Assembly (NCBI GenBank): GCA_945917985.1
Contig: CAMEIH010000009.1
Span: 1-64,000, forward strand
DNA from: an uncultured Clostridium sp.
GTDB taxonomy: Bacteria; Bacillota; Clostridia; Lachnospirales; Lachnospiraceae
Direction: 5' to 3'
Length of the DNA stretch: 64,000 bases
How positions within the stretch are numbered: position 1 is the first letter of the stretch; every line of letters begins with the position of its first letter. The notes under the pieces are model-generated. The model did no database searches. It saw only the letters and a program-made list of their open reading frames with translations, and had not been told where the DNA came from. A program made the translations under genes and the position numbers. Below are positions 1-64,000 of the stretch, piece after piece.

Positions 1-2
1 AA

Positions 3-224
3 TATGTGAAGAAGTCGCTGTATGAAGAGGGATTGGAAGAAGGTATAAAAGAAGGTATAAAAGAAGGTATAAAAGAAGGGGAGAAGGTCGGCGTACTGAA
101 AACTTTGGCAAAGAGCGTGGAAGCTGTTATGGCAAATCTTCACACAGATATAAGAAATGCATGTGAAATCATCGGGACAACGGTGGAAGAATATGAGAAG
201 GCAAAAAATATAAGCGGCGTATAA
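3..224 (+). CDS. C-terminal end of an Rpn/PD-(D/E)XK-type protein (5' partial)
   Basis: The frame is open to the left edge (codon TAT precedes the first GTG), so this is probably the tail of a longer gene and not a 72-residue protein. It shows a run of EGIKEG repeats encoded by a near-perfect 12-bp tandem repeat at about 39-80, followed by a short amphipathic segment. Charged EG(I/L)KEG tails of this kind are typical of the C-termini of Rpn-family (recombination-promoting nuclease/putative transposase) proteins. The nuclease core lies outside the window, so the assignment is inference from the tail only. A strong stem-loop terminator follows. Confidence 0.45.
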   Translation, partial: YVKKSLYEEGLEEGIKEGIKEGIKEGEKVGVLKTLAKSVEAVMANLHTDIRNACEIIGTTVEEYEKAKNISGV

Positions 225-232
225 GCAAATGT

Positions 233-265
233 AAAGCTCCGGTGAAATTATTATCGGAGCTTTTT
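233..265. terminator. Rho-independent terminator, possibly bidirectional
   Basis: Perfect 9-bp stem AAAGCTCCG (233-241) with CGGAGCTTT (255-263), a 13-nt AT-rich loop, then TT. It lies between the converging Rpn-like tail and the SIMPL lipoprotein gene and could serve both strands. Confidence 0.75.
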
Positions 266-276
266 AGACGTTTTTG

Positions 277-1086
277 TTAGTATACCAGCTGATACTCCAC
301 GACAATCCCGGCTTCCACATCGACTTCGCCCGGCATCATGCCGGCTGTATCTGCAAGAGCCTCTTCCTTAGCGGAAGAAAGAGAGTTAATTTGATTTGAA
401 CGGGCATAATCGGTGTAGCGGGCATCTGAGTATCCGCTGATTTCCCGGATACTGATAACCCGGCCCACTGCGGCGCCGGATGCAGCGGCAAGTACCTGCG
501 CTTTTTCATAGGCGGAAGCGACGGCTTTTTTCAGAGCATCCTGATAGCTTTCGTCATATTTGCTTGCCTGATAGGTAATGGACTGTACGGTGTTAATGCC
601 ACCGGAAACGGACTGCGCCAGAATATCGTCGAGCTCATCGATCGGCAGATCGGATACGGTCAGGGTTGTGATGGCTTCATAGCCTGTTAAGACCGCCGAA
701 CCGCTGTTGTAATTATAGACGGGATTCATGTAATAGTCCGAGGTCTGAATGGAACTCTCAGCAATGCCAAGGCTTTTTAACAGTTCGATTACCTGTCCCA
801 CATCCTCGGAGTTCTGCTGCTGACAGCCGGAAGCCGTATTGTCTTTGGTGCGCACGGAATAAACCACTTCCGCGATATCAGGAACAACTGACACATGCTC
901 CGCGCTGTTTACTGTGATCACGTTATCCGGATTAGCCGTCTGATAAGACGGACTTTGCGCAATTTCTGCTTCCGGTATGGCAGTCCCTGAGGCTTCTGAT
1001 GACTCTGTGGTATTCACCTGCCTGCCACATGCCGTCAATCCCATAATCATAATAAAACTTGTCAAAATAAGCACGATTTTCTTCAT
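277..1086 (-). CDS. SIMPL-domain (DUF541) lipoprotein
   Basis: 269 residues. A signal peptide ends in the lipobox L-T-A-C (residues 17-20), so the protein is expected to be lipid-anchored on the outer face of the membrane. After a Ser/Thr/Glu-rich linker (about 22-55), residues 56-269 have the SIMPL/DUF541 pattern: an initial beta strand VITVNSAEHVSVVPD, an internal SYQDALKKAVASAYEKAQVLA helix, and a C-terminal VEAGIVVEYQL strand. The family is periplasmic or extracellular (Escherichia YggE is a member) and its exact function is unclear. Start supported by AAGGAGG 8 nt upstream. It appears to be transcribed alone. Confidence 0.85.
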   Translation of the reverse strand: MKKIVLILTSFIMIMGLTACGRQVNTTESSEASGTAIPEAEIAQSPSYQTANPDNVITVNSAEHVSVVPDIAEVVYSVRTKDNTASGCQQQNSEDVGQVIELLKSLGIAESSIQTSDYYMNPVYNYNSGSAVLTGYEAITTLTVSDLPIDELDDILAQSVSGGINTVQSITYQASKYDESYQDALKKAVASAYEKAQVLAAASGAAVGRVISIREISGYSDARYTDYARSNQINSLSSAKEEALADTAGMMPGEVDVEAGIVVEYQLVY

Positions 1087-1165
1087 AAATAATCCTCCTT
1101 GTATCTGTTCTTACATAAGATACGAAGAAGGACATACTAATTTATGGAATAAATTTAGTTTAAGT

Positions 1166-1318
1166 GCATCGTTAAAAAATAAATTTGTGGCGATTTAGGG
1201 CGCTGCGGAGATGAGACTCACAAAAACGTGGAAGCCCTTGCTGAACACGTTTTTGATCTCTGAGGCTCATCGGAGCGTACAGCGCACATGAGCCATGAAT
1301 TTATTTTTCAAATGATGC
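1166..1318 (+). repeat. Structured intergenic element, copy A
   Basis: First of three copies of a 106-nt core (here 1189-1294). Nested stems: GGC/GCC at the core ends; GCGCTG (1200-1205) with CAGCGC (1280-1285); ATGAG (1211-1215) with CTCAT (1266-1270); and an apical hairpin AAAAACGTG/CACGTTTTT with a 15-nt loop GAAGCCCTTGCTGAA. Outer arms AAAAATAAATT (about 1175-1185) and AATTTATTTTT (1298-1308) pair, extended by GCATC (1166-1170) and GATGC (1314-1318). It lies between the SIMPL gene and trmL, both on the minus strand. No ORF is evident in it. Family not recognised. Confidence 0.85.
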
Positions 1319-1336
1319 CCAAAATAAATCTATTCC

Positions 1337-1831
1337 TCACTCTTTCCACTGCAACCGATGTAGTTCTCCAAAAAGCTGCATCTTTTCAAAGTTCTGCTGG
1401 CGCAGTGCCTCATAGAGAACTATGGCCACAGAATTTGACAGATTAAGGGAACGAATCTGCGGTTCCATGGGAATACGGATGCAGGTTTCCTCGTAGTCCA
1501 CAAGGATTTCTTCCGGTATGCCGGCGCTTTCCTTGCCGAACATAATATAGTCATCAGGTCCAAAAGAAACATCGCTGTAAACGTGCTTTGCCTTGGTGGT
1601 TGCCATCCAGATCTTTGCACCGGGATGCAGATCTTTGAACTCTTCAAAATTCATATATCTTGTCACATTCAGGTGTTCCCAGTAGTCCATACCGGCACGC
1701 TTGATCTCTTTTTCTGTCAGCCTGAATCCCAAAGGCTCGATCAGATGAAGATCAGTGCCTGTGGCTACGCAGGTTCTTCCGATGTTTCCTGTATTTGCCG
1801 GAATCTCCGGCTGGTGTAATATGATATGCAT
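1337..1831 (-). CDS. trmL: tRNA (cytidine(34)-2'-O)-methyltransferase, SPOUT family
   Basis: About 164 residues from the ATG at 1831. An upstream in-frame start would add nine residues, but AGGAGG lies six bases before this ATG, and the gene follows the kinase stop closely. The protein opens with MHIILHQPEIPANTGNIGRT, the hallmark N-terminus of TrmL/YibK, and carries the SPOUT knot motifs FGKESAGIPEE (about 100-110) and IPMEPQIRSLNLSNSVAIVLYE (about 120-141) that bind S-adenosylmethionine. Family role: 2'-O-methylation of the wobble base of tRNA-Leu isoacceptors. Last gene of the leftward block after the two-component pair. Confidence 0.92.
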   Translation of the reverse strand: MHIILHQPEIPANTGNIGRTCVATGTDLHLIEPLGFRLTEKEIKRAGMDYWEHLNVTRYMNFEEFKDLHPGAKIWMATTKAKHVYSDVSFGPDDYIMFGKESAGIPEEILVDYEETCIRIPMEPQIRSLNLSNSVAIVLYEALRQQNFEKMQLFGELHRLQWKE

Positions 1832-1832
1832 G

Positions 1833-3257
1833 CTAGTCCTCCTCATCGCTGTCCGCAACAGGCAGTGAAAAAATGAATTCCGAACCTACACCCTCGGTGC
1901 TGATCACATTGATATGCTCTCCGTGGGCGTTGATGATCTCCTTTGTGATGGAAAGACCAAGGCCGGTGCCCTTTTTGTCTTTTCCACGGGACAGATCCGA
2001 TTTGTAAAAGCGATCCCAGATCAGCTTCAGGTCATCCTTGGGAATACCGATGCCGCTGTCCTTTACGGAGATAAAGACTTTGTTGTGCTTTTCTGTAGTC
2101 TCTATTTTAATAATAGAGTTCTGATGGCTGAATTTGATGGCATTGTCGAGAAGGTTATAAAGAACCTGCTGTATCTTATCCACATCGGCAGTGACATACA
2201 GCTCATCTCCTGTAAGAATCAGTTCGATGGCGATGGTTTTCTTTTTACAGGTACCTTCAAAGGTGGCAGCGGTATTTCGGATCACGCTGTTGATGTCAAA
2301 GGTGGTTTTCTGAAGCATCATGCCCTTTGTATTCAGATTGTTTAAGGTCAAAAGGCTGTCGGTCAGTTTTTTCAGACGCTCTGTTTCATTGAGTACGATA
2401 TTTAAATATTTCTCATGCAGTTCCGGTGGAATGGTCCCATCCAGCATGGCTTCCAGATAACCCTTGATGGAAGTTAAGGGAGACCGGAAATCGTGGGAAA
2501 CATTGGCAACAAATTTTTTCTGTGTATCCTCCGCTCTGGCAATTTCGCTTGCCATGTAGTTCAGGGAAGCAGCGAGATAGCCGATCTCATCTTCACTTTC
2601 CACCTGAAATTCATAGTGCATGTTTCCGGCAGCATACTGCTCGGTGGCCTCCGTGATTTTACGTAAGGGAAGATAAACCATTTCCGTGAAGAAAATCAAA
2701 ATGATCAGGGAAAGCAGGAACAAAATCACCAACATCAGATAAGAGATATTCAGGAGGCTGTTGCAGGATGCTGTGATGTTCTGCATGGGATAGTGAATGA
2801 CAACATATCCCCTTACCTTGTAATTGGAAGTGATGGGAGCAAAGACGCTGAGCTGCTCTTCTGTAAAGCTGTCAAAAAACGTACCGATGGTATAATAACT
2901 TTCGCCTATGGCAGTAGGATCAAAGCCGGTAATGACGGTTTCATTTTCCACATCAATGGGGGACTTGGAATCCAGTACCATACGTCCTGACGGATTGATG
3001 ATCCATAATCTGGCAGAAAGATAGGTATCAAGCGCATCCAGCTGTTTTTTTACCGTATCAAGGGATGTCTCGTTATTGTAAAGGTCGGAAGCATAAGTAT
3101 TGGCGATCAGGGTGGCTTCCTTATACAGTGCATCAGCCTTTTCTCTTTTCAGATGCTCAAAGGTCATGTTGTTTACAAAAGTGGCAACAACAACAAAGCC
3201 GAAAAAGCCGAAAATAAAATAGGCCAGCAGAAATTTCAAATAAAGGGTTTTTCTCAT
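1833..3257 (-). CDS. HAMP sensor histidine kinase
   Basis: 474 residues. TM1 is at about 8-28, an extracytoplasmic sensor at about 29-165, TM2 at about 171-192 and HAMP at about 193-245. HisKA follows with the phospho-acceptor in ANVSHDFRSPLTS (His255). The HATPase_c domain shows N box (LLDNAIKFS), G1 (DSGIGIPKDD) and G2 (GTGLGLSI). The layout is that of the PhoR/WalK/BaeS class. The start codon touches the stop of the response-regulator gene at 3257, so the two are translationally coupled. The signal sensed cannot be read from sequence. Confidence 0.93.
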   Translation of the reverse strand: MRKTLYLKFLLAYFIFGFFGFVVVATFVNNMTFEHLKREKADALYKEATLIANTYASDLYNNETSLDTVKKQLDALDTYLSARLWIINPSGRMVLDSKSPIDVENETVITGFDPTAIGESYYTIGTFFDSFTEEQLSVFAPITSNYKVRGYVVIHYPMQNITASCNSLLNISYLMLVILFLLSLIILIFFTEMVYLPLRKITEATEQYAAGNMHYEFQVESEDEIGYLAASLNYMASEIARAEDTQKKFVANVSHDFRSPLTSIKGYLEAMLDGTIPPELHEKYLNIVLNETERLKKLTDSLLTLNNLNTKGMMLQKTTFDINSVIRNTAATFEGTCKKKTIAIELILTGDELYVTADVDKIQQVLYNLLDNAIKFSHQNSIIKIETTEKHNKVFISVKDSGIGIPKDDLKLIWDRFYKSDLSRGKDKKGTGLGLSITKEIINAHGEHINVISTEGVGSEFIFSLPVADSDEED

Positions 3258-3955
3258 TACCTTACCTCAAATTTATAGCCGATTCCCCAGATGGTGGCAA
3301 TGCGCCAATGGGTATGATCGTTAATCTTTTCACGCAGACGTTTGATATGTACATCTACGGTTCTGGTGTCACCGATGTATTCGTAGCCCCAGATCTGGTC
3401 AAGGAGCTGTTCTCTCGTAAAAACATGGTTTGGCGACGAGGCGAGGAAATAGAGAAGCTCCAGTTCCTTTGGCGGCATATCCACGGATTTTCCCATATAA
3501 ATAACAGAATAATTGGTCTGATTGATGATAAGATCCGGATATTCCACACATTTCACATCGGGTTCTGTTGCAACAGCAGGAGTCGGTTTATATCTGCGAA
3601 GAACAGCCTTTACTCTTGCCACAAGCTCCTTGGAATCAAAGGGTTTTTCCATGTAGTCGTCGGCACCCAGTTCAAGACCGAGAACTTTATCAAAAATTTC
3701 CCCTTTGGCGGAAAGCATAATAATGGGAATGGAAGATTTGGCACGGATCTCCCGGCATACCTGGTAGCCGTCGATACCGGGGAGCATCAGATCCAGCAAA
3801 ATTAAGTTGGGAGCAAAAGAGTCCGCCAGTAAAAGAGCGGTTTCTCCGTCTCCTGCGATCATGGTGTCAAAACATTCCTTGGTAAGATAAAGCGATATCA
3901 GTTCCGCAATATTGCTGTCATCATCGACAATCAGAATTTTTTGCTTATTTGCCAT
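3257..3955 (-). CDS. OmpR/PhoB-family response regulator
   Basis: 232 residues from the ATG at 3955; a TTG three codons earlier is in frame, but AAAGGA is better spaced from the ATG. The receiver domain (about 6-120) has the acidic pocket VDDD at 10-13, phospho-acceptor Asp55 in ILLDLMLPG, and the conserved K in MEKPFD. The C-terminal winged helix (about 140-230) ends in TRTVDVHIKRLREKI and the WGIGYKF wing. Cognate partner of the adjacent kinase. It lies directly downstream of mutS2 on the same strand with 16 bases between, so the two may be cotranscribed. Confidence 0.95.
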   Translation of the reverse strand: MANKQKILIVDDDSNIAELISLYLTKECFDTMIAGDGETALLLADSFAPNLILLDLMLPGIDGYQVCREIRAKSSIPIIMLSAKGEIFDKVLGLELGADDYMEKPFDSKELVARVKAVLRRYKPTPAVATEPDVKCVEYPDLIINQTNYSVIYMGKSVDMPPKELELLYFLASSPNHVFTREQLLDQIWGYEYIGDTRTVDVHIKRLREKINDHTHWRIATIWGIGYKFEVR

Positions 3956-3971
3956 AATAATCAATTCCTTT

Positions 3972-6353
3972 CTATTCCTTAAAAGTCACAATTGTGACAC
4001 CTGCGTCACCTTCTCCGTATTCTCCGAGACGGAAGCTTTTCACATACTTGATCCGCTTCAGGTGACTTTGAACAGCGCTCCTTAAGGCACCGGTTCCTTT
4101 GCCGTGAACAACCCGTACAGTGGAGAGATGTGCAAGATAAGCGTCGTCCAGATATTTATCCAGTTCGGCAAGTGCCTCATCCACCGTTTTTCCCAGGAGA
4201 TTGATTTCCGGTGATACATTTAAGGATTTGGACATTTTGATCTTTCCTGTCTGGGATTGTCGGAAGGAAGGAACATTGACCGGGGCATCTTCCTTCACAA
4301 GCGCAAGGTCACTGATGTTGACCTGGGAGCGGATGATACCACACTGTACAAACAGATTTCCCTTATGATCGGGAAGGGTACTCACAATTCCCTTAAGACC
4401 CATGGAAAGGATCTGCACGCTGTCTCCTTTTTTGATCTGTTCCGGTGTCAGCTTTTTTGCTTTCTTTTGCTCTTTGTTCTTTATGGCCAGTTTATCATTC
4501 TTTTCACTGATTTTGCCACGGACTTTTTCACGGGACTTTTCAAGATCCTTTAAGGAAGCGCCGGGACCGGCTTTTTGGAAAACGCGGATGGTCTCATCGG
4601 CCACATCTTTTGCCTCCTGAAGAATATCCCTTGCCTGTTCGTTGGCATCCCTGAGGATCTTTTCTTTGGCGATGTCGATTTTTTCGTTTTTCTCCTTTAA
4701 CCGGTTTTTCAGATTTTTGATCTCTTCCTTGTAGGAAGCGATTTCAAGACGCTCTTTTTCGATGGTAATACGGCTCTCTTCCAGGTCGGATAGAAGATCC
4801 TCAAAGCTCTTGTCATCCTTACCGAGCTGACTGTCGGCGGCATTTATAATATCGTCCGGAAGGCCCAGCTTTTTGGAAATGGCAAAGGCATTGCTCTTTC
4901 CCGGAATACCGATCAGAAGACGATAGGTGGGAGAAAGGGTCTCCACGTTGAATTCGCAGCAGGCATTCTCCACAAACTCAGTGGTGAGGGCATACACCTT
5001 AAGTTCACTGTAGTGAGTAGTCGCCATGGTGCGGATGCCTCTGCCGTGCAGGTGATCAAGAATGGCAATGGCAAGTGCGGCACCCTCGGTAGGGTCGGTT
5101 CCTGCACAAAGCTCATCAAAAAGACACAGGGAATTTTCATCCGAGTGCTTCAAAATTTCGACAATTCGCGTCATATGAGAAGAAAAGGTACTTAAGCTCT
5201 GCTCAATGCTCTGCTCATCTCCGATATCCGCAAAGACTTCCGTAAACAGGGAAAGCTCAGAGCGGTCAAGAGCCGGAATATGAAGGCCTGCCTGACCCAT
5301 CAGGGTAAAAAGCCCTACCGTCTTTAAAGATACGGTCTTACCGCCGGTATTGGGACCGGTAACGATCAGCTGGTCAAACTCTTTGCCCAGCTGCACATCG
5401 ATAGGGACAGCTTTCCCGGCCGGCAGAAGGGGATGACGTCCCTTGCGGATGTTGATATAGTGCTCCTGATTAAAAAGCGGTCTTGTGGCATTTTGAGAGA
5501 GAGCAAGGGAAGCTTTTGCAAAGGTGAAATCGAGAAAAGTCATGATTTTCTGGTTTTCCGCAATCTCCACAGTGTGCTCTGCCACCAATCCGCTTAGGGA
5601 GGCAAGGATCACTTCAATTTCTTCTTTTTCCTGAATAGACAGTTCTTTCAGGTGATTGTTCAGTTCCACAACGGCGGCAGGTTCGATAAAGAAGGTGGAG
5701 CCGGTGGATGACTGGTCATGGACCATGCCGGGAACCTGATTTTTATATTCGGATTTTACGGGGATACAATAACGGTTGTCACGCATAGTGATGACGGCAT
5801 CCTGAAGATAATTCCGGCAGGAACCGTTTACCATGGAAGTGAGCTGGCTGTGAATCTTCTCACCGGTAAGGGCAATGCTGCGTCTGATGTGCTTTAAAGT
5901 GGGGCTGGCATCATCGGCAATTTCCTCTTCGGATAGGATACAGCGCCTGATCTCTCCTGACAGAAGAGTCAGAGGCTCCAGCCTCTCAAAATAATCGGTG
6001 AGAGATGTCTCTTTTTCATCATCCTGCTGACTTCTTCCATAAGCCTTGATACGGTTTACATTGTCAAGAAGACCTGCAATCTTAAGAAGCTCCGCAGCAG
6101 ACAATGTGCTGCCGATTTCCAGGGAGCGAAGGGCCATGGAAACATCCTTATTTCCCCCAAAAGAAGTGGATCCTTTCTGGAACAGCATGGTAAGAGCGTC
6201 AGATGTCTCTGCCTGGGCAAGCTCAATGGCTTTAAGGTCAGTCATTGGCGAGAGATTCATGCAGAGCTCTCTGCCGGGAGCAGAGGTTGCCTTTTCCGTT
6301 AAAAGTTCAATAATTTTGGTATATTCCAAAGTGCTTAATACTTTATTATTCAT
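3972..6353 (-). CDS. mutS2: MutS2 family DNA/ribosome-associated ATPase
   Basis: 793 residues, normal length. The clamp/core part precedes a Walker A GPNTGGKT (333-340), Walker B LCLFDELCAGTDPTEG, and an ABC-type H-switch ATTHYSELK. A long charged coiled coil follows (about 515-640), then a KOW-like segment and a C-terminal Smr endonuclease-type domain (about 715-793) with the HGKGTG motif. MutS2 is not a mismatch-repair protein. It has been described as an anti-recombination factor and, in Bacillus, as a collided-ribosome splitting factor. Start ATG preceded by a plausible promoter (TTGAAA, 16 nt, TATACT). Confidence 0.95.
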   Translation of the reverse strand: MNNKVLSTLEYTKIIELLTEKATSAPGRELCMNLSPMTDLKAIELAQAETSDALTMLFQKGSTSFGGNKDVSMALRSLEIGSTLSAAELLKIAGLLDNVNRIKAYGRSQQDDEKETSLTDYFERLEPLTLLSGEIRRCILSEEEIADDASPTLKHIRRSIALTGEKIHSQLTSMVNGSCRNYLQDAVITMRDNRYCIPVKSEYKNQVPGMVHDQSSTGSTFFIEPAAVVELNNHLKELSIQEKEEIEVILASLSGLVAEHTVEIAENQKIMTFLDFTFAKASLALSQNATRPLFNQEHYINIRKGRHPLLPAGKAVPIDVQLGKEFDQLIVTGPNTGGKTVSLKTVGLFTLMGQAGLHIPALDRSELSLFTEVFADIGDEQSIEQSLSTFSSHMTRIVEILKHSDENSLCLFDELCAGTDPTEGAALAIAILDHLHGRGIRTMATTHYSELKVYALTTEFVENACCEFNVETLSPTYRLLIGIPGKSNAFAISKKLGLPDDIINAADSQLGKDDKSFEDLLSDLEESRITIEKERLEIASYKEEIKNLKNRLKEKNEKIDIAKEKILRDANEQARDILQEAKDVADETIRVFQKAGPGASLKDLEKSREKVRGKISEKNDKLAIKNKEQKKAKKLTPEQIKKGDSVQILSMGLKGIVSTLPDHKGNLFVQCGIIRSQVNISDLALVKEDAPVNVPSFRQSQTGKIKMSKSLNVSPEINLLGKTVDEALAELDKYLDDAYLAHLSTVRVVHGKGTGALRSAVQSHLKRIKYVKSFRLGEYGEGDAGVTIVTFKE

Positions 6354-6406
6354 ATTGAGATTCCGATACTTTCTGTGTAAATTTGTTTTGAAATAAAGTC
6401 AATTTC

Positions 6407-6434
6407 AGTATAACATTTTCCTATACATTTTCAA
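6407..6434 (-). promoter_or_regulatory. Candidate sigma-A promoter for mutS2
   Basis: On the minus strand TTGAAA (6434-6429), 16-nt spacer, TATACT (6412-6407), about 55 bases upstream of the mutS2 start. Confidence 0.5.
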
Positions 6435-6547
6435 TAAAAAATATCCATATGCCGGATTTGATACTTGTACCGCTATGGCATTTCAAGTATACTGATTGAA
6501 GGAATAAAATAAGATCAGGAAATCTTTTTTGTGGAAAGGACAGTATT

Positions 6548-7951
6548 GTGACAGCTTTTTTGGAAAAACATAGAAAATTTATTTTTTATCTCATCCTTTG
6601 CGTCTCTTTTGTCATGATTTATGCATACAATCTGTTGACGCCTTATCTTTCGGATGATTACGCGTATCTGATTGAGGTGAGAAAGGCCGCATCACTTTGG
6701 GATCTTGTAAAACAGCAGTATGGAGAATATCTTTCAAACAGCGGACGTGTGATCGGACAGTTCAATGTGAGACTGTCACTTTATGGCAGCAAGCAGATTT
6801 TTAATGTGGTCAACAGCGGAATGTTTTTGGCTCTTTTGCTGCTCATTTATCAAAATGTGCGCCGGAAAAAGAAACACGATATTTTTGTACTTTTGCTGAC
6901 GCTTACCTTCCTTTGGAAATTTACAGTGGATTTTGGACAGACCATGCTGTGGATCTGCGGATCATGCAACTATTTGTGGGGCAGTGTTATTATTCTGGCA
7001 TTTTTTACTTTGTACAGGCATTTTCTGGAACGGGAAAAACCGGCCACACATCAGGGGATTTTGGCCATTTTCCTTTTTGTTTTTGGGATAGCGGCAGGCT
7101 GGTGCAATGAAAACACATCGGGCGGCGGTCTTTTGCTGGTGCTCATGTACAGTCTGAATTTCTGGTGGGCAAAGAGAAAGGAAAACCGGAAGGGAATTTA
7201 TCCTTTTATGATAGCGGGAGTGGCAGGAATGTGTCTCGGAATCCTGGGTATGATAGCGGCGCCCGGTGTCAGAAAAAGAAGTGCCACCATGGCGGAGGAT
7301 CAATATACCGGTCTTGTGGGTCTTTTATCAAGGACATATAAGACTACAGTCAGCATCAGGGAACTGTTTTTTGCACTGCTTGTGATCATGATGATTCTGT
7401 TTGTTTTTCTTGCAGTACAGAAAAAACTGAAGACATGGACAGAAATACGGACCAATGACAGCGTCTTATTCTTTGTGGCATTTGTGGCAACCGCTTATGT
7501 GCTGGCACTTATTCCAACACCGCAGAACAGAGCTTTCTTTGGAGCAGGTGTATTTCTTATGACAGCCTGTATTCAGGGAATTGTGGATATCAGGCAGGAC
7601 GAGACGGTGATCAGCGCCATCAAATACAGTCTGGTTGGTATTCTTTGCTTATGGCTCTTCTTCACGTATGTGGAGAATCTGGTAAATCTCGCGAGAATTT
7701 ACCGGGAGGAAAACGAGAGAATCGAACTGATCAAGGCGGATAAAGCGGATCCTGAGGGAGACGGCATTGTTGTGATTCCGCAGTACAGGGAGGCATTTCG
7801 GACACCTTTCAGCGTTGCCCATGATTCTGATCTGACGGAAGATAAGAATTACTGGATCAACCATTTTTATGAAATTTATTATGATGTGGGAAATATTACA
7901 GCAATTCCCAGGGATGAATGGGATGAGTTTTATGGCGATAAGGAGCAATGA
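6548..7951 (+). CDS. Polytopic membrane protein, DUF6056-like (GT-C type)
   Basis: 467 residues with about nine to eleven hydrophobic segments. Residues 10-30 form TM1, followed by the external loop motif LTPYLSDDYAYLIEV. A short acidic loop after TM1 is where GT-C glycosyltransferases place catalytic Asp residues, and the pattern matches the DUF6056 family. This suggests a role in transferring sugar to a lipid-linked or surface polymer, but the activity is unproven. Start is GTG, preceded by GGAAAGGA. The radical SAM gene starts seven bases after the stop, so they are likely cotranscribed. Confidence 0.7.
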   Translation: MTAFLEKHRKFIFYLILCVSFVMIYAYNLLTPYLSDDYAYLIEVRKAASLWDLVKQQYGEYLSNSGRVIGQFNVRLSLYGSKQIFNVVNSGMFLALLLLIYQNVRRKKKHDIFVLLLTLTFLWKFTVDFGQTMLWICGSCNYLWGSVIILAFFTLYRHFLEREKPATHQGILAIFLFVFGIAAGWCNENTSGGGLLLVLMYSLNFWWAKRKENRKGIYPFMIAGVAGMCLGILGMIAAPGVRKRSATMAEDQYTGLVGLLSRTYKTTVSIRELFFALLVIMMILFVFLAVQKKLKTWTEIRTNDSVLFFVAFVATAYVLALIPTPQNRAFFGAGVFLMTACIQGIVDIRQDETVISAIKYSLVGILCLWLFFTYVENLVNLARIYREENERIELIKADKADPEGDGIVVIPQYREAFRTPFSVAHDSDLTEDKNYWINHFYEIYYDVGNITAIPRDEWDEFYGDKEQ

Positions 7952-7958
7952 ATGACAG

Positions 7959-8876
7959 ATGGAATGGCAGAATTTTTCGGACAGTCCCTGTAATCTTTGC
8001 CCCAGAAATTGCCGGGCAGACAGAAAAAAAGGGGAAAAGGGATATTGCTTTTCCGGCGAAAAGCCGGTGGTGGCAAGAGCAGCCCTTCATATGTGGGAGG
8101 AACCCTGTATTTCGGGGGAAAGAGGTTCGGGGGCCGTATTTTTTTCCGGGTGCAGTCTGCGGTGCGCATATTGTCAGAATTTTGAAATTGCAGCTTCCCG
8201 GCGCGGAAAAGAAATTACTGTGGAGCATCTTGCGGATATTTTTCTGAACCTTCAGAAACAGGGTGCGGCAAATATCAATCTTGTGACGCCGGATCATTAT
8301 GTGATCCCAGTGATACAGGCAGTTTTACAGGCCAGGGAAAAAGGCCTTAAGCTGCCTGCTGTTTATAATTGCAGCGGCTACGAGAAGAGCGAGGTCATCG
8401 AGGCCCTGAAAGGAATTGTGGATATTTTTCTCACCGACTTTAAATATATGGAAGAAGAAACGGCGGAAAAGTATTCCCGTGCACCGGATTACCCGCAGGT
8501 TGCGAAGAGAGCGCTGGATGCCATGATAAAAACGGCAGGAAAGCCTGTATTTGATGAGGCGGGAATGATGCAAAAGGGTGTGATTGTAAGGCATCTTCTT
8601 CTGCCGGGACATAAAAGAAATGCCAGGGCTGTCATAAAATACGTATATGATACTTACGGAGACGATGTCTACTTGAGTCTGATGAATCAGTACACTCCCT
8701 TCGAGCGGCTGAAGGGGAAAAAGGAGTACGAAAAGCTTTGCCGAAAGGTGACAAAGCGTGAGTATGAATCGATAGTGGAATATGCGCTGCTTTTAGGGGT
8801 AAAAAATGCATTTATACAGGAGGGAGAAACGGCAAAAGAAAGCTTTATTCCGGCATTTGATGGGGAAGGGGTATAA
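7959..8876 (+). CDS. Radical SAM protein, PflA-like activating-enzyme family
   Basis: 305 residues. The radical SAM cluster motif is Cys65-X3-Cys69-X2-Cys72 (SGCSLRCAYC). An N-terminal CNLCPRNC motif (Cys11, 14, 18) plus Cys30 resembles an additional Fe-S or zinc site. The following NINLVTPDHYVIPV segment and the VYNCSGYE and DIFLTDFKY strands are typical of the group often annotated as putative pyruvate formate-lyase activating enzyme. No glycyl-radical enzyme is adjacent, so the target is unknown. Start ATG follows the previous stop by seven bases. Confidence 0.82.
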   Translation: MEWQNFSDSPCNLCPRNCRADRKKGEKGYCFSGEKPVVARAALHMWEEPCISGERGSGAVFFSGCSLRCAYCQNFEIAASRRGKEITVEHLADIFLNLQKQGAANINLVTPDHYVIPVIQAVLQAREKGLKLPAVYNCSGYEKSEVIEALKGIVDIFLTDFKYMEEETAEKYSRAPDYPQVAKRALDAMIKTAGKPVFDEAGMMQKGVIVRHLLLPGHKRNARAVIKYVYDTYGDDVYLSLMNQYTPFERLKGKKEYEKLCRKVTKREYESIVEYALLLGVKNAFIQEGETAKESFIPAFDGEGV

Positions 8877-8966
8877 AAATGCGGAAAAGAGATAGAAATA
8901 TGACGGTATTTATGATAGAATTAGTATAGTTATAAACGATAAAAGGTGTATTGGCGGAGGTAAGGC

Positions 8967-11168
8967 ATGGAGCAGCAAAAGCTTTTGGAATTACTTGGAG
9001 AGATGTCTCTGGATGAGAAGATCGGTCAGCTTTTTCAGGGAAACGGAAGCTTCTACGAAGGAGACAGTATTGCTACGGGACCGGCATCGGAGCAGGGCTT
9101 TTCAGAGCAGACCATTCGGGAGGCCGGGAGCGTTCTGAGCGTGGTGGGCGCCGGAACCGTGAAACAGATCCAGAAGGCGCATATGGAGAACCATCCGCAC
9201 CATATTCCCCTTGTGTTTATGGCGGATATTATAAACGGATATCGAACGGTCTTTCCCATTCCGCTTGCCCAGGGAGCTGCCTTTAATCCGCAGGTGGCAA
9301 AGACAGGTGCGCAGGTGGCGGCAAAGGAAGCTTCGGCAGCAGGTGTGCAGGTGACTTTTTCTCCTATGGTGGATCTGGTAAGGGATGCAAGATGGGGAAG
9401 AGTGATGGAATCCACCGGGGAGGATGTCTATTTAAACAGTGTCTATGCCGGGGCACTGGTGGAAGGTTACCAGGGAGATGATCCGAAAAAACCGGGCAAG
9501 ATAGGAGCCTGTGTGAAGCATTTTGCAGCTTACGGGGCACCTACAGCAGGAAGGGACTACAATAATGTGGAGCTTTCCGAGAGAACTCTGCGAGACGACT
9601 ATCTGCCTGCATATGAAGCAGCGCTGAAGGCAGGAGCGCTTCTTGTGATGACTTCCTTTAATACACTAAACAGAATACCTTCCTCTGCCAACAAATGGCT
9701 TATGAGACAGGTGCTTCGTGAGGAAATGGGATTCAAGGGGACAGTGATCTCCGATTGGGCGGCCATTGAGGAAATCATGTATCATGGAGCTGCGAAGGAC
9801 AGAAAAGAAGCAGCAAGGCTGGCTCTTGAGGCGGGAACGGACATTGATATGATGACTACCTGTTACGCCAATTATTTGAAGGAACTGATAGAGGAAGGCA
9901 AAGTGGATGAGAAGCTGCTTGATGAAGCGGTTTTGCGTGTGCTGGAATTGAAAAATAAACTGGGACTTTTTGAAAACCCGTATAAAGATGCGGATGAGGA
10001 GGCAGAAAAGGAATTGCTTCTCTGTGCAGACCACAGAGAAAAAGCAAAGGAAGCAGCCAAAGAAACCTTTGTACTTCTTGAAAATAACGGAATTGTTCCT
10101 TTGAAAAAAGAGGAAAAAGTAGCTTTTGTCGGACCCTATACGGAAGAAAAAGCGATCATTGGAGCATGGAGTATTTTTGCAAGGGAAGAGGATGCTGTTT
10201 CCATCGAGGAAGGTGTTACTGCCTACGGCGGAAACGCAGTTTTTGAGAAAGGCTGTGAACTGCTTTCGGAAGGCGCCTCCATTCAGGGTATGAACAGGCT
10301 TTATACGGGAAAAGGGACGGCAGAGGATGAGGAAAAGAAGCTCCTAAAAGCGGTGAAAGCGGCAAAAGAGGCAGATAAAGTGGTTCTCTGTATCGGTGAA
10401 CATATGGCTCAGACAGGGGAAGCTGCCAGCCGTGGGGATATTACCATTCCGGAAAATCAAATGACACTGCTTGAGAAGATTGCAGAGGTAAATCAGAATA
10501 TTGTCGTGGTGCTTTTTAACGGAAGACCGCTTGATCTCAGAAAAGTGAAAGCCCTTGCAAAGGCAATTCTGGTGGTATGGATGCCGGGCACGGAGGGTGG
10601 AAATGCCATTGCGGAGGTACTTTACGGAGAGACATCGCCAAACGGGAAGCTTCCTATGAGCTTTCCTTATGCGGTAGGACAGGTTCCTGTTTTTTACAGC
10701 GAGTTTCATACGGGCAGAAGAATGGATCCGGATCACCCCGAGAATCGTTTCCAGTCCAGATATATGGATATTCCCAATGAACCCTTATATCCTTTCGGAT
10801 ACGGACTCTCATATGCGGAATTTTCTTATTCCGATGTAGCTTTAAGCAAAACAGAATTAATAAGAGGCGGCGAACTGAAAGCATCTGTTTTGCTTAAGAA
10901 TGTAGGGAAAAGCAGAGGCGGCGAAGTTGTTCAGATGTACATCAGAGACGATGTGGGAAGTGTGGCAAGGCCGGTCAGAGAGTTAAAAGGATTTCAAAAG
11001 CTGTGGCTGAATGCGGGAGAAGAAAAAGAGGTTTCCTTTACAATCACAGAAGATATGCTGAAATTTCATGATATTAACATGAACAATATTGCGGAAGCAG
11101 GGAAATTTACCGTTTTTATCGGCGGTGACAGCAGGACACAAAACCAGGCAGAGTTTGTCTTGAAGTAA
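8967..11168 (+). CDS. bglX: Glycoside hydrolase family 3 beta-glucosidase
   Basis: 733 residues. The N-terminal TIM-barrel domain includes KHFAAYG and the nucleophile motif ISDW (Asp263). The alpha/beta sandwich domain follows, with candidate acid/base Glu in GEHMAQTGEAASR (about 472-484). A C-terminal fibronectin III-like domain (about 630-733) contains the GEVVQMYIRD pattern. There is no signal peptide, so it probably acts in the cytoplasm on imported beta-linked oligosaccharides. RBS GGAGG precedes the start. The sugar-sensor GGDEF gene begins 38 bases downstream on the same strand, suggesting a shared signal. The symbol is by family similarity. Confidence 0.93.
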   Translation: MEQQKLLELLGEMSLDEKIGQLFQGNGSFYEGDSIATGPASEQGFSEQTIREAGSVLSVVGAGTVKQIQKAHMENHPHHIPLVFMADIINGYRTVFPIPLAQGAAFNPQVAKTGAQVAAKEASAAGVQVTFSPMVDLVRDARWGRVMESTGEDVYLNSVYAGALVEGYQGDDPKKPGKIGACVKHFAAYGAPTAGRDYNNVELSERTLRDDYLPAYEAALKAGALLVMTSFNTLNRIPSSANKWLMRQVLREEMGFKGTVISDWAAIEEIMYHGAAKDRKEAARLALEAGTDIDMMTTCYANYLKELIEEGKVDEKLLDEAVLRVLELKNKLGLFENPYKDADEEAEKELLLCADHREKAKEAAKETFVLLENNGIVPLKKEEKVAFVGPYTEEKAIIGAWSIFAREEDAVSIEEGVTAYGGNAVFEKGCELLSEGASIQGMNRLYTGKGTAEDEEKKLLKAVKAAKEADKVVLCIGEHMAQTGEAASRGDITIPENQMTLLEKIAEVNQNIVVVLFNGRPLDLRKVKALAKAILVVWMPGTEGGNAIAEVLYGETSPNGKLPMSFPYAVGQVPVFYSEFHTGRRMDPDHPENRFQSRYMDIPNEPLYPFGYGLSYAEFSYSDVALSKTELIRGGELKASVLLKNVGKSRGGEVVQMYIRDDVGSVARPVRELKGFQKLWLNAGEEKEVSFTITEDMLKFHDINMNNIAEAGKFTVFIGGDSRTQNQAEFVLK

Positions 11169-11206
11169 AAAAGTAGCCTAAAGTTTGGAATAAAAGGGAA
11201 AATAGA

Positions 11207-13513
11207 ATGGGTAGTGAAAAAAGAAGACTGACAATCGGTGTATTGGTAAGCGGAATTACAGATGAATTTACGAAACTGATATGCAGGGGAGCCATGCAGA
11301 TGGCAAAACAGATGGATGTAAATATTGTGGCGCTTCCCGGAAAATATATTGACAGAGATGTATCCCACAATCCTGATCTGATGTATGAATATCAGTTTAA
11401 TACCGTATTTTCCTATGCCAAAAAGGAAAATGTGGATGCGATCATTGTAGCCGCGGGTTCTATCGGGTGTTTTGCCTCCAGGGAAAATATTGCACAGATG
11501 ATGAGAATGTTTGATGGAATTCCCTGCGTGATGGTCTCCTACAAAATGGATGGATATGTCAACGTATTATTTGACAATTATACCGGTATCAAAGAGGGTA
11601 TTGATTATTTGATCGAAAAGACTGGCTGCAGGAAGATCGGTATGATAGGCGGGCGCCTTGATAATACAGATGCGGCGGAAAGAAAGAAGGCGTTTGAAGA
11701 TACGCTTGCGGCGCATGACATTGAGCTTTCTGAGAAAGCTTATGTAAACGGAAACTATTCCAGGGACAGTTTGGAGGTTTCGAAAAAGCTGCTTGATAAC
11801 AATCCGGATCTGGATGCTGTGTTCTGTGTCAATGATGACACGGCTTTCGGACTTTATGAGGAACTGAACAGACGAGGAATACAGATCGGAAAAGATTTTC
11901 ATGTCCTTGGATATGATGATGTTGTAATGGCAGCCAAGATGAATCCTTCTCTCTCTTCTGTGAGAGCAGACGGAACGGTACTTGGCGAGGAAGCCCTCAA
12001 AATGGCAATCAGGCTTGTGCATGGTGAAGAGGTGGAGAGCAAAGTTTTGCCTACCAAGTTTGTAAAGAGAGATTCCATCGGCAACGGATATCAGGAAAAA
12101 GATGAACAGAGGAGCAAACTTTTAGAGGAGTTCACTGAAACTTATTTTGATGATATTTTTTATCGCTGCAGGCATGAAAAGCTGAAGGAGAAAATGCAGA
12201 CGTTGAAGGCTTCCTTTCAGAAGCTGATTAATACCTTAATCCTTGTCTATGATAAGGGAGATGATTCTCCGGAAAATTTCATGGAAATCCAGATGGCACT
12301 TGGAAACTTTTTAAACGAAGGAGCTATCGAACACGCAGATGTCAGCAATCTTTTAAATTGTTTTGAAGGTATTTACCGCACGTTAAAGAGCATATTGCCT
12401 GACAGGGATGCAAGGTTCAAGCTCCAGGATACTTTTTCAGCCATATACAGGAGAATTATCAGAGCTACAGATGTTTATATCGGTAGGATGTCGGCTAAGC
12501 AGGAGGAGGAAAATTACTCCATCAAAATGTTTGTCAGAGATGTATTGCAGTTTGAGAAGGGGAATGATTTAAGTTATACCTCTCTTCTGGGAAATCTGGA
12601 ATGGCTGGGAATCAGAAATGCTTATGTATATATTTTCCGTGATCCTATTATGCATCTGGTGAGGGAGCAGTTTGTTCCGCCAAAGTATCTGTATTTAAAG
12701 GCGGTTTTGAAGGACGGGGTGGTAAGCTCGGTGCCTTCCCTGAGACAGAAGGTTTTTCTCAAGGATCTTTTCGACAATGATTTTATTGAGAAAGACACGA
12801 AGTATACTTATGTATGTCTTCCTCTGTTTTCCAGCGAAATGTTATACGGAGTTTTACTCTGTGATTTGACGGAAGAAATTTTTGTAAACGGTGAGTTCCT
12901 GATTAATCAGATGAGTTCGGCGGCAAAGATGATCACGCTTTTGAAAGCAAATGAGCAGATTCAGCAGAAACTGGAAGAAAGCCTTGCCGTGCTTAAAGAA
13001 AATAATCTTGCTCTGGATACCCTGTCAAAATCTGATGGTCTTACGGGAATATTGAACAGAAGAGGTTTCTATACAGAAGCAGAAAAGCTGATTGAGGAGA
13101 ACCGGAAAAGCGGCGGAAATCTGCTGGCAATTTATGTGGATATGAACAATCTCAAGATCATCAATGACAGATATGGGCATGAAGAAGGAGATTTTGCACT
13201 GAAGCTGATCAGTGATATTCTTTCCGATGAGATGAAGGATGTGGGCATTGCAGGCAGAATCGGTGGTGATGAGTATGCCTGCATCATGAAATATCAGCCG
13301 GCTGATGACGGCGAAGGTATTCTGAATAAAATTTATAACAGATTTACAACATTTAATGAAAGCAGTGATAAGCCATATAATGTTACGGTTTCCGCAGGAG
13401 CTTCCCTGATCGGTGCGAAGGATGATATCACATTGAAGGAAGCACTGACTCAGGCAGATGAAAAGCTGTACGAGGTCAAGAAATTCCGAAAGAAGGATGT
13501 TGCAAAAAAATAA
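11207..13513 (+). CDS. Cytosolic LacI-type sugar-sensor diguanylate cyclase
   Basis: 768 residues, with no HTH, signal peptide or transmembrane segment. Residues about 8-295 form a LacI/PurR-type periplasmic-binding fold (RLTIGVLVSGITDEFTKLI; TGCRKIGMIGG; PDLDAVFCVNDDTAFGLYEEL; VLGYDDVVMAAKMNPSLSSV). A helical/GAF-like region follows (about 310-590), then a GGDEF domain from DGLTGILNRRGF (about 610) with the active-site sequence IGGDEY (about 685). The expected RxxD inhibitory site is not evident. Inference: it makes cyclic di-GMP in response to a cytoplasmic sugar ligand, possibly a product of the GH3 enzyme encoded upstream. Confidence 0.85.
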   Translation: MGSEKRRLTIGVLVSGITDEFTKLICRGAMQMAKQMDVNIVALPGKYIDRDVSHNPDLMYEYQFNTVFSYAKKENVDAIIVAAGSIGCFASRENIAQMMRMFDGIPCVMVSYKMDGYVNVLFDNYTGIKEGIDYLIEKTGCRKIGMIGGRLDNTDAAERKKAFEDTLAAHDIELSEKAYVNGNYSRDSLEVSKKLLDNNPDLDAVFCVNDDTAFGLYEELNRRGIQIGKDFHVLGYDDVVMAAKMNPSLSSVRADGTVLGEEALKMAIRLVHGEEVESKVLPTKFVKRDSIGNGYQEKDEQRSKLLEEFTETYFDDIFYRCRHEKLKEKMQTLKASFQKLINTLILVYDKGDDSPENFMEIQMALGNFLNEGAIEHADVSNLLNCFEGIYRTLKSILPDRDARFKLQDTFSAIYRRIIRATDVYIGRMSAKQEEENYSIKMFVRDVLQFEKGNDLSYTSLLGNLEWLGIRNAYVYIFRDPIMHLVREQFVPPKYLYLKAVLKDGVVSSVPSLRQKVFLKDLFDNDFIEKDTKYTYVCLPLFSSEMLYGVLLCDLTEEIFVNGEFLINQMSSAAKMITLLKANEQIQQKLEESLAVLKENNLALDTLSKSDGLTGILNRRGFYTEAEKLIEENRKSGGNLLAIYVDMNNLKIINDRYGHEEGDFALKLISDILSDEMKDVGIAGRIGGDEYACIMKYQPADDGEGILNKIYNRFTTFNESSDKPYNVTVSAGASLIGAKDDITLKEALTQADEKLYEVKKFRKKDVAKK

Positions 13514-13524
13514 GGTATAAAATG

Positions 13525-13580
13525 CCTCCATTTACAGATACTAGGATTACGACAATCTTAACGAATCTGATAAATGGAGG
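13525..13580 (+). promoter_or_regulatory. Long-range stem occluding the spoVT ribosome site
   Basis: CCTCCATTTA (13525-13534) is perfectly complementary to TAAATGGAGG (13571-13580), with a 36-nt loop. The 3' arm contains the GGAGG ribosome-binding site of spoVT, and a run of six T follows directly. The hairpin could mask initiation, terminate the upstream transcript, or both. Confidence 0.55.
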
Positions 13581-13588
13581 AATTTTTT

Positions 13589-14134
13589 ATGAAGGCAACA
13601 GGCATTGTGCGTAGAATAGATGATCTGGGCAGAATCGTGATCCCAAAGGAAATCAGGAGAACGCTTCGGATCAGGGAGTCGGATCCGCTTGAAATTTTTA
13701 CAGACAGAGAAGGGGAGATCATATTAAAGAAGTATTCCCCGATTGGTGAGATGAATACCTTTGCAAAGCAGTATGCGGAAAGTCTATGCCAGGTTTCGGG
13801 GCATGTGGCGCTGATTGCGGACAGAGATCAGTTCATAGCGGTATCGGGTGGCTTTAAAAGTATTCTGGGGAAGTCCTTAAGCAGAGAACTGGAAGAAAAA
13901 ATCAATAACAGGGAGTTGCTCATTGCGTCTAAAGGAGATAAAAATTTTATTCCCCTTACGCAGGAGGGCACAGACGGATTTATTCATGAAGCAATCAGCC
14001 CCATTATCTGTGAGGGGGATGTAATAGGAGTAGTTGCTCTTGTCAGCAATAATGAAAAAATAAGAATGGGTGAAGTAGAGCAGAAACTGATTCAGTCTGC
14101 CTCCGGTTTCTTAGGAAGACAGATGGAGCAGTAA
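13589..14134 (+). CDS. spoVT: Stage V sporulation protein T (AbrB-type regulator)
   Basis: 181 residues. The N-terminal AbrB swapped-hairpin domain reads MKATGIVRRIDDLGRIVIPK and continues into the EIRRTLRIRE segment. The C-terminal GAF-like domain spans about 55-181. Sequence order and length match SpoVT, the forespore regulator that tunes sigma-G genes, which supports a spore-forming host. Five extra in-frame codons lie upstream, but GGAGG at 13576-13580 sets the start at 13589. The ribosome site lies in a potential stem. Confidence 0.93.
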   Translation: MKATGIVRRIDDLGRIVIPKEIRRTLRIRESDPLEIFTDREGEIILKKYSPIGEMNTFAKQYAESLCQVSGHVALIADRDQFIAVSGGFKSILGKSLSRELEEKINNRELLIASKGDKNFIPLTQEGTDGFIHEAISPIICEGDVIGVVALVSNNEKIRMGEVEQKLIQSASGFLGRQMEQ

Positions 14135-14137
14135 CTT

Positions 14138-14743
14138 TCAAAGGGAGGTGTTGAACATGATCAGCGCCTTCCTTTCAGAAAGCTCTCCCATTTCGTAGTA
14201 ATCTTTTCCGGTTCCGTTGATACGGGATAGGGAAACGGCACGATTCGCTTTCTTGGGACTGTCGCTGATAAAGGCAATGCCTTCTTCAAAGTATTCTTCA
14301 TCCAGTTCAGGATCATCCTCTTCCTCGTAAAAAGGATCAAACATAAGAACACTTTCCTCATTTATCCCCGTCAAAAGCACGTAGTGAGGCACCTCTAAAT
14401 ACAGGCGAAGGACAACTGCCCCGCCTTGTTTCAAAGCTTCCGTGATCCGGCTGCCGGGAGTAATGGTGACCTCTTCGCCTGATAAAACATTACAGCTGAT
14501 AGGGAAGTTCCTGATTTGACCGAAATGGTTGAGCCAGTCAGCCATAAAAGTGACAGCAGAAGGAGATGTGCCCTGTTTGCACAGTTCTCCCGTTTCATTA
14601 TAAGTATCCATGCAGTAGAGCATGATAAATTTGATCATTTCAGGATAAATTTCTTCTCTTTCAAATAAATAACGGATGCCGTTGATGATAGATACGGGAC
14701 CGCAATCATATTCCGATGACTGATAATTTAATAAATTCTTCAT
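14138..14743 (-). CDS. C39-like cysteine peptidase-fold protein
   Basis: About 201 residues from the ATG at 14743 (AGGAA upstream; an upstream in-frame start adds 28 unlikely residues). The N-terminal YQSSEYDCGPVSIINGIRYL has the catalytic-Cys motif DCGP of C39/papain-like peptidases. PHYVLLTGI supplies the His and VLMFDPFY an Asp. There is no signal peptide and no ABC transporter attached, so it is not a bacteriocin exporter. Function unknown. It converges with spoVT, the two stops lying four bases apart with no obvious terminator between. Confidence 0.65.
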   Translation of the reverse strand: MKNLLNYQSSEYDCGPVSIINGIRYLFEREEIYPEMIKFIMLYCMDTYNETGELCKQGTSPSAVTFMADWLNHFGQIRNFPISCNVLSGEEVTITPGSRITEALKQGGAVVLRLYLEVPHYVLLTGINEESVLMFDPFYEEEDDPELDEEYFEEGIAFISDSPKKANRAVSLSRINGTGKDYYEMGELSERKALIMFNTSL

Positions 14744-14774
14744 GGAAAATTCCTCTGTACGATTATTTAAAAGT

Positions 14775-14803
14775 ATAGTAAAATAAAAAACTGCAAAGCG
14801 CAA
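14775..14803 (-). promoter_or_regulatory. Candidate promoter for the C39-like gene
   Basis: Minus-strand TTGCGC (14803-14798), 17-nt spacer, TACTAT (14780-14775), about 32 bases upstream of the chosen start. Confidence 0.45.
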
Positions 14804-14820
14804 GATTTTATGATTACTTA

Positions 14821-14849
14821 TTGACATTTGTTTTTGCTGAAAGTATAAT
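14821..14849 (+). promoter_or_regulatory. Consensus sigma-A promoter of the oligopeptide operon
   Basis: TTGACA (14821-14826), exact 17-nt spacer, TATAAT (14844-14849), about 55 bases upstream of the oppA start. Both hexamers match consensus, suggesting strong expression. Confidence 0.85.
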
Positions 14850-14904
14850 TAAGCCACTATCTATATAAGAATACTAGGAAATAGATGGTGTAAGGAGGAG
14901 AATA

Positions 14905-16593
14905 ATGAAAAAAAGAGTTGGTAAATTTATCAGTCTGATGTTTACGACAGCAATGGTCCTTTCCCTGGCAGGCTGTGGTTCATCAGATTCAGCGGAGAGT
15001 GCTCCCGCAGAAAGCAGCACGGAAACAACTGCTTCCGGTGAGGCAGCAAACAGTACGGAAGAAAGTACGCAGACAACTGCTTCCGGAGAGAAGATTGTCA
15101 ACATAGGGGTAACGGATTCCCTTGGAAGTATCAACCCCTTTGTCATTGATCAGACATTCATTAACAAATACGCGGTAGATCTTCAGTTTCTGCCTCTGGT
15201 TGAATTTGATGAGAATGTGAACTTTGAGTATATTCTGGCGGATTCCATCACCACAGAAGATAATAAAAACTTTATCGTGCATATCAATGATGATGCTGCA
15301 TGGTCGGACGGTAATCCCATTACGGCTTATGATGTAGAATATTCTTTTCTTCGTCTGGCGAGTCCAATCGTAGCAAATGCCACTTTGGTTTATAATGTCT
15401 TTGAAGGTGTAGGCGACGACGGATTTGTGGAAGAGGGCGCTACAGGCGTTTCCGGCGTGCAGGTCATTGACGATAAGACCATTCAGTTTACCACAAAAGA
15501 GCCTATGTCGATGATCACATTCCAGAGTGCTTATGCATGCTACCTCCACACGATGCCGAAGCATGTGATCGAAAAGTTCAGTGAAGCGGAGCTGACAACG
15601 CAGGATTGGTTCAATCATCCCGATGTGGTAAGCGGACCTTTTATGGTGACAGATTATGATACAGATCATTATATTTCTTATGTAGCCAATAAAAATTATT
15701 GGAAGGGCGCACCTAAAATTGACAAACTGAATATTAAAATTGTAGATTCCAGTCAGGTTTATTCGGGACTCCAGTCAGGAGAAATCGATGTAACACATCA
15801 TACAATGACCAATATTCCTCAGGAAGATATGGAGAGTATCGAAGCGCTTGACAATGTAAATGTTGTTTATGGGTCACCTGTAACAAATCAGTCCGTATTT
15901 ATTCAGACTGAGAATATTCCTGATGTGCGAGTACGTCAGGCACTGGTATATGCGATTGACAGACAGAAGATTGTTGACGAATTGCTTAAGGGACATGGTG
16001 AGGTTGTGGAAGGCTTCCTTTCTTCTGCAAGTCCTTATTATGATGACAGCATTACTCCTTATGGATATGATCCGGAAAAGGCAAAAGAACTGCTTGCAGA
16101 AGCAGGATGGGATGGCTCTCAGACACTTCGGTTCTTCGTAAACTCCGGCGACGGTACTTTTGTAAATGCTGCACAGGTGATGGTAGCTCAGTGGGCAGCA
16201 GTGGGAATCAAGGCGGAGGTTCAGACAGTTGACCTTGCTACTTTGATGAGTATGGCAGGCTCCACAGATTATGATCTGTTCGCAGTTCAGTACACCTATC
16301 CGCCTATTGATCCATCTGTTGATATTGCATGGCTTCTTTCCGGCGCGGAAAGCTGGACCGGTTACAGTGATCCTTCTATTGACGAAGCACTTGGTGCCGT
16401 AGGGACTACTGAGGATACAGCAGGTCTGAAGGAGCTCTACTCTACGATTGATAAGAAGGTGCAGGAAGATGTACCCATGTTCTCCGCTTACATTATCAGC
16501 GCACAGGGTGCAGTCAGCAAACGCCTTACGAACGTGCATGCCAATGTATATGGATTTTTCAATAACATTCAGGAATGGGATGTTGTAGAATAA
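14905..16593 (+). CDS. oppA: Peptide ABC transporter substrate-binding lipoprotein
   Basis: 562 residues. Signal peptide ends in lipobox L-A-G-C (residues 22-25). A Ser/Thr/Glu linker with a duplicated TTASGE unit follows, then the SBP_bac_5 fold (about 65-560) with family features such as DGNPITAYDVEYSFLRL, NKNYWKGAPKIDKL, VRQALVYAIDRQKIV and GYDPEKAKELLAEAGWDG. It captures peptides, or other cationic/peptidic ligands, outside the cell for the permease and ATPase genes downstream. RBS GGAGG. The gene is expected to be more highly expressed than the rest of the operon, given the stem-loop after it. The substrate cannot be predicted. Confidence 0.93.
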   Translation: MKKRVGKFISLMFTTAMVLSLAGCGSSDSAESAPAESSTETTASGEAANSTEESTQTTASGEKIVNIGVTDSLGSINPFVIDQTFINKYAVDLQFLPLVEFDENVNFEYILADSITTEDNKNFIVHINDDAAWSDGNPITAYDVEYSFLRLASPIVANATLVYNVFEGVGDDGFVEEGATGVSGVQVIDDKTIQFTTKEPMSMITFQSAYACYLHTMPKHVIEKFSEAELTTQDWFNHPDVVSGPFMVTDYDTDHYISYVANKNYWKGAPKIDKLNIKIVDSSQVYSGLQSGEIDVTHHTMTNIPQEDMESIEALDNVNVVYGSPVTNQSVFIQTENIPDVRVRQALVYAIDRQKIVDELLKGHGEVVEGFLSSASPYYDDSITPYGYDPEKAKELLAEAGWDGSQTLRFFVNSGDGTFVNAAQVMVAQWAAVGIKAEVQTVDLATLMSMAGSTDYDLFAVQYTYPPIDPSVDIAWLLSGAESWTGYSDPSIDEALGAVGTTEDTAGLKELYSTIDKKVQEDVPMFSAYIISAQGAVSKRLTNVHANVYGFFNNIQEWDVVE

Positions 16594-16615
16594 TGATAAA
16601 CAGAGAACTTTTGAA

Positions 16616-16650
16616 ATACCGCAGGCCGGGTGCGTACCGGTCTGTGGTAT
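16616..16650 (+). terminator. Intercistronic stem-loop after oppA
   Basis: ATACCGCAGGCCGG pairs with CCGGTCTGTGGTAT (two G-U pairs) around a 7-nt loop. There is no T-run, so it is more likely an mRNA-stabilising or attenuating stem that favours oppA over the following genes than a full terminator. Confidence 0.6.
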
Positions 16651-16684
16651 TGTCTCGTAATAGAAAAGACAAGTGAGGAAAACG

Positions 16685-17668
16685 ATGTCGCATTTATTGG
16701 AAGTAGAAAATCTTACAACAGTTTTTCAGGGAGATTACGGAACAAGTACTGCTGTGGATCATGTCAGCTTTCATGTGGATAAAGGAGAAGTGGTCTGCAT
16801 TGTAGGTGAGTCCGGCTGTGGAAAAAGTGTGACCAGTCTGTCTATTATGGGTCTCCTTGCAAGAGGTGGATCTGTAAAAGAAGGTACGGTTTTGTTTGAC
16901 GGTCAGAATCTTCTTTCTCTGACGGAAAAGGAACTGGACAGGATCAGAGGAAATCAGATGACGATGATCTTTCAGGATCCGTTGACATCTTTAAATCCCG
17001 TCTTTACGGTGGGCAATCAGATTACAGAGAGCATCAGAACTCATTTAAAGCTTTCAAAGGAAGAAGCGGCAGTGAGGGCGGAAGAACTGCTTGAGAAAGT
17101 GGGAATGCCGGATGCAAAGAGTGTTATGAAAAAATATCCTCATACGTTGTCGGGAGGAATGCGTCAGAGAGCCATGATTGCCATGGCCCTGTCCTGTAAT
17201 CCCAAGCTTTTGATCGCGGATGAACCTACTACGGCGCTTGATGTTACCATTCAGGCACAGATCATGAAGCTTTTAAGGGAGCTACAGCAGGAAAACGGCA
17301 TGTCCATTATACTGATCACTCATGATATCGGTTTGGTGGCACACATGGCTGACCGGGTAATTGTCATGTATGCAGGTCAGACGATAGAAGAGGCTCCGGT
17401 AAATGAAATATTCAAAACGCCCAGGCATCCTTATACGAAAGCACTTCTTGATACGGTGCCAACCATTCGTGACACAAAAGACAGACAGCTTGTCTCCATT
17501 CCGGGAATGGTTCCGGAGAATTATGACAATATGAGCGGATGTCGGTTTGCACCCCGCTGTAAGTACAGAAGACCGGAGTGTGATAATCCGCAGAAGGATT
17601 ATGAGTTTGGCAGTGGGCATACCGCCAAATGTATTGTGATGAAGGAAGGGGGAATTTCATATGAATAA
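16685..17668 (+). CDS. oppD: Peptide ABC transporter ATP-binding subunit (OppD/DppD)
   Basis: About 327 residues from ATG 16685 (GAGG upstream; a GTG four codons earlier is less likely). Walker A GESGCGKS (41-48), Q-loop FQDPLTSLNP, signature LSGGMRQRAMIAMAL, Walker B LLIADEPTTALD, H-loop ITHD. The C-terminal oligopeptide/dipeptide extension has the Cys-rich CRFAPRCKYRRPEC segment that can hold an Fe-S cluster in this family. It pairs with OppF as the heterodimeric motor. Its stop overlaps the next start by eight bases. Confidence 0.95.
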   Translation: MSHLLEVENLTTVFQGDYGTSTAVDHVSFHVDKGEVVCIVGESGCGKSVTSLSIMGLLARGGSVKEGTVLFDGQNLLSLTEKELDRIRGNQMTMIFQDPLTSLNPVFTVGNQITESIRTHLKLSKEEAAVRAEELLEKVGMPDAKSVMKKYPHTLSGGMRQRAMIAMALSCNPKLLIADEPTTALDVTIQAQIMKLLRELQQENGMSIILITHDIGLVAHMADRVIVMYAGQTIEEAPVNEIFKTPRHPYTKALLDTVPTIRDTKDRQLVSIPGMVPENYDNMSGCRFAPRCKYRRPECDNPQKDYEFGSGHTAKCIVMKEGGISYE

Positions 17669-18683
17669 TGAAAAGAATTCCCCGCTTATTCAGGTAGAGA
17701 ATTTAAAAAAATATTACCCCATAAAAAGCGGAATCATTACTCACACAACAGGTTTTGTCAAGGCAGTGGACGGCGTCAGCTTTTCCATCAGGGAAGGAGA
17801 AACCCTTGGCCTTGTGGGGGAATCCGGATGCGGCAAGTCCACCATAGGAAGACAACTGGTAGGACTTGAGAAACCAACTGCCGGCACCATCTATTACAAG
17901 GGCAGAAATTTGAATTCCCTGAAAAAAGATGAAATGAAGCAAATCCGTACATGTCTTCAAATGGTTTTTCAGGATCCCTATTCCTCTTTAAACCCAAGAA
18001 AACACATTTATGAAATTCTCGCAAAACCTATGCTGTATCACAGAATTTCCACAAAGGAGACGGTGGAAAAGGATATCGTAAGAATTCTTGATATGGTAGG
18101 GCTTTCAAGGAATGTACTCGGCAGATATCCCCATGAGTTTTCAGGAGGACAGAGACAGAGAATCGGTATTGCCAAGGCTCTTTCCTTAAATCCTGAGTTT
18201 ATTGTGTGTGATGAACCCGTCAGTGCCCTCGACGTATCCATACAGGCACAGATTTTAAATCTGCTTCGCAGCCTGCAAAAGGAACTGAACCTGACGCTTC
18301 TTTTTGTGGGGCACGGACTGGGGGCAGTGAATTATGTCAGTGACAGAATTGCCGTCATGTATCTTGGTAAAATTGTGGAAGTGGGAGAGGCAAAAGAAAT
18401 TTTTAATCATCCCGTTCATCCCTATACAAAAGCGCTTTTAAATGCGGTTCCGGTTCCGGACCCATCAGAAAGGGAAGAGGGAAAAGGAATTTTGCAGGGA
18501 GAAATCGGAAGCAGTATCAACCCTCCTTCCGGATGTCGTTTTCATACAAGATGTCCTTATGCCACAGAAATTTGCAGGCAGAGAGAACCGGTACTTCAGG
18601 AGACGATACCGGGAAGCGGGCATTTTGCTGCCTGTCCGATTATTATGGTAAACCACGGCAAGGAGGATGAGAGATATGAGTAA
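17661..18683 (+). CDS. oppF: Peptide ABC transporter ATP-binding subunit (OppF/DppF)
   Basis: 340 residues. Walker A GESGCGKS (53-60), Q-loop [12 protein letters not shown], signature [15 protein letters not shown], Walker [13 protein letters not shown]. The C-terminal oligopeptide/dipeptide region carries [14 protein letters not shown]. The H-loop position reads VGHG in place of the usual SHD, a departure worth noting because that His senses the ATP gamma-phosphate: the His is kept but the following Asp is Gly. Starts inside the oppD stop region (GGAGG-like GGGGG upstream) and ends inside the permease start. Confidence 0.93.
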
Positions 18684-19623
18684 ATACATTTTAAAACGTA
18701 TTTTGATAGCGATTCCCGTGCTGATCGGCATTACCATCATTGATTATGCCATCATGTGCCTTGCCGGAAGCCCTCTTGAGATGCTGAAAGGACCAAGGGT
18801 GTCGGAGGCTGCAGTGGAGGCAAAAAAGATTGCCCTCGGACTTGATAAGCCCTTTTATATCCAGTATTTTGTCTGGCTGGGGCAGCTCCTTCACGGAAAT
18901 CTGGGATATTCCGTAAAGTCCTATCAGCCTGTCAGCGAAATGATAAAAAGCCACCTTGGGCCAACCCTGCTTCTTATGGGGGTGTCTTTGATCGTCAGTC
19001 TGATCATGGCTGTACCGGCAGGAATTTACAGTGCCATTCACCAGTATTCCAAGGGTGATTACACAGTGGTTACCTTATCCTTTCTGGGAAGCAGTATACC
19101 CGGATTTTTTCTGTCGCTATTGTTGATCTATCTGTTTACGATAAAGCTGGGATGGCTTCCCTCAAGCGGAATGACCACTCTTGGAACCGACGGAGGCTTC
19201 CTGGATGTGGTAAAGCATATGATTATGCCGGTGCTGGTGCTTGCCACGTCTATGGCAGGAAGCAATATCAGGTATATCAGAAGCGCTGTACTCGAAATCC
19301 TTCAACAGGACTATCTGCGGACGGCAAGAGCCAAGGGTATCGGGAGGTTTAAAGTGATATATAAGCATGCTCTCCGCAATGCCCTGGTTCCTATTGTGAC
19401 AGTGATTGGCATGGAAATCCCGATGCTTTTCGGAGGCGCTGTTATCATTGAGCAGGTTTTTTCCTGGCCCGGACTGGGACTTATGACCATGAGCGCTATT
19501 ATCAGCAGGGATTATCCTGTGATCATGGGCGTCTGCCTGCTTTCTGCGATCGTTGTGTTGATTGCCAATCTGATTACAGATATTCTGTATGCGCTGGTGG
19601 ATCCCACGATTACGTTTGAGTAG
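18676..19623 (+). CDS. oppB: Peptide ABC transporter permease (OppB/DppB)
   Basis: 315 residues from ATG 18676, chosen because AAGGAGG lies about nine bases upstream; the gene overlaps the oppF end by eight bases. Six transmembrane segments: TM1 at about 9-29, and the rest between 95 and 310. The EAA loop that contacts the ATPase is visible as YLRTARAKGIGRFKVIYKHALRNAL. Forms the membrane channel with OppC. Confidence 0.95.
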   Translation: MSKYILKRILIAIPVLIGITIIDYAIMCLAGSPLEMLKGPRVSEAAVEAKKIALGLDKPFYIQYFVWLGQLLHGNLGYSVKSYQPVSEMIKSHLGPTLLLMGVSLIVSLIMAVPAGIYSAIHQYSKGDYTVVTLSFLGSSIPGFFLSLLLIYLFTIKLGWLPSSGMTTLGTDGGFLDVVKHMIMPVLVLATSMAGSNIRYIRSAVLEILQQDYLRTARAKGIGRFKVIYKHALRNALVPIVTVIGMEIPMLFGGAVIIEQVFSWPGLGLMTMSAIISRDYPVIMGVCLLSAIVVLIANLITDILYALVDPTITFE

Positions 19624-19637
19624 ACAGGAGGAACGGC

Positions 19638-20576
19638 ATGGGAAAGGAAAAGCAGATAGAAAAGAAGTTCAGAAAGAAAAAGAAATACAGTGTGGATACA
19701 ATAGATGAGGGAAAGCAGAAGGATATCGTAAGCGAGAGTTATCTGCAGACAGTTTTCAGGCGCTTTAAGCGTCACAAACTTGCTCTGATCAGTCTTGTGA
19801 TCGTGGTGATTCTCGGCCTTGTAGCGCTGTTTGCACCGATCATCGCCCCTTATGATCCCAATGAAATGGTGGGGCCTTTCAGCGGCGCACCGGGAAAAGG
19901 ATTTCTCCTCGGCACAGATCAGATCGGAAGAGATGTATTCAGCAGGCTTCTGTATGCCATGAGAATTTCCCTGCTGGTAGGGATTATGGCTACCCTGATT
20001 TCTACGGTCATCGGAGTCATACTTGGTCTTATCGCGGGATATTTTGGAGGCGTGGCCGATATGATCATAATGAGATTTACGGATATGGTCATGTCCTTTC
20101 CTTATATTTTACTGGTATTGGTAGCGGCAGCTATTTTTAAGCCGGGTTTATGGAGTATCATTCTGATCCTGGGTTTTGTGGACTGGCCGGGAATTGCAAG
20201 GCTTGTAAGAGGCAATGTGCTGAATCTGCGAGAAACGAATTTTATCAAAGGCAATCTTGTGGCAGGAATGCCTCTTAGGCATATTTTGTTTTCGGAGATT
20301 CTTCCCAATACGGTAGCACCGATTTTGGTGTATGCCACTTCAGTTCTTGCGTTATCCATGCTGGATGAAGCGGCATTGAGCTTCCTCGGTATGGGAGTTC
20401 AGCCTCCTACGGCAAGCCTGGGAAATATGTTAAACGGTGCAGAGTCTCTGACTGTGCTGACAAAACAGCCCTGGCTCTGGGTGCCGCCCGGAGTGGTGAT
20501 CGTGGTGCTGGTTATGGCGATCAATTTTATCGGAGATGCGCTGAGAGATGCACTGGATCCGAACAGTAAAGGATAG
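19638..20576 (+). CDS. oppC: Peptide ABC transporter permease (OppC/DppC)
   Basis: 312 residues. A Lys/Arg-rich N-terminal tail (about 1-45) precedes TM1 (about 48-70), then FLLGTDQIGRDVFSRLLYAMR, the conserved OppC signature. The EAA loop is NLRETNFIKGNLVAGMPLRHILFSEILPN; its first half is less canonical than in OppB. Five further membrane segments. RBS AGGAGG seven bases before the start. Works with OppB as the permease pair. Confidence 0.95.
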   Translation: MGKEKQIEKKFRKKKKYSVDTIDEGKQKDIVSESYLQTVFRRFKRHKLALISLVIVVILGLVALFAPIIAPYDPNEMVGPFSGAPGKGFLLGTDQIGRDVFSRLLYAMRISLLVGIMATLISTVIGVILGLIAGYFGGVADMIIMRFTDMVMSFPYILLVLVAAAIFKPGLWSIILILGFVDWPGIARLVRGNVLNLRETNFIKGNLVAGMPLRHILFSEILPNTVAPILVYATSVLALSMLDEAALSFLGMGVQPPTASLGNMLNGAESLTVLTKQPWLWVPPGVVIVVLVMAINFIGDALRDALDPNSKG

Positions 20577-20592
20577 TAAGGCGGTGAAAAAG

Positions 20593-21711
20593 ATGAACAG
20601 TCTTGAAGAAAAATTGAGAGAATATTTTGAATGGTTTCATAGACATCCGGAATTGTCCTATGAGGAATACGGGACAACGAAAAAAATCCGGGGAATTTTG
20701 GAAGAAGCAGGTGTGGAGATATTGCCCTGCAATCTCGAAACAGGACTTGTGGCGATCGTTAGAGGAGAAAAAGAGGGACCGGTCCAGGCACTTCGATGTG
20801 ATATTGACGCATTGCCTGTCCGGGAAGAAACCGACCTTTCCTATGCCTCTGAATTTGAGGGAAAAATGCATGCCTGCGGGCATGACTTTCATATCACTGC
20901 CGGAATCGGCTGTGCCATACTGTTAACGGAAAGAAAATCGGAGTTTACAGGAACAGTGAAGATCATTTTTCAGCCTGCTGAGGAATCCTCGGTGGGAGCC
21001 CTCAAGATTTTGGAAACAGATGTCATGAATGATGTGGAAAGAATATGGGGATTTCATGCGGATCCTACAAATGAGACAGGATATGTGGGTATCAGAGAGG
21101 GGTATGTGGCAGCTGCCGCAGATCGTTTTCTGGTGACCATAGCAGGAGTTGGCTGTCATGGCGCCCATCCGGATCACGGCGTGGATCCCATTCCGGCGGC
21201 GGCAGCCATGATACAGGCATTCCAGACGATCATTACCAGAAATGTGGATGCGTTTCATCCGGCGCTTCTGAGTGTGACCAGAATAGAAGCGGGACAGACC
21301 TGGAATGTGATTCCGGAGACTGCCGAATTGGAAGGGACTGTGCGTACCATGAACAGGGAGGACAGAGCTCTTGCGGAAAGGCGTATGAGGGAGATCGCAC
21401 AGTCCACAGCACAGGTCTATGGTGCCACGGCGCAGTTTCAGTGGTTTTCGGGATCACCTGCTGTCTATAATGACGGTGCAATGGTAAATCATGCAGTGAG
21501 AACAGCCCAAAAGCAGAAATTACAGGTGGTGCCGGAGGAAAGCTCCATGGGAGGAGATGATTTTTCCTTCTATGAGGAAAATATTCCGGGCTGCTATATC
21601 AAAATCGGCACAGGAAAAGGTCCGACCATTCATCAACCGGGGTTTAGGGTGGATGAGAGAGTGCTTTTACCTGCAGTAGAATTTCTGACTGTGCTTTTTA
21701 CAAATAAATAA
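20593..21711 (+). CDS. M20-family amidohydrolase (hippurate hydrolase/aminoacylase type)
   Basis: About 372 residues from ATG 20593 (AAGGCGGTG upstream); the longer frame would overlap oppC. Metal-binding motifs of M20D amidohydrolases: MHACGHDFH (about 92-100), PAEESSVGA (about 127-135), HADP, and the C-terminal MGGDDFSFY. The family removes N-acyl groups from amino acids or acts on small amides. As last gene of the importer operon it probably processes what the transporter brings in, for example N-acyl amino acids or modified peptides. Cytoplasmic. Confidence 0.92.
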   Translation: MNSLEEKLREYFEWFHRHPELSYEEYGTTKKIRGILEEAGVEILPCNLETGLVAIVRGEKEGPVQALRCDIDALPVREETDLSYASEFEGKMHACGHDFHITAGIGCAILLTERKSEFTGTVKIIFQPAEESSVGALKILETDVMNDVERIWGFHADPTNETGYVGIREGYVAAAADRFLVTIAGVGCHGAHPDHGVDPIPAAAAMIQAFQTIITRNVDAFHPALLSVTRIEAGQTWNVIPETAELEGTVRTMNREDRALAERRMREIAQSTAQVYGATAQFQWFSGSPAVYNDGAMVNHAVRTAQKQKLQVVPEESSMGGDDFSFYEENIPGCYIKIGTGKGPTIHQPGFRVDERVLLPAVEFLTVLFTNK

Positions 21712-21765
21712 AGAGAAAATTGCCTTCATAAACGTAAAAACGTTCATAAATAATACGGAATTCGC

Positions 21766-21794
21766 TTGACTGCAAACGGCACAGATGATATGGT
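21766..21794 (+). promoter_or_regulatory. Candidate promoter of the small coiled-coil gene
   Basis: TTGACT (21766-21771), 17-nt spacer, TATGGT (21789-21794). An AACGT-AAAA-ACGTT inverted repeat lies about 25 bases upstream and could be an operator. Confidence 0.5.
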
Positions 21795-21878
21795 TAATAT
21801 GTGAATTATAAGAGAAGTGAACCTGCGGAGAGATTTTCATAATTTGTATTAACCATTGTTTGCAGAAAGGTGATGAAT

Positions 21879-22211
21879 ATGAATAATGACAAATTGATTC
21901 AATTAATTTATGATGATATGCAGGAAATGAAAAAACGACTTGACGGGATGGATAAACGTTTTGACCGTCTGGAAAACAAGGTTCAGGATAATACGGATGC
22001 TATCAGAAGAATCAATCTCCGGATTGAGAATGAGATCATTCCGAGCATTGGCTTTATCGCCGATGGTCATCTGGATTTGAACCGTAAAATGGACCGTATT
22101 CTGGAAACCTTTGAGAAGAACGAAAAAGATAAGGAAACCTTAACACTTCGGCTTAACCATGTAGAAGGAGAAGTGGGGCGTTTGAAGGAAAAGGTTGCAA
22201 AGCTTGCATAG
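21879..22211 (+). CDS. Small coiled-coil protein, function unknown
   Basis: About 110 residues from the ATG at 21879; alternative starts at 21870 and 21873 are in frame, and AAAGGTG lies just before them. Nearly the whole protein is heptad-patterned and charged (MKKRLDGMDKRFDRLENKVQ; LRLNHVEGEVGRLKEKVAKLA), interrupted by a short hydrophobic stretch IIPSIGFIADG. No enzymatic motif. Likely an oligomerising scaffold or regulator. Monocistronic, between a good promoter and a strong terminator. Confidence 0.7.
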   Translation: MNNDKLIQLIYDDMQEMKKRLDGMDKRFDRLENKVQDNTDAIRRINLRIENEIIPSIGFIADGHLDLNRKMDRILETFEKNEKDKETLTLRLNHVEGEVGRLKEKVAKLA

Positions 22212-22228
22212 TATAAACAAAAACAAAC

Positions 22229-22265
22229 GAGGTGCTGCGAAAAGGCAGCACCTCTTATTTTTTTA
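22229..22265 (+). terminator. Rho-independent terminator
   Basis: Perfect 10-bp stem GAGGTGCTGC/GCAGCACCTC with a 6-nt loop, then TTATTTTTTT. It serves the coiled-coil gene and may also stop transcription of the convergent nicotinate phosphoribosyltransferase. Confidence 0.9.
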
Positions 22266-22269
22266 TATG

Positions 22270-23718
22270 TCAGCTCATCTGATCCAGCAACTGAATTTTT
22301 GTATCATATAGTTTCTTTGATAAATCCACATATACCTTGTGAGGATTGACAAAACGCTTTGTCTCATCCCACAGGGTATCCTTTTCTTTCTCACAGTAAG
22401 CTCTGATATCCATGGTCTTTGGAGATTCGTAACAGCATTCCCCTTTTTTGAAAATCGGAACGGGAAGCTCGCGGAGTGTAAAACTGCCGGCGGGAAGCTT
22501 CGTCTTCTTCCAGGGTTCCAGAGGATCAAAGAGCAACAGGGGTTCATTCTCTGAGAACTTTTCCTCCACCAGACAGATCAAATCTGCCTTGATTTTGCCG
22601 CTTTCCTTATCATATACACGGTAAACGGTCTTATTGCCGGGGTTGGTAACCTTCTCGGAGTTCTCGGAAAGCTTGATCTTGGGGATGAATTCACCTTCTT
22701 CATTCATAATGGCAGCCAGTTTGTAAACGCCGCCGAAGGCAGGATTGTCTTTTGCCGTGATCAGATTGGTACCCACACCCCAGGAGGTAATGGCTGCTCC
22801 CTGTGCCTTTAAGCTTTCAATCAGATATTCATCCAAGTCATTGGAAGCGGAGATTACCGCATCGGGGAACCCTGCGTCGTCCAGCATTTTGCGGGCTTTC
22901 TTGGAAAGATATGCCAGGTCTCCGCTGTCCAGGCGGATTCCGTAATAGGTGAGAGGAACTCCGGCATCTCTCATTTCCTGAAAGACGCGGATGGCATTGG
23001 GTACACCGGATTTTAAAGTGTCGTAGGTGTCTACCAGCAGAATGCAGGCAGAAGGATAAATGTCAGCGTAAGCTTTAAATGCGGTATATTCATCAGGGAA
23101 ACTCATAATCCAGCTATGAGCATGTGTGCCCTTGACGGGAACATCAAAAAGCTGTCCGCAGAGCACATTGGAGGTACCGATGCAGCCACCGATCACTGCG
23201 GCTCTTGCACCGTAGATACCGGCATCGGGGCCCTGGGCTCTTCTGAGACCAAACTCCATGATACCGTCTCCCTTTGCAGCATAGCAGACTCTGGCAGCCT
23301 TGGTGGCAATCAGACTCTGGTGATTGATGATATTTAAAATAGCGGTCTCCACAAGCTGTGCCTCCATGATGGGGGCTACAACCTTCACAAGCGGTTCCCG
23401 GGGAAAGATAACGGTTCCCTCGGGAATGGCATAAATGTCACCGGAGAACTTAAAGTCAGCAAGATAATCGAGAAAATCCTTTTCAAAAATACCGAGACCG
23501 GAAAGATAGTCAATATCTTCGGCGGAAAAGTGAAGCTCCCTGATATAGTTGATCAGCTGCTCGAGCCCTGCCGCAATGGCATAACCTCCGTCGCAGGGAT
23601 TGTTTCGGTAAAAAGCATCAAAAATAACGGTTTCGTTGCGATCCTTGTGTTTGAAATAACCCTGCATCATGGTAAGCTCATAGAGATCCGTGAGAAGGGT
23701 AAGATTTTGCCTGTCCAT
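22270..23718 (-). CDS. pncB: Nicotinate phosphoribosyltransferase
   Basis: 482 residues from the ATG at 23718 (AGAGGAA seven bases upstream). The open frame extends 51 codons further up but those residues are hydrophobic noise. The N-terminus LLTDLYELTMMQGYF and the motifs MEFGLRRAQGPDA, GTHAHSWIMSF and GIRLDSGDLAYLSKKAR are diagnostic of NAPRTase. It joins nicotinate to PRPP, the first committed step of NAD salvage (Preiss-Handler pathway). Cytosolic, single gene. Confidence 0.95.
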   Translation of the reverse strand: MDRQNLTLLTDLYELTMMQGYFKHKDRNETVIFDAFYRNNPCDGGYAIAAGLEQLINYIRELHFSAEDIDYLSGLGIFEKDFLDYLADFKFSGDIYAIPEGTVIFPREPLVKVVAPIMEAQLVETAILNIINHQSLIATKAARVCYAAKGDGIMEFGLRRAQGPDAGIYGARAAVIGGCIGTSNVLCGQLFDVPVKGTHAHSWIMSFPDEYTAFKAYADIYPSACILLVDTYDTLKSGVPNAIRVFQEMRDAGVPLTYYGIRLDSGDLAYLSKKARKMLDDAGFPDAVISASNDLDEYLIESLKAQGAAITSWGVGTNLITAKDNPAFGGVYKLAAIMNEEGEFIPKIKLSENSEKVTNPGNKTVYRVYDKESGKIKADLICLVEEKFSENEPLLLFDPLEPWKKTKLPAGSFTLRELPVPIFKKGECCYESPKTMDIRAYCEKEKDTLWDETKRFVNPHKVYVDLSKKLYDTKIQLLDQMS

Positions 23719-23748
23719 AAGATATTCCTCTTTTCTTTCATTTGTTAC

Positions 23749-23777
23749 AGTGTACAACGAATCAGAAGAACTGACAA
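23749..23777 (-). promoter_or_regulatory. Candidate promoter of pncB
   Basis: Minus-strand TTGTCA (23777-23772), 17-nt spacer, TACACT (23754-23749), about 30 bases upstream of the pncB start. Confidence 0.5.
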
Positions 23778-23806
23778 GAAGACAGAGTAAAATTAGGTAA
23801 GAAGTC

Positions 23807-23836
23807 TTGATAGAACCATATATGATTTTGTACAAT
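23807..23836 (+). promoter_or_regulatory. Candidate promoter of the SNF2 helicase gene
   Basis: TTGATA (23807-23812), 18-nt spacer, TACAAT (23831-23836), about 55 bases upstream of the start. Divergent from the pncB promoter. Confidence 0.5.
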
Positions 23837-23890
23837 AGTAATGGAGTAATGTCATTATATATGAGCGGCATTTGAAGGGGAGAGAATACA

Positions 23891-26800
23891 ATGCTTACCA
23901 GACAAATGATTAAGAAGTATGCGGGAAGTGTTTCCTACGGTCGAGGACTGGATATATATGAGAGCGGGCAGGTTCTGTCTATGGAAGTGGAAGAAGATGA
24001 TGGCGGATTTTATGAGATTCATGCGAGGGTAAAAGGGAGTGGCAGGAAGAGCTATTTGGTGGATATGGGATATGATCCGTATGAAGAAGAACTGATATCT
24101 GTCAGCTGCGAATGCCCTGCATTTTACAGCTATTCCGGAATCTGTAAGCACTGTGCGGCAGTACTGATTGCTTTTGAATCATCCGAATATAACAACTATT
24201 ATTTTGGAGAACCGGAGGAGAATCCTTTTTACAGACAACTCTCCTTTTTTGAGGAAACTACTCCTAAAAGAAGAAAAACAAAGCAGACAACATCGTCAGT
24301 AAAGAGGCTCCTACAACAGCAGATGAGCCGGAAAGGTCTGATGTTGTCAGTCGGAAATGCCAGGGAACAGATAAAGCTTGATCCTTATCTGACCTGTACA
24401 AAGGACAATATTTCGTTGGAGTTCAGGATAGGGAATACGAGAATGTATGTGATAAAGGATATCTATGAATTCTGTGAAAATATGAAGAGTGAACAGAAGC
24501 ATTACTATGGAAAAGAGCTGGATTTCAGACATACTATGTCAGCTTTCGATATTGAGTCCCAGAAACTTGTAAAATTTATCTTGAACTGGGCAAAGCAGAA
24601 TGAGGAGAGGTACAGCGAATATCATTACTATTACAATTATGGATATAACTACAGTACAGGACACAGTAAGATCAGAGCGATGGCACTGGATGATTTGGAA
24701 TTGGAAGACTTTTTGGAGGCGGTGGGTGACAGAACCTTCATCGCAAATATGAATGGAACCGGTGACAGGAAATACAGAAATACGGATGAAAAGCTAAAAT
24801 TTGTTCTGCAGATACAGGGAGAAGATCAGGGAATAAAAATAACGGCGCCAGATCCTTTCTGTTATCACGGAAGGCGATATGATATTTATTTTAAGGACGG
24901 ACTGGTTTACAGAGAGGAGAGAAATAAACCGGAATTAGTCAGTGAGTTTATTACCTGTGTCGAGGAAACTAGCACAAAGGAGGTCTTTGTTGGCAATGAA
25001 GATATCTGTGACTTCTGCAGAGAACTTTTGCCTGCTTTAAAGCAGGTTTATCAGTGCAGAGAAAAAAATTTTGATTCCTCTAAATACGAAGCACCTAAGG
25101 CTGATTATGAGATCTATCTGGATGCGCCACAGAGAAATTTTATTACTTGCAGTATACAGGCAGTTTACGGGAATGAAAAATATGAAATATACAAAGTACC
25201 GGATGACAGGGGAGTATTTTCGGATCATCAGCAGATAAACAGAAATATCAGCGAAGAAATGAAGACAGGACAAGCGGTCGGGGCGTGGTTTAATGCTTTT
25301 GACAGCGAGAAGGGACAGATGGTGCTTGCAGATGATGAGGAGGGGATTTACAGACTGCTGACAGAGGGAATACCGGCTCTTCAGGAACTGGGAACAGTGT
25401 ATATATCGGATGCGCTGAGGAGAATGAAGGTGGTTTCCGCTCCCAAGGTAGAGCTTGGAATCTCCCTTTCCGGAGAACTGTTGGAACTGAATCTTGTAAG
25501 CGATGACATGTCCATGGAACAGCTGGCGGAAATTCTCTCCAGATATGAGAGAAAAAGAAAGTACTATCGCCTTAAGGACGGCAGTTTTGTAAATATAGAT
25601 GAGGAGAAAATGGGTTCTTTATTTGAACTGAAAGAAACCATGGGACTTTCCGAGTCACAGCTGAAAAAAGGCAAAACTGAGGTGCCAAAGTATCGGGCTC
25701 TGTATCTTGACAGTGAAATGGAAGAAACGGCTGGCGTTATTCTTAAGAAAAATGAGGAGTTCAAACAGCTGATTTTAAACATGAAGGGAACAGAGGAACA
25801 GAAATATGAAATACCGGCAAGTCTTGAAGAAACCCTTCGGGATTACCAAAAGAAAGGTTTTCAGTGGCTGAAATGCATAGCGGCAAACGGGTTTGGAGGT
25901 GTTCTGGCAGATGATATGGGACTCGGCAAAACCTTACAGATCATTGCATTTCTTCTCTCTGAATTTTTGGAAGCGGGAGCTTGTGACAACAGGAGATGCC
26001 TGATTGTGACACCTGCATCACTGGTTTTTAACTGGCATAATGAATTTCAGCGTTTTGCACCTGTATTGCCTGTGAAAATGATCATAGGAACAGCATCGGA
26101 GAGAAAAGAAATTGTGTGGGAATCAGGTGAGAGGGACATTCTGATCACATCCTATGATCTTCTGAAAAGGGATCTGGACAATTATTCAGGAATCAACTTT
26201 TACTGTCAGGTTTTGGATGAGGCACAGTTTATTAAGAACCACAATACGCAGGCGGCAAGAGCCGTAAAGCAGATAAGTGCTGGGCATCGTTTTGCTCTTA
26301 CAGGGACTCCTATTGAAAACAGGCTCAGTGAGCTTTGGAGCATTTTTGATTATCTGATGCCTGGATTTCTTTACAGTTATCAGCGTTTCAGAGGTGAACT
26401 GGAGCTTCCCATCGTGCAGAACGGGGATGAGAAGACCACGAAACAGCTTCAGAAGATGATAAAACCATTTGTGTTAAGAAGGCTGAAAACTGATGTTTTA
26501 AAAGATCTTCCGGAAAAACTGGAGGAGAATGTTTTTGCCAAAATGTCTGGGGAACAGCAAAAGCTTTATGATGCACATGTGAAACGAATGAAACTCTTCC
26601 TTGATAAACAGACGGACGAGGAGTTTAAAAATTCCAAAATACAGATATTGGCAGAACTTACGAAACTGCGGCAGCTCTGCTGTGATCCTGCCCTCATTTA
26701 TCGGGACTTCTATGAGGATTCGGCCAAACTCACCATGTGTATGGATCTGATCCAAAATGCCATCGAGGGTGGGCACAAAATACTTTTGTTTTCACAGTTT

Positions 26801-27229
26801 ACATCCATGCTAGAAACCATTCAGAAAAAACTTGCTGAACAATCTGTTTCTTTTTATGCATTGACGGGGGCAACTCCAAAAGAAAAGAGAATAGAGCTTG
26901 TGGAAAAGTTTAATCAAGATGAGACAAACGTATTTTGTATTTCATTGAAAGCCGGTGGTACAGGACTGAATCTGACATCCGCAGATATTGTGATTCATTT
27001 TGATCCCTGGTGGAATCTGGCTGTTCAGAATCAGGCTACCGACAGAGCTCACAGGATCGGTCAACAAAATGTGGTTACCGTATATAAATTGATAGCAAAA
27101 GGAACAATTGAAGAAAATATCATAAAGCTTCAGGAAAAGAAAAAGGAACTTGCGGATAAACTTCTGTCAGGTGAGGACATGGGAACAGGAAGCTTCACGA
27201 GAGAAGAATTGCTGAGTATTCTGGGGTAA
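23891..27229 (+). CDS. SNF2-family helicase with N-terminal SWIM zinc finger
   Basis: 1112 residues. The SWIM finger CECPAFYSYSGICKHC lies at about 74-89. The SNF2-associated middle region (about 130-640) contains a tyrosine-rich HYYYNYGYNY patch. The helicase core has Walker A DDMGLGKT (about 677-684), motif II DEAQ, motif III LTGTPIENRLSELWS, and the C-terminal lobe with SLKAGGTGLNLTSAD, DPWWN and QATDRAHRIGQ. The protein is a dsDNA translocase rather than a strand-separating helicase by family. This architecture is common in Clostridia, and its cellular job is not established. Single gene with its own promoter. Confidence 0.93.
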   Translation: MLTRQMIKKYAGSVSYGRGLDIYESGQVLSMEVEEDDGGFYEIHARVKGSGRKSYLVDMGYDPYEEELISVSCECPAFYSYSGICKHCAAVLIAFESSEYNNYYFGEPEENPFYRQLSFFEETTPKRRKTKQTTSSVKRLLQQQMSRKGLMLSVGNAREQIKLDPYLTCTKDNISLEFRIGNTRMYVIKDIYEFCENMKSEQKHYYGKELDFRHTMSAFDIESQKLVKFILNWAKQNEERYSEYHYYYNYGYNYSTGHSKIRAMALDDLELEDFLEAVGDRTFIANMNGTGDRKYRNTDEKLKFVLQIQGEDQGIKITAPDPFCYHGRRYDIYFKDGLVYREERNKPELVSEFITCVEETSTKEVFVGNEDICDFCRELLPALKQVYQCREKNFDSSKYEAPKADYEIYLDAPQRNFITCSIQAVYGNEKYEIYKVPDDRGVFSDHQQINRNISEEMKTGQAVGAWFNAFDSEKGQMVLADDEEGIYRLLTEGIPALQELGTVYISDALRRMKVVSAPKVELGISLSGELLELNLVSDDMSMEQLAEILSRYERKRKYYRLKDGSFVNIDEEKMGSLFELKETMGLSESQLKKGKTEVPKYRALYLDSEMEETAGVILKKNEEFKQLILNMKGTEEQKYEIPASLEETLRDYQKKGFQWLKCIAANGFGGVLADDMGLGKTLQIIAFLLSEFLEAGACDNRRCLIVTPASLVFNWHNEFQRFAPVLPVKMIIGTASERKEIVWESGERDILITSYDLLKRDLDNYSGINFYCQVLDEAQFIKNHNTQAARAVKQISAGHRFALTGTPIENRLSELWSIFDYLMPGFLYSYQRFRGELELPIVQNGDEKTTKQLQKMIKPFVLRRLKTDVLKDLPEKLEENVFAKMSGEQQKLYDAHVKRMKLFLDKQTDEEFKNSKIQILAELTKLRQLCCDPALIYRDFYEDSAKLTMCMDLIQNAIEGGHKILLFSQFTSMLETIQKKLAEQSVSFYALTGATPKEKRIELVEKFNQDETNVFCISLKAGGTGLNLTSADIVIHFDPWWNLAVQNQATDRAHRIGQQNVVTVYKLIAKGTIEENIIKLQEKKKELADKLLSGEDMGTGSFTREELLSILG

Positions 27230-27239
27230 AATGTGATGA

Positions 27240-27273
27240 TTCAGCCATATATTTTTCAAAATATATGGCTGAA
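27240..27273. terminator. Bidirectional stem-loop between convergent genes
   Basis: Perfect 16-bp stem, TTCAGCCATATATTTT (27240-27255) with its complement (27258-27273), around a 2-nt loop, between the helicase gene and the convergent acetyltransferase gene. There is no long T-run on either side, so termination efficiency is uncertain. Confidence 0.7.
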
Positions 27274-27279
27274 AGGATA

Positions 27280-28527
27280 TCAGAAGTAGTCTGAAAAATA
27301 TGGTTTCTCAACCGGAATCAGTCTCTCCAGCCAGGTCAGCATATAATATTCCGTCTTGATCTTTTCATGATCGTAAAGGTAGGAGGGACGTTTATAGCCC
27401 ATCAGCATGGCAGTCAGGGTGTTTACGGTAAGTTCCACTACATTGATGGACTGGTTATCTTCCACCTGCTCGCAGATTGTTTCCCCGTCATGCCAGGAAA
27501 CCATGTAATCGCCTTCGTTCCAAGGTGCCATCTCATCATGCACCTTAAAGTGAATTTTGAAGTCTTCAGGCTGTACCTGATAAGGGTAAAGCAAAAGGAA
27601 ATCTTTTACATTCACAATACGTGCCATAATATAGGGAGAGATGGTCTCAGTGATCTCACTGTCCTCAAAAAGATAGGCCATGGGCTCGCCGGAATAGTTG
27701 TCTCCCTGCACCTGATCGATCATGGAAAAATGAGCGCTGATATAATTCCAGAGTCCGTAATTGGCTTCGATATTTAAGTATACCATTTCCTTTATGTGAA
27801 AAATGTCATTGGCAATGTAATAGACTACATATCCCAGAGGCTTATGATCTTTGTTGTAATAGACGGCGGCTATCATATCGTCGTTGTCCCAGCGCCAGTA
27901 TTCCTCCCAGGATAAATTGTCACGGATCAGACACCCGTGGCGCTGGAGGGCAAAATAGGAGTGTACATTGTGATAATCCTCGGAATCAAGGCTGACGCGC
28001 TCCACCATGCCATCCACAGGACGTGCTTTGGGAAGCTGAGTGTCTTTTACGGTAAAGGTAAGCTTGTCGGAGACGATCTCCCATCCCATTTTCCGATAAA
28101 AAGGAATGGAATAGGGATAAAGAAAAGAAATTTCCATTTCTTTTTCATGCATATAGTTTAGCGCATGCCTCATCAGGGAATGGATCAGCCCTTTTCCTGT
28201 ATATTCAGGGTAGGTGGCAACTCCCGTGATGCCACCCATATCCATGATCTCATCATGAATATTGACCTTCATACTGTATACCACGATCATGGATGCCAGC
28301 TTATCCTTGTAAAACCATCCAAGCACATAGGCCTTTTCCAGAATAGGCCGCTTGGCGTACTTGATCTCTTCCTGCTGCCATCCTGTCTGAAACAATTCAT
28401 AGGAGGTCACCTGAAAAGCGTATTGGAGCAGCGCATTGAACTGCTCTAAGTCACTCTTGTCAAGCTCCCGCATTTTAAAGTCACCGTTTACCTCAATATA
28501 GTGATAGGAATCTTTTTTTGTACTCAT
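27280..28527 (-). CDS. Eis-like GNAT acetyltransferase
   Basis: 415 residues, the length of the Eis group. The first GNAT domain (about 14-150) includes the acetyl-CoA loop VATYPEYTGKGLIHSLMRHAL. A second GNAT-like region follows, and the C-terminal part (about 300-415) matches the sterol-carrier-like SCP2 domain of Eis proteins. Members acetylate amines of antibiotics, peptides or histone-like proteins; substrate here unknown. RBS AAGGAGG before the start. Monocistronic. Confidence 0.85.
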   Translation of the reverse strand: MSTKKDSYHYIEVNGDFKMRELDKSDLEQFNALLQYAFQVTSYELFQTGWQQEEIKYAKRPILEKAYVLGWFYKDKLASMIVVYSMKVNIHDEIMDMGGITGVATYPEYTGKGLIHSLMRHALNYMHEKEMEISFLYPYSIPFYRKMGWEIVSDKLTFTVKDTQLPKARPVDGMVERVSLDSEDYHNVHSYFALQRHGCLIRDNLSWEEYWRWDNDDMIAAVYYNKDHKPLGYVVYYIANDIFHIKEMVYLNIEANYGLWNYISAHFSMIDQVQGDNYSGEPMAYLFEDSEITETISPYIMARIVNVKDFLLLYPYQVQPEDFKIHFKVHDEMAPWNEGDYMVSWHDGETICEQVEDNQSINVVELTVNTLTAMLMGYKRPSYLYDHEKIKTEYYMLTWLERLIPVEKPYFSDYF

Positions 28528-28579
28528 TGTAATGCCTCCTTACCGTATTTTACATCAGAATGTATCGTGAGTAAAGAAC

Positions 28580-28625
28580 TTGCACCTGCCGAAAAACTGT
28601 GCTAAAATTTGCGCCGGAATTCCGG
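28580..28625 (+). promoter_or_regulatory. Promoter with palindromic operator for the alcohol dehydrogenase gene
   Basis: TTGCAC (28580-28585), 17-nt spacer, TAAAAT (28603-28608). The perfect 12-bp palindrome CCGGAATTCCGG (28614-28625) covers the expected start of transcription, an arrangement typical of a repressor site. A second TATAAT-like hexamer follows the palindrome. Confidence 0.55.
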
Positions 28626-28670
28626 TATAATTGGATCCGGTTTTCCAATTTCTCATGCGAGGTATGAATC

Positions 28671-29873
28671 ATGAACCAGGTAAAAAAGACCTATTGCCGT
28701 ATATTTCAGAAAGCTTTTCATTTAGTAATTCCCATTTTACCTTACCGTCAGCCAAAGAAGGTGGAACATCTTGCGGATATTCCTTCCATTTTGAAGGAGA
28801 AAAGAATTGACCGCATTTTGATCGTGACGGACCAGGGAATCCGAAGCCACGGCCTCCTTGATCCGCTGGAAAAAGCGCTTCGGGAGAATCGTATATTTTA
28901 TGAGATTTATGATAAAACAGTAGCAAATCCCACCACAGATAACGTGGAGGAAGCGAGAGAACTCTATCTTTCCAAGGAATGTCAGGCACTGATAGGTTTT
29001 GGAGGAGGCTCCAGCATGGACTGTGCAAAGGGTGTAGGTGCCAGAATTGCAAGACCGAAGAAAAGCCTGGGACAGATGGCAGGTATCCTGAAGGTCATGA
29101 AAAAACTGCCGCTTTTTATTGCAGTACCCACCACGGCAGGTACCGGCAGCGAAACTACGCTGGCTGCGGTCATCACGGATGCACAGACCAGGCATAAATA
29201 TGCGATCAATGATTTCCCATTAATCCCTGATTATGCGGTGCTGGATCCACAGATCACTGTCAGCCTTCCGCCCTTTATCACGGCGACCACCGGAATGGAT
29301 GCGCTGACTCATGCGGTGGAGGCATATATCGGCAACTCCACTACCCGCGAGACAAGAAAGTATGCGCTGAAAGCCGTGGAACTTATTTTTAAAAATCTTG
29401 ACAAGGCCTATCAAAACGGAGAAGATCTGACGGCAAGAAAAAATATGCTGGCGGCTTCCTACTATGCGGGCTGTGCATTCACCCAGTCTTATGTAGGGTA
29501 TGTTCATGCGGTAGCCCATTCTCTGGGTGGACAGTATAATGTTCCCCACGGCCTTGCCAATGCAGTTTTGCTGCCCTGTGTACTGGAAGCTTACGGGGAG
29601 AGTATTGATGAGAAGCTTCACTGCCTTGCCATAGCAGCGGGGATCGCTGACAGAGAAACCCCTGCAGGGCAGGCGGCAGCAGATTTTATACAGTCTGTTA
29701 AGGACATGAAAAGGCGCTTCGGCATCGGAGATAAAATAGAGGAAATCCGTAAGGAGGATATTCCGAAGCTGGCCCGCTATGCGGACAAAGAGGCAAATCC
29801 GCTGTATCCCGTTCCCGTACTGATGGATGCAAAGGAACTGGAGCTTTTTTATCATATGTTACTGGAGGAATAG
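28671..29873 (+). CDS. Iron-containing alcohol dehydrogenase
   Basis: 400 residues. The NAD(P)-binding region has the GFGGGSSMDCAKG motif (about 105-117) and PTTAGTGSET. The metal site is formed by Asp in TTGMDALTHAVEAY and the His residues of YVHAVAHSLGGQYNVPHG (about 278-295). Type III ADHs interconvert alcohols and aldehydes or ketones. The next gene, starting four bases after the stop, was an aldehyde dehydrogenase, now destroyed, so this enzyme has lost its likely pathway partner. Start ATG at 28671; the ribosome site is weak. Confidence 0.93.
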   Translation: MNQVKKTYCRIFQKAFHLVIPILPYRQPKKVEHLADIPSILKEKRIDRILIVTDQGIRSHGLLDPLEKALRENRIFYEIYDKTVANPTTDNVEEARELYLSKECQALIGFGGGSSMDCAKGVGARIARPKKSLGQMAGILKVMKKLPLFIAVPTTAGTGSETTLAAVITDAQTRHKYAINDFPLIPDYAVLDPQITVSLPPFITATTGMDALTHAVEAYIGNSTTRETRKYALKAVELIFKNLDKAYQNGEDLTARKNMLAASYYAGCAFTQSYVGYVHAVAHSLGGQYNVPHGLANAVLLPCVLEAYGESIDEKLHCLAIAAGIADRETPAGQAAADFIQSVKDMKRRFGIGDKIEEIRKEDIPKLARYADKEANPLYPVPVLMDAKELELFYHMLLEE

Positions 29874-29876
29874 AGG

Positions 29877-29892
29877 ATGGAAGCAGAAGAAA
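29877..29892 (+). pseudogene. 5' stub of an aldehyde dehydrogenase gene
   Basis: GGAGG and an ATG at 29877 follow the alcohol dehydrogenase stop directly. Five or six codons (M-E-A-E-E) resemble an ALDH start before the sequence becomes that of the tnpB element, whose recognisable right-end sequence begins at about 29893. The remainder of the gene is at about 31185-31657. Confidence 0.6.
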
Positions 29893-30003
29893 TAACTGCT
29901 CTGTGGTATAGCGGATTACTCCTTCCACATTTAGTCGTTTGGTATAAATACCAAAAGTAGCGTTACATCAAGGCATATTGACATATACCTGTACTACAGA
30001 AAT
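29893..30003 (-). ncRNA. omega-RNA-like 3' region of the decayed tnpB element
   Basis: Sequence after the original tnpB stop shares blocks with the intact copy: GATGTAACGC, a variable hairpin (here TTGGTA/TACCAA), and GGAGTAATCCG. The hairpin arms differ from those of the intact copy but pair in both. The guide-proximal end is lost. Confidence 0.55.
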
Positions 30004-31054
30004 TTATTCCATAGCAACTGTATCAGGTACTAATAAATCTATTCCCATACGATACAGATTCATTGCTCCTATGCGATCATCATTAGACTTGTAACCACAG
30101 TTCTTACAGGAAAACAGATGTATCTTCTTGTTGCGGTTAGACTTCTCAGTATGTCCACACTTAGGACAAGTCTGGCTTGTATGACCATGACACAGTTACA
30201 TAACGGTCATTAACCAGTACTTTTTCGGTTGCAGACCTTATACCTGTTAAATCTTCAAGAACAAATAAAGTGCCTTCAGGATTACTGGTTGCGAGTGCCT
30301 TACTAATGCAGTGATTAACATCATGCATCCAACGGTTTTCTCGCTGACCGATAGTCTTTAATCTGCGCCTTGAAGATGGTGTACGAACTTGTTGCAACTG
30401 TTGGCGAAGTGCTTTGTAGTGTCCTCGTTTTTGTTTGATGGCATTACCATCATAGAAATTTGTTTTACTCTTACTATCGTAAGTGGCAGCTATAAAACGA
30501 ATGCCTCTATCAACTCCGACAACATTAGAAACTTCGGACATGGTAAGTTCGTTAACTTCATAAGTAACAGGTATATGTAAGAAAAACTTACCATGCTTAA
30601 AAACCAATTTGGCAGTACCAAACTTACAATTATCATTGAAGTATTGGTCAAAACCATTTTTATAGAATTTAACCTTAATGCGACCATCAAGTGTATTAAC
30701 TGAAAATACATCATTTGTTTCATTAATGGAATAATCTCTATTCCATACAAGGTCTAATTGAGGAAGTTTAAAAACTGGTTTAATCCATTCAGATTGGTTT
30801 TCTAAAATAGTTTTATACCTAGCAATTACAGTTCTCACACAAGATACTGCCATTTGAGAACGAAGTTCAAAAACTTCACGAACCTGATAATAAGTGTTTT
30901 TCTGTACGCTGTAACGACTAAGATTATGAGTTTTATATATGTATTCAGAAACATAATTACAGGCATCACAATAAGCCTTCATAGTAGAGCAAAGTATCTT
31001 CTCGTCAGAAGGATTAACTATTATTTGAAGTTTTGCTGTAATAGTTTGCTGCAT
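30004..31054 (-). pseudogene. tnpB: Frameshifted TnpB (RNA-guided nuclease family)
   Basis: From ATG 31054 the frame reads to 30161 and ends VTVSWSYKPDLS. Alignment with the intact TnpB encoded at 40607-41746 shows about 77 bp missing between the codons for SWS and TSQ. This shifts the frame and separates the C-terminal zinc finger (CPKCGH...CKNCGY) and the last RuvC motif (NDDRIGAMNL) into another frame, which runs to a stop at 30004-30006. RuvC-I (VVGVDRGIRFIAATYD) and RuvC-II (LFVLEDLTGIR) remain in the first frame. The product should lack nuclease activity. Confidence 0.85.
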
Positions 31055-31184
31055 ATACAAATCTCACTTTCTTCACCAAATATATTATAGCATATACTTT
31101 GGCGAAAATAAATATTAAAAGAACCGTCGCTTAATCGGGTATTCCTACACGACTTACTTGCGTTGAAGTCGGGGCATCCTGTCC

Positions 31185-31657
31185 TGCGGCTATGGTGAAA
31201 CCGGTCTCACCATGAGTGAGATCACCTATATGCAGAAGCATTTGAAAAAATTTGCCTCGGAAAAAACGGTACCTACGCCTCTTGCACAGTTCCATGCGAG
31301 AAGTTATAAAAAGCCTTCACCCTATGGTGTGGTGCTTGTCATGAGCCCCTGGAATTGCCCCATCCTTTGGCGCTATATGTTTTTGCCGAGGACAAAGCCG
31401 TGGCGAAAAAAGTGATTGATCACTGTGGCTTTGGCGGCGGATGCATCAATGACACCATTATCCATCTGGCTACCAGCGAGCTTGGCTTTGGAGGCTTTGG
31501 AGAGAGCGGAATGGGGGCTTATCACGGGAAGAGCGGTTTTGATACCTTCTCTCATTATAAAAGCATCGTGGACAAAAAGACATGGCTGGATCTCCCCATG
31601 CGCTATCAGCCCTATCGGAAGCTGAATGAGAAGCTGGTAAGGTTTTTCTTAAAATAA
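31185..31657 (+). pseudogene. 3' remnant of aldehyde dehydrogenase with large internal deletion
   Basis: Beyond the tnpB element the ALDH sequence resumes at GYGETGLTMSEITYMQKHLK and continues to VLVMSPWNCP. It then jumps, with a frame change near 31357-31361, to HPLALYVFAEDKAVAKKV and the C-terminal signature GGGCINDTIIHLATSELG...FGGFGESGMGAYHG up to the stop at 31657. Compared with class 3-type ALDHs of about 455 residues, roughly 240 codons are missing, including the NAD site, the ELGGKSP motif and the catalytic Cys. Not functional. Confidence 0.88.
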
Positions 31658-31699
31658 AGTAACTGTTTCTGACAGCTTGTGTTTCATGTTTTTATTTCA

Positions 31700-31728
31700 T
31701 TGACATTATACTCCTATAGGAGTATAAT
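31700..31728 (+). promoter_or_regulatory. Consensus promoter fused with a 24-bp palindromic operator
   Basis: TTGACA (31700-31705), exactly 17 nt, TATAAT (31723-31728). Positions 31705-31728 form a perfect palindrome with arms ATTATACTCC and GGAGTATAAT around TATA, so it covers the last base of the -35, the whole spacer and the -10. A protein bound there would block RNA polymerase. The XRE protein encoded downstream is the natural candidate for autoregulation. Confidence 0.8.
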
Positions 31729-31755
31729 ATAAACAAAAATGGAGAACATATTCTT

Positions 31756-32433
31756 ATGGTGAAAAATCTTTATCATGGTTCCTCTGAAATCATTGAAAAA
31801 CCTATATTTGGCTATGGAAAACCATATAATGATTATGGACTTGGATTTTACTGTACCGACAGCCTTGAGATGGCAAAGGAATGGGGCGCAGGCAATGAGC
31901 GGGATGGATATGCTAACTGCTATGAATTGGATTGCACAGGATTGCAGATCCTTGATCTGAATGATGAGCAATTCTGTATTTTGCACTGGCTCACGATCCT
32001 TCTGGAAAATCGCGAATTTGATGTGCCATCAGGGCTTGCTTTAGAAGCAAAGGAATATCTGCTTCATAAATTTGCAGTGGATTATAAGCAATATGATGCA
32101 ATCATCGGATATCGGGCCGATGACAGTTATTTTTCGTTTGCCCAGGATTTTATTAACGGCACCATATCTTACAGGCAGCTTAACAATGCAATGCATCTTG
32201 GAAAACTGGGGCAGCAGTTTGTCTTAAAGAGTAAAACTGCTTTTGAGCGAATCCGGTTTATCGGAAGCGAGGTTGCTGAGGGCAGGGAATGGTATGCAAA
32301 AAAAATGCTGAGAGATAAGTCTGCCCGCCGGGAGTATTTTGACACGGAGCGCAATAAACGACAAAAAGGAGATTTATATATCACACAGATCATAGACGAG
32401 GAGATGATGCCGGATGATTCGCGCTTACGATAA
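31756..32433 (+). CDS. DUF3990-family protein, ADP-ribosyltransferase-like toxin candidate
   Basis: 225 residues. The N-terminal NLYHGSSEIIEKPIF followed by DYGLGFYCTDSLEMAKEWG is the DUF3990 pattern. The LYHG...GLGFY(C/T)T sequence resembles the NAD-binding H-G and aromatic motifs of ADP-ribosyltransferase folds. A Tyr/Phe-rich middle (YDAIIGYRADDSYFSFAQDF) and a basic C-terminal tail follow. It overlaps the XRE gene by 20 bases. Inference: toxin or effector half of a toxin-antitoxin-like pair. Enzymatic activity has not been shown by anything in the sequence. ATG with GGAG nine bases upstream. Confidence 0.72.
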   Translation: MVKNLYHGSSEIIEKPIFGYGKPYNDYGLGFYCTDSLEMAKEWGAGNERDGYANCYELDCTGLQILDLNDEQFCILHWLTILLENREFDVPSGLALEAKEYLLHKFAVDYKQYDAIIGYRADDSYFSFAQDFINGTISYRQLNNAMHLGKLGQQFVLKSKTAFERIRFIGSEVAEGREWYAKKMLRDKSARREYFDTERNKRQKGDLYITQIIDEEMMPDDSRLR

Positions 32434-33058
32434 GATTTATCTTGAAAAAGCCCGTACCGCTCTGGGGAGAATGCTGGATTTTGCAGTATATGACCTTAAA
32501 TATGACATTAACTTTTTTTTTAGAATGTTTATCACATCCGGTGTTGCCGCAAGGTTTGAAATAGGTGATTGCTCTCTGCTTGCAGGCATGTCGGGTGTGG
32601 AAATCGCCTATGAGGTTCTGGAAAACTCCGGTGTGAATGTGGAACGCATCAGACCAAACTATACGGCAAACCGAAGCAGGGAATACTGGATGGGATGGGC
32701 ACTTTCCTATTATCAGTGGGAGACTTCACTACATTTTTCGGAGATTGTCAAATATATACCTGTTGAGGAGATTCTTGCACTATATACCCCTTATCATGAA
32801 ATGGATATACGGCAGTTTTGTGATAAGATGGATGAGATGTATAAAGCAGCCAAACCGGAAACCAATCTGAAGCTTTTCCGCCAGAATGCCGGATTAAGTC
32901 AGCGCGAGCTTTCGAAACTGTCCGGTGTGCCGGTGCGCACGATTCAGCAGTATGAGCAGAGACAGAAAAACATCAACAAAGCGCAGGCGGAGTATCTGAT
33001 CATGCTGTCAGATGTTCTTTGCTGTGAGGTCATTGACCTAATGGAGAAGGTGCAATAG
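32414..33058 (+). CDS. XRE-family regulator with N-terminal partner domain
   Basis: 214 residues. The N-terminal about 145 residues (EYWMGWALSYYQWETSLHF; YTPYHEMDIRQFCDKMD) belong to a domain I have seen only beside DUF3990-like proteins and cannot name. The C-terminal HTH_3 (about 150-212) reads LKLFRQNAGLSQRELSKLSGVPVRTIQQYEQ. Translationally coupled to the DUF3990 gene. By position and fold it is the likely antitoxin and autorepressor acting on the palindrome at 31705-31728. Confidence 0.75.
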   Translation: MIRAYDKIYLEKARTALGRMLDFAVYDLKYDINFFFRMFITSGVAARFEIGDCSLLAGMSGVEIAYEVLENSGVNVERIRPNYTANRSREYWMGWALSYYQWETSLHFSEIVKYIPVEEILALYTPYHEMDIRQFCDKMDEMYKAAKPETNLKLFRQNAGLSQRELSKLSGVPVRTIQQYEQRQKNINKAQAEYLIMLSDVLCCEVIDLMEKVQ

Positions 33059-33090
33059 GGATGTTTTGTTGTCAAAATTTCAGCAGACTA

Positions 33091-33120
33091 TTGACAAAGC
33101 CTGCACAAATGGTGTACTTT
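33091..33120 (+). promoter_or_regulatory. Promoter of the ileS leader
   Basis: TTGACA (33091-33096), 18-nt spacer, TACTTT (33115-33120), immediately upstream of the T-box leader. Confidence 0.6.
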
Positions 33121-33124
33121 GGAA

Positions 33125-33390
33125 AAAGTAAAGGCAACGACGAAGACAGTATCTGTTTTTTAAACATCACAGCGAGCCGGAGCAGGTGAGAGCCGGTATC
33201 AGTAGAAAAACAGTGAACATCACTTCCGAGCCGCAGACTGAAAGCGACAGCGAGTAAGTTCAGCCGGAATTCCTCCGTTACGGGAAGCCATATTAATCCG
33301 TTTTAATTTGTGAGCGGAGCGTATGATGTAAACAGGTGGTTAACGTGGAATTTATCCCTCGTCCTTTTTACGGACGGGGGATTTTTTTCT
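33125..33390 (+). promoter_or_regulatory. T-box riboswitch, isoleucine specifier (ATC)
   Basis: The leader has the T-box layout. Stem I carries a specifier loop with ATC at 33198-33200 (context CCGGTATCAG), an Ile codon. The T-box sequence AGGTGGTTAACGTG is at 33334-33347. The leader ends in a terminator, ATCCCTCGTCC pairing with GGACGGGGGAT followed by seven T (33354-33389). Uncharged tRNA-Ile should stabilise the antiterminator and switch on ileS, which starts about 355 bases downstream of the terminator. Confidence 0.93.
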
Positions 33391-33486
33391 AGATTGCTTA
33401 GTTAGCATTATCAAGATGTTCAGATGATATTTTATGTGAAATGCTTATAGGTGGAAAGTAAGAGATCTCATAAGACTTCCGTATCG

Positions 33487-33645
33487 CCACAATGCACAGC
33501 AAAATCAATTGATGGCGATTTTGGGCACTATGCAAATGAGACTCATAAAAACGTGGAAGCCTTTGCTGAACACGTTTTTAGTTTCTGAGGCTCATTGGAA
33601 TGCTCAGTGCACATGAGCCGGTGATTGATTTTCTGTGTATTGTGG
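33487..33645 (+). repeat. Structured intergenic element, copy B (inside the ileS leader)
   Basis: The 106-nt core is at 33514-33619. Pairings: GGC/GCC ends, GCACT (33525-33529) with AGTGC (33606-33610), ATGAG with CTCAT, and AAAAACGTG/CACGTTTTT with loop GAAGCCTTTGCTGAA. The outer arms CCACAATGCACAG-CAAAATCAAT and ATTGATTTTCTGTGTATTGTGG pair and share nothing with the outer arms of copies A and C. It lies in sense orientation between the T-box terminator and the ileS start, so it should be transcribed as part of the ileS mRNA. Confidence 0.88.
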
Positions 33646-33744
33646 TATCTGAAATTATAAAAGATTTTTTGCCTGGCATAACAGGAATTGAACATAAACT
33701 ATCATCTGAACATCTCCAAAAATAAAAAGGAAAGGACGAAAACA

Positions 33745-36700
33745 ATGTACCAAAAAGTAAACTCCGATCTCAATTTCGTGGATCGCGAAAAAGAAGTTGA
33801 AAAATTTTGGAAAGAAAATGACATTTTCAAAAAGAGTATGGAAAACCGAAAAGAAGGCCCTACCTATACCTTCTATGACGGCCCTCCGACTGCAAACGGC
33901 AAGCCTCATATCGGCCATGTGCTTACCCGGGTAATCAAGGATATGATCCCCAGATACCGTACCATGAAAGGCTACATGGTTCCCAGAAAAGCAGGCTGGG
34001 ATACCCACGGACTTCCCGTTGAGCTGGAAGTGGAAAAGCTGCTCGGACTTGACGGCAAGGAACAGATTGAAGAGTACGGACTTGATCCCTTCATCACCAA
34101 GTGTAAGGAAAGTGTTTGGAAATATAAAGGTATGTGGGAGGATTTCTCCGGCACCGTTGGTTTCTGGGCGGACATGGATGACCCTTATGTAACTTATCAT
34201 GATGATTTCATCGAATCCGAATGGTGGGCGCTGAAGCAGATCTGGGATAAGGGACTGCTCTACAAGGGATTTAAGATCGTTCCCTACTGCCCTCGCTGCG
34301 GAACCCCGCTTTCTTCCCATGAAGTGGCACAGGGATACAAAGCTGTAAAGGAGCGTTCTGCGGTAGTTCGTTTCAAGGTAATCGGTGAAGATGCTTATTT
34401 CCTGGCATGGACCACAACACCTTGGACATTGCCAAGCAACGTGGCACTTTGTGTGAACCCTGATGAGACTTATGTAAAGGTGAAGGCAGCAGACGGCTAC
34501 ACCTATTATATGGCACAGGCTCTTCTTGACAACGTTCTTGGTGGCCTTTCCGAGGAAGGCAAGCCGGCCTATGAGATCCTGGAAACTTATACAGGAAAAG
34601 ACCTTGAATATAAAGAATATGAACCCTTATTTGCCTGCGCAGGTGAGGCAGCAGCAAAGCAGCACAAGAAGGGACATTTTGTAACATGTGACAGCTATGT
34701 CACTATGACAGATGGTACCGGTATCGTTCATATCGCCCCTGCATTCGGTGAGGATGATGCCCAGGTAGGACGTAAGTATGACCTGCCATTTGTACAGTTT
34801 GTGGATGGCAAGGGAAATATGACACAGGAGACCCCTTATGCAGGTAAGTTTGTAAAGGATGCAGATCCTGATGTACTTGTGGACCTTGATAAGGAAGGAA
34901 AGCTTTTCTCGGCACCCAAGTTTGAGCATGACTATCCTTTTTGCTGGAGATGTGATACTCCCCTTATTTATTATGCAAGAGAGTCCTGGTTCATCAAAAT
35001 GACGGCAGTCCGCGATGATCTGGTTCGTAATAACAAGACCGTAAACTGGATTCCCGAATCCATCGGCGAGGGACGTTTCGGCAACTGGCTTGAAAATATT
35101 CAGGACTGGGGTGTTTCCCGTAACCGTTACTGGGGTACTCCTTTAAATATCTGGGAATGTGAGGACTGCGGACATCAGGAAGCAATCGGTTCCAGGGAGG
35201 AACTGGAAAAGCTGAGCGGCAATCCTGCAGCGAAGACAGTAGAGCTTCACAGACCTTACATTGATGAGATTACCTGCACCTGCCCTAAGTGCGGTAAGAC
35301 CATGAAGAGGGTACCGGAAGTAATCGACTGTTGGTTTGACTCAGGTGCCATGCCTTTTGCACAGCATCATTATCCTTTTGAAAATAAAGAACTCTTTGAG
35401 CAGCAGTTCCCGGCACAGTTTATCTCCGAGGCTGTTGACCAGACACGTGGATGGTTCTACTCCCTGATGGCAGAATCCACACTGCTGTTTAACAAAGCAC
35501 CTTATGAAAATGTCATCGTTCTCGGTCATGTACAGGATGAGAACGGTCAGAAGATGAGCAAGAGTAAAGGAAATGCGGTAGATCCTTTTGATGCGCTGGC
35601 AACATACGGTGCCGATGCGATCCGCTGGTATTTCTATATCAATTCAGCGCCATGGCTTCCCAACCGTTTCCATGGCAAGGCAGTGCAGGAAGGACAGCGT
35701 AAGTTCCTGGGAACCCTTTGGAACACCTATGCATTCTTTATCCTGTATGCCAATATCGATGAATTTGATGCGACCAAATACACACTGGAATATGATAAGC
35801 TTCCCGTGATGGATAAATGGCTTCTTTCCAAGCTGAATACGGCTATTAAAGAAGTGGATGATAATCTGGATCATTACAGGATTCCCGAAGCTGCAAGAGT
35901 ACTTGACAACTTTGTGGATGAAATGAGCAACTGGTATGTGCGCCGTTGTCGTGAGCGTTTCTGGGCAAAGGGCATGGAACAGGATAAGATCAACGCTTAT
36001 ATGACCCTGTACACCGCACTTGTGGAGATCTGTAAGTGTGCGGCTCCCATGGTTCCTTTCATGACAGAGGAAATCTATCAGAACATGGTGAGAAGTATCG
36101 ACAAGAATGCACCGGAAAGTATCCATCTGTGTGACTTCCCTGTAGCTGACGAGGCCATGATCGACAAGAAGCTTGAGGAAAATATGGAAGAATCCCTTGA
36201 TATCGTTGTGATGGGACGTGCGGCACGTAATGCAGCTAATATCAAGAACCGTCAGCCCATCGGAACCATGTATGTGAAGGCTCCCCACACCCTTGATGAG
36301 TACTTTAAGAACATTATCGAGGATGAACTGAATGTGAAGGAAGTGGTGTTCAAGGATGATATCAGTGACCTCACAAGCTACAGTTTTAAGCCTCAGCTTA
36401 AGACTGTGGGACCGAAATACGGCAAGCAGCTTGGCGGCATCAGAGAATATCTGGCAGCAGTGGACGGAACACAGGCCATGAAACAGCTGAAAGCAGAGGG
36501 TGCCCTCAAGTTTGAAGTGAACGGCGTGGAAGTGTCCCTTGCCGAGGAAGACCTTCTGATCGATGTGGCACAGAAGGCCGGCTTTATCACAGAGGCTGAC
36601 AACTATGTCACTGTCGTACTCGATACCAACTTAACACCTGAACTGATTGAGGAAGGCTTTGTCTATGAAGTGATCAGCAAGATCCAGACCATGCGTAAGG

Positions 36701-36900
36701 ATGCTGACTTTGAGGTGATGGATCACATCAAAGTAGCAATCAGCGGTAACCGGAAGATTGCTGACATTGTGAAAGCAAATGAGGCTGCAATCTCCGGAAA
36801 GGTTCTGGCTGATGAGATTGTGACGGACAGTGAACTTTCCATCAACAAGGAGTGGAATGTAAACGGTGAAAAGGTCACAATTTCTGTAGAAAAAATCTAA
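33745..36900 (+). CDS. ileS: Isoleucyl-tRNA synthetase
   Basis: 1051 residues from ATG 33745 (AAAGGA ten bases upstream; a TTG 19 codons earlier is rejected because it lacks a ribosome site and gives a non-conserved basic tail). Class I signature PHIGHV (about 54-58) and QKMSKSKGN (about 602-609). The long editing (CP1) insertion and the C-terminal anticodon-binding part are present. Cys pairs (CEDCGH; CTCPKCGK) lie in the central region. It charges tRNA-Ile with isoleucine. Expression is controlled by the upstream T-box. Confidence 0.97.
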   Translation: MYQKVNSDLNFVDREKEVEKFWKENDIFKKSMENRKEGPTYTFYDGPPTANGKPHIGHVLTRVIKDMIPRYRTMKGYMVPRKAGWDTHGLPVELEVEKLLGLDGKEQIEEYGLDPFITKCKESVWKYKGMWEDFSGTVGFWADMDDPYVTYHDDFIESEWWALKQIWDKGLLYKGFKIVPYCPRCGTPLSSHEVAQGYKAVKERSAVVRFKVIGEDAYFLAWTTTPWTLPSNVALCVNPDETYVKVKAADGYTYYMAQALLDNVLGGLSEEGKPAYEILETYTGKDLEYKEYEPLFACAGEAAAKQHKKGHFVTCDSYVTMTDGTGIVHIAPAFGEDDAQVGRKYDLPFVQFVDGKGNMTQETPYAGKFVKDADPDVLVDLDKEGKLFSAPKFEHDYPFCWRCDTPLIYYARESWFIKMTAVRDDLVRNNKTVNWIPESIGEGRFGNWLENIQDWGVSRNRYWGTPLNIWECEDCGHQEAIGSREELEKLSGNPAAKTVELHRPYIDEITCTCPKCGKTMKRVPEVIDCWFDSGAMPFAQHHYPFENKELFEQQFPAQFISEAVDQTRGWFYSLMAESTLLFNKAPYENVIVLGHVQDENGQKMSKSKGNAVDPFDALATYGADAIRWYFYINSAPWLPNRFHGKAVQEGQRKFLGTLWNTYAFFILYANIDEFDATKYTLEYDKLPVMDKWLLSKLNTAIKEVDDNLDHYRIPEAARVLDNFVDEMSNWYVRRCRERFWAKGMEQDKINAYMTLYTALVEICKCAAPMVPFMTEEIYQNMVRSIDKNAPESIHLCDFPVADEAMIDKKLEENMEESLDIVVMGRAARNAANIKNRQPIGTMYVKAPHTLDEYFKNIIEDELNVKEVVFKDDISDLTSYSFKPQLKTVGPKYGKQLGGIREYLAAVDGTQAMKQLKAEGALKFEVNGVEVSLAEEDLLIDVAQKAGFITEADNYVTVVLDTNLTPELIEEGFVYEVISKIQTMRKDADFEVMDHIKVAISGNRKIADIVKANEAAISGKVLADEIVTDSELSINKEWNVNGEKVTISVEKI

Positions 36901-36921
36901 GTAAAATATAGGTTAAATTTG

Positions 36922-36972
36922 AGGCGCAGGTGCCATTTGGGAGCATCTGCGCCTTGTGATTTATTTTTTTCT
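36922..36972 (+). terminator. Rho-independent terminator of ileS
   Basis: AGGCGCAGGTGC pairs with GCATCTGCGCCT (one G-U) around a 9-nt loop. A T-rich tract with seven consecutive T follows about ten bases after the stem. Confidence 0.75.
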
Positions 36973-37047
36973 GTAGTATAATGGCTTAAAACGTGTGTAA
37001 AATTGTAAATAAATGGCATACATAGTTATCAACGAGTGGAGGAGAAA

Positions 37048-39537
37048 ATGATGGCAAAAAAATCTACGCCGCAGACACTTAACTTTGACAAAGACCTGTT
37101 CAAGAGAAGTGTATTGTACAACGTGAAAACATTGTATAGAAAAACACTGGAGGAAGCAACACCGCAACAGATTTTTCAGGCAGTTGCTTATGCAATCAAG
37201 GATGCAGTAGTTGACAAATGGATGACGACTCAGCAGGAATTTGAAAAGCAGGATCCCAAGACAGTTTATTATATGTCCATGGAATTTTTGATGGGCCGTG
37301 CACTTGGAAATAATATTATCAATTTACAGGCATATAAACCGGTGAAGGAAGCACTTGATGAATTGGGACTTGATCTTAATGTGATCGAGGATCAGGAACC
37401 TGATGCAGCGCTTGGAAACGGCGGTCTTGGAAGACTGGCAGCGTGCTTTCTTGATTCCCTTGCAACCTTAGGATATGCAGCTTACGGCTGTGGCATCAGA
37501 TACCGCTACGGTATGTTCAAGCAGGAGATCAGGGATGGTTATCAGGTGGAGGTGCCTGACAACTGGCTTGTGGATGGTAATCCCTTTGAACTGAGAAGAC
37601 CGGAGTACGCTAAGACCGTAAAGTTTGGCGGTTATGTCAATGTACGTGTGGATGAAAACGGCAGAAGCAATTTCGTTCAGGAAGGATATCAGAGCGTAAG
37701 AGCAATTCCCTATGATCTTCCGATCGTGGGTTACGGCAACGGAATCGTAAACACGCTTCGTATCTGGGATGCAGAGGCTGTTGAATGCTTCCAGCTGGAT
37801 TCCTTTGACAAAGGGGAGTACCAGAAAGCAGTGGAACAGGAAAATCTGGCAAGAAATATTGTGGAAGTACTTTATCCCAACGATAATCACTATGCAGGCA
37901 AGGAACTCCGATTAAAGCAGCAGTACTTCTTTATTTCCGCTTCCGTTCAGGAGGCAGTTGCCAAGTATATGCGTAAGCATGATGATATTCGCAAATTCCA
38001 TGAGAAAGTGACTTTCCAGTTGAATGACACCCATCCTACGGTAGCGGTGGCTGAGCTGATGAGAATCCTCATGGATGAGTATTATCTTACCTGGGATGAG
38101 GCATGGGAGGTTACCACCAAAACCTGTGCTTATACCAATCACACCATTATGTCGGAAGCATTGGAAAAATGGCCCATTGAGCTGTTCTCAAGGCTGCTTC
38201 CCAGAATTTATCAGATTATCGAGGAAATCAACCGCAGATTTATCCAGAGAATCCAGCAGATGTATCCCGGTAATCAGGATAAGATCCGCAAAATGGCTAT
38301 CATCTATGACGGTCAGGTTAAGATGGCACACCTTGCCATTGCTGCCGGTTATTCCGTAAACGGTGTTGCAAGACTTCACACAGAGATCCTGAAAAAACAG
38401 GAATTAAAGGATTTCTATGAGATGATGCCTGAGAAGTTCAATAACAAGACAAACGGTATCACACAGAGACGATTCCTGCTCCATGGCAATCCGCTCCTTG
38501 CAGACTGGGTAACAGCCCATGTGGGGGATGACTGGATCACAGATCTTCCCAAGATCAACAAGCTGAAGGTTTATGCGGATGACGAAAAAGCGCAGCAGGA
38601 GTTCATGAATATCAAATATCAGAATAAGGTCCGTCTTGCCAAGTACATTTTAGAGCACAACGGAATTGAAGTAGATCCCCGCTCCATCTTTGATGTACAG
38701 GTAAAGAGACTGCATGAATACAAGCGTCAGCTCCTCAATATCCTTCATGTTATGTACTTATACAATCAGCTGAAGGATAACCCGGAGATGGATTTCTATC
38801 CCAGAACCTTTATCTTCGGTGCCAAGGCGGCAGCCGGTTATTACAATGCCAAGATGACCATCAAGCTGATCAATTCTGTGGCGGATGTGGTGAACAATGA
38901 CCCTGCCATTAACGGTAAGATTAAGGTGGTATTTATTGAAAATTACAGAGTTTCCAACGCGGAGCTCATCTTTGCGGCAGCCGATGTCTCCGAACAGATT
39001 TCAACAGCAAGTAAGGAAGCTTCCGGTACCGGCAACATGAAGTTCATGTTAAACGGCGCGCTGACTCTGGGAACCATGGATGGTGCCAATGTGGAGATCG
39101 TTGAGGAGGTTGGCGAGGAGAATGCCTTCATCTTCGGACTTTCTTCCGATGAAGTCATTAAATATGAAAATTACGGTGGATACGATCCCATGGAGATTTT
39201 CAACAATGATCCGGATATCAGAAGAGTTCTGATGCAGCTGATCAACGGTACCTATGCACCTAATGATCCCGACAGGTTCAGGACACTTTACAATTCCCTG
39301 CTCAATACGTTAAGCACAGCTAAGGCAGATACTTACTTCATCTTAAAGGATTTCAAGTCCTATGCGGAGGCTCAGAAGAGAGTGGAAGCTGCTTATCGTG
39401 ATGAAAAGAGATGGGCAAAGAGCGCAATTTTAAATGTGGCATGCAGCGGCAAGTTTACCTCTGACAGAACCATTCAGGAATATGTGGATGAGATCTGGCA
39501 TCTGGATAAGGTGGTACTTCCAAAGAAAACAAAATAA
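37048..39537 (+). CDS. glgP: Glycogen/starch/alpha-glucan phosphorylase
   Basis: About 829 residues from the ATG at 37048 (GGAGGAG just upstream; a second ATG follows immediately). GT35 hallmarks: MEFLMGRALGNNI, EPDAALGNGGLGRLAACFLDS, NDTHPTVAVAELMRIL, and the PLP-lysine motif EASGTGNMKFMLNGALT (about 657-673). It releases glucose-1-phosphate from glycogen or maltodextrins using phosphate. Cytosolic. It stands alone, without other glg genes nearby. Confidence 0.97.
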   Translation: MMAKKSTPQTLNFDKDLFKRSVLYNVKTLYRKTLEEATPQQIFQAVAYAIKDAVVDKWMTTQQEFEKQDPKTVYYMSMEFLMGRALGNNIINLQAYKPVKEALDELGLDLNVIEDQEPDAALGNGGLGRLAACFLDSLATLGYAAYGCGIRYRYGMFKQEIRDGYQVEVPDNWLVDGNPFELRRPEYAKTVKFGGYVNVRVDENGRSNFVQEGYQSVRAIPYDLPIVGYGNGIVNTLRIWDAEAVECFQLDSFDKGEYQKAVEQENLARNIVEVLYPNDNHYAGKELRLKQQYFFISASVQEAVAKYMRKHDDIRKFHEKVTFQLNDTHPTVAVAELMRILMDEYYLTWDEAWEVTTKTCAYTNHTIMSEALEKWPIELFSRLLPRIYQIIEEINRRFIQRIQQMYPGNQDKIRKMAIIYDGQVKMAHLAIAAGYSVNGVARLHTEILKKQELKDFYEMMPEKFNNKTNGITQRRFLLHGNPLLADWVTAHVGDDWITDLPKINKLKVYADDEKAQQEFMNIKYQNKVRLAKYILEHNGIEVDPRSIFDVQVKRLHEYKRQLLNILHVMYLYNQLKDNPEMDFYPRTFIFGAKAAAGYYNAKMTIKLINSVADVVNNDPAINGKIKVVFIENYRVSNAELIFAAADVSEQISTASKEASGTGNMKFMLNGALTLGTMDGANVEIVEEVGEENAFIFGLSSDEVIKYENYGGYDPMEIFNNDPDIRRVLMQLINGTYAPNDPDRFRTLYNSLLNTLSTAKADTYFILKDFKSYAEAQKRVEAAYRDEKRWAKSAILNVACSGKFTSDRTIQEYVDEIWHLDKVVLPKKTK

Positions 39538-39558
39538 GAAAAATAATGTTACAAGATA

Positions 39559-39602
39559 AGCAAAAGAGGCAGAGCCGTTTTGGGCGCTGCTTCTTTTGCT
39601 TT
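39559..39602. terminator. Terminator between glgP and the convergent DUF3021 gene
   Basis: AGCAAAAGAGGCAG (39559-39572) pairs with CTGCTTCTTTTGCT (39587-39600) with one G-U. The arms are A/T-rich at their bases, so it can act on both strands. Confidence 0.8.
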
Positions 39603-39616
39603 GATAAGAGCCGGGC

Positions 39617-40039
39617 TTATTCCAGGTGCTCCAGCTTCTGATTCATTTTTCTTGCTTCTTTTTTGTAGTACAGATAATAACCGTACCAGATGATAAAGAA
39701 GGTGACAAGAGCAATGGCAACAGATAAAAGGATTGCTCCGGGACCAAAGCTTATGGGAATCCAGTTCAGATAGCAGGCAATTGGGAAAAAGACAAGAAAA
39801 CCGATCCCCATGTGAATGAGTGTCTGCACTTTCCGGCTGAGAGATTCCTTGTCATAAATCAGAGTGGGAACGGAAAAACCGATTCCTACGATCATGGAAG
39901 CAATGGCCTGTCTGATAAAATAATCTGCACCCATGTCAAGAAAGCTGTCGCCCACAGTTGCCGCACCGATTATTAAAATAAAAACGCATATAGTACATCC
40001 CCAGCAGATACCGCTGATGAATAATTTCATAATTTTCAT
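39617..40039 (-). CDS. DUF3021 four-helix membrane protein (orphaned)
   Basis: 140 residues with four membrane segments (about 5-27, 40-60, 75-93, 102-125) and a basic C-terminal tail, matching DUF3021. These proteins are normally encoded directly downstream of a LytTR DNA-binding regulator and are thought to antagonise it. Here the expected upstream gene is replaced by an IS605-type element, with only its first codons visible beyond the element (41893-41957). AAAGGA is eight bases before the start. Possibly not expressed from its native promoter. Confidence 0.82.
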   Translation of the reverse strand: MKIMKLFISGICWGCTICVFILIIGAATVGDSFLDMGADYFIRQAIASMIVGIGFSVPTLIYDKESLSRKVQTLIHMGIGFLVFFPIACYLNWIPISFGPGAILLSVAIALVTFFIIWYGYYLYYKKEARKMNQKLEHLE

Positions 40040-40119
40040 AAATTAAGTCCTTTTCGTTTGTCGTAGGCGGAAACCCACTGCCTTTAGACGGTGGGAGGGG
40101 CCCTGTAAATCTGTAGTCA

Positions 40120-40524
40120 TTAACCTCGGCTTTCAATATACTTTTGTATTGTAACTGACGATACTTCTCCAATACTACAAGCAAAGTATCCGTCTGACCA
40201 AAATATCTTTTTCTTCCAATACTGTTTAGATAGAAACGAACTGTATTTCTGCCAAAGGTAGTGTGTTGTTTCCCGCTTTACAATCTTAACGATGTCACAA
40301 ACCCTATCCGCCGTATCGTAATCTAATAGGAAATGTATGTGGTCTTTGTCCGGTTCCATAGCAATGATTTCGTATCCATGACTATTTGCAATATCGAAAA
40401 TCCTTTGCTTTACATCATCGGCTATAGAACCTTTGAACAATTGTTTGTGATATTTGGTCACAAGAACTATATGTTCTTTCAGACTATATTTACGTCTATT
40501 GTGACGATTATATCTGTTATCCAT
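40120..40524 (-). CDS. tnpA: IS200/IS605 family transposase TnpA (Y1 HUH)
   Basis: 134 residues, normal for Y1 transposases. The HUH pair is seen in KDHIHFLLDY (about 68-77), and the candidate catalytic Tyr in TIQKYIESRG near the C-terminus. The preceding KLFKGSIADDVKQRIFDIA helix and YWKKKIFWSDGYFACSIG are typical. It nicks and joins single-stranded element ends at the terminal hairpins. ATG at 40524. Intact by length and motifs. Confidence 0.93.
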   Translation of the reverse strand: MDNRYNRHNRRKYSLKEHIVLVTKYHKQLFKGSIADDVKQRIFDIANSHGYEIIAMEPDKDHIHFLLDYDTADRVCDIVKIVKRETTHYLWQKYSSFLSKQYWKKKIFWSDGYFACSIGEVSSVTIQKYIESRG

Positions 40525-40606
40525 AAATTCACCTTAAAATATTGATTTTCACTAATTAGTATTGCATAATGTATTTAGCGAAATATCAATAAAAAGGAGT
40601 ACATCC

Positions 40607-41746
40607 ATGGAACAAATGACTATAACAGCAAAAGTTCAAATAGTTGCAGCTAATGCAGATAAAGTTTTACTTGATGAAACCATGTCTGTGTATCGTGATG
40701 CTTGTAATTATGTTTCAGAATATGTATTCCACACACACGACCTGAAACAATTTTCACTTAACAAAGTTTTGTATTCCACTTTACGAGAAAAGTTTGGTCT
40801 TAAATCTCAAATGGCTCAGTCTGTATTTAAAACAGTTATTGCTAGATATAAGACCATTCTCGAAAACCAAAATGAGTGGATTCAACCTTCTTTTAAGAAA
40901 CCACAGTATGATTTGGTTTGGAACAGAGATTATTCTCTAACACAAAACTGCTTTTCTGTTAATACACTCAATGGTCGTGTTAAGTTGCCATATTTCTCTG
41001 ATGGTATGTCTAAATATTTCGACCATACAATCTACAAGTTCGGTACTGCCAAACTCGTTAATAAGCATGGAAAGTATTATCTTTTCATACCAGTAACTTA
41101 TGAAGTCGAAGAAAGCAATATCTCCGACATCTGTAATGTTGTAGGTATCGACAGGGGGATTAACTTTGTCGTCGCAACCTATGACAGTAATCACAAGTCT
41201 GGATTTGTTAGCGGTAAAGCCATCAAGCAGAAACGAGCTAACTATTCTAAACTCCGCAAAGAACTCCAAATGCGTAAGACTCCATCTTCAAGACGAAGGA
41301 TGAAAGCTATCGGTCAGAGAGAAAACCGTTGGATGCAGGATGTTAACCATCAGGTGTCAAAGGCACTCGTCACCAACAACCCTAAGCATACACTTTTTGT
41401 ATTAGAAGATTTGTCAGGCATTCGTAATGCTACAGAGCAGGTTAAAACCAAAGACCGCTATGTGTCTGTATCCTGGTCGTTCTATGACCTTGAACAGAAA
41501 CTTATCTACAAAGCAAAACAGAACCAATCTTCCGTGATTAAGGTAGATCCTCGTTATACGAGCCAGTGCTGCCCTGTTTGTGGTCACACTGAAAAGTCTA
41601 ACCGCAATAAGAAGATACATCTGTTTACTTGCAAAAGATGTGGATATAAATCTAATGATGATCGCATAGGAGCAATGAATCTGTATCGTATGGGAATCAA
41701 ATATCTTGTCGATAGCCAAGTACCTGATACAGTTACAGCAGAGTAA
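40607..41746 (+). CDS. tnpB: TnpB, RNA-guided nuclease of the IS605 element
   Basis: 379 residues from ATG 40607 (AAAAAGGAG upstream; the frame is open 15 codons earlier). RuvC-I Asp in VVGIDRGINFVVATYD, RuvC-II Glu in LFVLEDLSGIR, a C-terminal zinc finger CCPVCGH...CKRCGY, and RuvC-III Asp in NDDRIGAMNLYRMG. All catalytic positions are present, so the protein could be an active nuclease guided by RNA from the right end of the element. It is close to the decayed copy at 30-31 kb, but that copy has a 77-bp deletion. Confidence 0.95.
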   Translation: MEQMTITAKVQIVAANADKVLLDETMSVYRDACNYVSEYVFHTHDLKQFSLNKVLYSTLREKFGLKSQMAQSVFKTVIARYKTILENQNEWIQPSFKKPQYDLVWNRDYSLTQNCFSVNTLNGRVKLPYFSDGMSKYFDHTIYKFGTAKLVNKHGKYYLFIPVTYEVEESNISDICNVVGIDRGINFVVATYDSNHKSGFVSGKAIKQKRANYSKLRKELQMRKTPSSRRRMKAIGQRENRWMQDVNHQVSKALVTNNPKHTLFVLEDLSGIRNATEQVKTKDRYVSVSWSFYDLEQKLIYKAKQNQSSVIKVDPRYTSQCCPVCGHTEKSNRNKKIHLFTCKRCGYKSNDDRIGAMNLYRMGIKYLVDSQVPDTVTAE

Positions 41747-41896
41747 ACTCTGCTGTAAAGGGTGCTGTCAACCACCCTATGATGTAACGCCACTGTAGGC
41801 AGCAATGCCTATTAGGGGTTTAAAGGTCGGAGGAGTAATCCGTTACGACGACTGGGCAGTTACAAGCCCACTACCTTTAGGTGGTGAGTAGTTGAC
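41747..41896 (+). ncRNA. Predicted omega-RNA scaffold and right end
   Basis: The sequence after tnpB contains the blocks GATGTAACGC, hairpin AGGC/GCCT, CGGA/TCCG around GGAGTAA, GGGCAGTTAC, and the right-end hairpin, ending at TTGAC. The first blocks recur in the decayed element with different but still complementary hairpin arms. TnpB guide RNAs are made from this position in studied systems, and the guide would be the flanking host sequence starting at 41897 (TTGTATGAATCACCGC). Confidence 0.65.
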
Positions 41897-41966
41897 TTGT
41901 ATGAATCACCGCATAAGGCTCTTTAATGTCAGCGGAGATATTGATCTCAATATTCAATTTTTGCAT
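41893..41966 (-). pseudogene. 5' stub of a LytTR-type regulator gene
   Basis: On the minus strand AGGAGG is followed nine bases later by TTG (41957), or immediately by ATG (41966). The reading NIEINISADIKEPYAVIHT resembles the N-terminus of LytTR-domain regulators paired with DUF3021. The frame then enters the IS element and stops. About 110 codons of a normal gene are absent on both sides, so a deletion accompanied or followed the insertion. Identification rests on about 20 residues plus context. Confidence 0.5.
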
Positions 41967-41996
41967 CCTCCTTCTTTTTTGTTTGTCGACACTGAA

Positions 41997-42051
41997 AGAA
42001 TAGCACAGAATCATTCCCTTGTCATAGATCATGACATAAGAGGCTGACAAG
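41997..42051 (-). promoter_or_regulatory. Promoter and nested inverted repeats of the LytTR stub
   Basis: Minus-strand ATGACA (42025-42020), 17-nt spacer, TATTCT (42002-41997). The -35 lies in nested repeats: CCTTGTCA with TGACAAGG as outer arms (about 42017-42052) and GTCAT/ATGAC inside (42021-42035). Autoregulatory operators are common for LytTR genes, but the binding protein is now absent. Confidence 0.4.
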
Positions 42052-42073
42052 GCAGCATGAGATGCAAAAGGCG

Positions 42074-42102
42074 TTGTGAAAAAGCACTAAATAGGGTATG
42101 AT
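42074..42102 (+). promoter_or_regulatory. Candidate promoter of the PPK2 gene
   Basis: TTGTGA (42074-42079), 17-nt spacer, TATGAT (42097-42102), about 72 bases before the start. Confidence 0.5.
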
Positions 42103-42173
42103 AAACATAAGAGAAGAGGGAAGAAAAACGATATGATATTGTATGGGTAAAAAGAAGGATTGGGGGTATTGTT

Positions 42174-43646
42174 ATGTTAAAAAATGTGATATTTCCGGAA
42201 AAACCGGGAGAGGAAGAACTGAAGGCAAGATTAAAGGCTGCAAGGGAAAAGCTTGCCGGGCAGCAGACGCTGATCAAGGAGCACAAGCTTCCCGTGCTTG
42301 TCCTTGTGGAAGGCTGGGGAACGGCCGGAAAGGGAAGCGTGATCGGTCAGATGATCCGGAATATCGATCCCAGATTTTTTAAGGTGGCACCTATGGACCA
42401 GCCCACTGAGGAGGAAAGAAGAAAGCCGTTTCTTTGCCGCTATTTTACGAAGATACCGGAAGCCGGCAAATTTATGTTTCTGGATTCCGGCTGGATGGAT
42501 GAAGTTACAAGAAACCGCGTACACGGAGAGATGGACCAGAAGACTTACGAGCAGCGTATCGACAGCATCAGGCGCTTTGAGAGGCAGCTTACCGATAATG
42601 GTTATCTTGTTATGAAGCTTTTCTGCCATATCAGCGAGAAAGAGCAGAAAAAGAGGATAGAGGATCTTGTGGAAGACATTGATACCAGATGGCGTGTCAG
42701 TGAAAACGACAAGTGGCAGAATAAGCACTATGAAAAATGCCTTGAGGTATTTGACCGCTATATGGAGGATACCAATAATCCATCCGCACCATGGTATGTG
42801 ATCGATGCCAAGTCAAAGAAATGGGCAGAACTGCAGGCACTTGAAATACTGACACAAGGGATAGAGATCGCTTTGCAGAACCAGAGTCTGGCGGTACCCC
42901 TTCTTCAAAATGTATTTCCCCTTGAGAAGGTGCCGAAGCTCTCTGAGATTCCCCTTGAGAATAAAAGCCTTTCCGATGAGGAATACAAAGAGGAGCTTAC
43001 CAAGCTTCAGAATCATCTGAAGGAGCTGCACAACAGACTGTATCGGAAAAAAGTACCGGTAGTCATTGTCTATGAAGGCTGGGATGCGGCAGGAAAGGGC
43101 GGCAATATCAAGCGTATTACGGAAGCACTGGATCCCCGGGGCTTTGAGGTACAGCCGATCGCAAGTCCCGAGCCTCATGAAAAGGCGAGACATTATCTGT
43201 GGCGTTTCTGGATGCGTCTCCCGAAGACAGGACATATCGCCATCTTTGACAGAAGCTGGTATGGACGCGTGATGGTAGAGCGCCTTGAGGGCTTCTGCAG
43301 CGAGAATGACTGGAAGCGCGCTTACAATGAGATGAATGAATTCGAGAAAGAGCTTCATGACTGGGGCGCCGTTATCATTAAATTCTGGGTACAGATCGAC
43401 AAGGACACCCAGCTCGCCCGCTTTACCGACCGCCAGAACACACCGGAGAAGCAGTGGAAGATTACGGATGAGGACTGGCGCAACCGCGAGAAATGGGACG
43501 AGTATGAGGTTGCTGTTAATGAGATGATCCAGAAGACAAGCACCACCTTTGCACCATGGCATATCCTGGAGTCCGTGGACAAAAAATATGCCAGAATTAA
43601 GGCTCTTAAGATTGTGATAGAAGAACTGGAGAAAGTGTTGAAATAA
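42174..43646 (+). CDS. pap: Polyphosphate:AMP phosphotransferase, two-domain PPK2 class II
   Basis: 490 residues made of two PPK2 domains. The N-terminal domain (about 1-240) has a Walker A-like GWGTAGKG (about 47-54) in which the usual Asp is Gly-Thr. The C-terminal domain (about 275-490) has the full GWDAAGKGG (about 302-310), the lid-proximal RHYLWRFWMRLPK and the Walker B-like IFDRSWYGRVMVERL. Two-domain PPK2 enzymes phosphorylate AMP to ADP with polyphosphate, and the C-terminal domain is the active one, consistent with the substitution here. The ATP-grasp gene starts two bases downstream. Confidence 0.93.
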   Translation: MLKNVIFPEKPGEEELKARLKAAREKLAGQQTLIKEHKLPVLVLVEGWGTAGKGSVIGQMIRNIDPRFFKVAPMDQPTEEERRKPFLCRYFTKIPEAGKFMFLDSGWMDEVTRNRVHGEMDQKTYEQRIDSIRRFERQLTDNGYLVMKLFCHISEKEQKKRIEDLVEDIDTRWRVSENDKWQNKHYEKCLEVFDRYMEDTNNPSAPWYVIDAKSKKWAELQALEILTQGIEIALQNQSLAVPLLQNVFPLEKVPKLSEIPLENKSLSDEEYKEELTKLQNHLKELHNRLYRKKVPVVIVYEGWDAAGKGGNIKRITEALDPRGFEVQPIASPEPHEKARHYLWRFWMRLPKTGHIAIFDRSWYGRVMVERLEGFCSENDWKRAYNEMNEFEKELHDWGAVIIKFWVQIDKDTQLARFTDRQNTPEKQWKITDEDWRNREKWDEYEVAVNEMIQKTSTTFAPWHILESVDKKYARIKALKIVIEELEKVLK

Positions 43647-43648
43647 AA

Positions 43649-44878
43649 ATGAAAGCAGCAATTATCGGTGCCAGCGAGGAGGCACTTCACACAATAGAAA
43701 AAGCACATGAATACGGTCTTACTATAGTGGCACTGGACGGCAACGGGAAAGCGCCAGGTTTGCCGGCGGCAGATAAGGCCCTTGTGGTTGATATTTCAGA
43801 TGAAGAAGAAACCATAAGAGCGGTCAGGGAGGAGAAAGCTGATTTTGTGCTGACAGTGCCGATCGGCAGATACCTGACCACTATCGGAGCGGTAAATGAT
43901 ACCCTAACGCTACCCGGAATCAGCAAGGAGATGGCAGTACTCTGCACGGACAAATACAGCTTTCATAAAAAACTTTTCGAGCAGGGATTACGAAAGTGCC
44001 ACTGCTATGGTGTGGGAAATATTTTGAAGGATGAAATTCAAAATAAAGTTCTGGCAGCGAAACTGGTGAAGGATGAGCTTCCGCTTGCTTTTCCTGCTAT
44101 TTTGAAACCAAGATTTGGTTCCGGCAGCAGAGGAATCCATATGCTGAACCGGCGGGAAGAGCTGGAATGGGCGCTTCAAGCAGTGGAAGGGGAATCCTAT
44201 GTGCTGGAGGAATGTATAGCAGGAGAGGAATACGGTGTGGACGGTGCCATGGTGGGCAGTGATTTTCAGATGGTGCTTCTCCGCCATAAAAGGAACACAC
44301 CTCCTCCCGCAAGACAGGCAGTCGCATATTTCTCTGTGCAGCCTGCGGACCCTTTTTATAAACAGGTGAAAGAGTATATGCAGAAGGTGACAGATTGCCT
44401 TGGCTTAAAAGAATGTCTTCTTCATGCAGATCTCATCCGAAGCGAGGATGGCCCTTTTGTGATCGAATTGTCAGCAAGACCTTCCGGTCATAATCTTCAT
44501 AACCTGTTTACCCCCTTGTGCACCGGTGTGGATGTGGCAGAGGAATACATTAAATATCGCATGGGAAAGCCTTTCTGCTTCGCACCGAAGCACACAAAAT
44601 CCATGATGATCCATTACTTTGATATGCAGGGGGAAGTAAAGCAGGTGCCGGACCGGGCACAGGTGGAGCAGACGATAAAGGAACTGCAGAACAAAAGCGG
44701 GAAAGGACTTTTGAAAATTTCTTTGACAGAGTGGGAATGCCACATAAAAGAAGGAGAGATTTTGCAACCCGTATCTGACGGGCATTCTCTGATGGGAAGA
44801 GGATATTTTATTTTAGAGGGCGATGATCAGAAAGAGTTAGCTCTGTGTGCTGAAGAAATCAAAGGTCTGTTCTTTTGA
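43649..44878 (+). CDS. ATP-grasp ligase of unknown specificity
   Basis: 409 residues. An N-terminal Rossmann-like domain (KAAIIGASEEALHTIEKAHEYGLTIVALD) resembles the PurK/BioC-type pre-ATP-grasp domain. The ATP-grasp core has LPLAFPAILKPRFGSGSRGI, EECIAGEEYGVDGAMV and the metal-binding HADLIRSEDGPFVIELSARPSG. This is the carbamoyl-phosphate-synthase-like ATP-grasp group. It joins a carboxylate to an amine or thiol by way of an acyl-phosphate. It follows pap by two bases and is likely cotranscribed, but no pathway link is obvious. Confidence 0.82.
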   Translation: MKAAIIGASEEALHTIEKAHEYGLTIVALDGNGKAPGLPAADKALVVDISDEEETIRAVREEKADFVLTVPIGRYLTTIGAVNDTLTLPGISKEMAVLCTDKYSFHKKLFEQGLRKCHCYGVGNILKDEIQNKVLAAKLVKDELPLAFPAILKPRFGSGSRGIHMLNRREELEWALQAVEGESYVLEECIAGEEYGVDGAMVGSDFQMVLLRHKRNTPPPARQAVAYFSVQPADPFYKQVKEYMQKVTDCLGLKECLLHADLIRSEDGPFVIELSARPSGHNLHNLFTPLCTGVDVAEEYIKYRMGKPFCFAPKHTKSMMIHYFDMQGEVKQVPDRAQVEQTIKELQNKSGKGLLKISLTEWECHIKEGEILQPVSDGHSLMGRGYFILEGDDQKELALCAEEIKGLFF

Positions 44879-44955
44879 TGGAAGGCTTCTTTTATTATTG
44901 AGGTAGTAAAAAAGTTGATGATTTGATATACTATTATAAATGGAGGTGCGAAAAT

Positions 44956-45135
44956 ATGTGTGATGTAGATAAATATTTAAATATGTTTCACGATATGAAA
45001 AAGCTACAGCCAGAGGACACACTTCAACTCGTTATGGAAGCTAAAGATGACGAGGAAAGAGATTTCTTTGAGATGTTAGGTAATTTTTTGTTGCAACAGA
45101 AGCAAAAAAAAGTTATTGAGGGGAATTTGTTTTAA
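44956..45135 (+). CDS. Small acidic protein, partner of the zeta-like kinase
   Basis: 59 residues from ATG 44956 (TGGAGGTG eight bases upstream; the frame is open 11 codons earlier). Acidic and helical: DVDKYLNMFHDMKKL, EAKDDEERDFFEML, and a glutamine/lysine-rich tail. Its stop overlaps the next start (TAATG). Position, size and charge suggest an antitoxin-like partner of the downstream kinase, though it does not resemble the epsilon antitoxin by any motif I can see. Confidence 0.65.
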   Translation: MCDVDKYLNMFHDMKKLQPEDTLQLVMEAKDDEERDFFEMLGNFLLQQKQKKVIEGNLF

Positions 45136-45692
45136 TGAAGAAATATATTTTGATTGCCGGCGTTAATGGTGCCGGCAAATCTACTTTATACCAAACATTA
45201 GATTCTCTTAAGGGTATGAAACGTGTGAATACAGATGAAATAGTGCGAAGTTTTGGAAACTGGAAAAATCCTGAAGATGTATTGAAAGCTGGGAAAATTG
45301 CTGTAAAACAGATTAAGGATGCTTTTGATGCGGAGATATCCTTCAATCAAGAGACAACATTGTGTGGTAATAGCATTATGAGAAACATTGAAAGAGCAAA
45401 GGCTTTAGGATATGAAATAGAAATTCATTATGTCGGAGTTGAATCCGTGGAGATTGCAAAAGAGAGAATAGCATATCGCGTAAAACATGGTGGACATGGT
45501 ATTCCGGATGTTGATGTTGAGCGAAGGTATGTAGAAAGTTTTCAAAATCTTAAGCGAGTGATTGATAAGTGTAATCTTTTGGTTTTGTATGATAACACAG
45601 AGGCTTTTAATAGATTTGCAATATATAAAAGTGGAGAGTTGATTAGTTTGTCGGATGATGTGCCAATGTGGTATGAAACATTTTTAAAATAA
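45135..45692 (+). CDS. Zeta-toxin-like P-loop kinase
   Basis: 185 residues. Walker A GVNGAGKST (9-17), then VNTDEIVRSFG, ETTLCGNSIMRNIERAKALGYEIEIHYVGV and a zeta-like RIAYRVKHGGHGIPDVDVERRY segment. This is the zeta_toxin/AAA_33 pattern. Characterised zeta toxins phosphorylate UDP-N-acetylglucosamine; related small kinases have other targets. Translationally coupled to the 59-residue gene. The pair has lower G+C than its neighbours, which suggests acquisition by transfer. Followed by a strong terminator. Confidence 0.82.
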   Translation: MKKYILIAGVNGAGKSTLYQTLDSLKGMKRVNTDEIVRSFGNWKNPEDVLKAGKIAVKQIKDAFDAEISFNQETTLCGNSIMRNIERAKALGYEIEIHYVGVESVEIAKERIAYRVKHGGHGIPDVDVERRYVESFQNLKRVIDKCNLLVLYDNTEAFNRFAIYKSGELISLSDDVPMWYETFLK

Positions 45693-45766
45693 ATAGAATT
45701 GTCACTTTATAGAGAGTCATTTAATCACGTTTGTTGAATTATGTAATTAGATTTTTATTAGATTGT

Positions 45767-45800
45767 GGGCTGAGGAATTGCAAATTCCTCAGCCCTGTTT
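45767..45800. terminator. Bidirectional Rho-independent terminator
   Basis: Perfect 13-bp stem GGGCTGAGGAATT/AATTCCTCAGCCC with a 3-nt loop (45767-45795), then TGTTTCTTT. It lies between the zeta-like gene and the convergent DUF3892 gene. Confidence 0.88.
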
Positions 45801-45802
45801 CT

Positions 45803-46102
45803 TTAAAAAGCAGATGTTTTCACAGTGGGAAGGGAAGCCAGATTATTATTCTCGGAATCATCCGGGATGGATTTCAAATATTCAGTTTCCTTCTTGTGGG
45901 CAACGCCTACACCTTTGATCTTTCCGGCTTTTGCGAGGGAAACACCCTCCTCCCGGCTGACAATCCGGTCATCAGATAACTGGTAGCCGGAAATGCGGCC
46001 TTTTGATTTCACCAGACCTGTAATGGAAACGGCATCGGGATCCGGCGTGGGTATTTCGTCTAAAGCTGCTTTCGGAAGAGCAGCGGTTCTGTTTTCATTC
46101 AT
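45803..46102 (-). CDS. DUF3892 domain protein
   Basis: 99 residues. A charged N-terminal arm (about 1-25) precedes the DUF3892 core: SITGLVKSKGRISGYQLSDD, IVSREEGVSLAKAGKIKGV, and GVAHKKETEYLKSIPDDSENNNLASLP. Proteins of this family are small, cytosolic and functionally uncharacterised. The start ATG at 46102 has AGGAGA in range. Single gene between a terminator and the structured element copy C. Confidence 0.85.
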   Translation of the reverse strand: MNENRTAALPKAALDEIPTPDPDAVSITGLVKSKGRISGYQLSDDRIVSREEGVSLAKAGKIKGVGVAHKKETEYLKSIPDDSENNNLASLPTVKTSAF

Positions 46103-46204
46103 AAAAATAATCTCCTGTTTTACTGAATTTTTTCTTAGTATAAACAGGAGATTATTCTATTATACAATTCCTATAATCAAAAAATTTTACTTTCACTCTG
46201 TCAT

Positions 46205-46350
46205 ATTTCACAAAATTAATGATTGGCGATTTAGGGCACGGTGGAAATGAGACTCATAAAAACATGGAAGCCTTTGCTGAACATGTTTTTAGTATTAGAG
46301 GCTCATTGGAACGTATCGTGCACATGAGCCATGAATTAATTTTGTGAAAT
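46205..46350 (+). repeat. Structured intergenic element, copy C
   Basis: The 106-nt core is at 46225-46330. Pairings: GGC/GCC, GCACG (46236-46240) with CGTGC (46317-46321), ATGAG with CTCAT, and apical AAAAACATG/CATGTTTTT. The apical stem has G-C changed to A-T on both sides compared with copies A and B. The outer arms ATTTCACAAAATTAAT (46205-46220) and ATTAATTTTGTGAAAT (46335-46350) form a perfect 16-bp inverted repeat not shared with the other copies. It lies just beyond the 3' end of the leftward nonulosonate operon. Confidence 0.9.
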
Positions 46351-46370
46351 AAAAGAGATGAAAAATATAA

Positions 46371-47435
46371 TTATATTTCATCCAATTCCTTAGCTATCCT
46401 CATAGCACCTTTCCCATCCACCAGCTGTCTCATAGTCTCATGGGCAGCCTTCCGTTTCTGAAAATTTCCCGACATATCTGTCACAAAATCCATAATCCTG
46501 TCAAGTGCTTCTTCATAATGCTTACGAATATCTCCTGCACAGGGGATGGCTCCTGCCTCATCAAAAGCTTTGGTAGCTGTCAGCTGATTGTCTGCCAGAC
46601 AAAAGCTGATGGAAGGAACACCTGCGGCACATAGCTCGTACAGGGTAGTTCCGGCTGCGGAAACAGCAAGATCACAGCTTCCCATAAGAGAAGCCATATC
46701 GGCTACATTTTCGTGAAGCTGAAGGAAAGGAAGTTCAGAAGCAAGCTGATAGAGCTTATCCTTATCTTCATTCAACCGGCCGATCACGATATGAAGCTGA
46801 CAGAAATCCATGGAACTGTTTGCCCTGAAAGCCTCAATCAACTTCAGACAGAAGTGATAAGGGTCACTTCCCCCTGTTGTCACCAGAATATTGGAAACCT
46901 TGTCACGGCAATCGGTGTGCAGATCGGTAAACTGTCTGCGAAGGGGTGTATAGGAAGCGCCAAGCAGTGTATGGGCTGCGTTCCGATAGGCGGCTTTGTA
47001 GGAAGGCATTTTGCTTTCCGGTATCACATCATAATTGATCACAAGATCAGCAGGATAGTCAAAAAGCTGCAGGTCGTCAAGATAGGCCACTTTTGCGGCA
47101 GTTCTTACGGCAGACAGATAATGCTCCGTCACATAATAGGAATCCAGGAAGAAAATCTGCTCGGCCTGCCCGGCCTCGTTCAGCATGCCAAGAACTTCAG
47201 TTAATTCTTTTTCCGGGTCATCATAAGATGCAGTTTCCAAAATGCTCACAGGAAATCTGCAGGCAGGATCAAAGCTCTGCAAAAGCGCTTCACTTTCCCG
47301 ATCGGAAACGAGAAAGCAGACCTTCATGCCAAGGGAAAAACAGGCATCGGCAATAGACAGGCATCTCATAAGATGCCCGGTTGCGATATGGCTGTTGCCG
47401 TCTGTTCTGAAATAAACTAATCGATCAGTTCCCAT
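46371..47435 (-). CDS. pseG: PseG-like nucleotide-sugar hydrolase (nonulosonate pathway)
   Basis: 354 residues. The N-terminus LVYFRTDGNSHIATGHLMRCLSIAD carries the G-x-G-H-x-x-R motif of PseG, whose His is catalytic in the family. The MurG-like second half has NILVTTGGSDPYHF and SAAGTTLYELCAAGVPSISF. PseG removes UDP from UDP-2,4-diacetamido-2,4,6-trideoxy-L-altrose before condensation with phosphoenolpyruvate. It is the last gene of the leftward operon, and its start overlaps the NeuB-like gene by 19 bases. The exact sugar isomer cannot be fixed from sequence. Confidence 0.88.
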   Translation of the reverse strand: MGTDRLVYFRTDGNSHIATGHLMRCLSIADACFSLGMKVCFLVSDRESEALLQSFDPACRFPVSILETASYDDPEKELTEVLGMLNEAGQAEQIFFLDSYYVTEHYLSAVRTAAKVAYLDDLQLFDYPADLVINYDVIPESKMPSYKAAYRNAAHTLLGASYTPLRRQFTDLHTDCRDKVSNILVTTGGSDPYHFCLKLIEAFRANSSMDFCQLHIVIGRLNEDKDKLYQLASELPFLQLHENVADMASLMGSCDLAVSAAGTTLYELCAAGVPSISFCLADNQLTATKAFDEAGAIPCAGDIRKHYEEALDRIMDFVTDMSGNFQKRKAAHETMRQLVDGKGAMRIAKELDEI

Positions 47436-48469
47436 GCAAGAGGTGTTCCTTTCTTTAAAAAGTGCTTTGCTTTTTTGCCCAGCACCTGCTCATAATACAT
47501 GGTGTGAAGCCCGTTGCCGGGGCGGATGGAGCGTATATTTTCGGGAGTGAGAATTTCCCCTTCCTGAATATCCTTTACCACAAAAAGAGAACGGGAACCT
47601 TCGTGTTCCAGCTTCTGGGTGTCCGTCAGAACATATTCACTGCTTCCAAGAGCCTTTTCCAGAATACGGATTTCGTCCACCATCTGCTTAAATTCTTCCG
47701 GCTCCATGGAGAAGGCGCTGTCAGGACCGCCGTCAGCTCTGCGGAGCGTCAGATGCTTTTCCACCATTTTGGCGCCTAAAGGAATCGCGCCCGCGGAGAC
47801 GATGGTTCCCATGGTGTGGTCGGAGATGCCTGCAATACAGTCATAGGTCTTAGCCAGAGTGGGAATGACCCTTAAATTTACCGCCTCATAGGGAGTGGGA
47901 TAGGAGGAGACACATTTGAGAAGAACAATGTCCTCGTTCCCTTCCTCTTTGCAAACGGAAAGAGCCCGCTCGATATCCTCCGGATAGGCGATGCCTGTGG
48001 CAAAAATCATGGGTTTATGAAGCTTTGCAATCTTGCGGATCAGAGGAATGTCATTGATCTCGTAGGAGGCGATCTTGTAAGCCGGTACTTTCATCTGTTC
48101 GAGAAAATCCACGGAGGTAAAGTCAAAGGGAGAGGAGAAGCATAGAAGGCCCAGCTTGTTTGCTTCCTCCATCAGCTTTGGCTGCCACTCACAGGGCGTA
48201 TAGGCTTCCTGATACAGCTTGTACAAGGTGGTGCCGTCCCAGATGGTTCCCTCATTGATCTGGAAACATTCGTCATCGCAGTCAATGGTGATGGTATCTG
48301 CGGTATAGGTCTGGAGCTTTACCGCATCGGCACCGGCCTCCTTTGCCGCGTGAACGATTTCCAAAGCTCTGTTATAATCCTGATTATGATTGGCTGAGAT
48401 TTCTGCCACAATAAAAGCGGGCGCTCCCTCACCGATCATTCTGTTACCGATTTGAAAACTCTTGTTCAT
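47417..48469 (-). CDS. pseI: Nonulosonic acid synthase (NeuB/PseI family)
   Basis: 350 residues. The TIM barrel (about 10-280) includes FIVAEISANHNQDYNRALEIV, AGADAVKLQTYTADTITID, LKCVSSYPTPYEAVNL and KMVEKHLTLRRADGGPDSAFSM. A C-terminal SAF (antifreeze-like) domain spans about 290-348. These motifs fit PseI (pseudaminic acid synthase) better than sialic acid NeuB. It condenses a six-carbon sugar with phosphoenolpyruvate to make the nine-carbon acid. The spacer to the upstream PLP gene is 55 bases. Confidence 0.92.
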   Translation of the reverse strand: MNKSFQIGNRMIGEGAPAFIVAEISANHNQDYNRALEIVHAAKEAGADAVKLQTYTADTITIDCDDECFQINEGTIWDGTTLYKLYQEAYTPCEWQPKLMEEANKLGLLCFSSPFDFTSVDFLEQMKVPAYKIASYEINDIPLIRKIAKLHKPMIFATGIAYPEDIERALSVCKEEGNEDIVLLKCVSSYPTPYEAVNLRVIPTLAKTYDCIAGISDHTMGTIVSAGAIPLGAKMVEKHLTLRRADGGPDSAFSMEPEEFKQMVDEIRILEKALGSSEYVLTDTQKLEHEGSRSLFVVKDIQEGEILTPENIRSIRPGNGLHTMYYEQVLGKKAKHFLKKGTPLAWELID

Positions 48470-48524
48470 CTACATTCCTCTCAATTCTTTGCTTTATGCA
48501 TCCCTGCTTGCAGTGATATAAAGC

Positions 48525-49739
48525 CTACACTTCCCAGTGATGTTTTTGCAGATACTCCTTATTCCCCCAGGGCTCCCTTGCCACGAACAAGGTTCCGTCC
48601 GTCTTTTCCACGATGACGGCGGGAAAATAATGAATGAAAAGGGGATTCAGACACATGGTGTAGCCTCCGGCGGTGTCATAGATGATCTTATCCCCGGGAA
48701 TGAGAGCGGCATCATCCGTGATCTCAAACAGCCTGTCATACTCCATACAGGTGGCACCGCAGATCCACTGTGTTTTCTCTATGTTTCTGACACTCTTGTC
48801 ACTTACATATTCGATATGATGAGGATAAACGTGTCTGGTAACCAGAGGATTTAAGTTTACCCTGCTTCCGTTTGTGACAATGAATTTTCGTCCCCTGATA
48901 TCCTTCACATCAAGCACTTCCGTCTCAAAGGTGGTGGCTCTTGAAATCAGAGAGACACCGGGTTCTGCAATCAGTGTTGTCTTTTCTTTATCAAAATAAC
49001 CGGAAAGTACCCGGCAGATTTCCTTAAAATAATCGCGGTAGTCCGGTTTGTCATCCCTTCCGCCAAAATAGCCGCCGCCCATATCGATATAGTCAAGGGA
49101 AAGCTCATATTCCTTTGCAATTTTGACCGCCATTCCTGCAAGGGCGCCGTAAACATGTACCGTGCGGGACTGGGTGGAGGAATGAAGATGAAGACCGCCT
49201 ACCTTTACATTGGGAAGAGCGCTTAATCTGTCGATGGCAGCCTTCAGAACACCGTTTTCGTAGCAGTAGCCGAAGCGCCCGCCTTCCTCTTCCACAAGCT
49301 CCTCATCAGGGCACATGACAGCAATGTCGCAATTTACCCGAAGCCCAACGCGAAAGCTCCTGTCAGGATACAGACTGCTCAGCTCTTCCATCCAGGAGAG
49401 CTCGTCATTGGAATCAAGATTCACATAGCCTCCTGCGATCAGGACAGTCTCGAATACTTTTTTATCCTTTATGGGACCGTTGTAAATAATGTTTCCTGAA
49501 GAAAAACCGAGGCGGTGAACAAGATCATACTCCGTAGCGGAGACCACCTCCGCATAAAAGCCCTTTCCTTTTAAATAATAGAGAAGCCAGGGGAGGGAGT
49601 TTGTCTTGACGGAATAGCCCATGACGAAATTCTCGCCCCAGTTCGCTGAAAGGGCGCTTTTCAGCAGGTTGATATCGTATAATAAATCCTTCTCTTTGAT
49701 TCTGTAAAAAGGAGTGTCTGTTGTCGTTTTATGATTCAT
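48525..49739 (-). CDS. PLP-dependent decarboxylase-fold enzyme in the nonulosonate operon
   Basis: About 404 residues from the ATG at 49739; an in-frame ATG seven codons earlier lacks a good ribosome site. Alanine-racemase-like barrel with the PLP lysine in MGYSVKTN (about Lys45), VGGLHLHSS, the phosphate-binding DMGGGYFGG and AEPGVSLISRA. The C-terminal beta domain has CGATCMEYDRL, the position of the decarboxylase active-site Cys and Asp. This is the group IV (Orn/DAP/carboxynorspermidine) decarboxylase fold. No such step exists in known pseudaminic or legionaminic pathways, so substrate and role are open. Confidence 0.88.
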   Translation of the reverse strand: MNHKTTTDTPFYRIKEKDLLYDINLLKSALSANWGENFVMGYSVKTNSLPWLLYYLKGKGFYAEVVSATEYDLVHRLGFSSGNIIYNGPIKDKKVFETVLIAGGYVNLDSNDELSWMEELSSLYPDRSFRVGLRVNCDIAVMCPDEELVEEEGGRFGYCYENGVLKAAIDRLSALPNVKVGGLHLHSSTQSRTVHVYGALAGMAVKIAKEYELSLDYIDMGGGYFGGRDDKPDYRDYFKEICRVLSGYFDKEKTTLIAEPGVSLISRATTFETEVLDVKDIRGRKFIVTNGSRVNLNPLVTRHVYPHHIEYVSDKSVRNIEKTQWICGATCMEYDRLFEITDDAALIPGDKIIYDTAGGYTMCLNPLFIHYFPAVIVEKTDGTLFVAREPWGNKEYLQKHHWEV

Positions 49740-50445
49740 AGTTTGCTTCGGCCTTTCCATGATTTAGTCTCTTATATTTAATCTCAGCGATTTCCCAGTC
49801 TTCCGGGGTGTCAATATCCTGTACTTCCATCTCAGAGAGCACCAGGGGAACCAGCTTTTCCACATCCGTGGTACCGGCTTTCATGAAAGGAGTGGTGCGG
49901 CAGGCATAGAACTGACCGCAGTCATGGTAAATCTTCTGAAGGTCCTGGCTTCTGGCTGTGGCATATTCCGGAAACTGGCGCTCCACAAAGCCCTGCTCAT
50001 TGACGATTAAGCCCCGCTGGGGCGGATAGGAGAAGGGAACCACCGGCATCACCGAATCGGCGGTCTCTAAAAGATCCATGGCATCCTTCAGCCGTTTTCC
50101 GGTAAGAAAAGGAGCGGTGGGATAGATGCAGCAAAAGGCTTCAAAAAAGAACCCTCTTTTTTCGTATTCCTTCAAAACCTCCATGATCACATCGTCGGTG
50201 GAAGCATAATCTCCCGACATTTCCGCTGACCGGAAAAAGGGAACGTTTGCTCCGGCGCTCCGTGCAATTTCGGCAATCTCCGCATCGTCTGTGGAAACCA
50301 TGACCTCGTCGAAGGCCTGTGATGCGAAAGCAGCTTCGATAGAATAGCACAGGATCGGCTTCCCGCAAAATTCCTTTATATTCTTTCTCGGAATCCGTTT
50401 GCTGCCGCCTCTGGCAGTGATGATTGCAAGTTTTTTCCCGTTCAT
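49729..50445 (-). CDS. pseF: CMP-nonulosonate cytidylyltransferase (PseF/NeuA family)
   Basis: 238 residues. The N-terminus KKLAIITARGGSKRIPRKNIKEF is the CTP-binding loop of CMP-sialate-type synthetases. FDEVMVSTDDAEIAEIA, IYPTAPFLTGKRLKDA, the QFYACRTTPFM segment and DIDTPEDWEIAE complete the family pattern, and the PseF subgroup fits best. It activates the nonulosonic acid as its CMP form. First gene of the leftward operon; its 3' end overlaps the PLP enzyme start. Confidence 0.92.
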   Translation of the reverse strand: MNGKKLAIITARGGSKRIPRKNIKEFCGKPILCYSIEAAFASQAFDEVMVSTDDAEIAEIARSAGANVPFFRSAEMSGDYASTDDVIMEVLKEYEKRGFFFEAFCCIYPTAPFLTGKRLKDAMDLLETADSVMPVVPFSYPPQRGLIVNEQGFVERQFPEYATARSQDLQKIYHDCGQFYACRTTPFMKAGTTDVEKLVPLVLSEMEVQDIDTPEDWEIAEIKYKRLNHGKAEANYES

Positions 50446-50479
50446 GACAGCGCTCCTTAAAAATCTCTTAATATCACCA

Positions 50480-50507
50480 ATTATACACTATAATTCGTTG
50501 CAATCAA
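50480..50507 (-). promoter_or_regulatory. Candidate promoter of the nonulosonate operon
   Basis: Minus-strand TTGATT (50507-50502), 16-nt spacer, TATAAT (50485-50480). It overlaps the rightward promoter (50498-50527), so the two operons may compete or be co-regulated. Confidence 0.55.
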
Positions 50508-50527
50508 ATAAATTTCTGTGCTACAAT
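50498..50527 (+). promoter_or_regulatory. Candidate promoter of the glycosyltransferase
   Basis: TTGCAA (50498-50503), 18-nt spacer, TACAAT (50522-50527), about 78 bases before the start and divergent from the pseF promoter. Confidence 0.5.
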
Positions 50528-50604
50528 GAGCGCATGTGAGTCAGGCCGCCTGCGAATTGACTTCCGGTATCTGACTGAAAGAACGAAAACGGGGAAAATA
50601 TATT

Positions 50605-51696
50605 ATGAAGAAAACGAAGGGGCGTATTTATATCTGCCACACTTTTTATCATGCCTATATTGCCTGCCTTAAGGAACTAAACAGGGACAAAGAAAAGTGG
50701 GGACAGGCATCCCTTATGCTGAGCAGTATGTCCAATGATTTCGGAAACCTGAAGGAGCGGGCAGAAAAATCCGGTCTTTTCAAGGAAGTAATCCCCTTTG
50801 ATGAAAAGGAGGAAAGCTTTTTCCCGGAGCTTTCAAGGCTCCACAGGGACAGAGGAAATCTGCTTTCAAACATGATTCAGAGAATCCGTTTTACCAGGCG
50901 TTTCGGAAAGCTTCTTGAGCCATATATTCCGGTGGATCTCAGGCAGTATGAGGATATTTATGTGTTTTGTGATTCCGATCCTATCGGGTATTACTTAAGC
51001 ACCCACAGGATTTACTATCATGCTCTGGAGGACGGCCTTGACTGTATCAGATATTATGATACGGCACGTTTCGACAATCGCGGTCACTTTGGACTGAAGG
51101 CGTGGATGGCTGCCCACAATCTTATTTTTATCCAGAATGGGTATTCCAAATACTGTATCGATATGGAAGTGAACGATATCTCTGTGCTGCAGTATTCCTG
51201 CCCCAAGTATATCGAAAAGCCCCGCACACAGCTGACGGAGCATCTGGATGAGGCGGCAAAAAGAATATTGACTGAAATTTTTATTGCAAACAGGGAAGAA
51301 CTGGAGGAGAGCCTGAAAGCGGGAAAAGGAGGCGGACACCGGATCCTGGTGCTGACGGAGCCCCTTTGCGACCTGGAAACAAGGAAAAAAATTTTCACAG
51401 ACATCATCGAAGAATATCAATGGGTAGACGGGGAAAAAGCTCTGGTGTTGCTGAAACCTCATCCGAGAGATGTACTTGATTATAAGAAACTGTTCCCGAA
51501 GCATATCGTGCTTGACAGTAAATTTCCCATGGAAATCTTAAATTATGTGGAGGGGCTTTCTTTTGACAGGGTTGTCTCCGTGTTTACGGTGCCGGATGCC
51601 ATCCGCTTTGCAAAAGAAAAGGTGTTCCTTGGAGAGGATTTCATGGACAGGTATGAGGCGCCTGAGATTCACAGACAGAACGAGCAGATTTACTGA
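50605..51696 (+). CDS. Putative CMP-nonulosonate transferase (bacterial sialyltransferase fold)
   Basis: 363 residues. The N-terminal GRIYICHTFYHAYIACLKEL resembles GT52/polysialyltransferase-type enzymes. Two short motifs shared by bacterial sialyltransferases are present: D/E-D/E-G in YHALEDGLDCIRYY (about 141-143) and HP in VLLKPHPRD (about 285-286). A Ser/Thr site may be VVSVFTVPDAI. No membrane segment or signal peptide, so it acts on the cytoplasmic side. It is divergent from the CMP-nonulosonate genes, and the parsimonious role is transfer of that sugar to a lipid-linked acceptor. Confidence 0.72.
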   Translation: MKKTKGRIYICHTFYHAYIACLKELNRDKEKWGQASLMLSSMSNDFGNLKERAEKSGLFKEVIPFDEKEESFFPELSRLHRDRGNLLSNMIQRIRFTRRFGKLLEPYIPVDLRQYEDIYVFCDSDPIGYYLSTHRIYYHALEDGLDCIRYYDTARFDNRGHFGLKAWMAAHNLIFIQNGYSKYCIDMEVNDISVLQYSCPKYIEKPRTQLTEHLDEAAKRILTEIFIANREELEESLKAGKGGGHRILVLTEPLCDLETRKKIFTDIIEEYQWVDGEKALVLLKPHPRDVLDYKKLFPKHIVLDSKFPMEILNYVEGLSFDRVVSVFTVPDAIRFAKEKVFLGEDFMDRYEAPEIHRQNEQIY

Positions 51697-51727
51697 TGGT
51701 TTGACATTCCGGCCCACCATTCGCAAA

Positions 51728-51756
51728 TTGATTTATCAATACAACTATGATAAAAT
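51728..51756 (+). promoter_or_regulatory. Candidate promoter upstream of the ABC exporter gene
   Basis: TTGATT (51728-51733), 17-nt spacer, TAAAAT (51751-51756), about 37 bases before the start. Confidence 0.45.
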
Positions 51757-51792
51757 ATAATGATATATTTTGTACAAGGATAAAAGGATATT

Positions 51793-53550
51793 ATGAAAAA
51801 AATCTTTAAAAAGTTGATGATATTGCTGGACAGAAAGCAGAAGCAGAAGATGATCCTGCTTGTCTTTTTGATGCTCATCGGGGCAGTGCTGGAAACGCTC
51901 GGTGTTTCCATGATCCTTCCTGTGATGAACGTAGTCCTTGAGAAAAATGCAGTACAAAGCCACAGATATCTGCAGGTGATCTGCGATATCTTCCACATCG
52001 GTTATGATGACACGAGAACGCTGATGATCTTTGTCATGACCGGTCTTATCGTGATTTTTGCGGTCAAGAATATCTTTTTGTTCTTTCAGCAGAAGGTGCA
52101 GCTCAAATTCGTTTATACCAACCAGTTCGCCACCTCCAGAAGAATGATGATCAACTTCATGGAGCGCCCTTATGAATATTACCTGAATGCGGATACTTCC
52201 GTGATTCAGAGAAGCATTACTTCGGACGTCAACAATATGTACGGTCTGATCCTTTCCCTTTTGCAGCTTGTCAGCGAGGGAATTGTCTTTGTCTGCCTTG
52301 TGGCGGTAAGCCTTGTGACGGATGTGGTCATGAGTATCACGGTAGCGGTGCTGCTTGTGGCGGCGCTTCTGATCATCAAGTGTGTGTTAAAGCCTATTAT
52401 GCGCAAGGCCGGGGAGGAAAACCAGGATTACTACAGCGGACTGTATAAATGGATCGATCAGTCTGTAATGGGGATCAAGGAAATTAAAATAGCCAACAAG
52501 GAAAATTATTTTATCAATGAATATGCCAAGTGCGGCGCCGGTTATGTGAATGCGGTGCAGCGGTATAACCTTTACAATGCCACACCGAGACTTCTGATCG
52601 AGACTGTTGCCATTGCAGGCATGATCCTCTATGTGATGATCAGCCTTTTGCAGGGAGCCAATGTGGAGGAGATCATGCCGCAGATCGGTCTTCTTGCGGT
52701 GGCTGCCATGCGTCTCATTCCCTGCGCTAACAGGATCAACAATCATCTGACCTCCATCTCCTATTTTGAACCCTTCTTTATGGGGGTTTCCGACAATCTG
52801 CAGCAGGAGATCAGAGATGAGAATATTGATTATGACGAGGCTTCCTATCAGAAGAAGATAGAAGTGGAAAAGCTTGAAATCAAAGAAAAGATCGAGCTGA
52901 GAGATATTGTATATAAATATCCCAATACGGAGGTGCTTATTTTTGACCATGCCGATATGGAGATTCCCATCGGAAAGAGCGTGGGTATCGTGGGAACCTC
53001 GGGTGCCGGCAAGACCACCGTTGTGGATATCCTGCTTGGACTGTTGCGGCTGCAAAGCGGTGAAATTCTGGCAGACGGCGTGGAGGTCAGGGATCATTAT
53101 CAGTCCTGGCTGAAAAATATCGGCTATATTCCCCAGACAATATTTATGATTGATTCCACCATTCGAAAGAATGTAGCATTCGGATATGCGGATGAGGATA
53201 TTGATGATGAAAAGGTATGGCGTGCCTTGAAGGAAGCGCAGCTGGATGAGTTTGTGAGAGGACTTCCGGAGGGTCTTGATACCGGTATCGGCGAGAGGGG
53301 CATCCGCTTATCCGGCGGACAGCGCCAGCGTATCGGTATCGCAAGAGCATTGTTTGAGGATCCCGAGGTGCTGGTGCTTGACGAGGCAACCTCCGCCCTT
53401 GACAACGAGACGGAAGCAGCGATTATGGATTCCATCAACAGACTCCACGGAAGAAAGACATTGATCATCATTGCCCACAGATTACAGACCATTGAAAAAT
53501 GCGATATGGTTTACCGTGTGGAGAACGGTAAGGTGGACAGAGAGCGCTAA
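51793..53550 (+). CDS. ABC exporter, probable lipid-linked glycan flippase
   Basis: 585 residues, half-transporter with six membrane segments (about 20-320) followed by an ATPase domain. Walker A GTSGAGKTT (about 400-408), signature [16 protein letters not shown], Walker B VLVLDEATSALD, H-loop IIAHR. Overall order and length resemble PglK/MsbA-type homodimeric exporters. Within this locus the likely cargo is a polyprenol- or lipid-linked oligosaccharide. The acyltransferase gene starts 15 bases downstream. Confidence 0.88.
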   Translation: MKKIFKKLMILLDRKQKQKMILLVFLMLIGAVLETLGVSMILPVMNVVLEKNAVQSHRYLQVICDIFHIGYDDTRTLMIFVMTGLIVIFAVKNIFLFFQQKVQLKFVYTNQFATSRRMMINFMERPYEYYLNADTSVIQRSITSDVNNMYGLILSLLQLVSEGIVFVCLVAVSLVTDVVMSITVAVLLVAALLIIKCVLKPIMRKAGEENQDYYSGLYKWIDQSVMGIKEIKIANKENYFINEYAKCGAGYVNAVQRYNLYNATPRLLIETVAIAGMILYVMISLLQGANVEEIMPQIGLLAVAAMRLIPCANRINNHLTSISYFEPFFMGVSDNLQQEIRDENIDYDEASYQKKIEVEKLEIKEKIELRDIVYKYPNTEVLIFDHADMEIPIGKSVGIVGTSGAGKTTVVDILLGLLRLQSGEILADGVEVRDHYQSWLKNIGYIPQTIFMIDSTIRKNVAFGYADEDIDDEKVWRALKEAQLDEFVRGLPEGLDTGIGERGIRLSGGQRQRIGIARALFEDPEVLVLDEATSALDNETEAAIMDSINRLHGRKTLIIIAHRLQTIEKCDMVYRVENGKVDRER

Positions 53551-53565
53551 GGAAAGGAGCATCCG

Positions 53566-54657
53566 GTGACAGGAAGAAAGAGACTTGCAAATATTGAATT
53601 ATTGAGAGTTCTTGCCATGGTCATGGTGATCACCCTGCACTTTATGCGGGAATCGGGCAGTCTTCTTGAGGCATCTGCTCTTTTTGGAGTACCTGCTACT
53701 AAGTTTCTCGGTACTTTGCTGGAGGCCCTCTGCATTGTGGCGGTGAATGCCTATGTGCTGATCAGCGGATATATGGGAAGCGAGGGAGATTTTAAGCTTT
53801 CCAGGGTGATTACCTTTCTTTTACAGATCTGGTTCTATGCCCTTTTGATCCCGCTTGTACTCACCTGCTTTTCGGTGCCAACGCTTGCAAAGGAGCAGGG
53901 AATCTACGGCATGGTGCAGTATCTTCTGCCCATTGAATCCGATACCTACTGGTTTGCATCCTCCTACTTTTTCCTGATGCTTTTCATGCCGTTACTAAAT
54001 GAGGCGGTAAAAAGACTGGAAAAGAAGCAGCTTCAGATGATCCTTGCAGGGTTACTGATTTTTCTCTGTCTTGTCAAAAGCATTTGTCCGGTGGCACTTC
54101 CGTTAGACAAGTACGGCTATGATCCTGTCTGGTTTCTCTGCGTTTATCTGACCGGCGCTTATCTGAAAAAGTACGGTGGCGGAATCCTGGAGAAGAGAGC
54201 ATGGAGCGTTTATGCGGGGAGCAGTCTTTTGCTCTTCCTGATAACGGTTGGTTTATGGTATGGCTTACGGTATGTTCCCGGTGCCGCTTATTACTTTACG
54301 GTGCCCTTTCACTATAATTTTGCCTTATGCCTGACAGGGGCGATCGGACTTTTTTACGGGTTTACAAAAATCGATATCAGGGAAGGAAAAATGGCAGAGC
54401 TGATCAGAAGAGGTGGCAAGTACAGCTTTGGCATTTATTTGTTTCATGAACATCCCGACCTCAGGTACCGGTGGTATCCCTTCCTTCGAAATATCCTTAA
54501 CCCTGCCGGAAAAGAAGGTACAGGATGGTTCTTTGCAGAACTGATTTTCAGTATCGTGGTGCTGCTGCTTGCAGGAATACTCATAGAATGGATCAGAGAC
54601 CTTTTGTTTACCTTTCTTCGGAAAACAGGAAGGAGCGTTTATGCAGAAAGAAAATAA
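53566..54657 (+). CDS. Acyltransferase-3 family membrane protein
   Basis: 363 residues with about ten membrane segments. The N-terminus RLANIELLRVLAMVMVITLHFM and the C-terminal GGKYSFGIYLFHEHPDLR are typical of the acyltransferase_3 (OafA/YrrM) family that O-acetylates surface polysaccharides or lipids; the catalytic His in the first helix (VITLH) is present. Start is GTG with AAAGGAG nine bases upstream. Its 3' end overlaps the next gene by 17 bases. Confidence 0.88.
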   Translation: MTGRKRLANIELLRVLAMVMVITLHFMRESGSLLEASALFGVPATKFLGTLLEALCIVAVNAYVLISGYMGSEGDFKLSRVITFLLQIWFYALLIPLVLTCFSVPTLAKEQGIYGMVQYLLPIESDTYWFASSYFFLMLFMPLLNEAVKRLEKKQLQMILAGLLIFLCLVKSICPVALPLDKYGYDPVWFLCVYLTGAYLKKYGGGILEKRAWSVYAGSSLLLFLITVGLWYGLRYVPGAAYYFTVPFHYNFALCLTGAIGLFYGFTKIDIREGKMAELIRRGGKYSFGIYLFHEHPDLRYRWYPFLRNILNPAGKEGTGWFFAELIFSIVVLLLAGILIEWIRDLLFTFLRKTGRSVYAERK

Positions 54658-56404
54658 CAGCGCAGAAAACTACCTGCAAAAGGTAACAGAAATTGTATTT
54701 CCCCTTGTCCTTTTGTTGTTTCCGCTTCTTAAGATCGGACAGGGAGTAGATCTTACGGATACTCCTTACAGCCTTGGCAATTACCGGTTTTTTGCCGGGA
54801 CGGAAGGTGTTTGGGTGATGGCCACCTTCCTTTCCAATGTGGCAGGCTTTCTTCTGACAAAGCTCCCCTTTGGCACAACCATGATCGGCATGAAATGTTA
54901 TACTTCTCTTCTTGTCAGTATCATGGCACTGTTCGGATATCGCTTTTTTAAGACAAAGATGCCCGCATGGGTTGCTTTCCTTGGAGAGATGGCAGCCATC
55001 GGTTTTTGCTGGTGCCCCACCGCTATTTTATATAACTATATGACCTATTTCTTCTTTCTGCTGGGAGCGGTCTTTCTGTTTCGAGGACTTGCAGGCAGCA
55101 GGCCCGTCTGGCTGTTTATCGCAGGCGTCTGCCTTGGCCTTAATGTGTCCGTCAGGGTTCCCAATGTTCTGGAGACGCTGCTGATCGTGACACTCTGGTA
55201 TTACGGGGCAAGAAAGAAAAAATCATTTGAGAATATTGCAAAAGAGACAGGACTTTGCGTGGCGGGCTTTCTTGCTGCCCAGGCTGTCATGTTCCTTGTG
55301 ATGAGTCTGCTTTACGGCTTCGGAGCCTATGGAGAAATGATTAGCGGCCTGTTTGGCATGTCGGGAAGCGCTTCCGACTATACCCTTGGTGAAATGCTTC
55401 TTTCCATTTTGTCGGCCTACGGAAAGGGCTTTCAATGGATGCTTTATATGCTTCTGTGTATTTTGCCGGGCATCCCTTTCTTTATGATAGAGAAAGAGAA
55501 ATTCCCGTTGCTCCGCAAGGTAGTGTACTGCCTCTGCATCGGATTTCTCTTTTTTGTGCTCTACAAATGGGGCATGTACAATTTCCGCTATTATCAGAAG
55601 GAGTCGGGACTTCAATGGGGCGTGATCTTTTTGATCCTGTCCATTGCCATCAATATCTGGATGCTGAGAACCAAAATGATCGATGATGAGTGGATGTTAA
55701 TCGGCAGCATTTCCCTTGTCATGATCCTGATTACGCCGCTTGGCAGCAACAATTATGTCTGGCCTGCGCTGAACAATCTGTTCTTCACTGCACCGGTTAC
55801 CTTCTGGATGGTTTACAAGTTTGCCAGATGGGGAAGGGAATATGTGGACAGCACGGGAAAGGTACCCTTTTTCCCGGCAAAAGCCATGATTTCTGCCATG
55901 GTGCTGGCTTTCTTTGTTCAGAGCATCGGACTTGGATGCTTTTATGTATTTCTGGACGGGGAGGACGGACAGAAGCGGACCGGCAGAATTTCGGAAAATC
56001 CGGTGCTTGAGGGTATGCACACCACTGACTTAAACGGGGAGACCTTAAGTGAACTCAGCAGTTTTCTCATAGAAAATGAATCCGAATACGAAGGGAAAAA
56101 GCTGATCCTTTACGGAAACATTCCGGGGCTCTCCTACTATCTTGACAGGGCTCCCGCTATTTTCACGAGCTGGCCGGATCTGGATACCAACAGTTTTGAA
56201 AGGCTTGATCAGGATCTGAAAGAGCTGACGGTAAACATCCGGGAAAAGGGGGAGAGCAAACCTCTTGTTATCTTAAGCAGTTCCTGTGAGGAAAATCATC
56301 TTTCCGATGGGAAAGATGAGAAGCTTTCTCTGATCACAGCCTTTATGAAGGAAAATGAATACAGTCAGGCTTTTGCAAATGAAGCCTACGTTGTTTATGA
56401 ATAA
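54641..56404 (+). CDS. Large polytopic membrane protein, GT-C-like
   Basis: 587 residues, about eleven membrane segments and a soluble C-terminal domain (about 440-587). The first external loop has GVDLTDTPYSLGNYRFF, an Asp placed as in GT-C glycosyltransferases, and MYNFRYYQKESG follows later. The C-terminal domain contains KLILYGNIPGLSYYLDRAP. I do not recognise a named family. The likely role is lipid-linked sugar transfer or glycan polymerisation at the outer face. Starts within the acyltransferase gene (overlap 17 bases), with GGAG upstream. Confidence 0.7.
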   Translation: MQKENNSAENYLQKVTEIVFPLVLLLFPLLKIGQGVDLTDTPYSLGNYRFFAGTEGVWVMATFLSNVAGFLLTKLPFGTTMIGMKCYTSLLVSIMALFGYRFFKTKMPAWVAFLGEMAAIGFCWCPTAILYNYMTYFFFLLGAVFLFRGLAGSRPVWLFIAGVCLGLNVSVRVPNVLETLLIVTLWYYGARKKKSFENIAKETGLCVAGFLAAQAVMFLVMSLLYGFGAYGEMISGLFGMSGSASDYTLGEMLLSILSAYGKGFQWMLYMLLCILPGIPFFMIEKEKFPLLRKVVYCLCIGFLFFVLYKWGMYNFRYYQKESGLQWGVIFLILSIAINIWMLRTKMIDDEWMLIGSISLVMILITPLGSNNYVWPALNNLFFTAPVTFWMVYKFARWGREYVDSTGKVPFFPAKAMISAMVLAFFVQSIGLGCFYVFLDGEDGQKRTGRISENPVLEGMHTTDLNGETLSELSSFLIENESEYEGKKLILYGNIPGLSYYLDRAPAIFTSWPDLDTNSFERLDQDLKELTVNIREKGESKPLVILSSSCEENHLSDGKDEKLSLITAFMKENEYSQAFANEAYVVYE

Positions 56405-56457
56405 AATGCTGCAGGCAAAGGGCGTCCAAAGTGGGGCGCTTTAGAATGGAGGAAAAG

Positions 56458-57588
56458 ATGATTCGTTTCAATGTACCGCCTTATACAGGAAAAGAAATGG
56501 AAAATGTGAAAAAAGCAGTGGAGAGCATGCACATCTGCGGTGATGGGGAATTTACCAAAAAGTGCAATGCGTTTTTGGAAAAACAGACAGGTGCATCAAA
56601 GTGCCTCCTTACTACCTCCTGCACCCATGCCCTTGAGATGGCGGCACTCCTTTGTGATATCAAAGAGGGGGATGAAGTGATCATGCCCTCCTATACCTTT
56701 GTCTCCACGGCAGATGCCTTTGTGCTGCGGGGAGCAAAGATCGTGTTTGTGGACATTCGTCCCGACACCATGAACATTGACGAGAATCTGATTGAGGATG
56801 CCATCACGGAAAAGACGAAGGTGATCGCTCCGGTGCACTATGCCGGCGTGGGCTGCGAGATGGACAAGATTATGGACATTGCGAAAAGACACGGCCTTAA
56901 GGTGGTGGAGGATGACGCCCAGGGTATTATGAGCACCTACAAAGGAAAACCCCTGGGAACCTTCGGAGAGTTTGGCGCTTTGAGCTTCCACGAGACCAAG
57001 AATTACAGTATGGGTGAGGGCGGAGCGCTCCTTTTACGGGATGAGAGCTATATTGAGGCAGCAGAGATTCTGCGGGAAAAGGGAACCGACAGAAGCAAGT
57101 ACTTCCGCGGACAGGTGGACAAGTACCGCTGGCAGAATTTTGGCTCCTCCTATCTTCCCAGTGACATGAATGCCGCTTATCTTTACACCCAGTTTGAGAT
57201 GGCAGAGGAGATCAATCAGGTGAGACTTGCCAGATGGAATCAGTATTACCGGTTGCTCAGCCCTCTTGCGGAGGCAGGAAAGATAGAGCTTCCCTATGTG
57301 CCGAAGGAGTGTGAGCACAATGGCCACATGTTCTATATCAAGACAAAGGACATGGAGGAGAGAAGTGCACTCATCGATTTCATGAAGAAGAACGATGTTC
57401 TCACTGTCTTTCATTATATTCCCCTGCATACGGCCCCGGCGGGCATCAAGTTTGGCCGCTTCCACGGGGGGGACAAATACACCACAAGAGAGAGCGAGAG
57501 GCTCCTGCGTCTTCCCATGTTCTATCAGCTGAAGGAGTCCGAGGTGGATTATATTGCAGGAAAAGTAAAGGAATTTTATGGCGTTTAA
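56458..57588 (+). CDS. wecE: dTDP-4-amino-4,6-dideoxygalactose transaminase (WecE/RffA)
   Basis: 376 residues from ATG 56458 (GGAGG eight bases upstream; nine extra in-frame codons rejected). DegT/DnrJ/EryC1 fold very close to enterobacterial WecE throughout: TSCTHALEMAALL, MPSYTFVSTADAFVLRGAK, VHYAGVGCEMDKIM and the PLP-lysine motif FHETKNY (Lys181). WecE converts dTDP-4-keto-6-deoxyglucose to dTDP-Fuc4N. Together with the GNAT downstream this would supply dTDP-Fuc4NAc to the glycan. Its stop overlaps the next start. Confidence 0.92.
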   Translation: MIRFNVPPYTGKEMENVKKAVESMHICGDGEFTKKCNAFLEKQTGASKCLLTTSCTHALEMAALLCDIKEGDEVIMPSYTFVSTADAFVLRGAKIVFVDIRPDTMNIDENLIEDAITEKTKVIAPVHYAGVGCEMDKIMDIAKRHGLKVVEDDAQGIMSTYKGKPLGTFGEFGALSFHETKNYSMGEGGALLLRDESYIEAAEILREKGTDRSKYFRGQVDKYRWQNFGSSYLPSDMNAAYLYTQFEMAEEINQVRLARWNQYYRLLSPLAEAGKIELPYVPKECEHNGHMFYIKTKDMEERSALIDFMKKNDVLTVFHYIPLHTAPAGIKFGRFHGGDKYTTRESERLLRLPMFYQLKESEVDYIAGKVKEFYGV

Positions 57589-59359
57589 GGAATTTTTAAA
57601 AAAGCATGAAAATTTCATAGGAGCGGCCCTTCTTATTCTGGTGATCCTGAGCGTTACCGGGATCAGATATGATTATTACTTTGACTTAAATGATGATGTG
57701 CTGATGAAGGATATTCTTTCCGGTGTCTACACCGGCACGCCGGAGGGCCACAACATTCAGATGCTCTGGCTTGTAAGTGCGTTTATCAGCGTTTTTTATC
57801 GGATCATCAGGGGACTTCCCTGGTACGGGATATTTTTATGCGCCTGTCATTACGGAAGTCTGTTTCTTGTTGTGCACAGAAGCCTTTCCTTCTGTCGTAA
57901 GCGGACCGGAAAAGGGATGCTTCTTTTGACGGAAGGCGTGCTGATCATGGGATTGTTTCTGGATCATCTGGTATCGGCACAGTATACGGTAACCTGCACC
58001 CTGCTTGCAAGTGCAGCGGCATTTCTGTTTCTGACAACGGATATTACCCTTCCTGTAAAGGAGTTTCTTAAGAAAAATATCGGAACGGTTTTGCTAGTAT
58101 TTCTGGCATATCTGATCCGCTCCGAAATGTTGCTCCTTGTGCTTCCCCTGATCTGTGCGGCAGGCGTGATCAAATGGGGATGTGAAAAAAAGATTTTCGT
58201 AAAAGAGAACTTTATCAAATATCTGACGGTGATCGGTGCCATTTTACTTGGTATCTTCATCGGGCAGGTGAGCCACAGGATTGCTTACGGCAGCGATGCG
58301 TGGCGCACCTTTACAGAATACTTTGACAACAGAACGGAGCTTTATGATTTTCAGGTCCTTCCGGACTATGAAGAGCATCAGGCCTTCTATGAGAGTGTGG
58401 GACTTACGGAAAGTGAGAGAGCGCTTTTAGACAATTACAATTTCGGACTGGATGAGGAGATCGACGAAAAGCTTCTTGGGGACATTGCAGAATATGCTGC
58501 AGGGTGCAGAAGTAAGGAGAAGCCTTTTGCACAGAGACTTCGGAACGCGCTTGGAAATTATGTAAGAAGAACTCTCTATGGACCTTCCCACAATGAAAGC
58601 GATTATCCATGGAACCTGGAGATTTTGTTTTCCTATCTGGCGGTGTTTCTGACAGCTATGTCGATTTCGGGGAAAAAGCCGGGTATCCGGTTTTTCCGGA
58701 TCTTCTGGAAGCTGGGGTTTCTCGGAGCGGTGAGAACGGTGCTTTGGCTCTGGCTGATCATGAGAGACAGAGTGCCTGTGAGGATCAGCCACTCCATGTA
58801 TCTGATGGAGCTCAGTATTCTGGCTGCTCTTTTGCTCCTGCAGTGCAGAGAACTTCTGGAACAAAGGCAGGATCTGCCTTCAAAGCTGCCGGCGGTACTC
58901 TCCGCCCTGTATCTTCTGCTTGGGGTGGTTATCCTGCCATCTTCCATCGCTCTCACGGACAGAGACGTGGAGACAAAAGCGGAAAACAACGTGCGCTATG
59001 ATGCACTATACCGTTATTTACGGGAACAAAAGGACAACTTTTATTTTATCGATGTGTATTCTTCCGTAGCTTATACGGAAAAAATGTTTGTGAATGTGGA
59101 CAACTCTCTGGCCAACTATGATATCATGGGAGGCTGGGCATGTAAGAGTCCTCTCTGGAGAAAAAAACTTTCAGCCTTTGGCATTGAAAATATGGAGGAG
59201 GCGCTGACAGACAGAAGCGATGTCTATTATGTGCAGGAAAAAGGGGCGGATACCGGCTGGCTTTCTGAGTATTACGAAGACCACGGCGACCCCATTTCCC
59301 TAATCCTTGTGGACACGGTAGATGACAGCTTTGAGATTTATTCTGTCACCGCACAATAA
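57578..59359 (+). CDS. Large polytopic membrane protein, GT-C-like
   Basis: 593 residues. TM1 is at about 14-34, followed by RYDYYFDLNDDVLMKDILSG, an acidic external loop typical of GT-C enzymes. About ten further segments and a C-terminal soluble part (about 470-593, IDVYSSVAYTEKMFVNVDNS). The family is not recognised with certainty; it resembles the membrane protein encoded at 6.5 kb in having a D-D motif after TM1. Probably a lipid-linked sugar transferase. Overlaps the wecE stop by 11 bases. Confidence 0.68.
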   Translation: MAFKEFLKKHENFIGAALLILVILSVTGIRYDYYFDLNDDVLMKDILSGVYTGTPEGHNIQMLWLVSAFISVFYRIIRGLPWYGIFLCACHYGSLFLVVHRSLSFCRKRTGKGMLLLTEGVLIMGLFLDHLVSAQYTVTCTLLASAAAFLFLTTDITLPVKEFLKKNIGTVLLVFLAYLIRSEMLLLVLPLICAAGVIKWGCEKKIFVKENFIKYLTVIGAILLGIFIGQVSHRIAYGSDAWRTFTEYFDNRTELYDFQVLPDYEEHQAFYESVGLTESERALLDNYNFGLDEEIDEKLLGDIAEYAAGCRSKEKPFAQRLRNALGNYVRRTLYGPSHNESDYPWNLEILFSYLAVFLTAMSISGKKPGIRFFRIFWKLGFLGAVRTVLWLWLIMRDRVPVRISHSMYLMELSILAALLLLQCRELLEQRQDLPSKLPAVLSALYLLLGVVILPSSIALTDRDVETKAENNVRYDALYRYLREQKDNFYFIDVYSSVAYTEKMFVNVDNSLANYDIMGGWACKSPLWRKKLSAFGIENMEEALTDRSDVYYVQEKGADTGWLSEYYEDHGDPISLILVDTVDDSFEIYSVTAQ

Positions 59360-59403
59360 AACGAAAAAGAAATTTATGACGTATGCGTCAGAAAAGGGAG
59401 AAC

Positions 59404-59925
59404 ATGATACTGGAAGGTAAGAACATCTATCTGCGTCCCATGACCGGGGAGGATACGGACCTGATCGTGAAGTGGCGCAATGAGGATTTTGTGAGGAAAA
59501 ATTTCATCTATCAGAAGCCCTTTACCAGGGAAGGCCATCTTAACTGGGTGGAAACCATGGTGAAAACAGGTAAAGTGGTGCAGTTTATCATCTGTACCAA
59601 TGAGAACAAACCGGTGGGCAGCGTTTACTTGAGGGATATCGATGAGACTCACCATAAAGCGGAATACGGTATTTTTATTGGAGAACGGGAAGCCCTCTCC
59701 AAGGGGTACGGAACAGAGGCGGCAAAGCTCATGATCCGTTATGCCTTTGATGAACGGAAGCTTCACAAACTCATGCTCCGCGTGCTTGCCGGAAACGACA
59801 GGGCGAAAAAGAGCTATGAAAATGCGGGTTTTGTACAGGAAGCTTATTTGAAGGATGATGTGTATCTGGAGGACGGGTATCGGGATGTGATCCTGATGGC
59901 TGTCATAAATCCGGAGAAAGAATAG
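59404..59925 (+). CDS. GNAT N-acetyltransferase, amino-sugar (PseH/WecD-like)
   Basis: 173 residues from ATG 59404 (AAGGGAG just upstream; seven earlier codons rejected). RimJ-type GNAT: IYLRPMTGEDTDLIVKWRN, the acetyl-CoA loop in KGYGTEAAKLMIRYAF, and NDRAKKSYENAGF. The KWRN opening resembles PseH. Adjacent WecE suggests acetylation of dTDP-Fuc4N (the WecD/RffC step). The divergent pse genes suggest the PseH step. The sequence alone does not choose between them. Confidence 0.82.
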   Translation: MILEGKNIYLRPMTGEDTDLIVKWRNEDFVRKNFIYQKPFTREGHLNWVETMVKTGKVVQFIICTNENKPVGSVYLRDIDETHHKAEYGIFIGEREALSKGYGTEAAKLMIRYAFDERKLHKLMLRVLAGNDRAKKSYENAGFVQEAYLKDDVYLEDGYRDVILMAVINPEKE

Positions 59926-59945
59926 AAAGGACTGGTGGATTCCTA

Positions 59946-60902
59946 ATGCAGATGATCAGCTTTGTGATTCCCTGCTATCGTTCCTCGCAGACACTGCCGG
60001 GCGTGATTCAGGAAATCAAGGATACCATGAAGACACTGAAAGATTATGAATACGAGATCGTACTGGTGAATGATTCCTCGCCGGATGACACCTTCTGTGT
60101 GATCACCGGACTGTGCAGGGAAAATGACAACATCACGGGAATCAATCTTGCAAAGAACTTCGGACAGCATGCGGCACTTATGGCAGGCTTTCACTATGTA
60201 AAGGGTGATGTGGTGGTGTGCCTTGACGATGACGGGCAGACACCCGCCTGTGAGGTGGGAAGACTCCTTGCAGGGATTGAGGAGGGTGCCGATGTGGTCT
60301 ATGCGAAATACAACCACAAGCATCATTCCGGGTTCCGCAATTTCGGAAGTCATGTGAACGAAGTGATGACGAGAATCATGCTGGGAAAACCGAAGGATCT
60401 CTATGTCTCCAGTTACTTTGCCGCAAAGCGGTTTGTGGTGGATGAGATGATCCGTTATGAATACGCCTATCCCTATGTGATCGGGCTGGTGCTGCGCACC
60501 ACCAAAAATATTGTGAATGTGGAGATCGATCACAGAGACAGACAGGCCGGAGAGTCGGGCTACACCTTAAAGAAGCTTCTGGGACTTTGGTTTAACGGTT
60601 TTACCGCCTTCAGCGTAAAACCCTTAAGGGTTGCCACAGTGACGGGAACCATCTGTGCGTTCTGCGGCTTTGCTTACGGCATTTATACTATTATCAAGAA
60701 AATTTTTATTCAGCCACCTGATCTGGTTATCGGATTCAGTGCACTGATGTCGGTGATCGTGTTTATGGGTGGTATGCTCATGCTGATGCTGGGGCTTGTG
60801 GGAGAGTATATGGGAAGAATGTATGTCTCCATGAACAATTCTCCCCAGTATGTGATCAGAGAAATCGTAGGAAACGGGAAAGAGGAAACCAAAAGGCAGT
60901 AG
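59946..60902 (+). CDS. Polyprenyl-phosphate glycosyltransferase (GT2, ArnC/GtrB-like)
   Basis: 318 residues. The GT-A domain (about 1-225) has SFVIPCYRSSQTL, VLVNDSSPDDT, NLAKNFGQHAALMAG and the metal-binding VVCLDDDGQTP. Two C-terminal membrane segments (about 228-252 and 262-290) are followed by YMGRMYVSMNNSPQYVI. This is the ArnC/DPM1/GtrB layout, enzymes that load one sugar on undecaprenyl phosphate for use by GT-C transferases outside. ArnC transfers a formamido-arabinose; here Fuc4NAc or a hexose is plausible. The next gene starts two bases on. Confidence 0.9.
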   Translation: MQMISFVIPCYRSSQTLPGVIQEIKDTMKTLKDYEYEIVLVNDSSPDDTFCVITGLCRENDNITGINLAKNFGQHAALMAGFHYVKGDVVVCLDDDGQTPACEVGRLLAGIEEGADVVYAKYNHKHHSGFRNFGSHVNEVMTRIMLGKPKDLYVSSYFAAKRFVVDEMIRYEYAYPYVIGLVLRTTKNIVNVEIDHRDRQAGESGYTLKKLLGLWFNGFTAFSVKPLRVATVTGTICAFCGFAYGIYTIIKKIFIQPPDLVIGFSALMSVIVFMGGMLMLMLGLVGEYMGRMYVSMNNSPQYVIREIVGNGKEETKRQ

Positions 60903-60903
60903 G

Positions 60904-62571
60904 ATGGAAGAAAAGAAAAAGGCGGGTACAACTGCATATCGAGGCAAGTGGTTTTTGCCGATCCTCTTTTCTCTTGTCTTTGCTCTCTGTATGACCTTTG
61001 GCAGATGCCTTGACAGGGACGGAAGCGTTCCTTTTACCCATTTCGGTCTCTGGGTCTGCGTGCTGCTCCTTACCGCAGGAGGTACCTTTCTGACCCGGTT
61101 TGTGTGGAATCTGCTTTTGAAAGCGGAGGTGGAAAGAGAGAAAAAAGCGGAGGTGACGGGAAAAACCTTCCTGCTTACGGCCCTTATTCTCTTCCTCTGC
61201 TATCTGCCTGTTTTTCTGGCAGTATATCCGGGGTTTTTTGTGTATGATGCCCAGGATGAGCTGATGCAGGTGGTGACAAGAAGCTTCTCCACCCATCATC
61301 CCCTTGCGCATGTGCTGATGCTTGGGGGGATCATTCAGCTGGTGCATAAAGTAAGCGGTTCCTATAACCTTGGGATCGCCTGTTATACCCTGTTTCAGAT
61401 GATGGCATTGTCCTGTATCTTTGCATACGGTATCTGCCACCTCAGGAAAGAGGGCATGGGAAAAAGAAAAGGAATTCTGATGACGCTTTACCTCGGACTT
61501 TTCCCCACAATCGTCATGTTTGTACTTTGTTCTGCCAAGGACGGACTCTTTACGGGAATGCTGTTTTTACTGGTGCTGATGATCAGAAAGCTTGTAAAAG
61601 ACCCAAAAGGCTTTTTTGAAAAGAAGCGATATGTACTTTTACTTGCAGGCTCCTGCCTCAGTATGATGCTCCTTCGGCACAACGGGTTTTATGCTTTCCT
61701 TGTGTTTGCCGTTCTTTTTATCGCTCTGCATAAAGTCACCGGTCTTACCGGTTATTTAAAAAAGGCAGCTGTTATTTTCCTTGGAATTCTGGCGGCTTAT
61801 CTTCTTCTGAACAAAGGACTTGCAGCAGCACTCCGGGCAGAGGATTCTGAACATCAGGAAATGCTGACGGTACCCATCCAGCAGATGGCAAGAGTGTATG
61901 CCATGGAAGGGGATACCCTTTCGGAGGAAGAAAAAAATACACTGTGTGAGATCCTGCCGGAAGAGGCGCTTTCCCACTATACACCGAAGGTGTCGGATCC
62001 TGTGAAGATTGCCTTTGACAACGAGGCCTATGAAAAAGATCCGGTGAAATATCTCAAATTGTGGGCACAGATAGGAATGAAGCATCCATTTGCCTATCTC
62101 AATGCCTGGTTTATGACATCTTACGGATTCTGGTATCCGGATACCGTGATCGATGTTTACCGCGGAAATACAGTGTTTACTTTTACTTATGGAGACAGTT
62201 CCTACTTTGGATATGAGGTGGAACAGCCCGGGGAAAGACACAGCTTTTTCCCTGCTCTTGATGGGTTTTACAGATGGCTTTCCCTGGACCCCACGATTCA
62301 GAAGATTCCTGTGATCAGATGGCTGTTTTCGCCGGGGGCACTGTTCTGGGTGATCTTGTTTTTCCTTTCCTATTTTTGCTACAGCGGACAGGGGAAAAAG
62401 GCAGTTCCCTACCTGATCGCCCTGCTCACCTGGCTTACCGTGATCCTGGGGCCTACTTATCTGGTGCGGTATGTGGTATTTTTGTGGGTGTTGCTCCCTG
62501 TGCTTTTGTGGGATCTGAAAAGCGGCGATTTATGCCCTGCGTGTACAGAAAACCCTGCGTTTGATAATTAA
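60904..62571 (+). CDS. DUF6020-like polytopic membrane protein
   Basis: 555 residues, about twelve membrane segments. After a Lys-rich cytoplasmic start, the motif YPGFFVYDAQDELMQV followed by FSTHHPLAHVLMLGG is the DUF6020 signature, with Asp/Glu residues in the external loop as in GT-C folds. A long external region (about 310-440) contains AYLNAWFMTSYGFWYPD. Probably transfers sugar from the lipid carrier made by the adjacent GT2 enzyme. Ends 63 bases before the last gene. Confidence 0.75.
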   Translation: MEEKKKAGTTAYRGKWFLPILFSLVFALCMTFGRCLDRDGSVPFTHFGLWVCVLLLTAGGTFLTRFVWNLLLKAEVEREKKAEVTGKTFLLTALILFLCYLPVFLAVYPGFFVYDAQDELMQVVTRSFSTHHPLAHVLMLGGIIQLVHKVSGSYNLGIACYTLFQMMALSCIFAYGICHLRKEGMGKRKGILMTLYLGLFPTIVMFVLCSAKDGLFTGMLFLLVLMIRKLVKDPKGFFEKKRYVLLLAGSCLSMMLLRHNGFYAFLVFAVLFIALHKVTGLTGYLKKAAVIFLGILAAYLLLNKGLAAALRAEDSEHQEMLTVPIQQMARVYAMEGDTLSEEEKNTLCEILPEEALSHYTPKVSDPVKIAFDNEAYEKDPVKYLKLWAQIGMKHPFAYLNAWFMTSYGFWYPDTVIDVYRGNTVFTFTYGDSSYFGYEVEQPGERHSFFPALDGFYRWLSLDPTIQKIPVIRWLFSPGALFWVILFFLSYFCYSGQGKKAVPYLIALLTWLTVILGPTYLVRYVVFLWVLLPVLLWDLKSGDLCPACTENPAFDN

Positions 62572-62589
62572 CGGCATCTGTGCTATACT
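62561..62589 (+). promoter_or_regulatory. Internal promoter before the last gene
   Basis: TTGATA (62561-62566), 17-nt spacer, TATACT (62584-62589), overlapping the stop of the DUF6020-like gene. Confidence 0.6.
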
Positions 62590-62633
62590 ACCCATGGTTA
62601 ACGACCGCTTTGGGAATGATAAAGGATGAAAAG

Positions 62634-64000
62634 ATGAAAAAAATAGTTTATAAAAGTAAAGCGATACAGGCAGTCATCCTGATAGCAGCAGCCATTTTGC
62701 TGGTATCACTGTGGCCGCTCCGCATTTTTAAGGAGACCGTGACCACGTCCATACAGCCTGTGAGCTACACCATGTCGGATAGGATCGATGAAGAACATAC
62801 CCTCTTACAGACCATTGTGGCCCAGTATGACCATATGGACAGTATCGGGATCTACCTGGATGATACCAGCGTAGGTGACAGCTTCTATGTCCGCATTCTG
62901 GATGAAAAACAGCAGCAGGTCTGTGAAGAGGAAGTGACCATAGATAGAGATCAGCTTCCGGGCTATCAGGAGGCCATGATCGATATCGATATGGAAGTGA
63001 ACAAGATGTACTACGTGATCCTGCAGGGAAAGGATTCTGCGATCTCTGTGGGAATTGAAACCGTTCCGCTAACAGACATGCCTTATCTGGGGACCATGTA
63101 TTACAGTGAGTCCTCCGTGGACGGCGCGAGCCTTGTGGCAGATTATCATTACGGAGTCCCTCTTCGAAAGACAAAGGTATTGCTTTACGGTCTTGCCATT
63201 CTCGGGGTGGCAGCGCTGCTCCTTTTTGCAGTGCGTCTCGTTTACAAGAAAAAAGAAGATAAACTGATCACCGTGGAGAGAGCGGTGAAATATACCTTAA
63301 ATCCTCTTGTGGCGGTACTTACCATTGGCTGCCTTATAGCGGTTTTTATGGGAGCCTGCGGAAGCTATCTCCTCGATAATACAGTGTTTGCAATCAGTGT
63401 GCTTCTGCTCTCCGGGATTTTGTTCTACGGCATCAATCATAGCAGAGAAGGCCAGGACAGCGTCCTGACCGCAGAATATATAAAAAGTCATGTGGGCGAT
63501 ATTTTCCAGTCGGTCTGCATAGCGGGAGCCATTGCTGCCTGCTGTGAGTATATGAGCGGCTTATACGATATCCACCATGCGGTGGCGGAGCGCAAGGAGA
63601 TGATCTGGTTTGCCCTTGCGGTCATTGCCATGTTTCAGTGGAAAGAGATTGTCAACGTGGTCAACCTTATCTACCTCGCAGGAGCAGGTATCTATGGTTA
63701 TCACTATTATCAGACTCATCTGACAGAAGAGATGGATGATCTGAACAGACAGGTCCTCAAATATACAGTCTGGATCGGAATTTTACTGGGACTTATTGTC
63801 ATCCGTACCCTGATCGGACTTTTCAGAAAGAAGCTTTCACGCCCGGCGTATCTTTACACCGGTTTACTTGCCCTGTTCTTTGCCCTGATCATCATTTTCC
63901 GCAACGGCAGATGGTGGACGGTGGCAATGGTGGTGTCCTTTACCTTATTCTATCTGAATTACGGCATGTGGGAGCATAAAGAGAGAATGCTTGCCAATAT
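62634..64000 (+). CDS. Membrane protein with extracytoplasmic N-terminal domain (3' partial)
   Basis: 455 codons, open to the right edge with no stop. ATG at 62634 with AAAGG eight bases upstream. A signal-anchor helix (about 12-30) is followed by a beta-rich soluble domain (about 35-175) reading SIGIYLDDTSVGDSFYVRILDE and MYYVILQGKDSAISVGIET, then about nine membrane segments. This order, sugar-binding-like beta domain then polytopic membrane part, is seen in some polysaccharide polymerases and ligases, but I do not recognise the family. Last visible gene of the glycan locus. Confidence 0.75.
   Translation, partial: MKKIVYKSKAIQAVILIAAAILLVSLWPLRIFKETVTTSIQPVSYTMSDRIDEEHTLLQTIVAQYDHMDSIGIYLDDTSVGDSFYVRILDEKQQQVCEEEVTIDRDQLPGYQEAMIDIDMEVNKMYYVILQGKDSAISVGIETVPLTDMPYLGTMYYSESSVDGASLVADYHYGVPLRKTKVLLYGLAILGVAALLLFAVRLVYKKKEDKLITVERAVKYTLNPLVAVLTIGCLIAVFMGACGSYLLDNTVFAISVLLLSGILFYGINHSREGQDSVLTAEYIKSHVGDIFQSVCIAGAIAACCEYMSGLYDIHHAVAERKEMIWFALAVIAMFQWKEIVNVVNLIYLAGAGIYGYHYYQTHLTEEMDDLNRQVLKYTVWIGILLGLIVIRTLIGLFRKKLSRPAYLYTGLLALFFALIIIFRNGRWWTVAMVVSFTLFYLNYGMWEHKERMLAN

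Follow-up and report, generated by a model that had tools for sequence, protein, structure and literature searches.

The question raised by this locus is why three hairpins on one bacterial contig keep their stems paired while their sequences diverge. The window, by which we mean the whole 64,000-nucleotide stretch of uncultured Clostridium sp. DNA that was analysed, carries three copies of an element with covarying stems, all on the plus strand. A first-pass annotation of the window had offered two options: an unnamed structured RNA, or a small BOX/ERIC-like element that inserts into or captures palindromes. Its count of three copies, in one orientation and with cores at 1189-1294, 33514-33619 and 46225-46330, was confirmed, and the palindromes around these cores extend further than it had stated. 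We consider it very probable that the three are old, decayed copies of a small, non-autonomous, MITE-like mobile DNA element of the Lachnospiraceae; the match between their arms most probably reflects the copying or movement of the DNA and not the formation of a structured RNA.

The whole palindrome of copy A, which is imperfect and contains mismatches, occupies about 1146-1336, judged from a reading of the sequence and the ends of its arms, and adjoins the stop codon (at 1337) of a minus-strand ORF (1337-1858). Its conserved core (1189-1294) comprises stems P2, P3 and P4 with conserved internal loops, as defined by aligning 18 copies and tabulating their pairs, and a covariance model (R1) matches it at 1177-1307 with 152.6 bits. 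Copy B is a 300-nt palindrome (33415-33714, read by eye) upstream of an ORF that we take, from its sequence, to be ileS-like; positions 33414-33715 match the window's own reverse strand, and the core at 33514-33619 is supported by both the alignment and an R1 match. Copy C, at about 46191-46364 (read by eye), has a near-perfect arm section of 15-16 bp, an R1 match at 46213-46343 (146.5 bits) and a core at 46225-46330 placed by alignment and R1.

The fold of the element is a single long hairpin with conserved internal loops, and it is strong: positions 1166-1318 of copy A fold at -65.5 kcal/mol, compared with a shuffle mean of -36.0 (z -7.9; none of 200 shuffles was as good). The claim of covarying stems holds in a larger sample, as 28 of 42 consensus pairs show at least one pair-keeping change on both sides among 18 canonical copies of the host genome. 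The outer arms had been described as pairing within each copy while sharing no sequence between copies. The pairing stands; the lack of shared sequence does not, since a consensus emerges with more copies, namely AAAATCAATTnATGGC / GCCATnAATTGATTTT in the inner arm of most copies and GTCAT / ATGAC further out in some.

The host genome (G000) contains 22 dispersed copies by blastn. R1, built from 18 of these, returned the same 22 together with three reverse-strand matches to copies already counted. With stricter filters, a search of 60 genomes gave R1 matches in 14, which are 14 of the 36 same-genus genomes (the host's own included) and none of the 24 from other genera. The DNA pattern of the core reaches further and occurs in at least 111 stretches of genome contigs; the 80 stretches listed include Roseburia, Blautia, Hungatella, Hespellia, Coprococcus comes, Clostridium, unnamed Lachnospiraceae and others, and viral contigs gave no exact match. 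The element is a repeat family of common gut bacteria, present in many Lachnospiraceae. Two of the listed records (L240, L243) are labelled Alistipes sp., a metagenome bin, and we suspect that they are mis-binned contigs. The first-pass annotation had proposed searching a covariance model against related genomes and comparing the element with Rfam: the model does match relatives, and Rfam gave no match at cut-off anywhere in the window. At relaxed thresholds across the fetched loci, one Rfam match overlaps a copy (L008), to a plant miRNA precursor model at 19 bits against a cut-off of 160, and the remainder lie outside the element.

The case for mobility comes mainly from a relative, G010, where young copies form almost perfect palindromes of ~235 nt that carry the terminal repeats GATGTGGGTGTCAAAAG, the ends of the young subfamily reading GATGTGGG...CCCACATC. 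Each end carries a terminal inverted repeat of 17-18 bp, in G010 as well as in other genomes, a feature usual for MITEs. Seven G010 copies were scored by eye for a 7-bp target duplication, the eighth (L101) being left unscored; the repeat is exact in five (ATTCTTA, ATTTATT, ATAAGAT, ATTTTAT and CTATATT), matches at six of seven positions in one, and is absent from one. Exact 7-bp duplications also flank L280, L219, L229, L263 and L282, with 8 bp in L264, and in the other copies read outside G010 the 7-bp repeat matches at six of seven positions, is unclear or is missing. The element therefore has the target-site duplication of fixed length that characterizes MITEs, and no clear duplication was seen at copies A, B and C of the window. 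Together with the dispersed copies, the terminal inverted repeats and the absence of the element from the corresponding sites of a sister species, these duplications bear out the BOX/ERIC-like option of the two originally offered, and the structured RNA is not favoured.

In that sister species, G003, none of the three window copies is present at these sites, which retain short palindromes, weakest at C. These remnants, and the differences in arm sequence between copies, are what could be expected if the element inserted into palindromes already present, its outer arms being host sequence. The idea is extremely improbable, and we rejected it: the whole ~235-nt element of G010, arms included, is common to the copies and ends at the target duplications, so that insertion into or capture of palindromes is not needed; the inner arms have a shared consensus; and the palindromes of G003 at site B are pieces of the element's own arms. 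G026 has, by eye, no palindrome in place of the element at site B. Since G003 keeps arm pieces there and G026 has no palindrome, the insertion of copy B most likely predates the separation of G000 and G003, its loss by deletion in G003 following later. Deletion derivatives are found elsewhere as well, both as an internal deletion (L096 compared with L060) and as short pairs of ends.

Despite a search for an autonomous relative or transposase, none was identified; no pairs of ends at IS-like spacing occur in G010 or among the matches listed for nine other genomes, in a search limited by the frequent loss from draft genomes of repeats such as IS with matching ends. An IS256-type partner was considered and set aside, the case for it consisting of one partial Transposase_mut match in one of five genomes. 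Single ends in Blautia sp. An249 were likewise rejected as the ends of a full-length IS, the three inspected being two truncated copies and one short palindrome.

We regard the element as a new family within a known class (MITE/ERIC/REPIN-like), and no description of it was found in Rfam or in the open-access literature searched. It resembles MITEs in having no gene of its own that we could see, terminal inverted repeats, a short target duplication and many copies. It departs from MITEs in general in being palindromic over nearly its whole length and in having a centre that, like the ends, is conserved. This conservation extends across genera and includes specific mismatches, which transposition by terminal repeats alone does not explain. 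The dispersed mobile repeat bcr1 of Bacillus cereus, also from the Firmicutes, is of similar size and has different hosts, a comparison made by description only. REPINs, the RAYT-linked doublets of REP sequences, are also miniature, extragenic and mobile and form one long hairpin (PMC3116915). In REPINs of the GI type, two conserved 16-mers are separated by 71 bp (PMC3116915), whereas the present element measures ~235-300 nt, has other ends and makes 7-bp target duplications; the short, conserved ends of a REPIN doublet were not found at such spacing, ~235 nt lying between the ends in G010. Among enterobacterial intergenic repeats, ERIC is given as 127 bp and YPAL as about 168 bp, and ERIC is predicted to form a single long stem-loop (PMC2267715). 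The likeness to both, in intergenic location and, for ERIC, in the long stem-loop, was drawn from their descriptions only, and their hosts are unrelated.

An unnamed structured RNA, small or cis-acting, selected for its fold and copied to many loci, would account for the strong fold, the conserved internal loops and the conservation of the centre across genera. On its transcribed strand, such an RNA should tolerate G-U far more readily than A-C. SRP RNA and four sets of element copies were put through an identical procedure of alignment, consensus folding and pair counting. SRP RNA was taken as the control because only one tRNA was found; 27 of 34 same-genus matches were used, four without a locus and three partial ones being left out. 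The default fold was used, as a Watson-Crick-only consensus fold drops G-U columns in both sets (SRP RNA then shows 14 G-T and 8 A-C). The counted cells are not independent events, and all p values given here serve as guides.

In SRP RNA, G-T makes up 15.7% and A-C 0.5% of helix cells, and the ratio of both-sided to one-sided changes is 0.35. The corresponding values are 0.7%, 0.6% and 2.86 for the element in G000, 1.9%, 0.7% and 1.52 in G034, 2.9%, 1.6% and 1.24 in G007/G017, and 4.3%, 3.2% and 0.75 for the older G010 copies. One-sided departures in the four element sets number 52 G-T to 33 A-C; for SRP RNA the figures are 231 to 9 (Fisher p about 2e-14). Of the single mismatches within helices, counted over 94 copies, 52 are G-T and 39 A-C (p 0.21). 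A lean in the opposite direction, which speaks for RNA, is seen in the aligned core (60 G-T to 22 A-C) and the arms (74 to 45), a count in which 7 of 111 rows are reverse-strand matches that swap the two classes, and in the young G010 copies (14 to 5). Three other families lean towards A-C (12:21, 6:11 and 7:9, G-T to A-C), and with G010 they pool to 39 G-T and 46 A-C one-sided changes (p 0.52). Some sets thus favour G-T and others A-C, and a marked excess of G-U is not found. The pairing is Watson-Crick and nearly strand-symmetric, unlike that of SRP RNA treated alike, so that covariation here is mainly a signal at the level of DNA; a weak strand effect on G-T versus A-C is possible. The genes flanking 46 copies, called by a simple ORF rule, also lie on either strand (minus-minus 21, plus-plus 11, plus-minus 7, minus-plus 5, left side not callable 2). 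With the window free of Rfam matches at cut-off and few paired changes between orthologues (below), we judge the structured RNA improbable. For RNA discovery the result is a caution that strong covariation with few G-U intermediates can arise at the DNA level.

If the signal belongs to DNA, the question becomes when the pairing of a MITE-like element is renewed. Compared with their consensus, eight young G010 copies carry 20 both-sided changes, 19 of which keep a Watson-Crick pair, and 21 one-sided changes; some of the changes form mirrored stretches two or three bases long. In counts from three further genomes (10, 6 and 3 copies kept), both-sided to one-sided changes are 35:67 for JAAUZB, 11:28 for JAMPAG and 9:43 for three diverged WSLY copies. 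Ten vertically inherited orthologue pairs of G000 and G003 give 0:23, 3:40 or 4:31 at three arm lengths, with a further 10, 8 and 2 cells in which both bases changed without pairing; when wider flanks are included the ratio is 9:118, and about 3 both-sided changes would arise by chance alone. Left out of the orthologue totals were L070/L086, whose elements are too different, and L069/L091 and L060/L096, in which one side is partly lost. Loci L041, L042 and L136 were excluded from a separate step of the analysis. The G010 copies differ from the orthologues with p 3e-5 to 1e-3, calculated with the 19 pair-restoring changes, and JAAUZB with p 3e-4 to 9e-3; the difference is weaker for JAMPAG (p 0.005 to 0.09) and not clear for WSLY (p 0.05 to 0.55), and throughout this comparison the transposed and the vertical copies come from different species. 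Because both-sided changes are common in transposed copies and rarer in vertical ones, pairing seems to be kept or rewritten mainly along transposing lineages, being either renewed or selected there. The element of L070/L086 occupies orthologous sites with well-conserved flanks, and there the element with 55-nt flanks is only ~69% identical, as if it had changed faster or been replaced.

These observations fit two mechanisms: movement may be restricted to copies whose arms pair, or one arm may serve as the template for the other while the element moves. Alternatively, most covariation may arise in place and independently of transposition, through quasipalindrome correction (polymerase template switching) during replication. 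The mirrored runs of two to three bases in G010 are consistent with such correction, and PMC8794818 describes template switching as a source of compensatory changes that span several bases. A small number of both-sided changes, in L072/L081 and, clustered, in L073/L083, did originate in place. The orthologues, with 0-4 both-sided against 23-40 one-sided changes, nevertheless have fewer both-sided changes than the G010 copies, and we consider correction in place possible, if on the unlikely side. For REPINs, PMC3116915 describes compensatory changes in the two sides of the hairpin as common. A more specific proposal, rather doubtful at present, is that the element moves as a folded single strand and that each move rewrites one arm from the other, covariation being a by-product of transposition. 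If true, covariation would appear in transposing lineages and be lost after insertion, a signal made by DNA that mimics a conserved RNA. The two kinds of signal can be told apart by simple tests, namely counting G-T versus A-C and setting orthologues beside transposed copies.

The life cycle that we propose for the MITE-like element would run as follows. An intact copy is a near-complete palindrome of ~235-300 nt with terminal repeats of the type GAT(G/T)nGGGTGTCAAAAG; its arms vary between copies and yet pair mutually, and they surround a conserved centre in which mismatches and bulges are fixed. Movement is presumably due to a transposase encoded elsewhere, which would account for the dispersal described above and for insertions that duplicate 7 bp at AT-rich intergenic sites. 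The pairing of the arms may be rewritten from arm to arm, by template switching or by copying through the folded strand, or may be required for movement. After insertion, it decays through one-sided mutations and hairpin deletions, the pattern observed in the vertical copies and deletion derivatives.

Regarding genomic context, 8 of 46 copies overlap an ORF of at least 70 aa, with ORF lengths of 79 to 155 aa. Often the element's right end falls immediately beyond the stop codon of an opposite-strand gene, as at positions 1336-1337 of the window. Among right-hand minus-strand genes, the stop codon is at most 50 nt from the end of the model match in 19 of 28, compared with 6 of 18 left-hand plus-strand genes, and the element may sometimes serve as a putative 3' end or terminator.

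A separate 36-nt hairpin (CCAAACGCCG...CTTATTGG) is also dispersed and nests in the larger element. It forms an extra hairpin between the second and third stems in 4 of the 22 host copies (L362, L365, L368 and L371 in G000), and three orthologous copies in G003 are without it. Exact-pattern copies number 6 in G000, 5 in G003 and 20 in G034 (19 of these among loci L357-L386), and none in G010, G007 or G017. By eye, its location is intergenic, in some cases ahead of a terminator-like hairpin.
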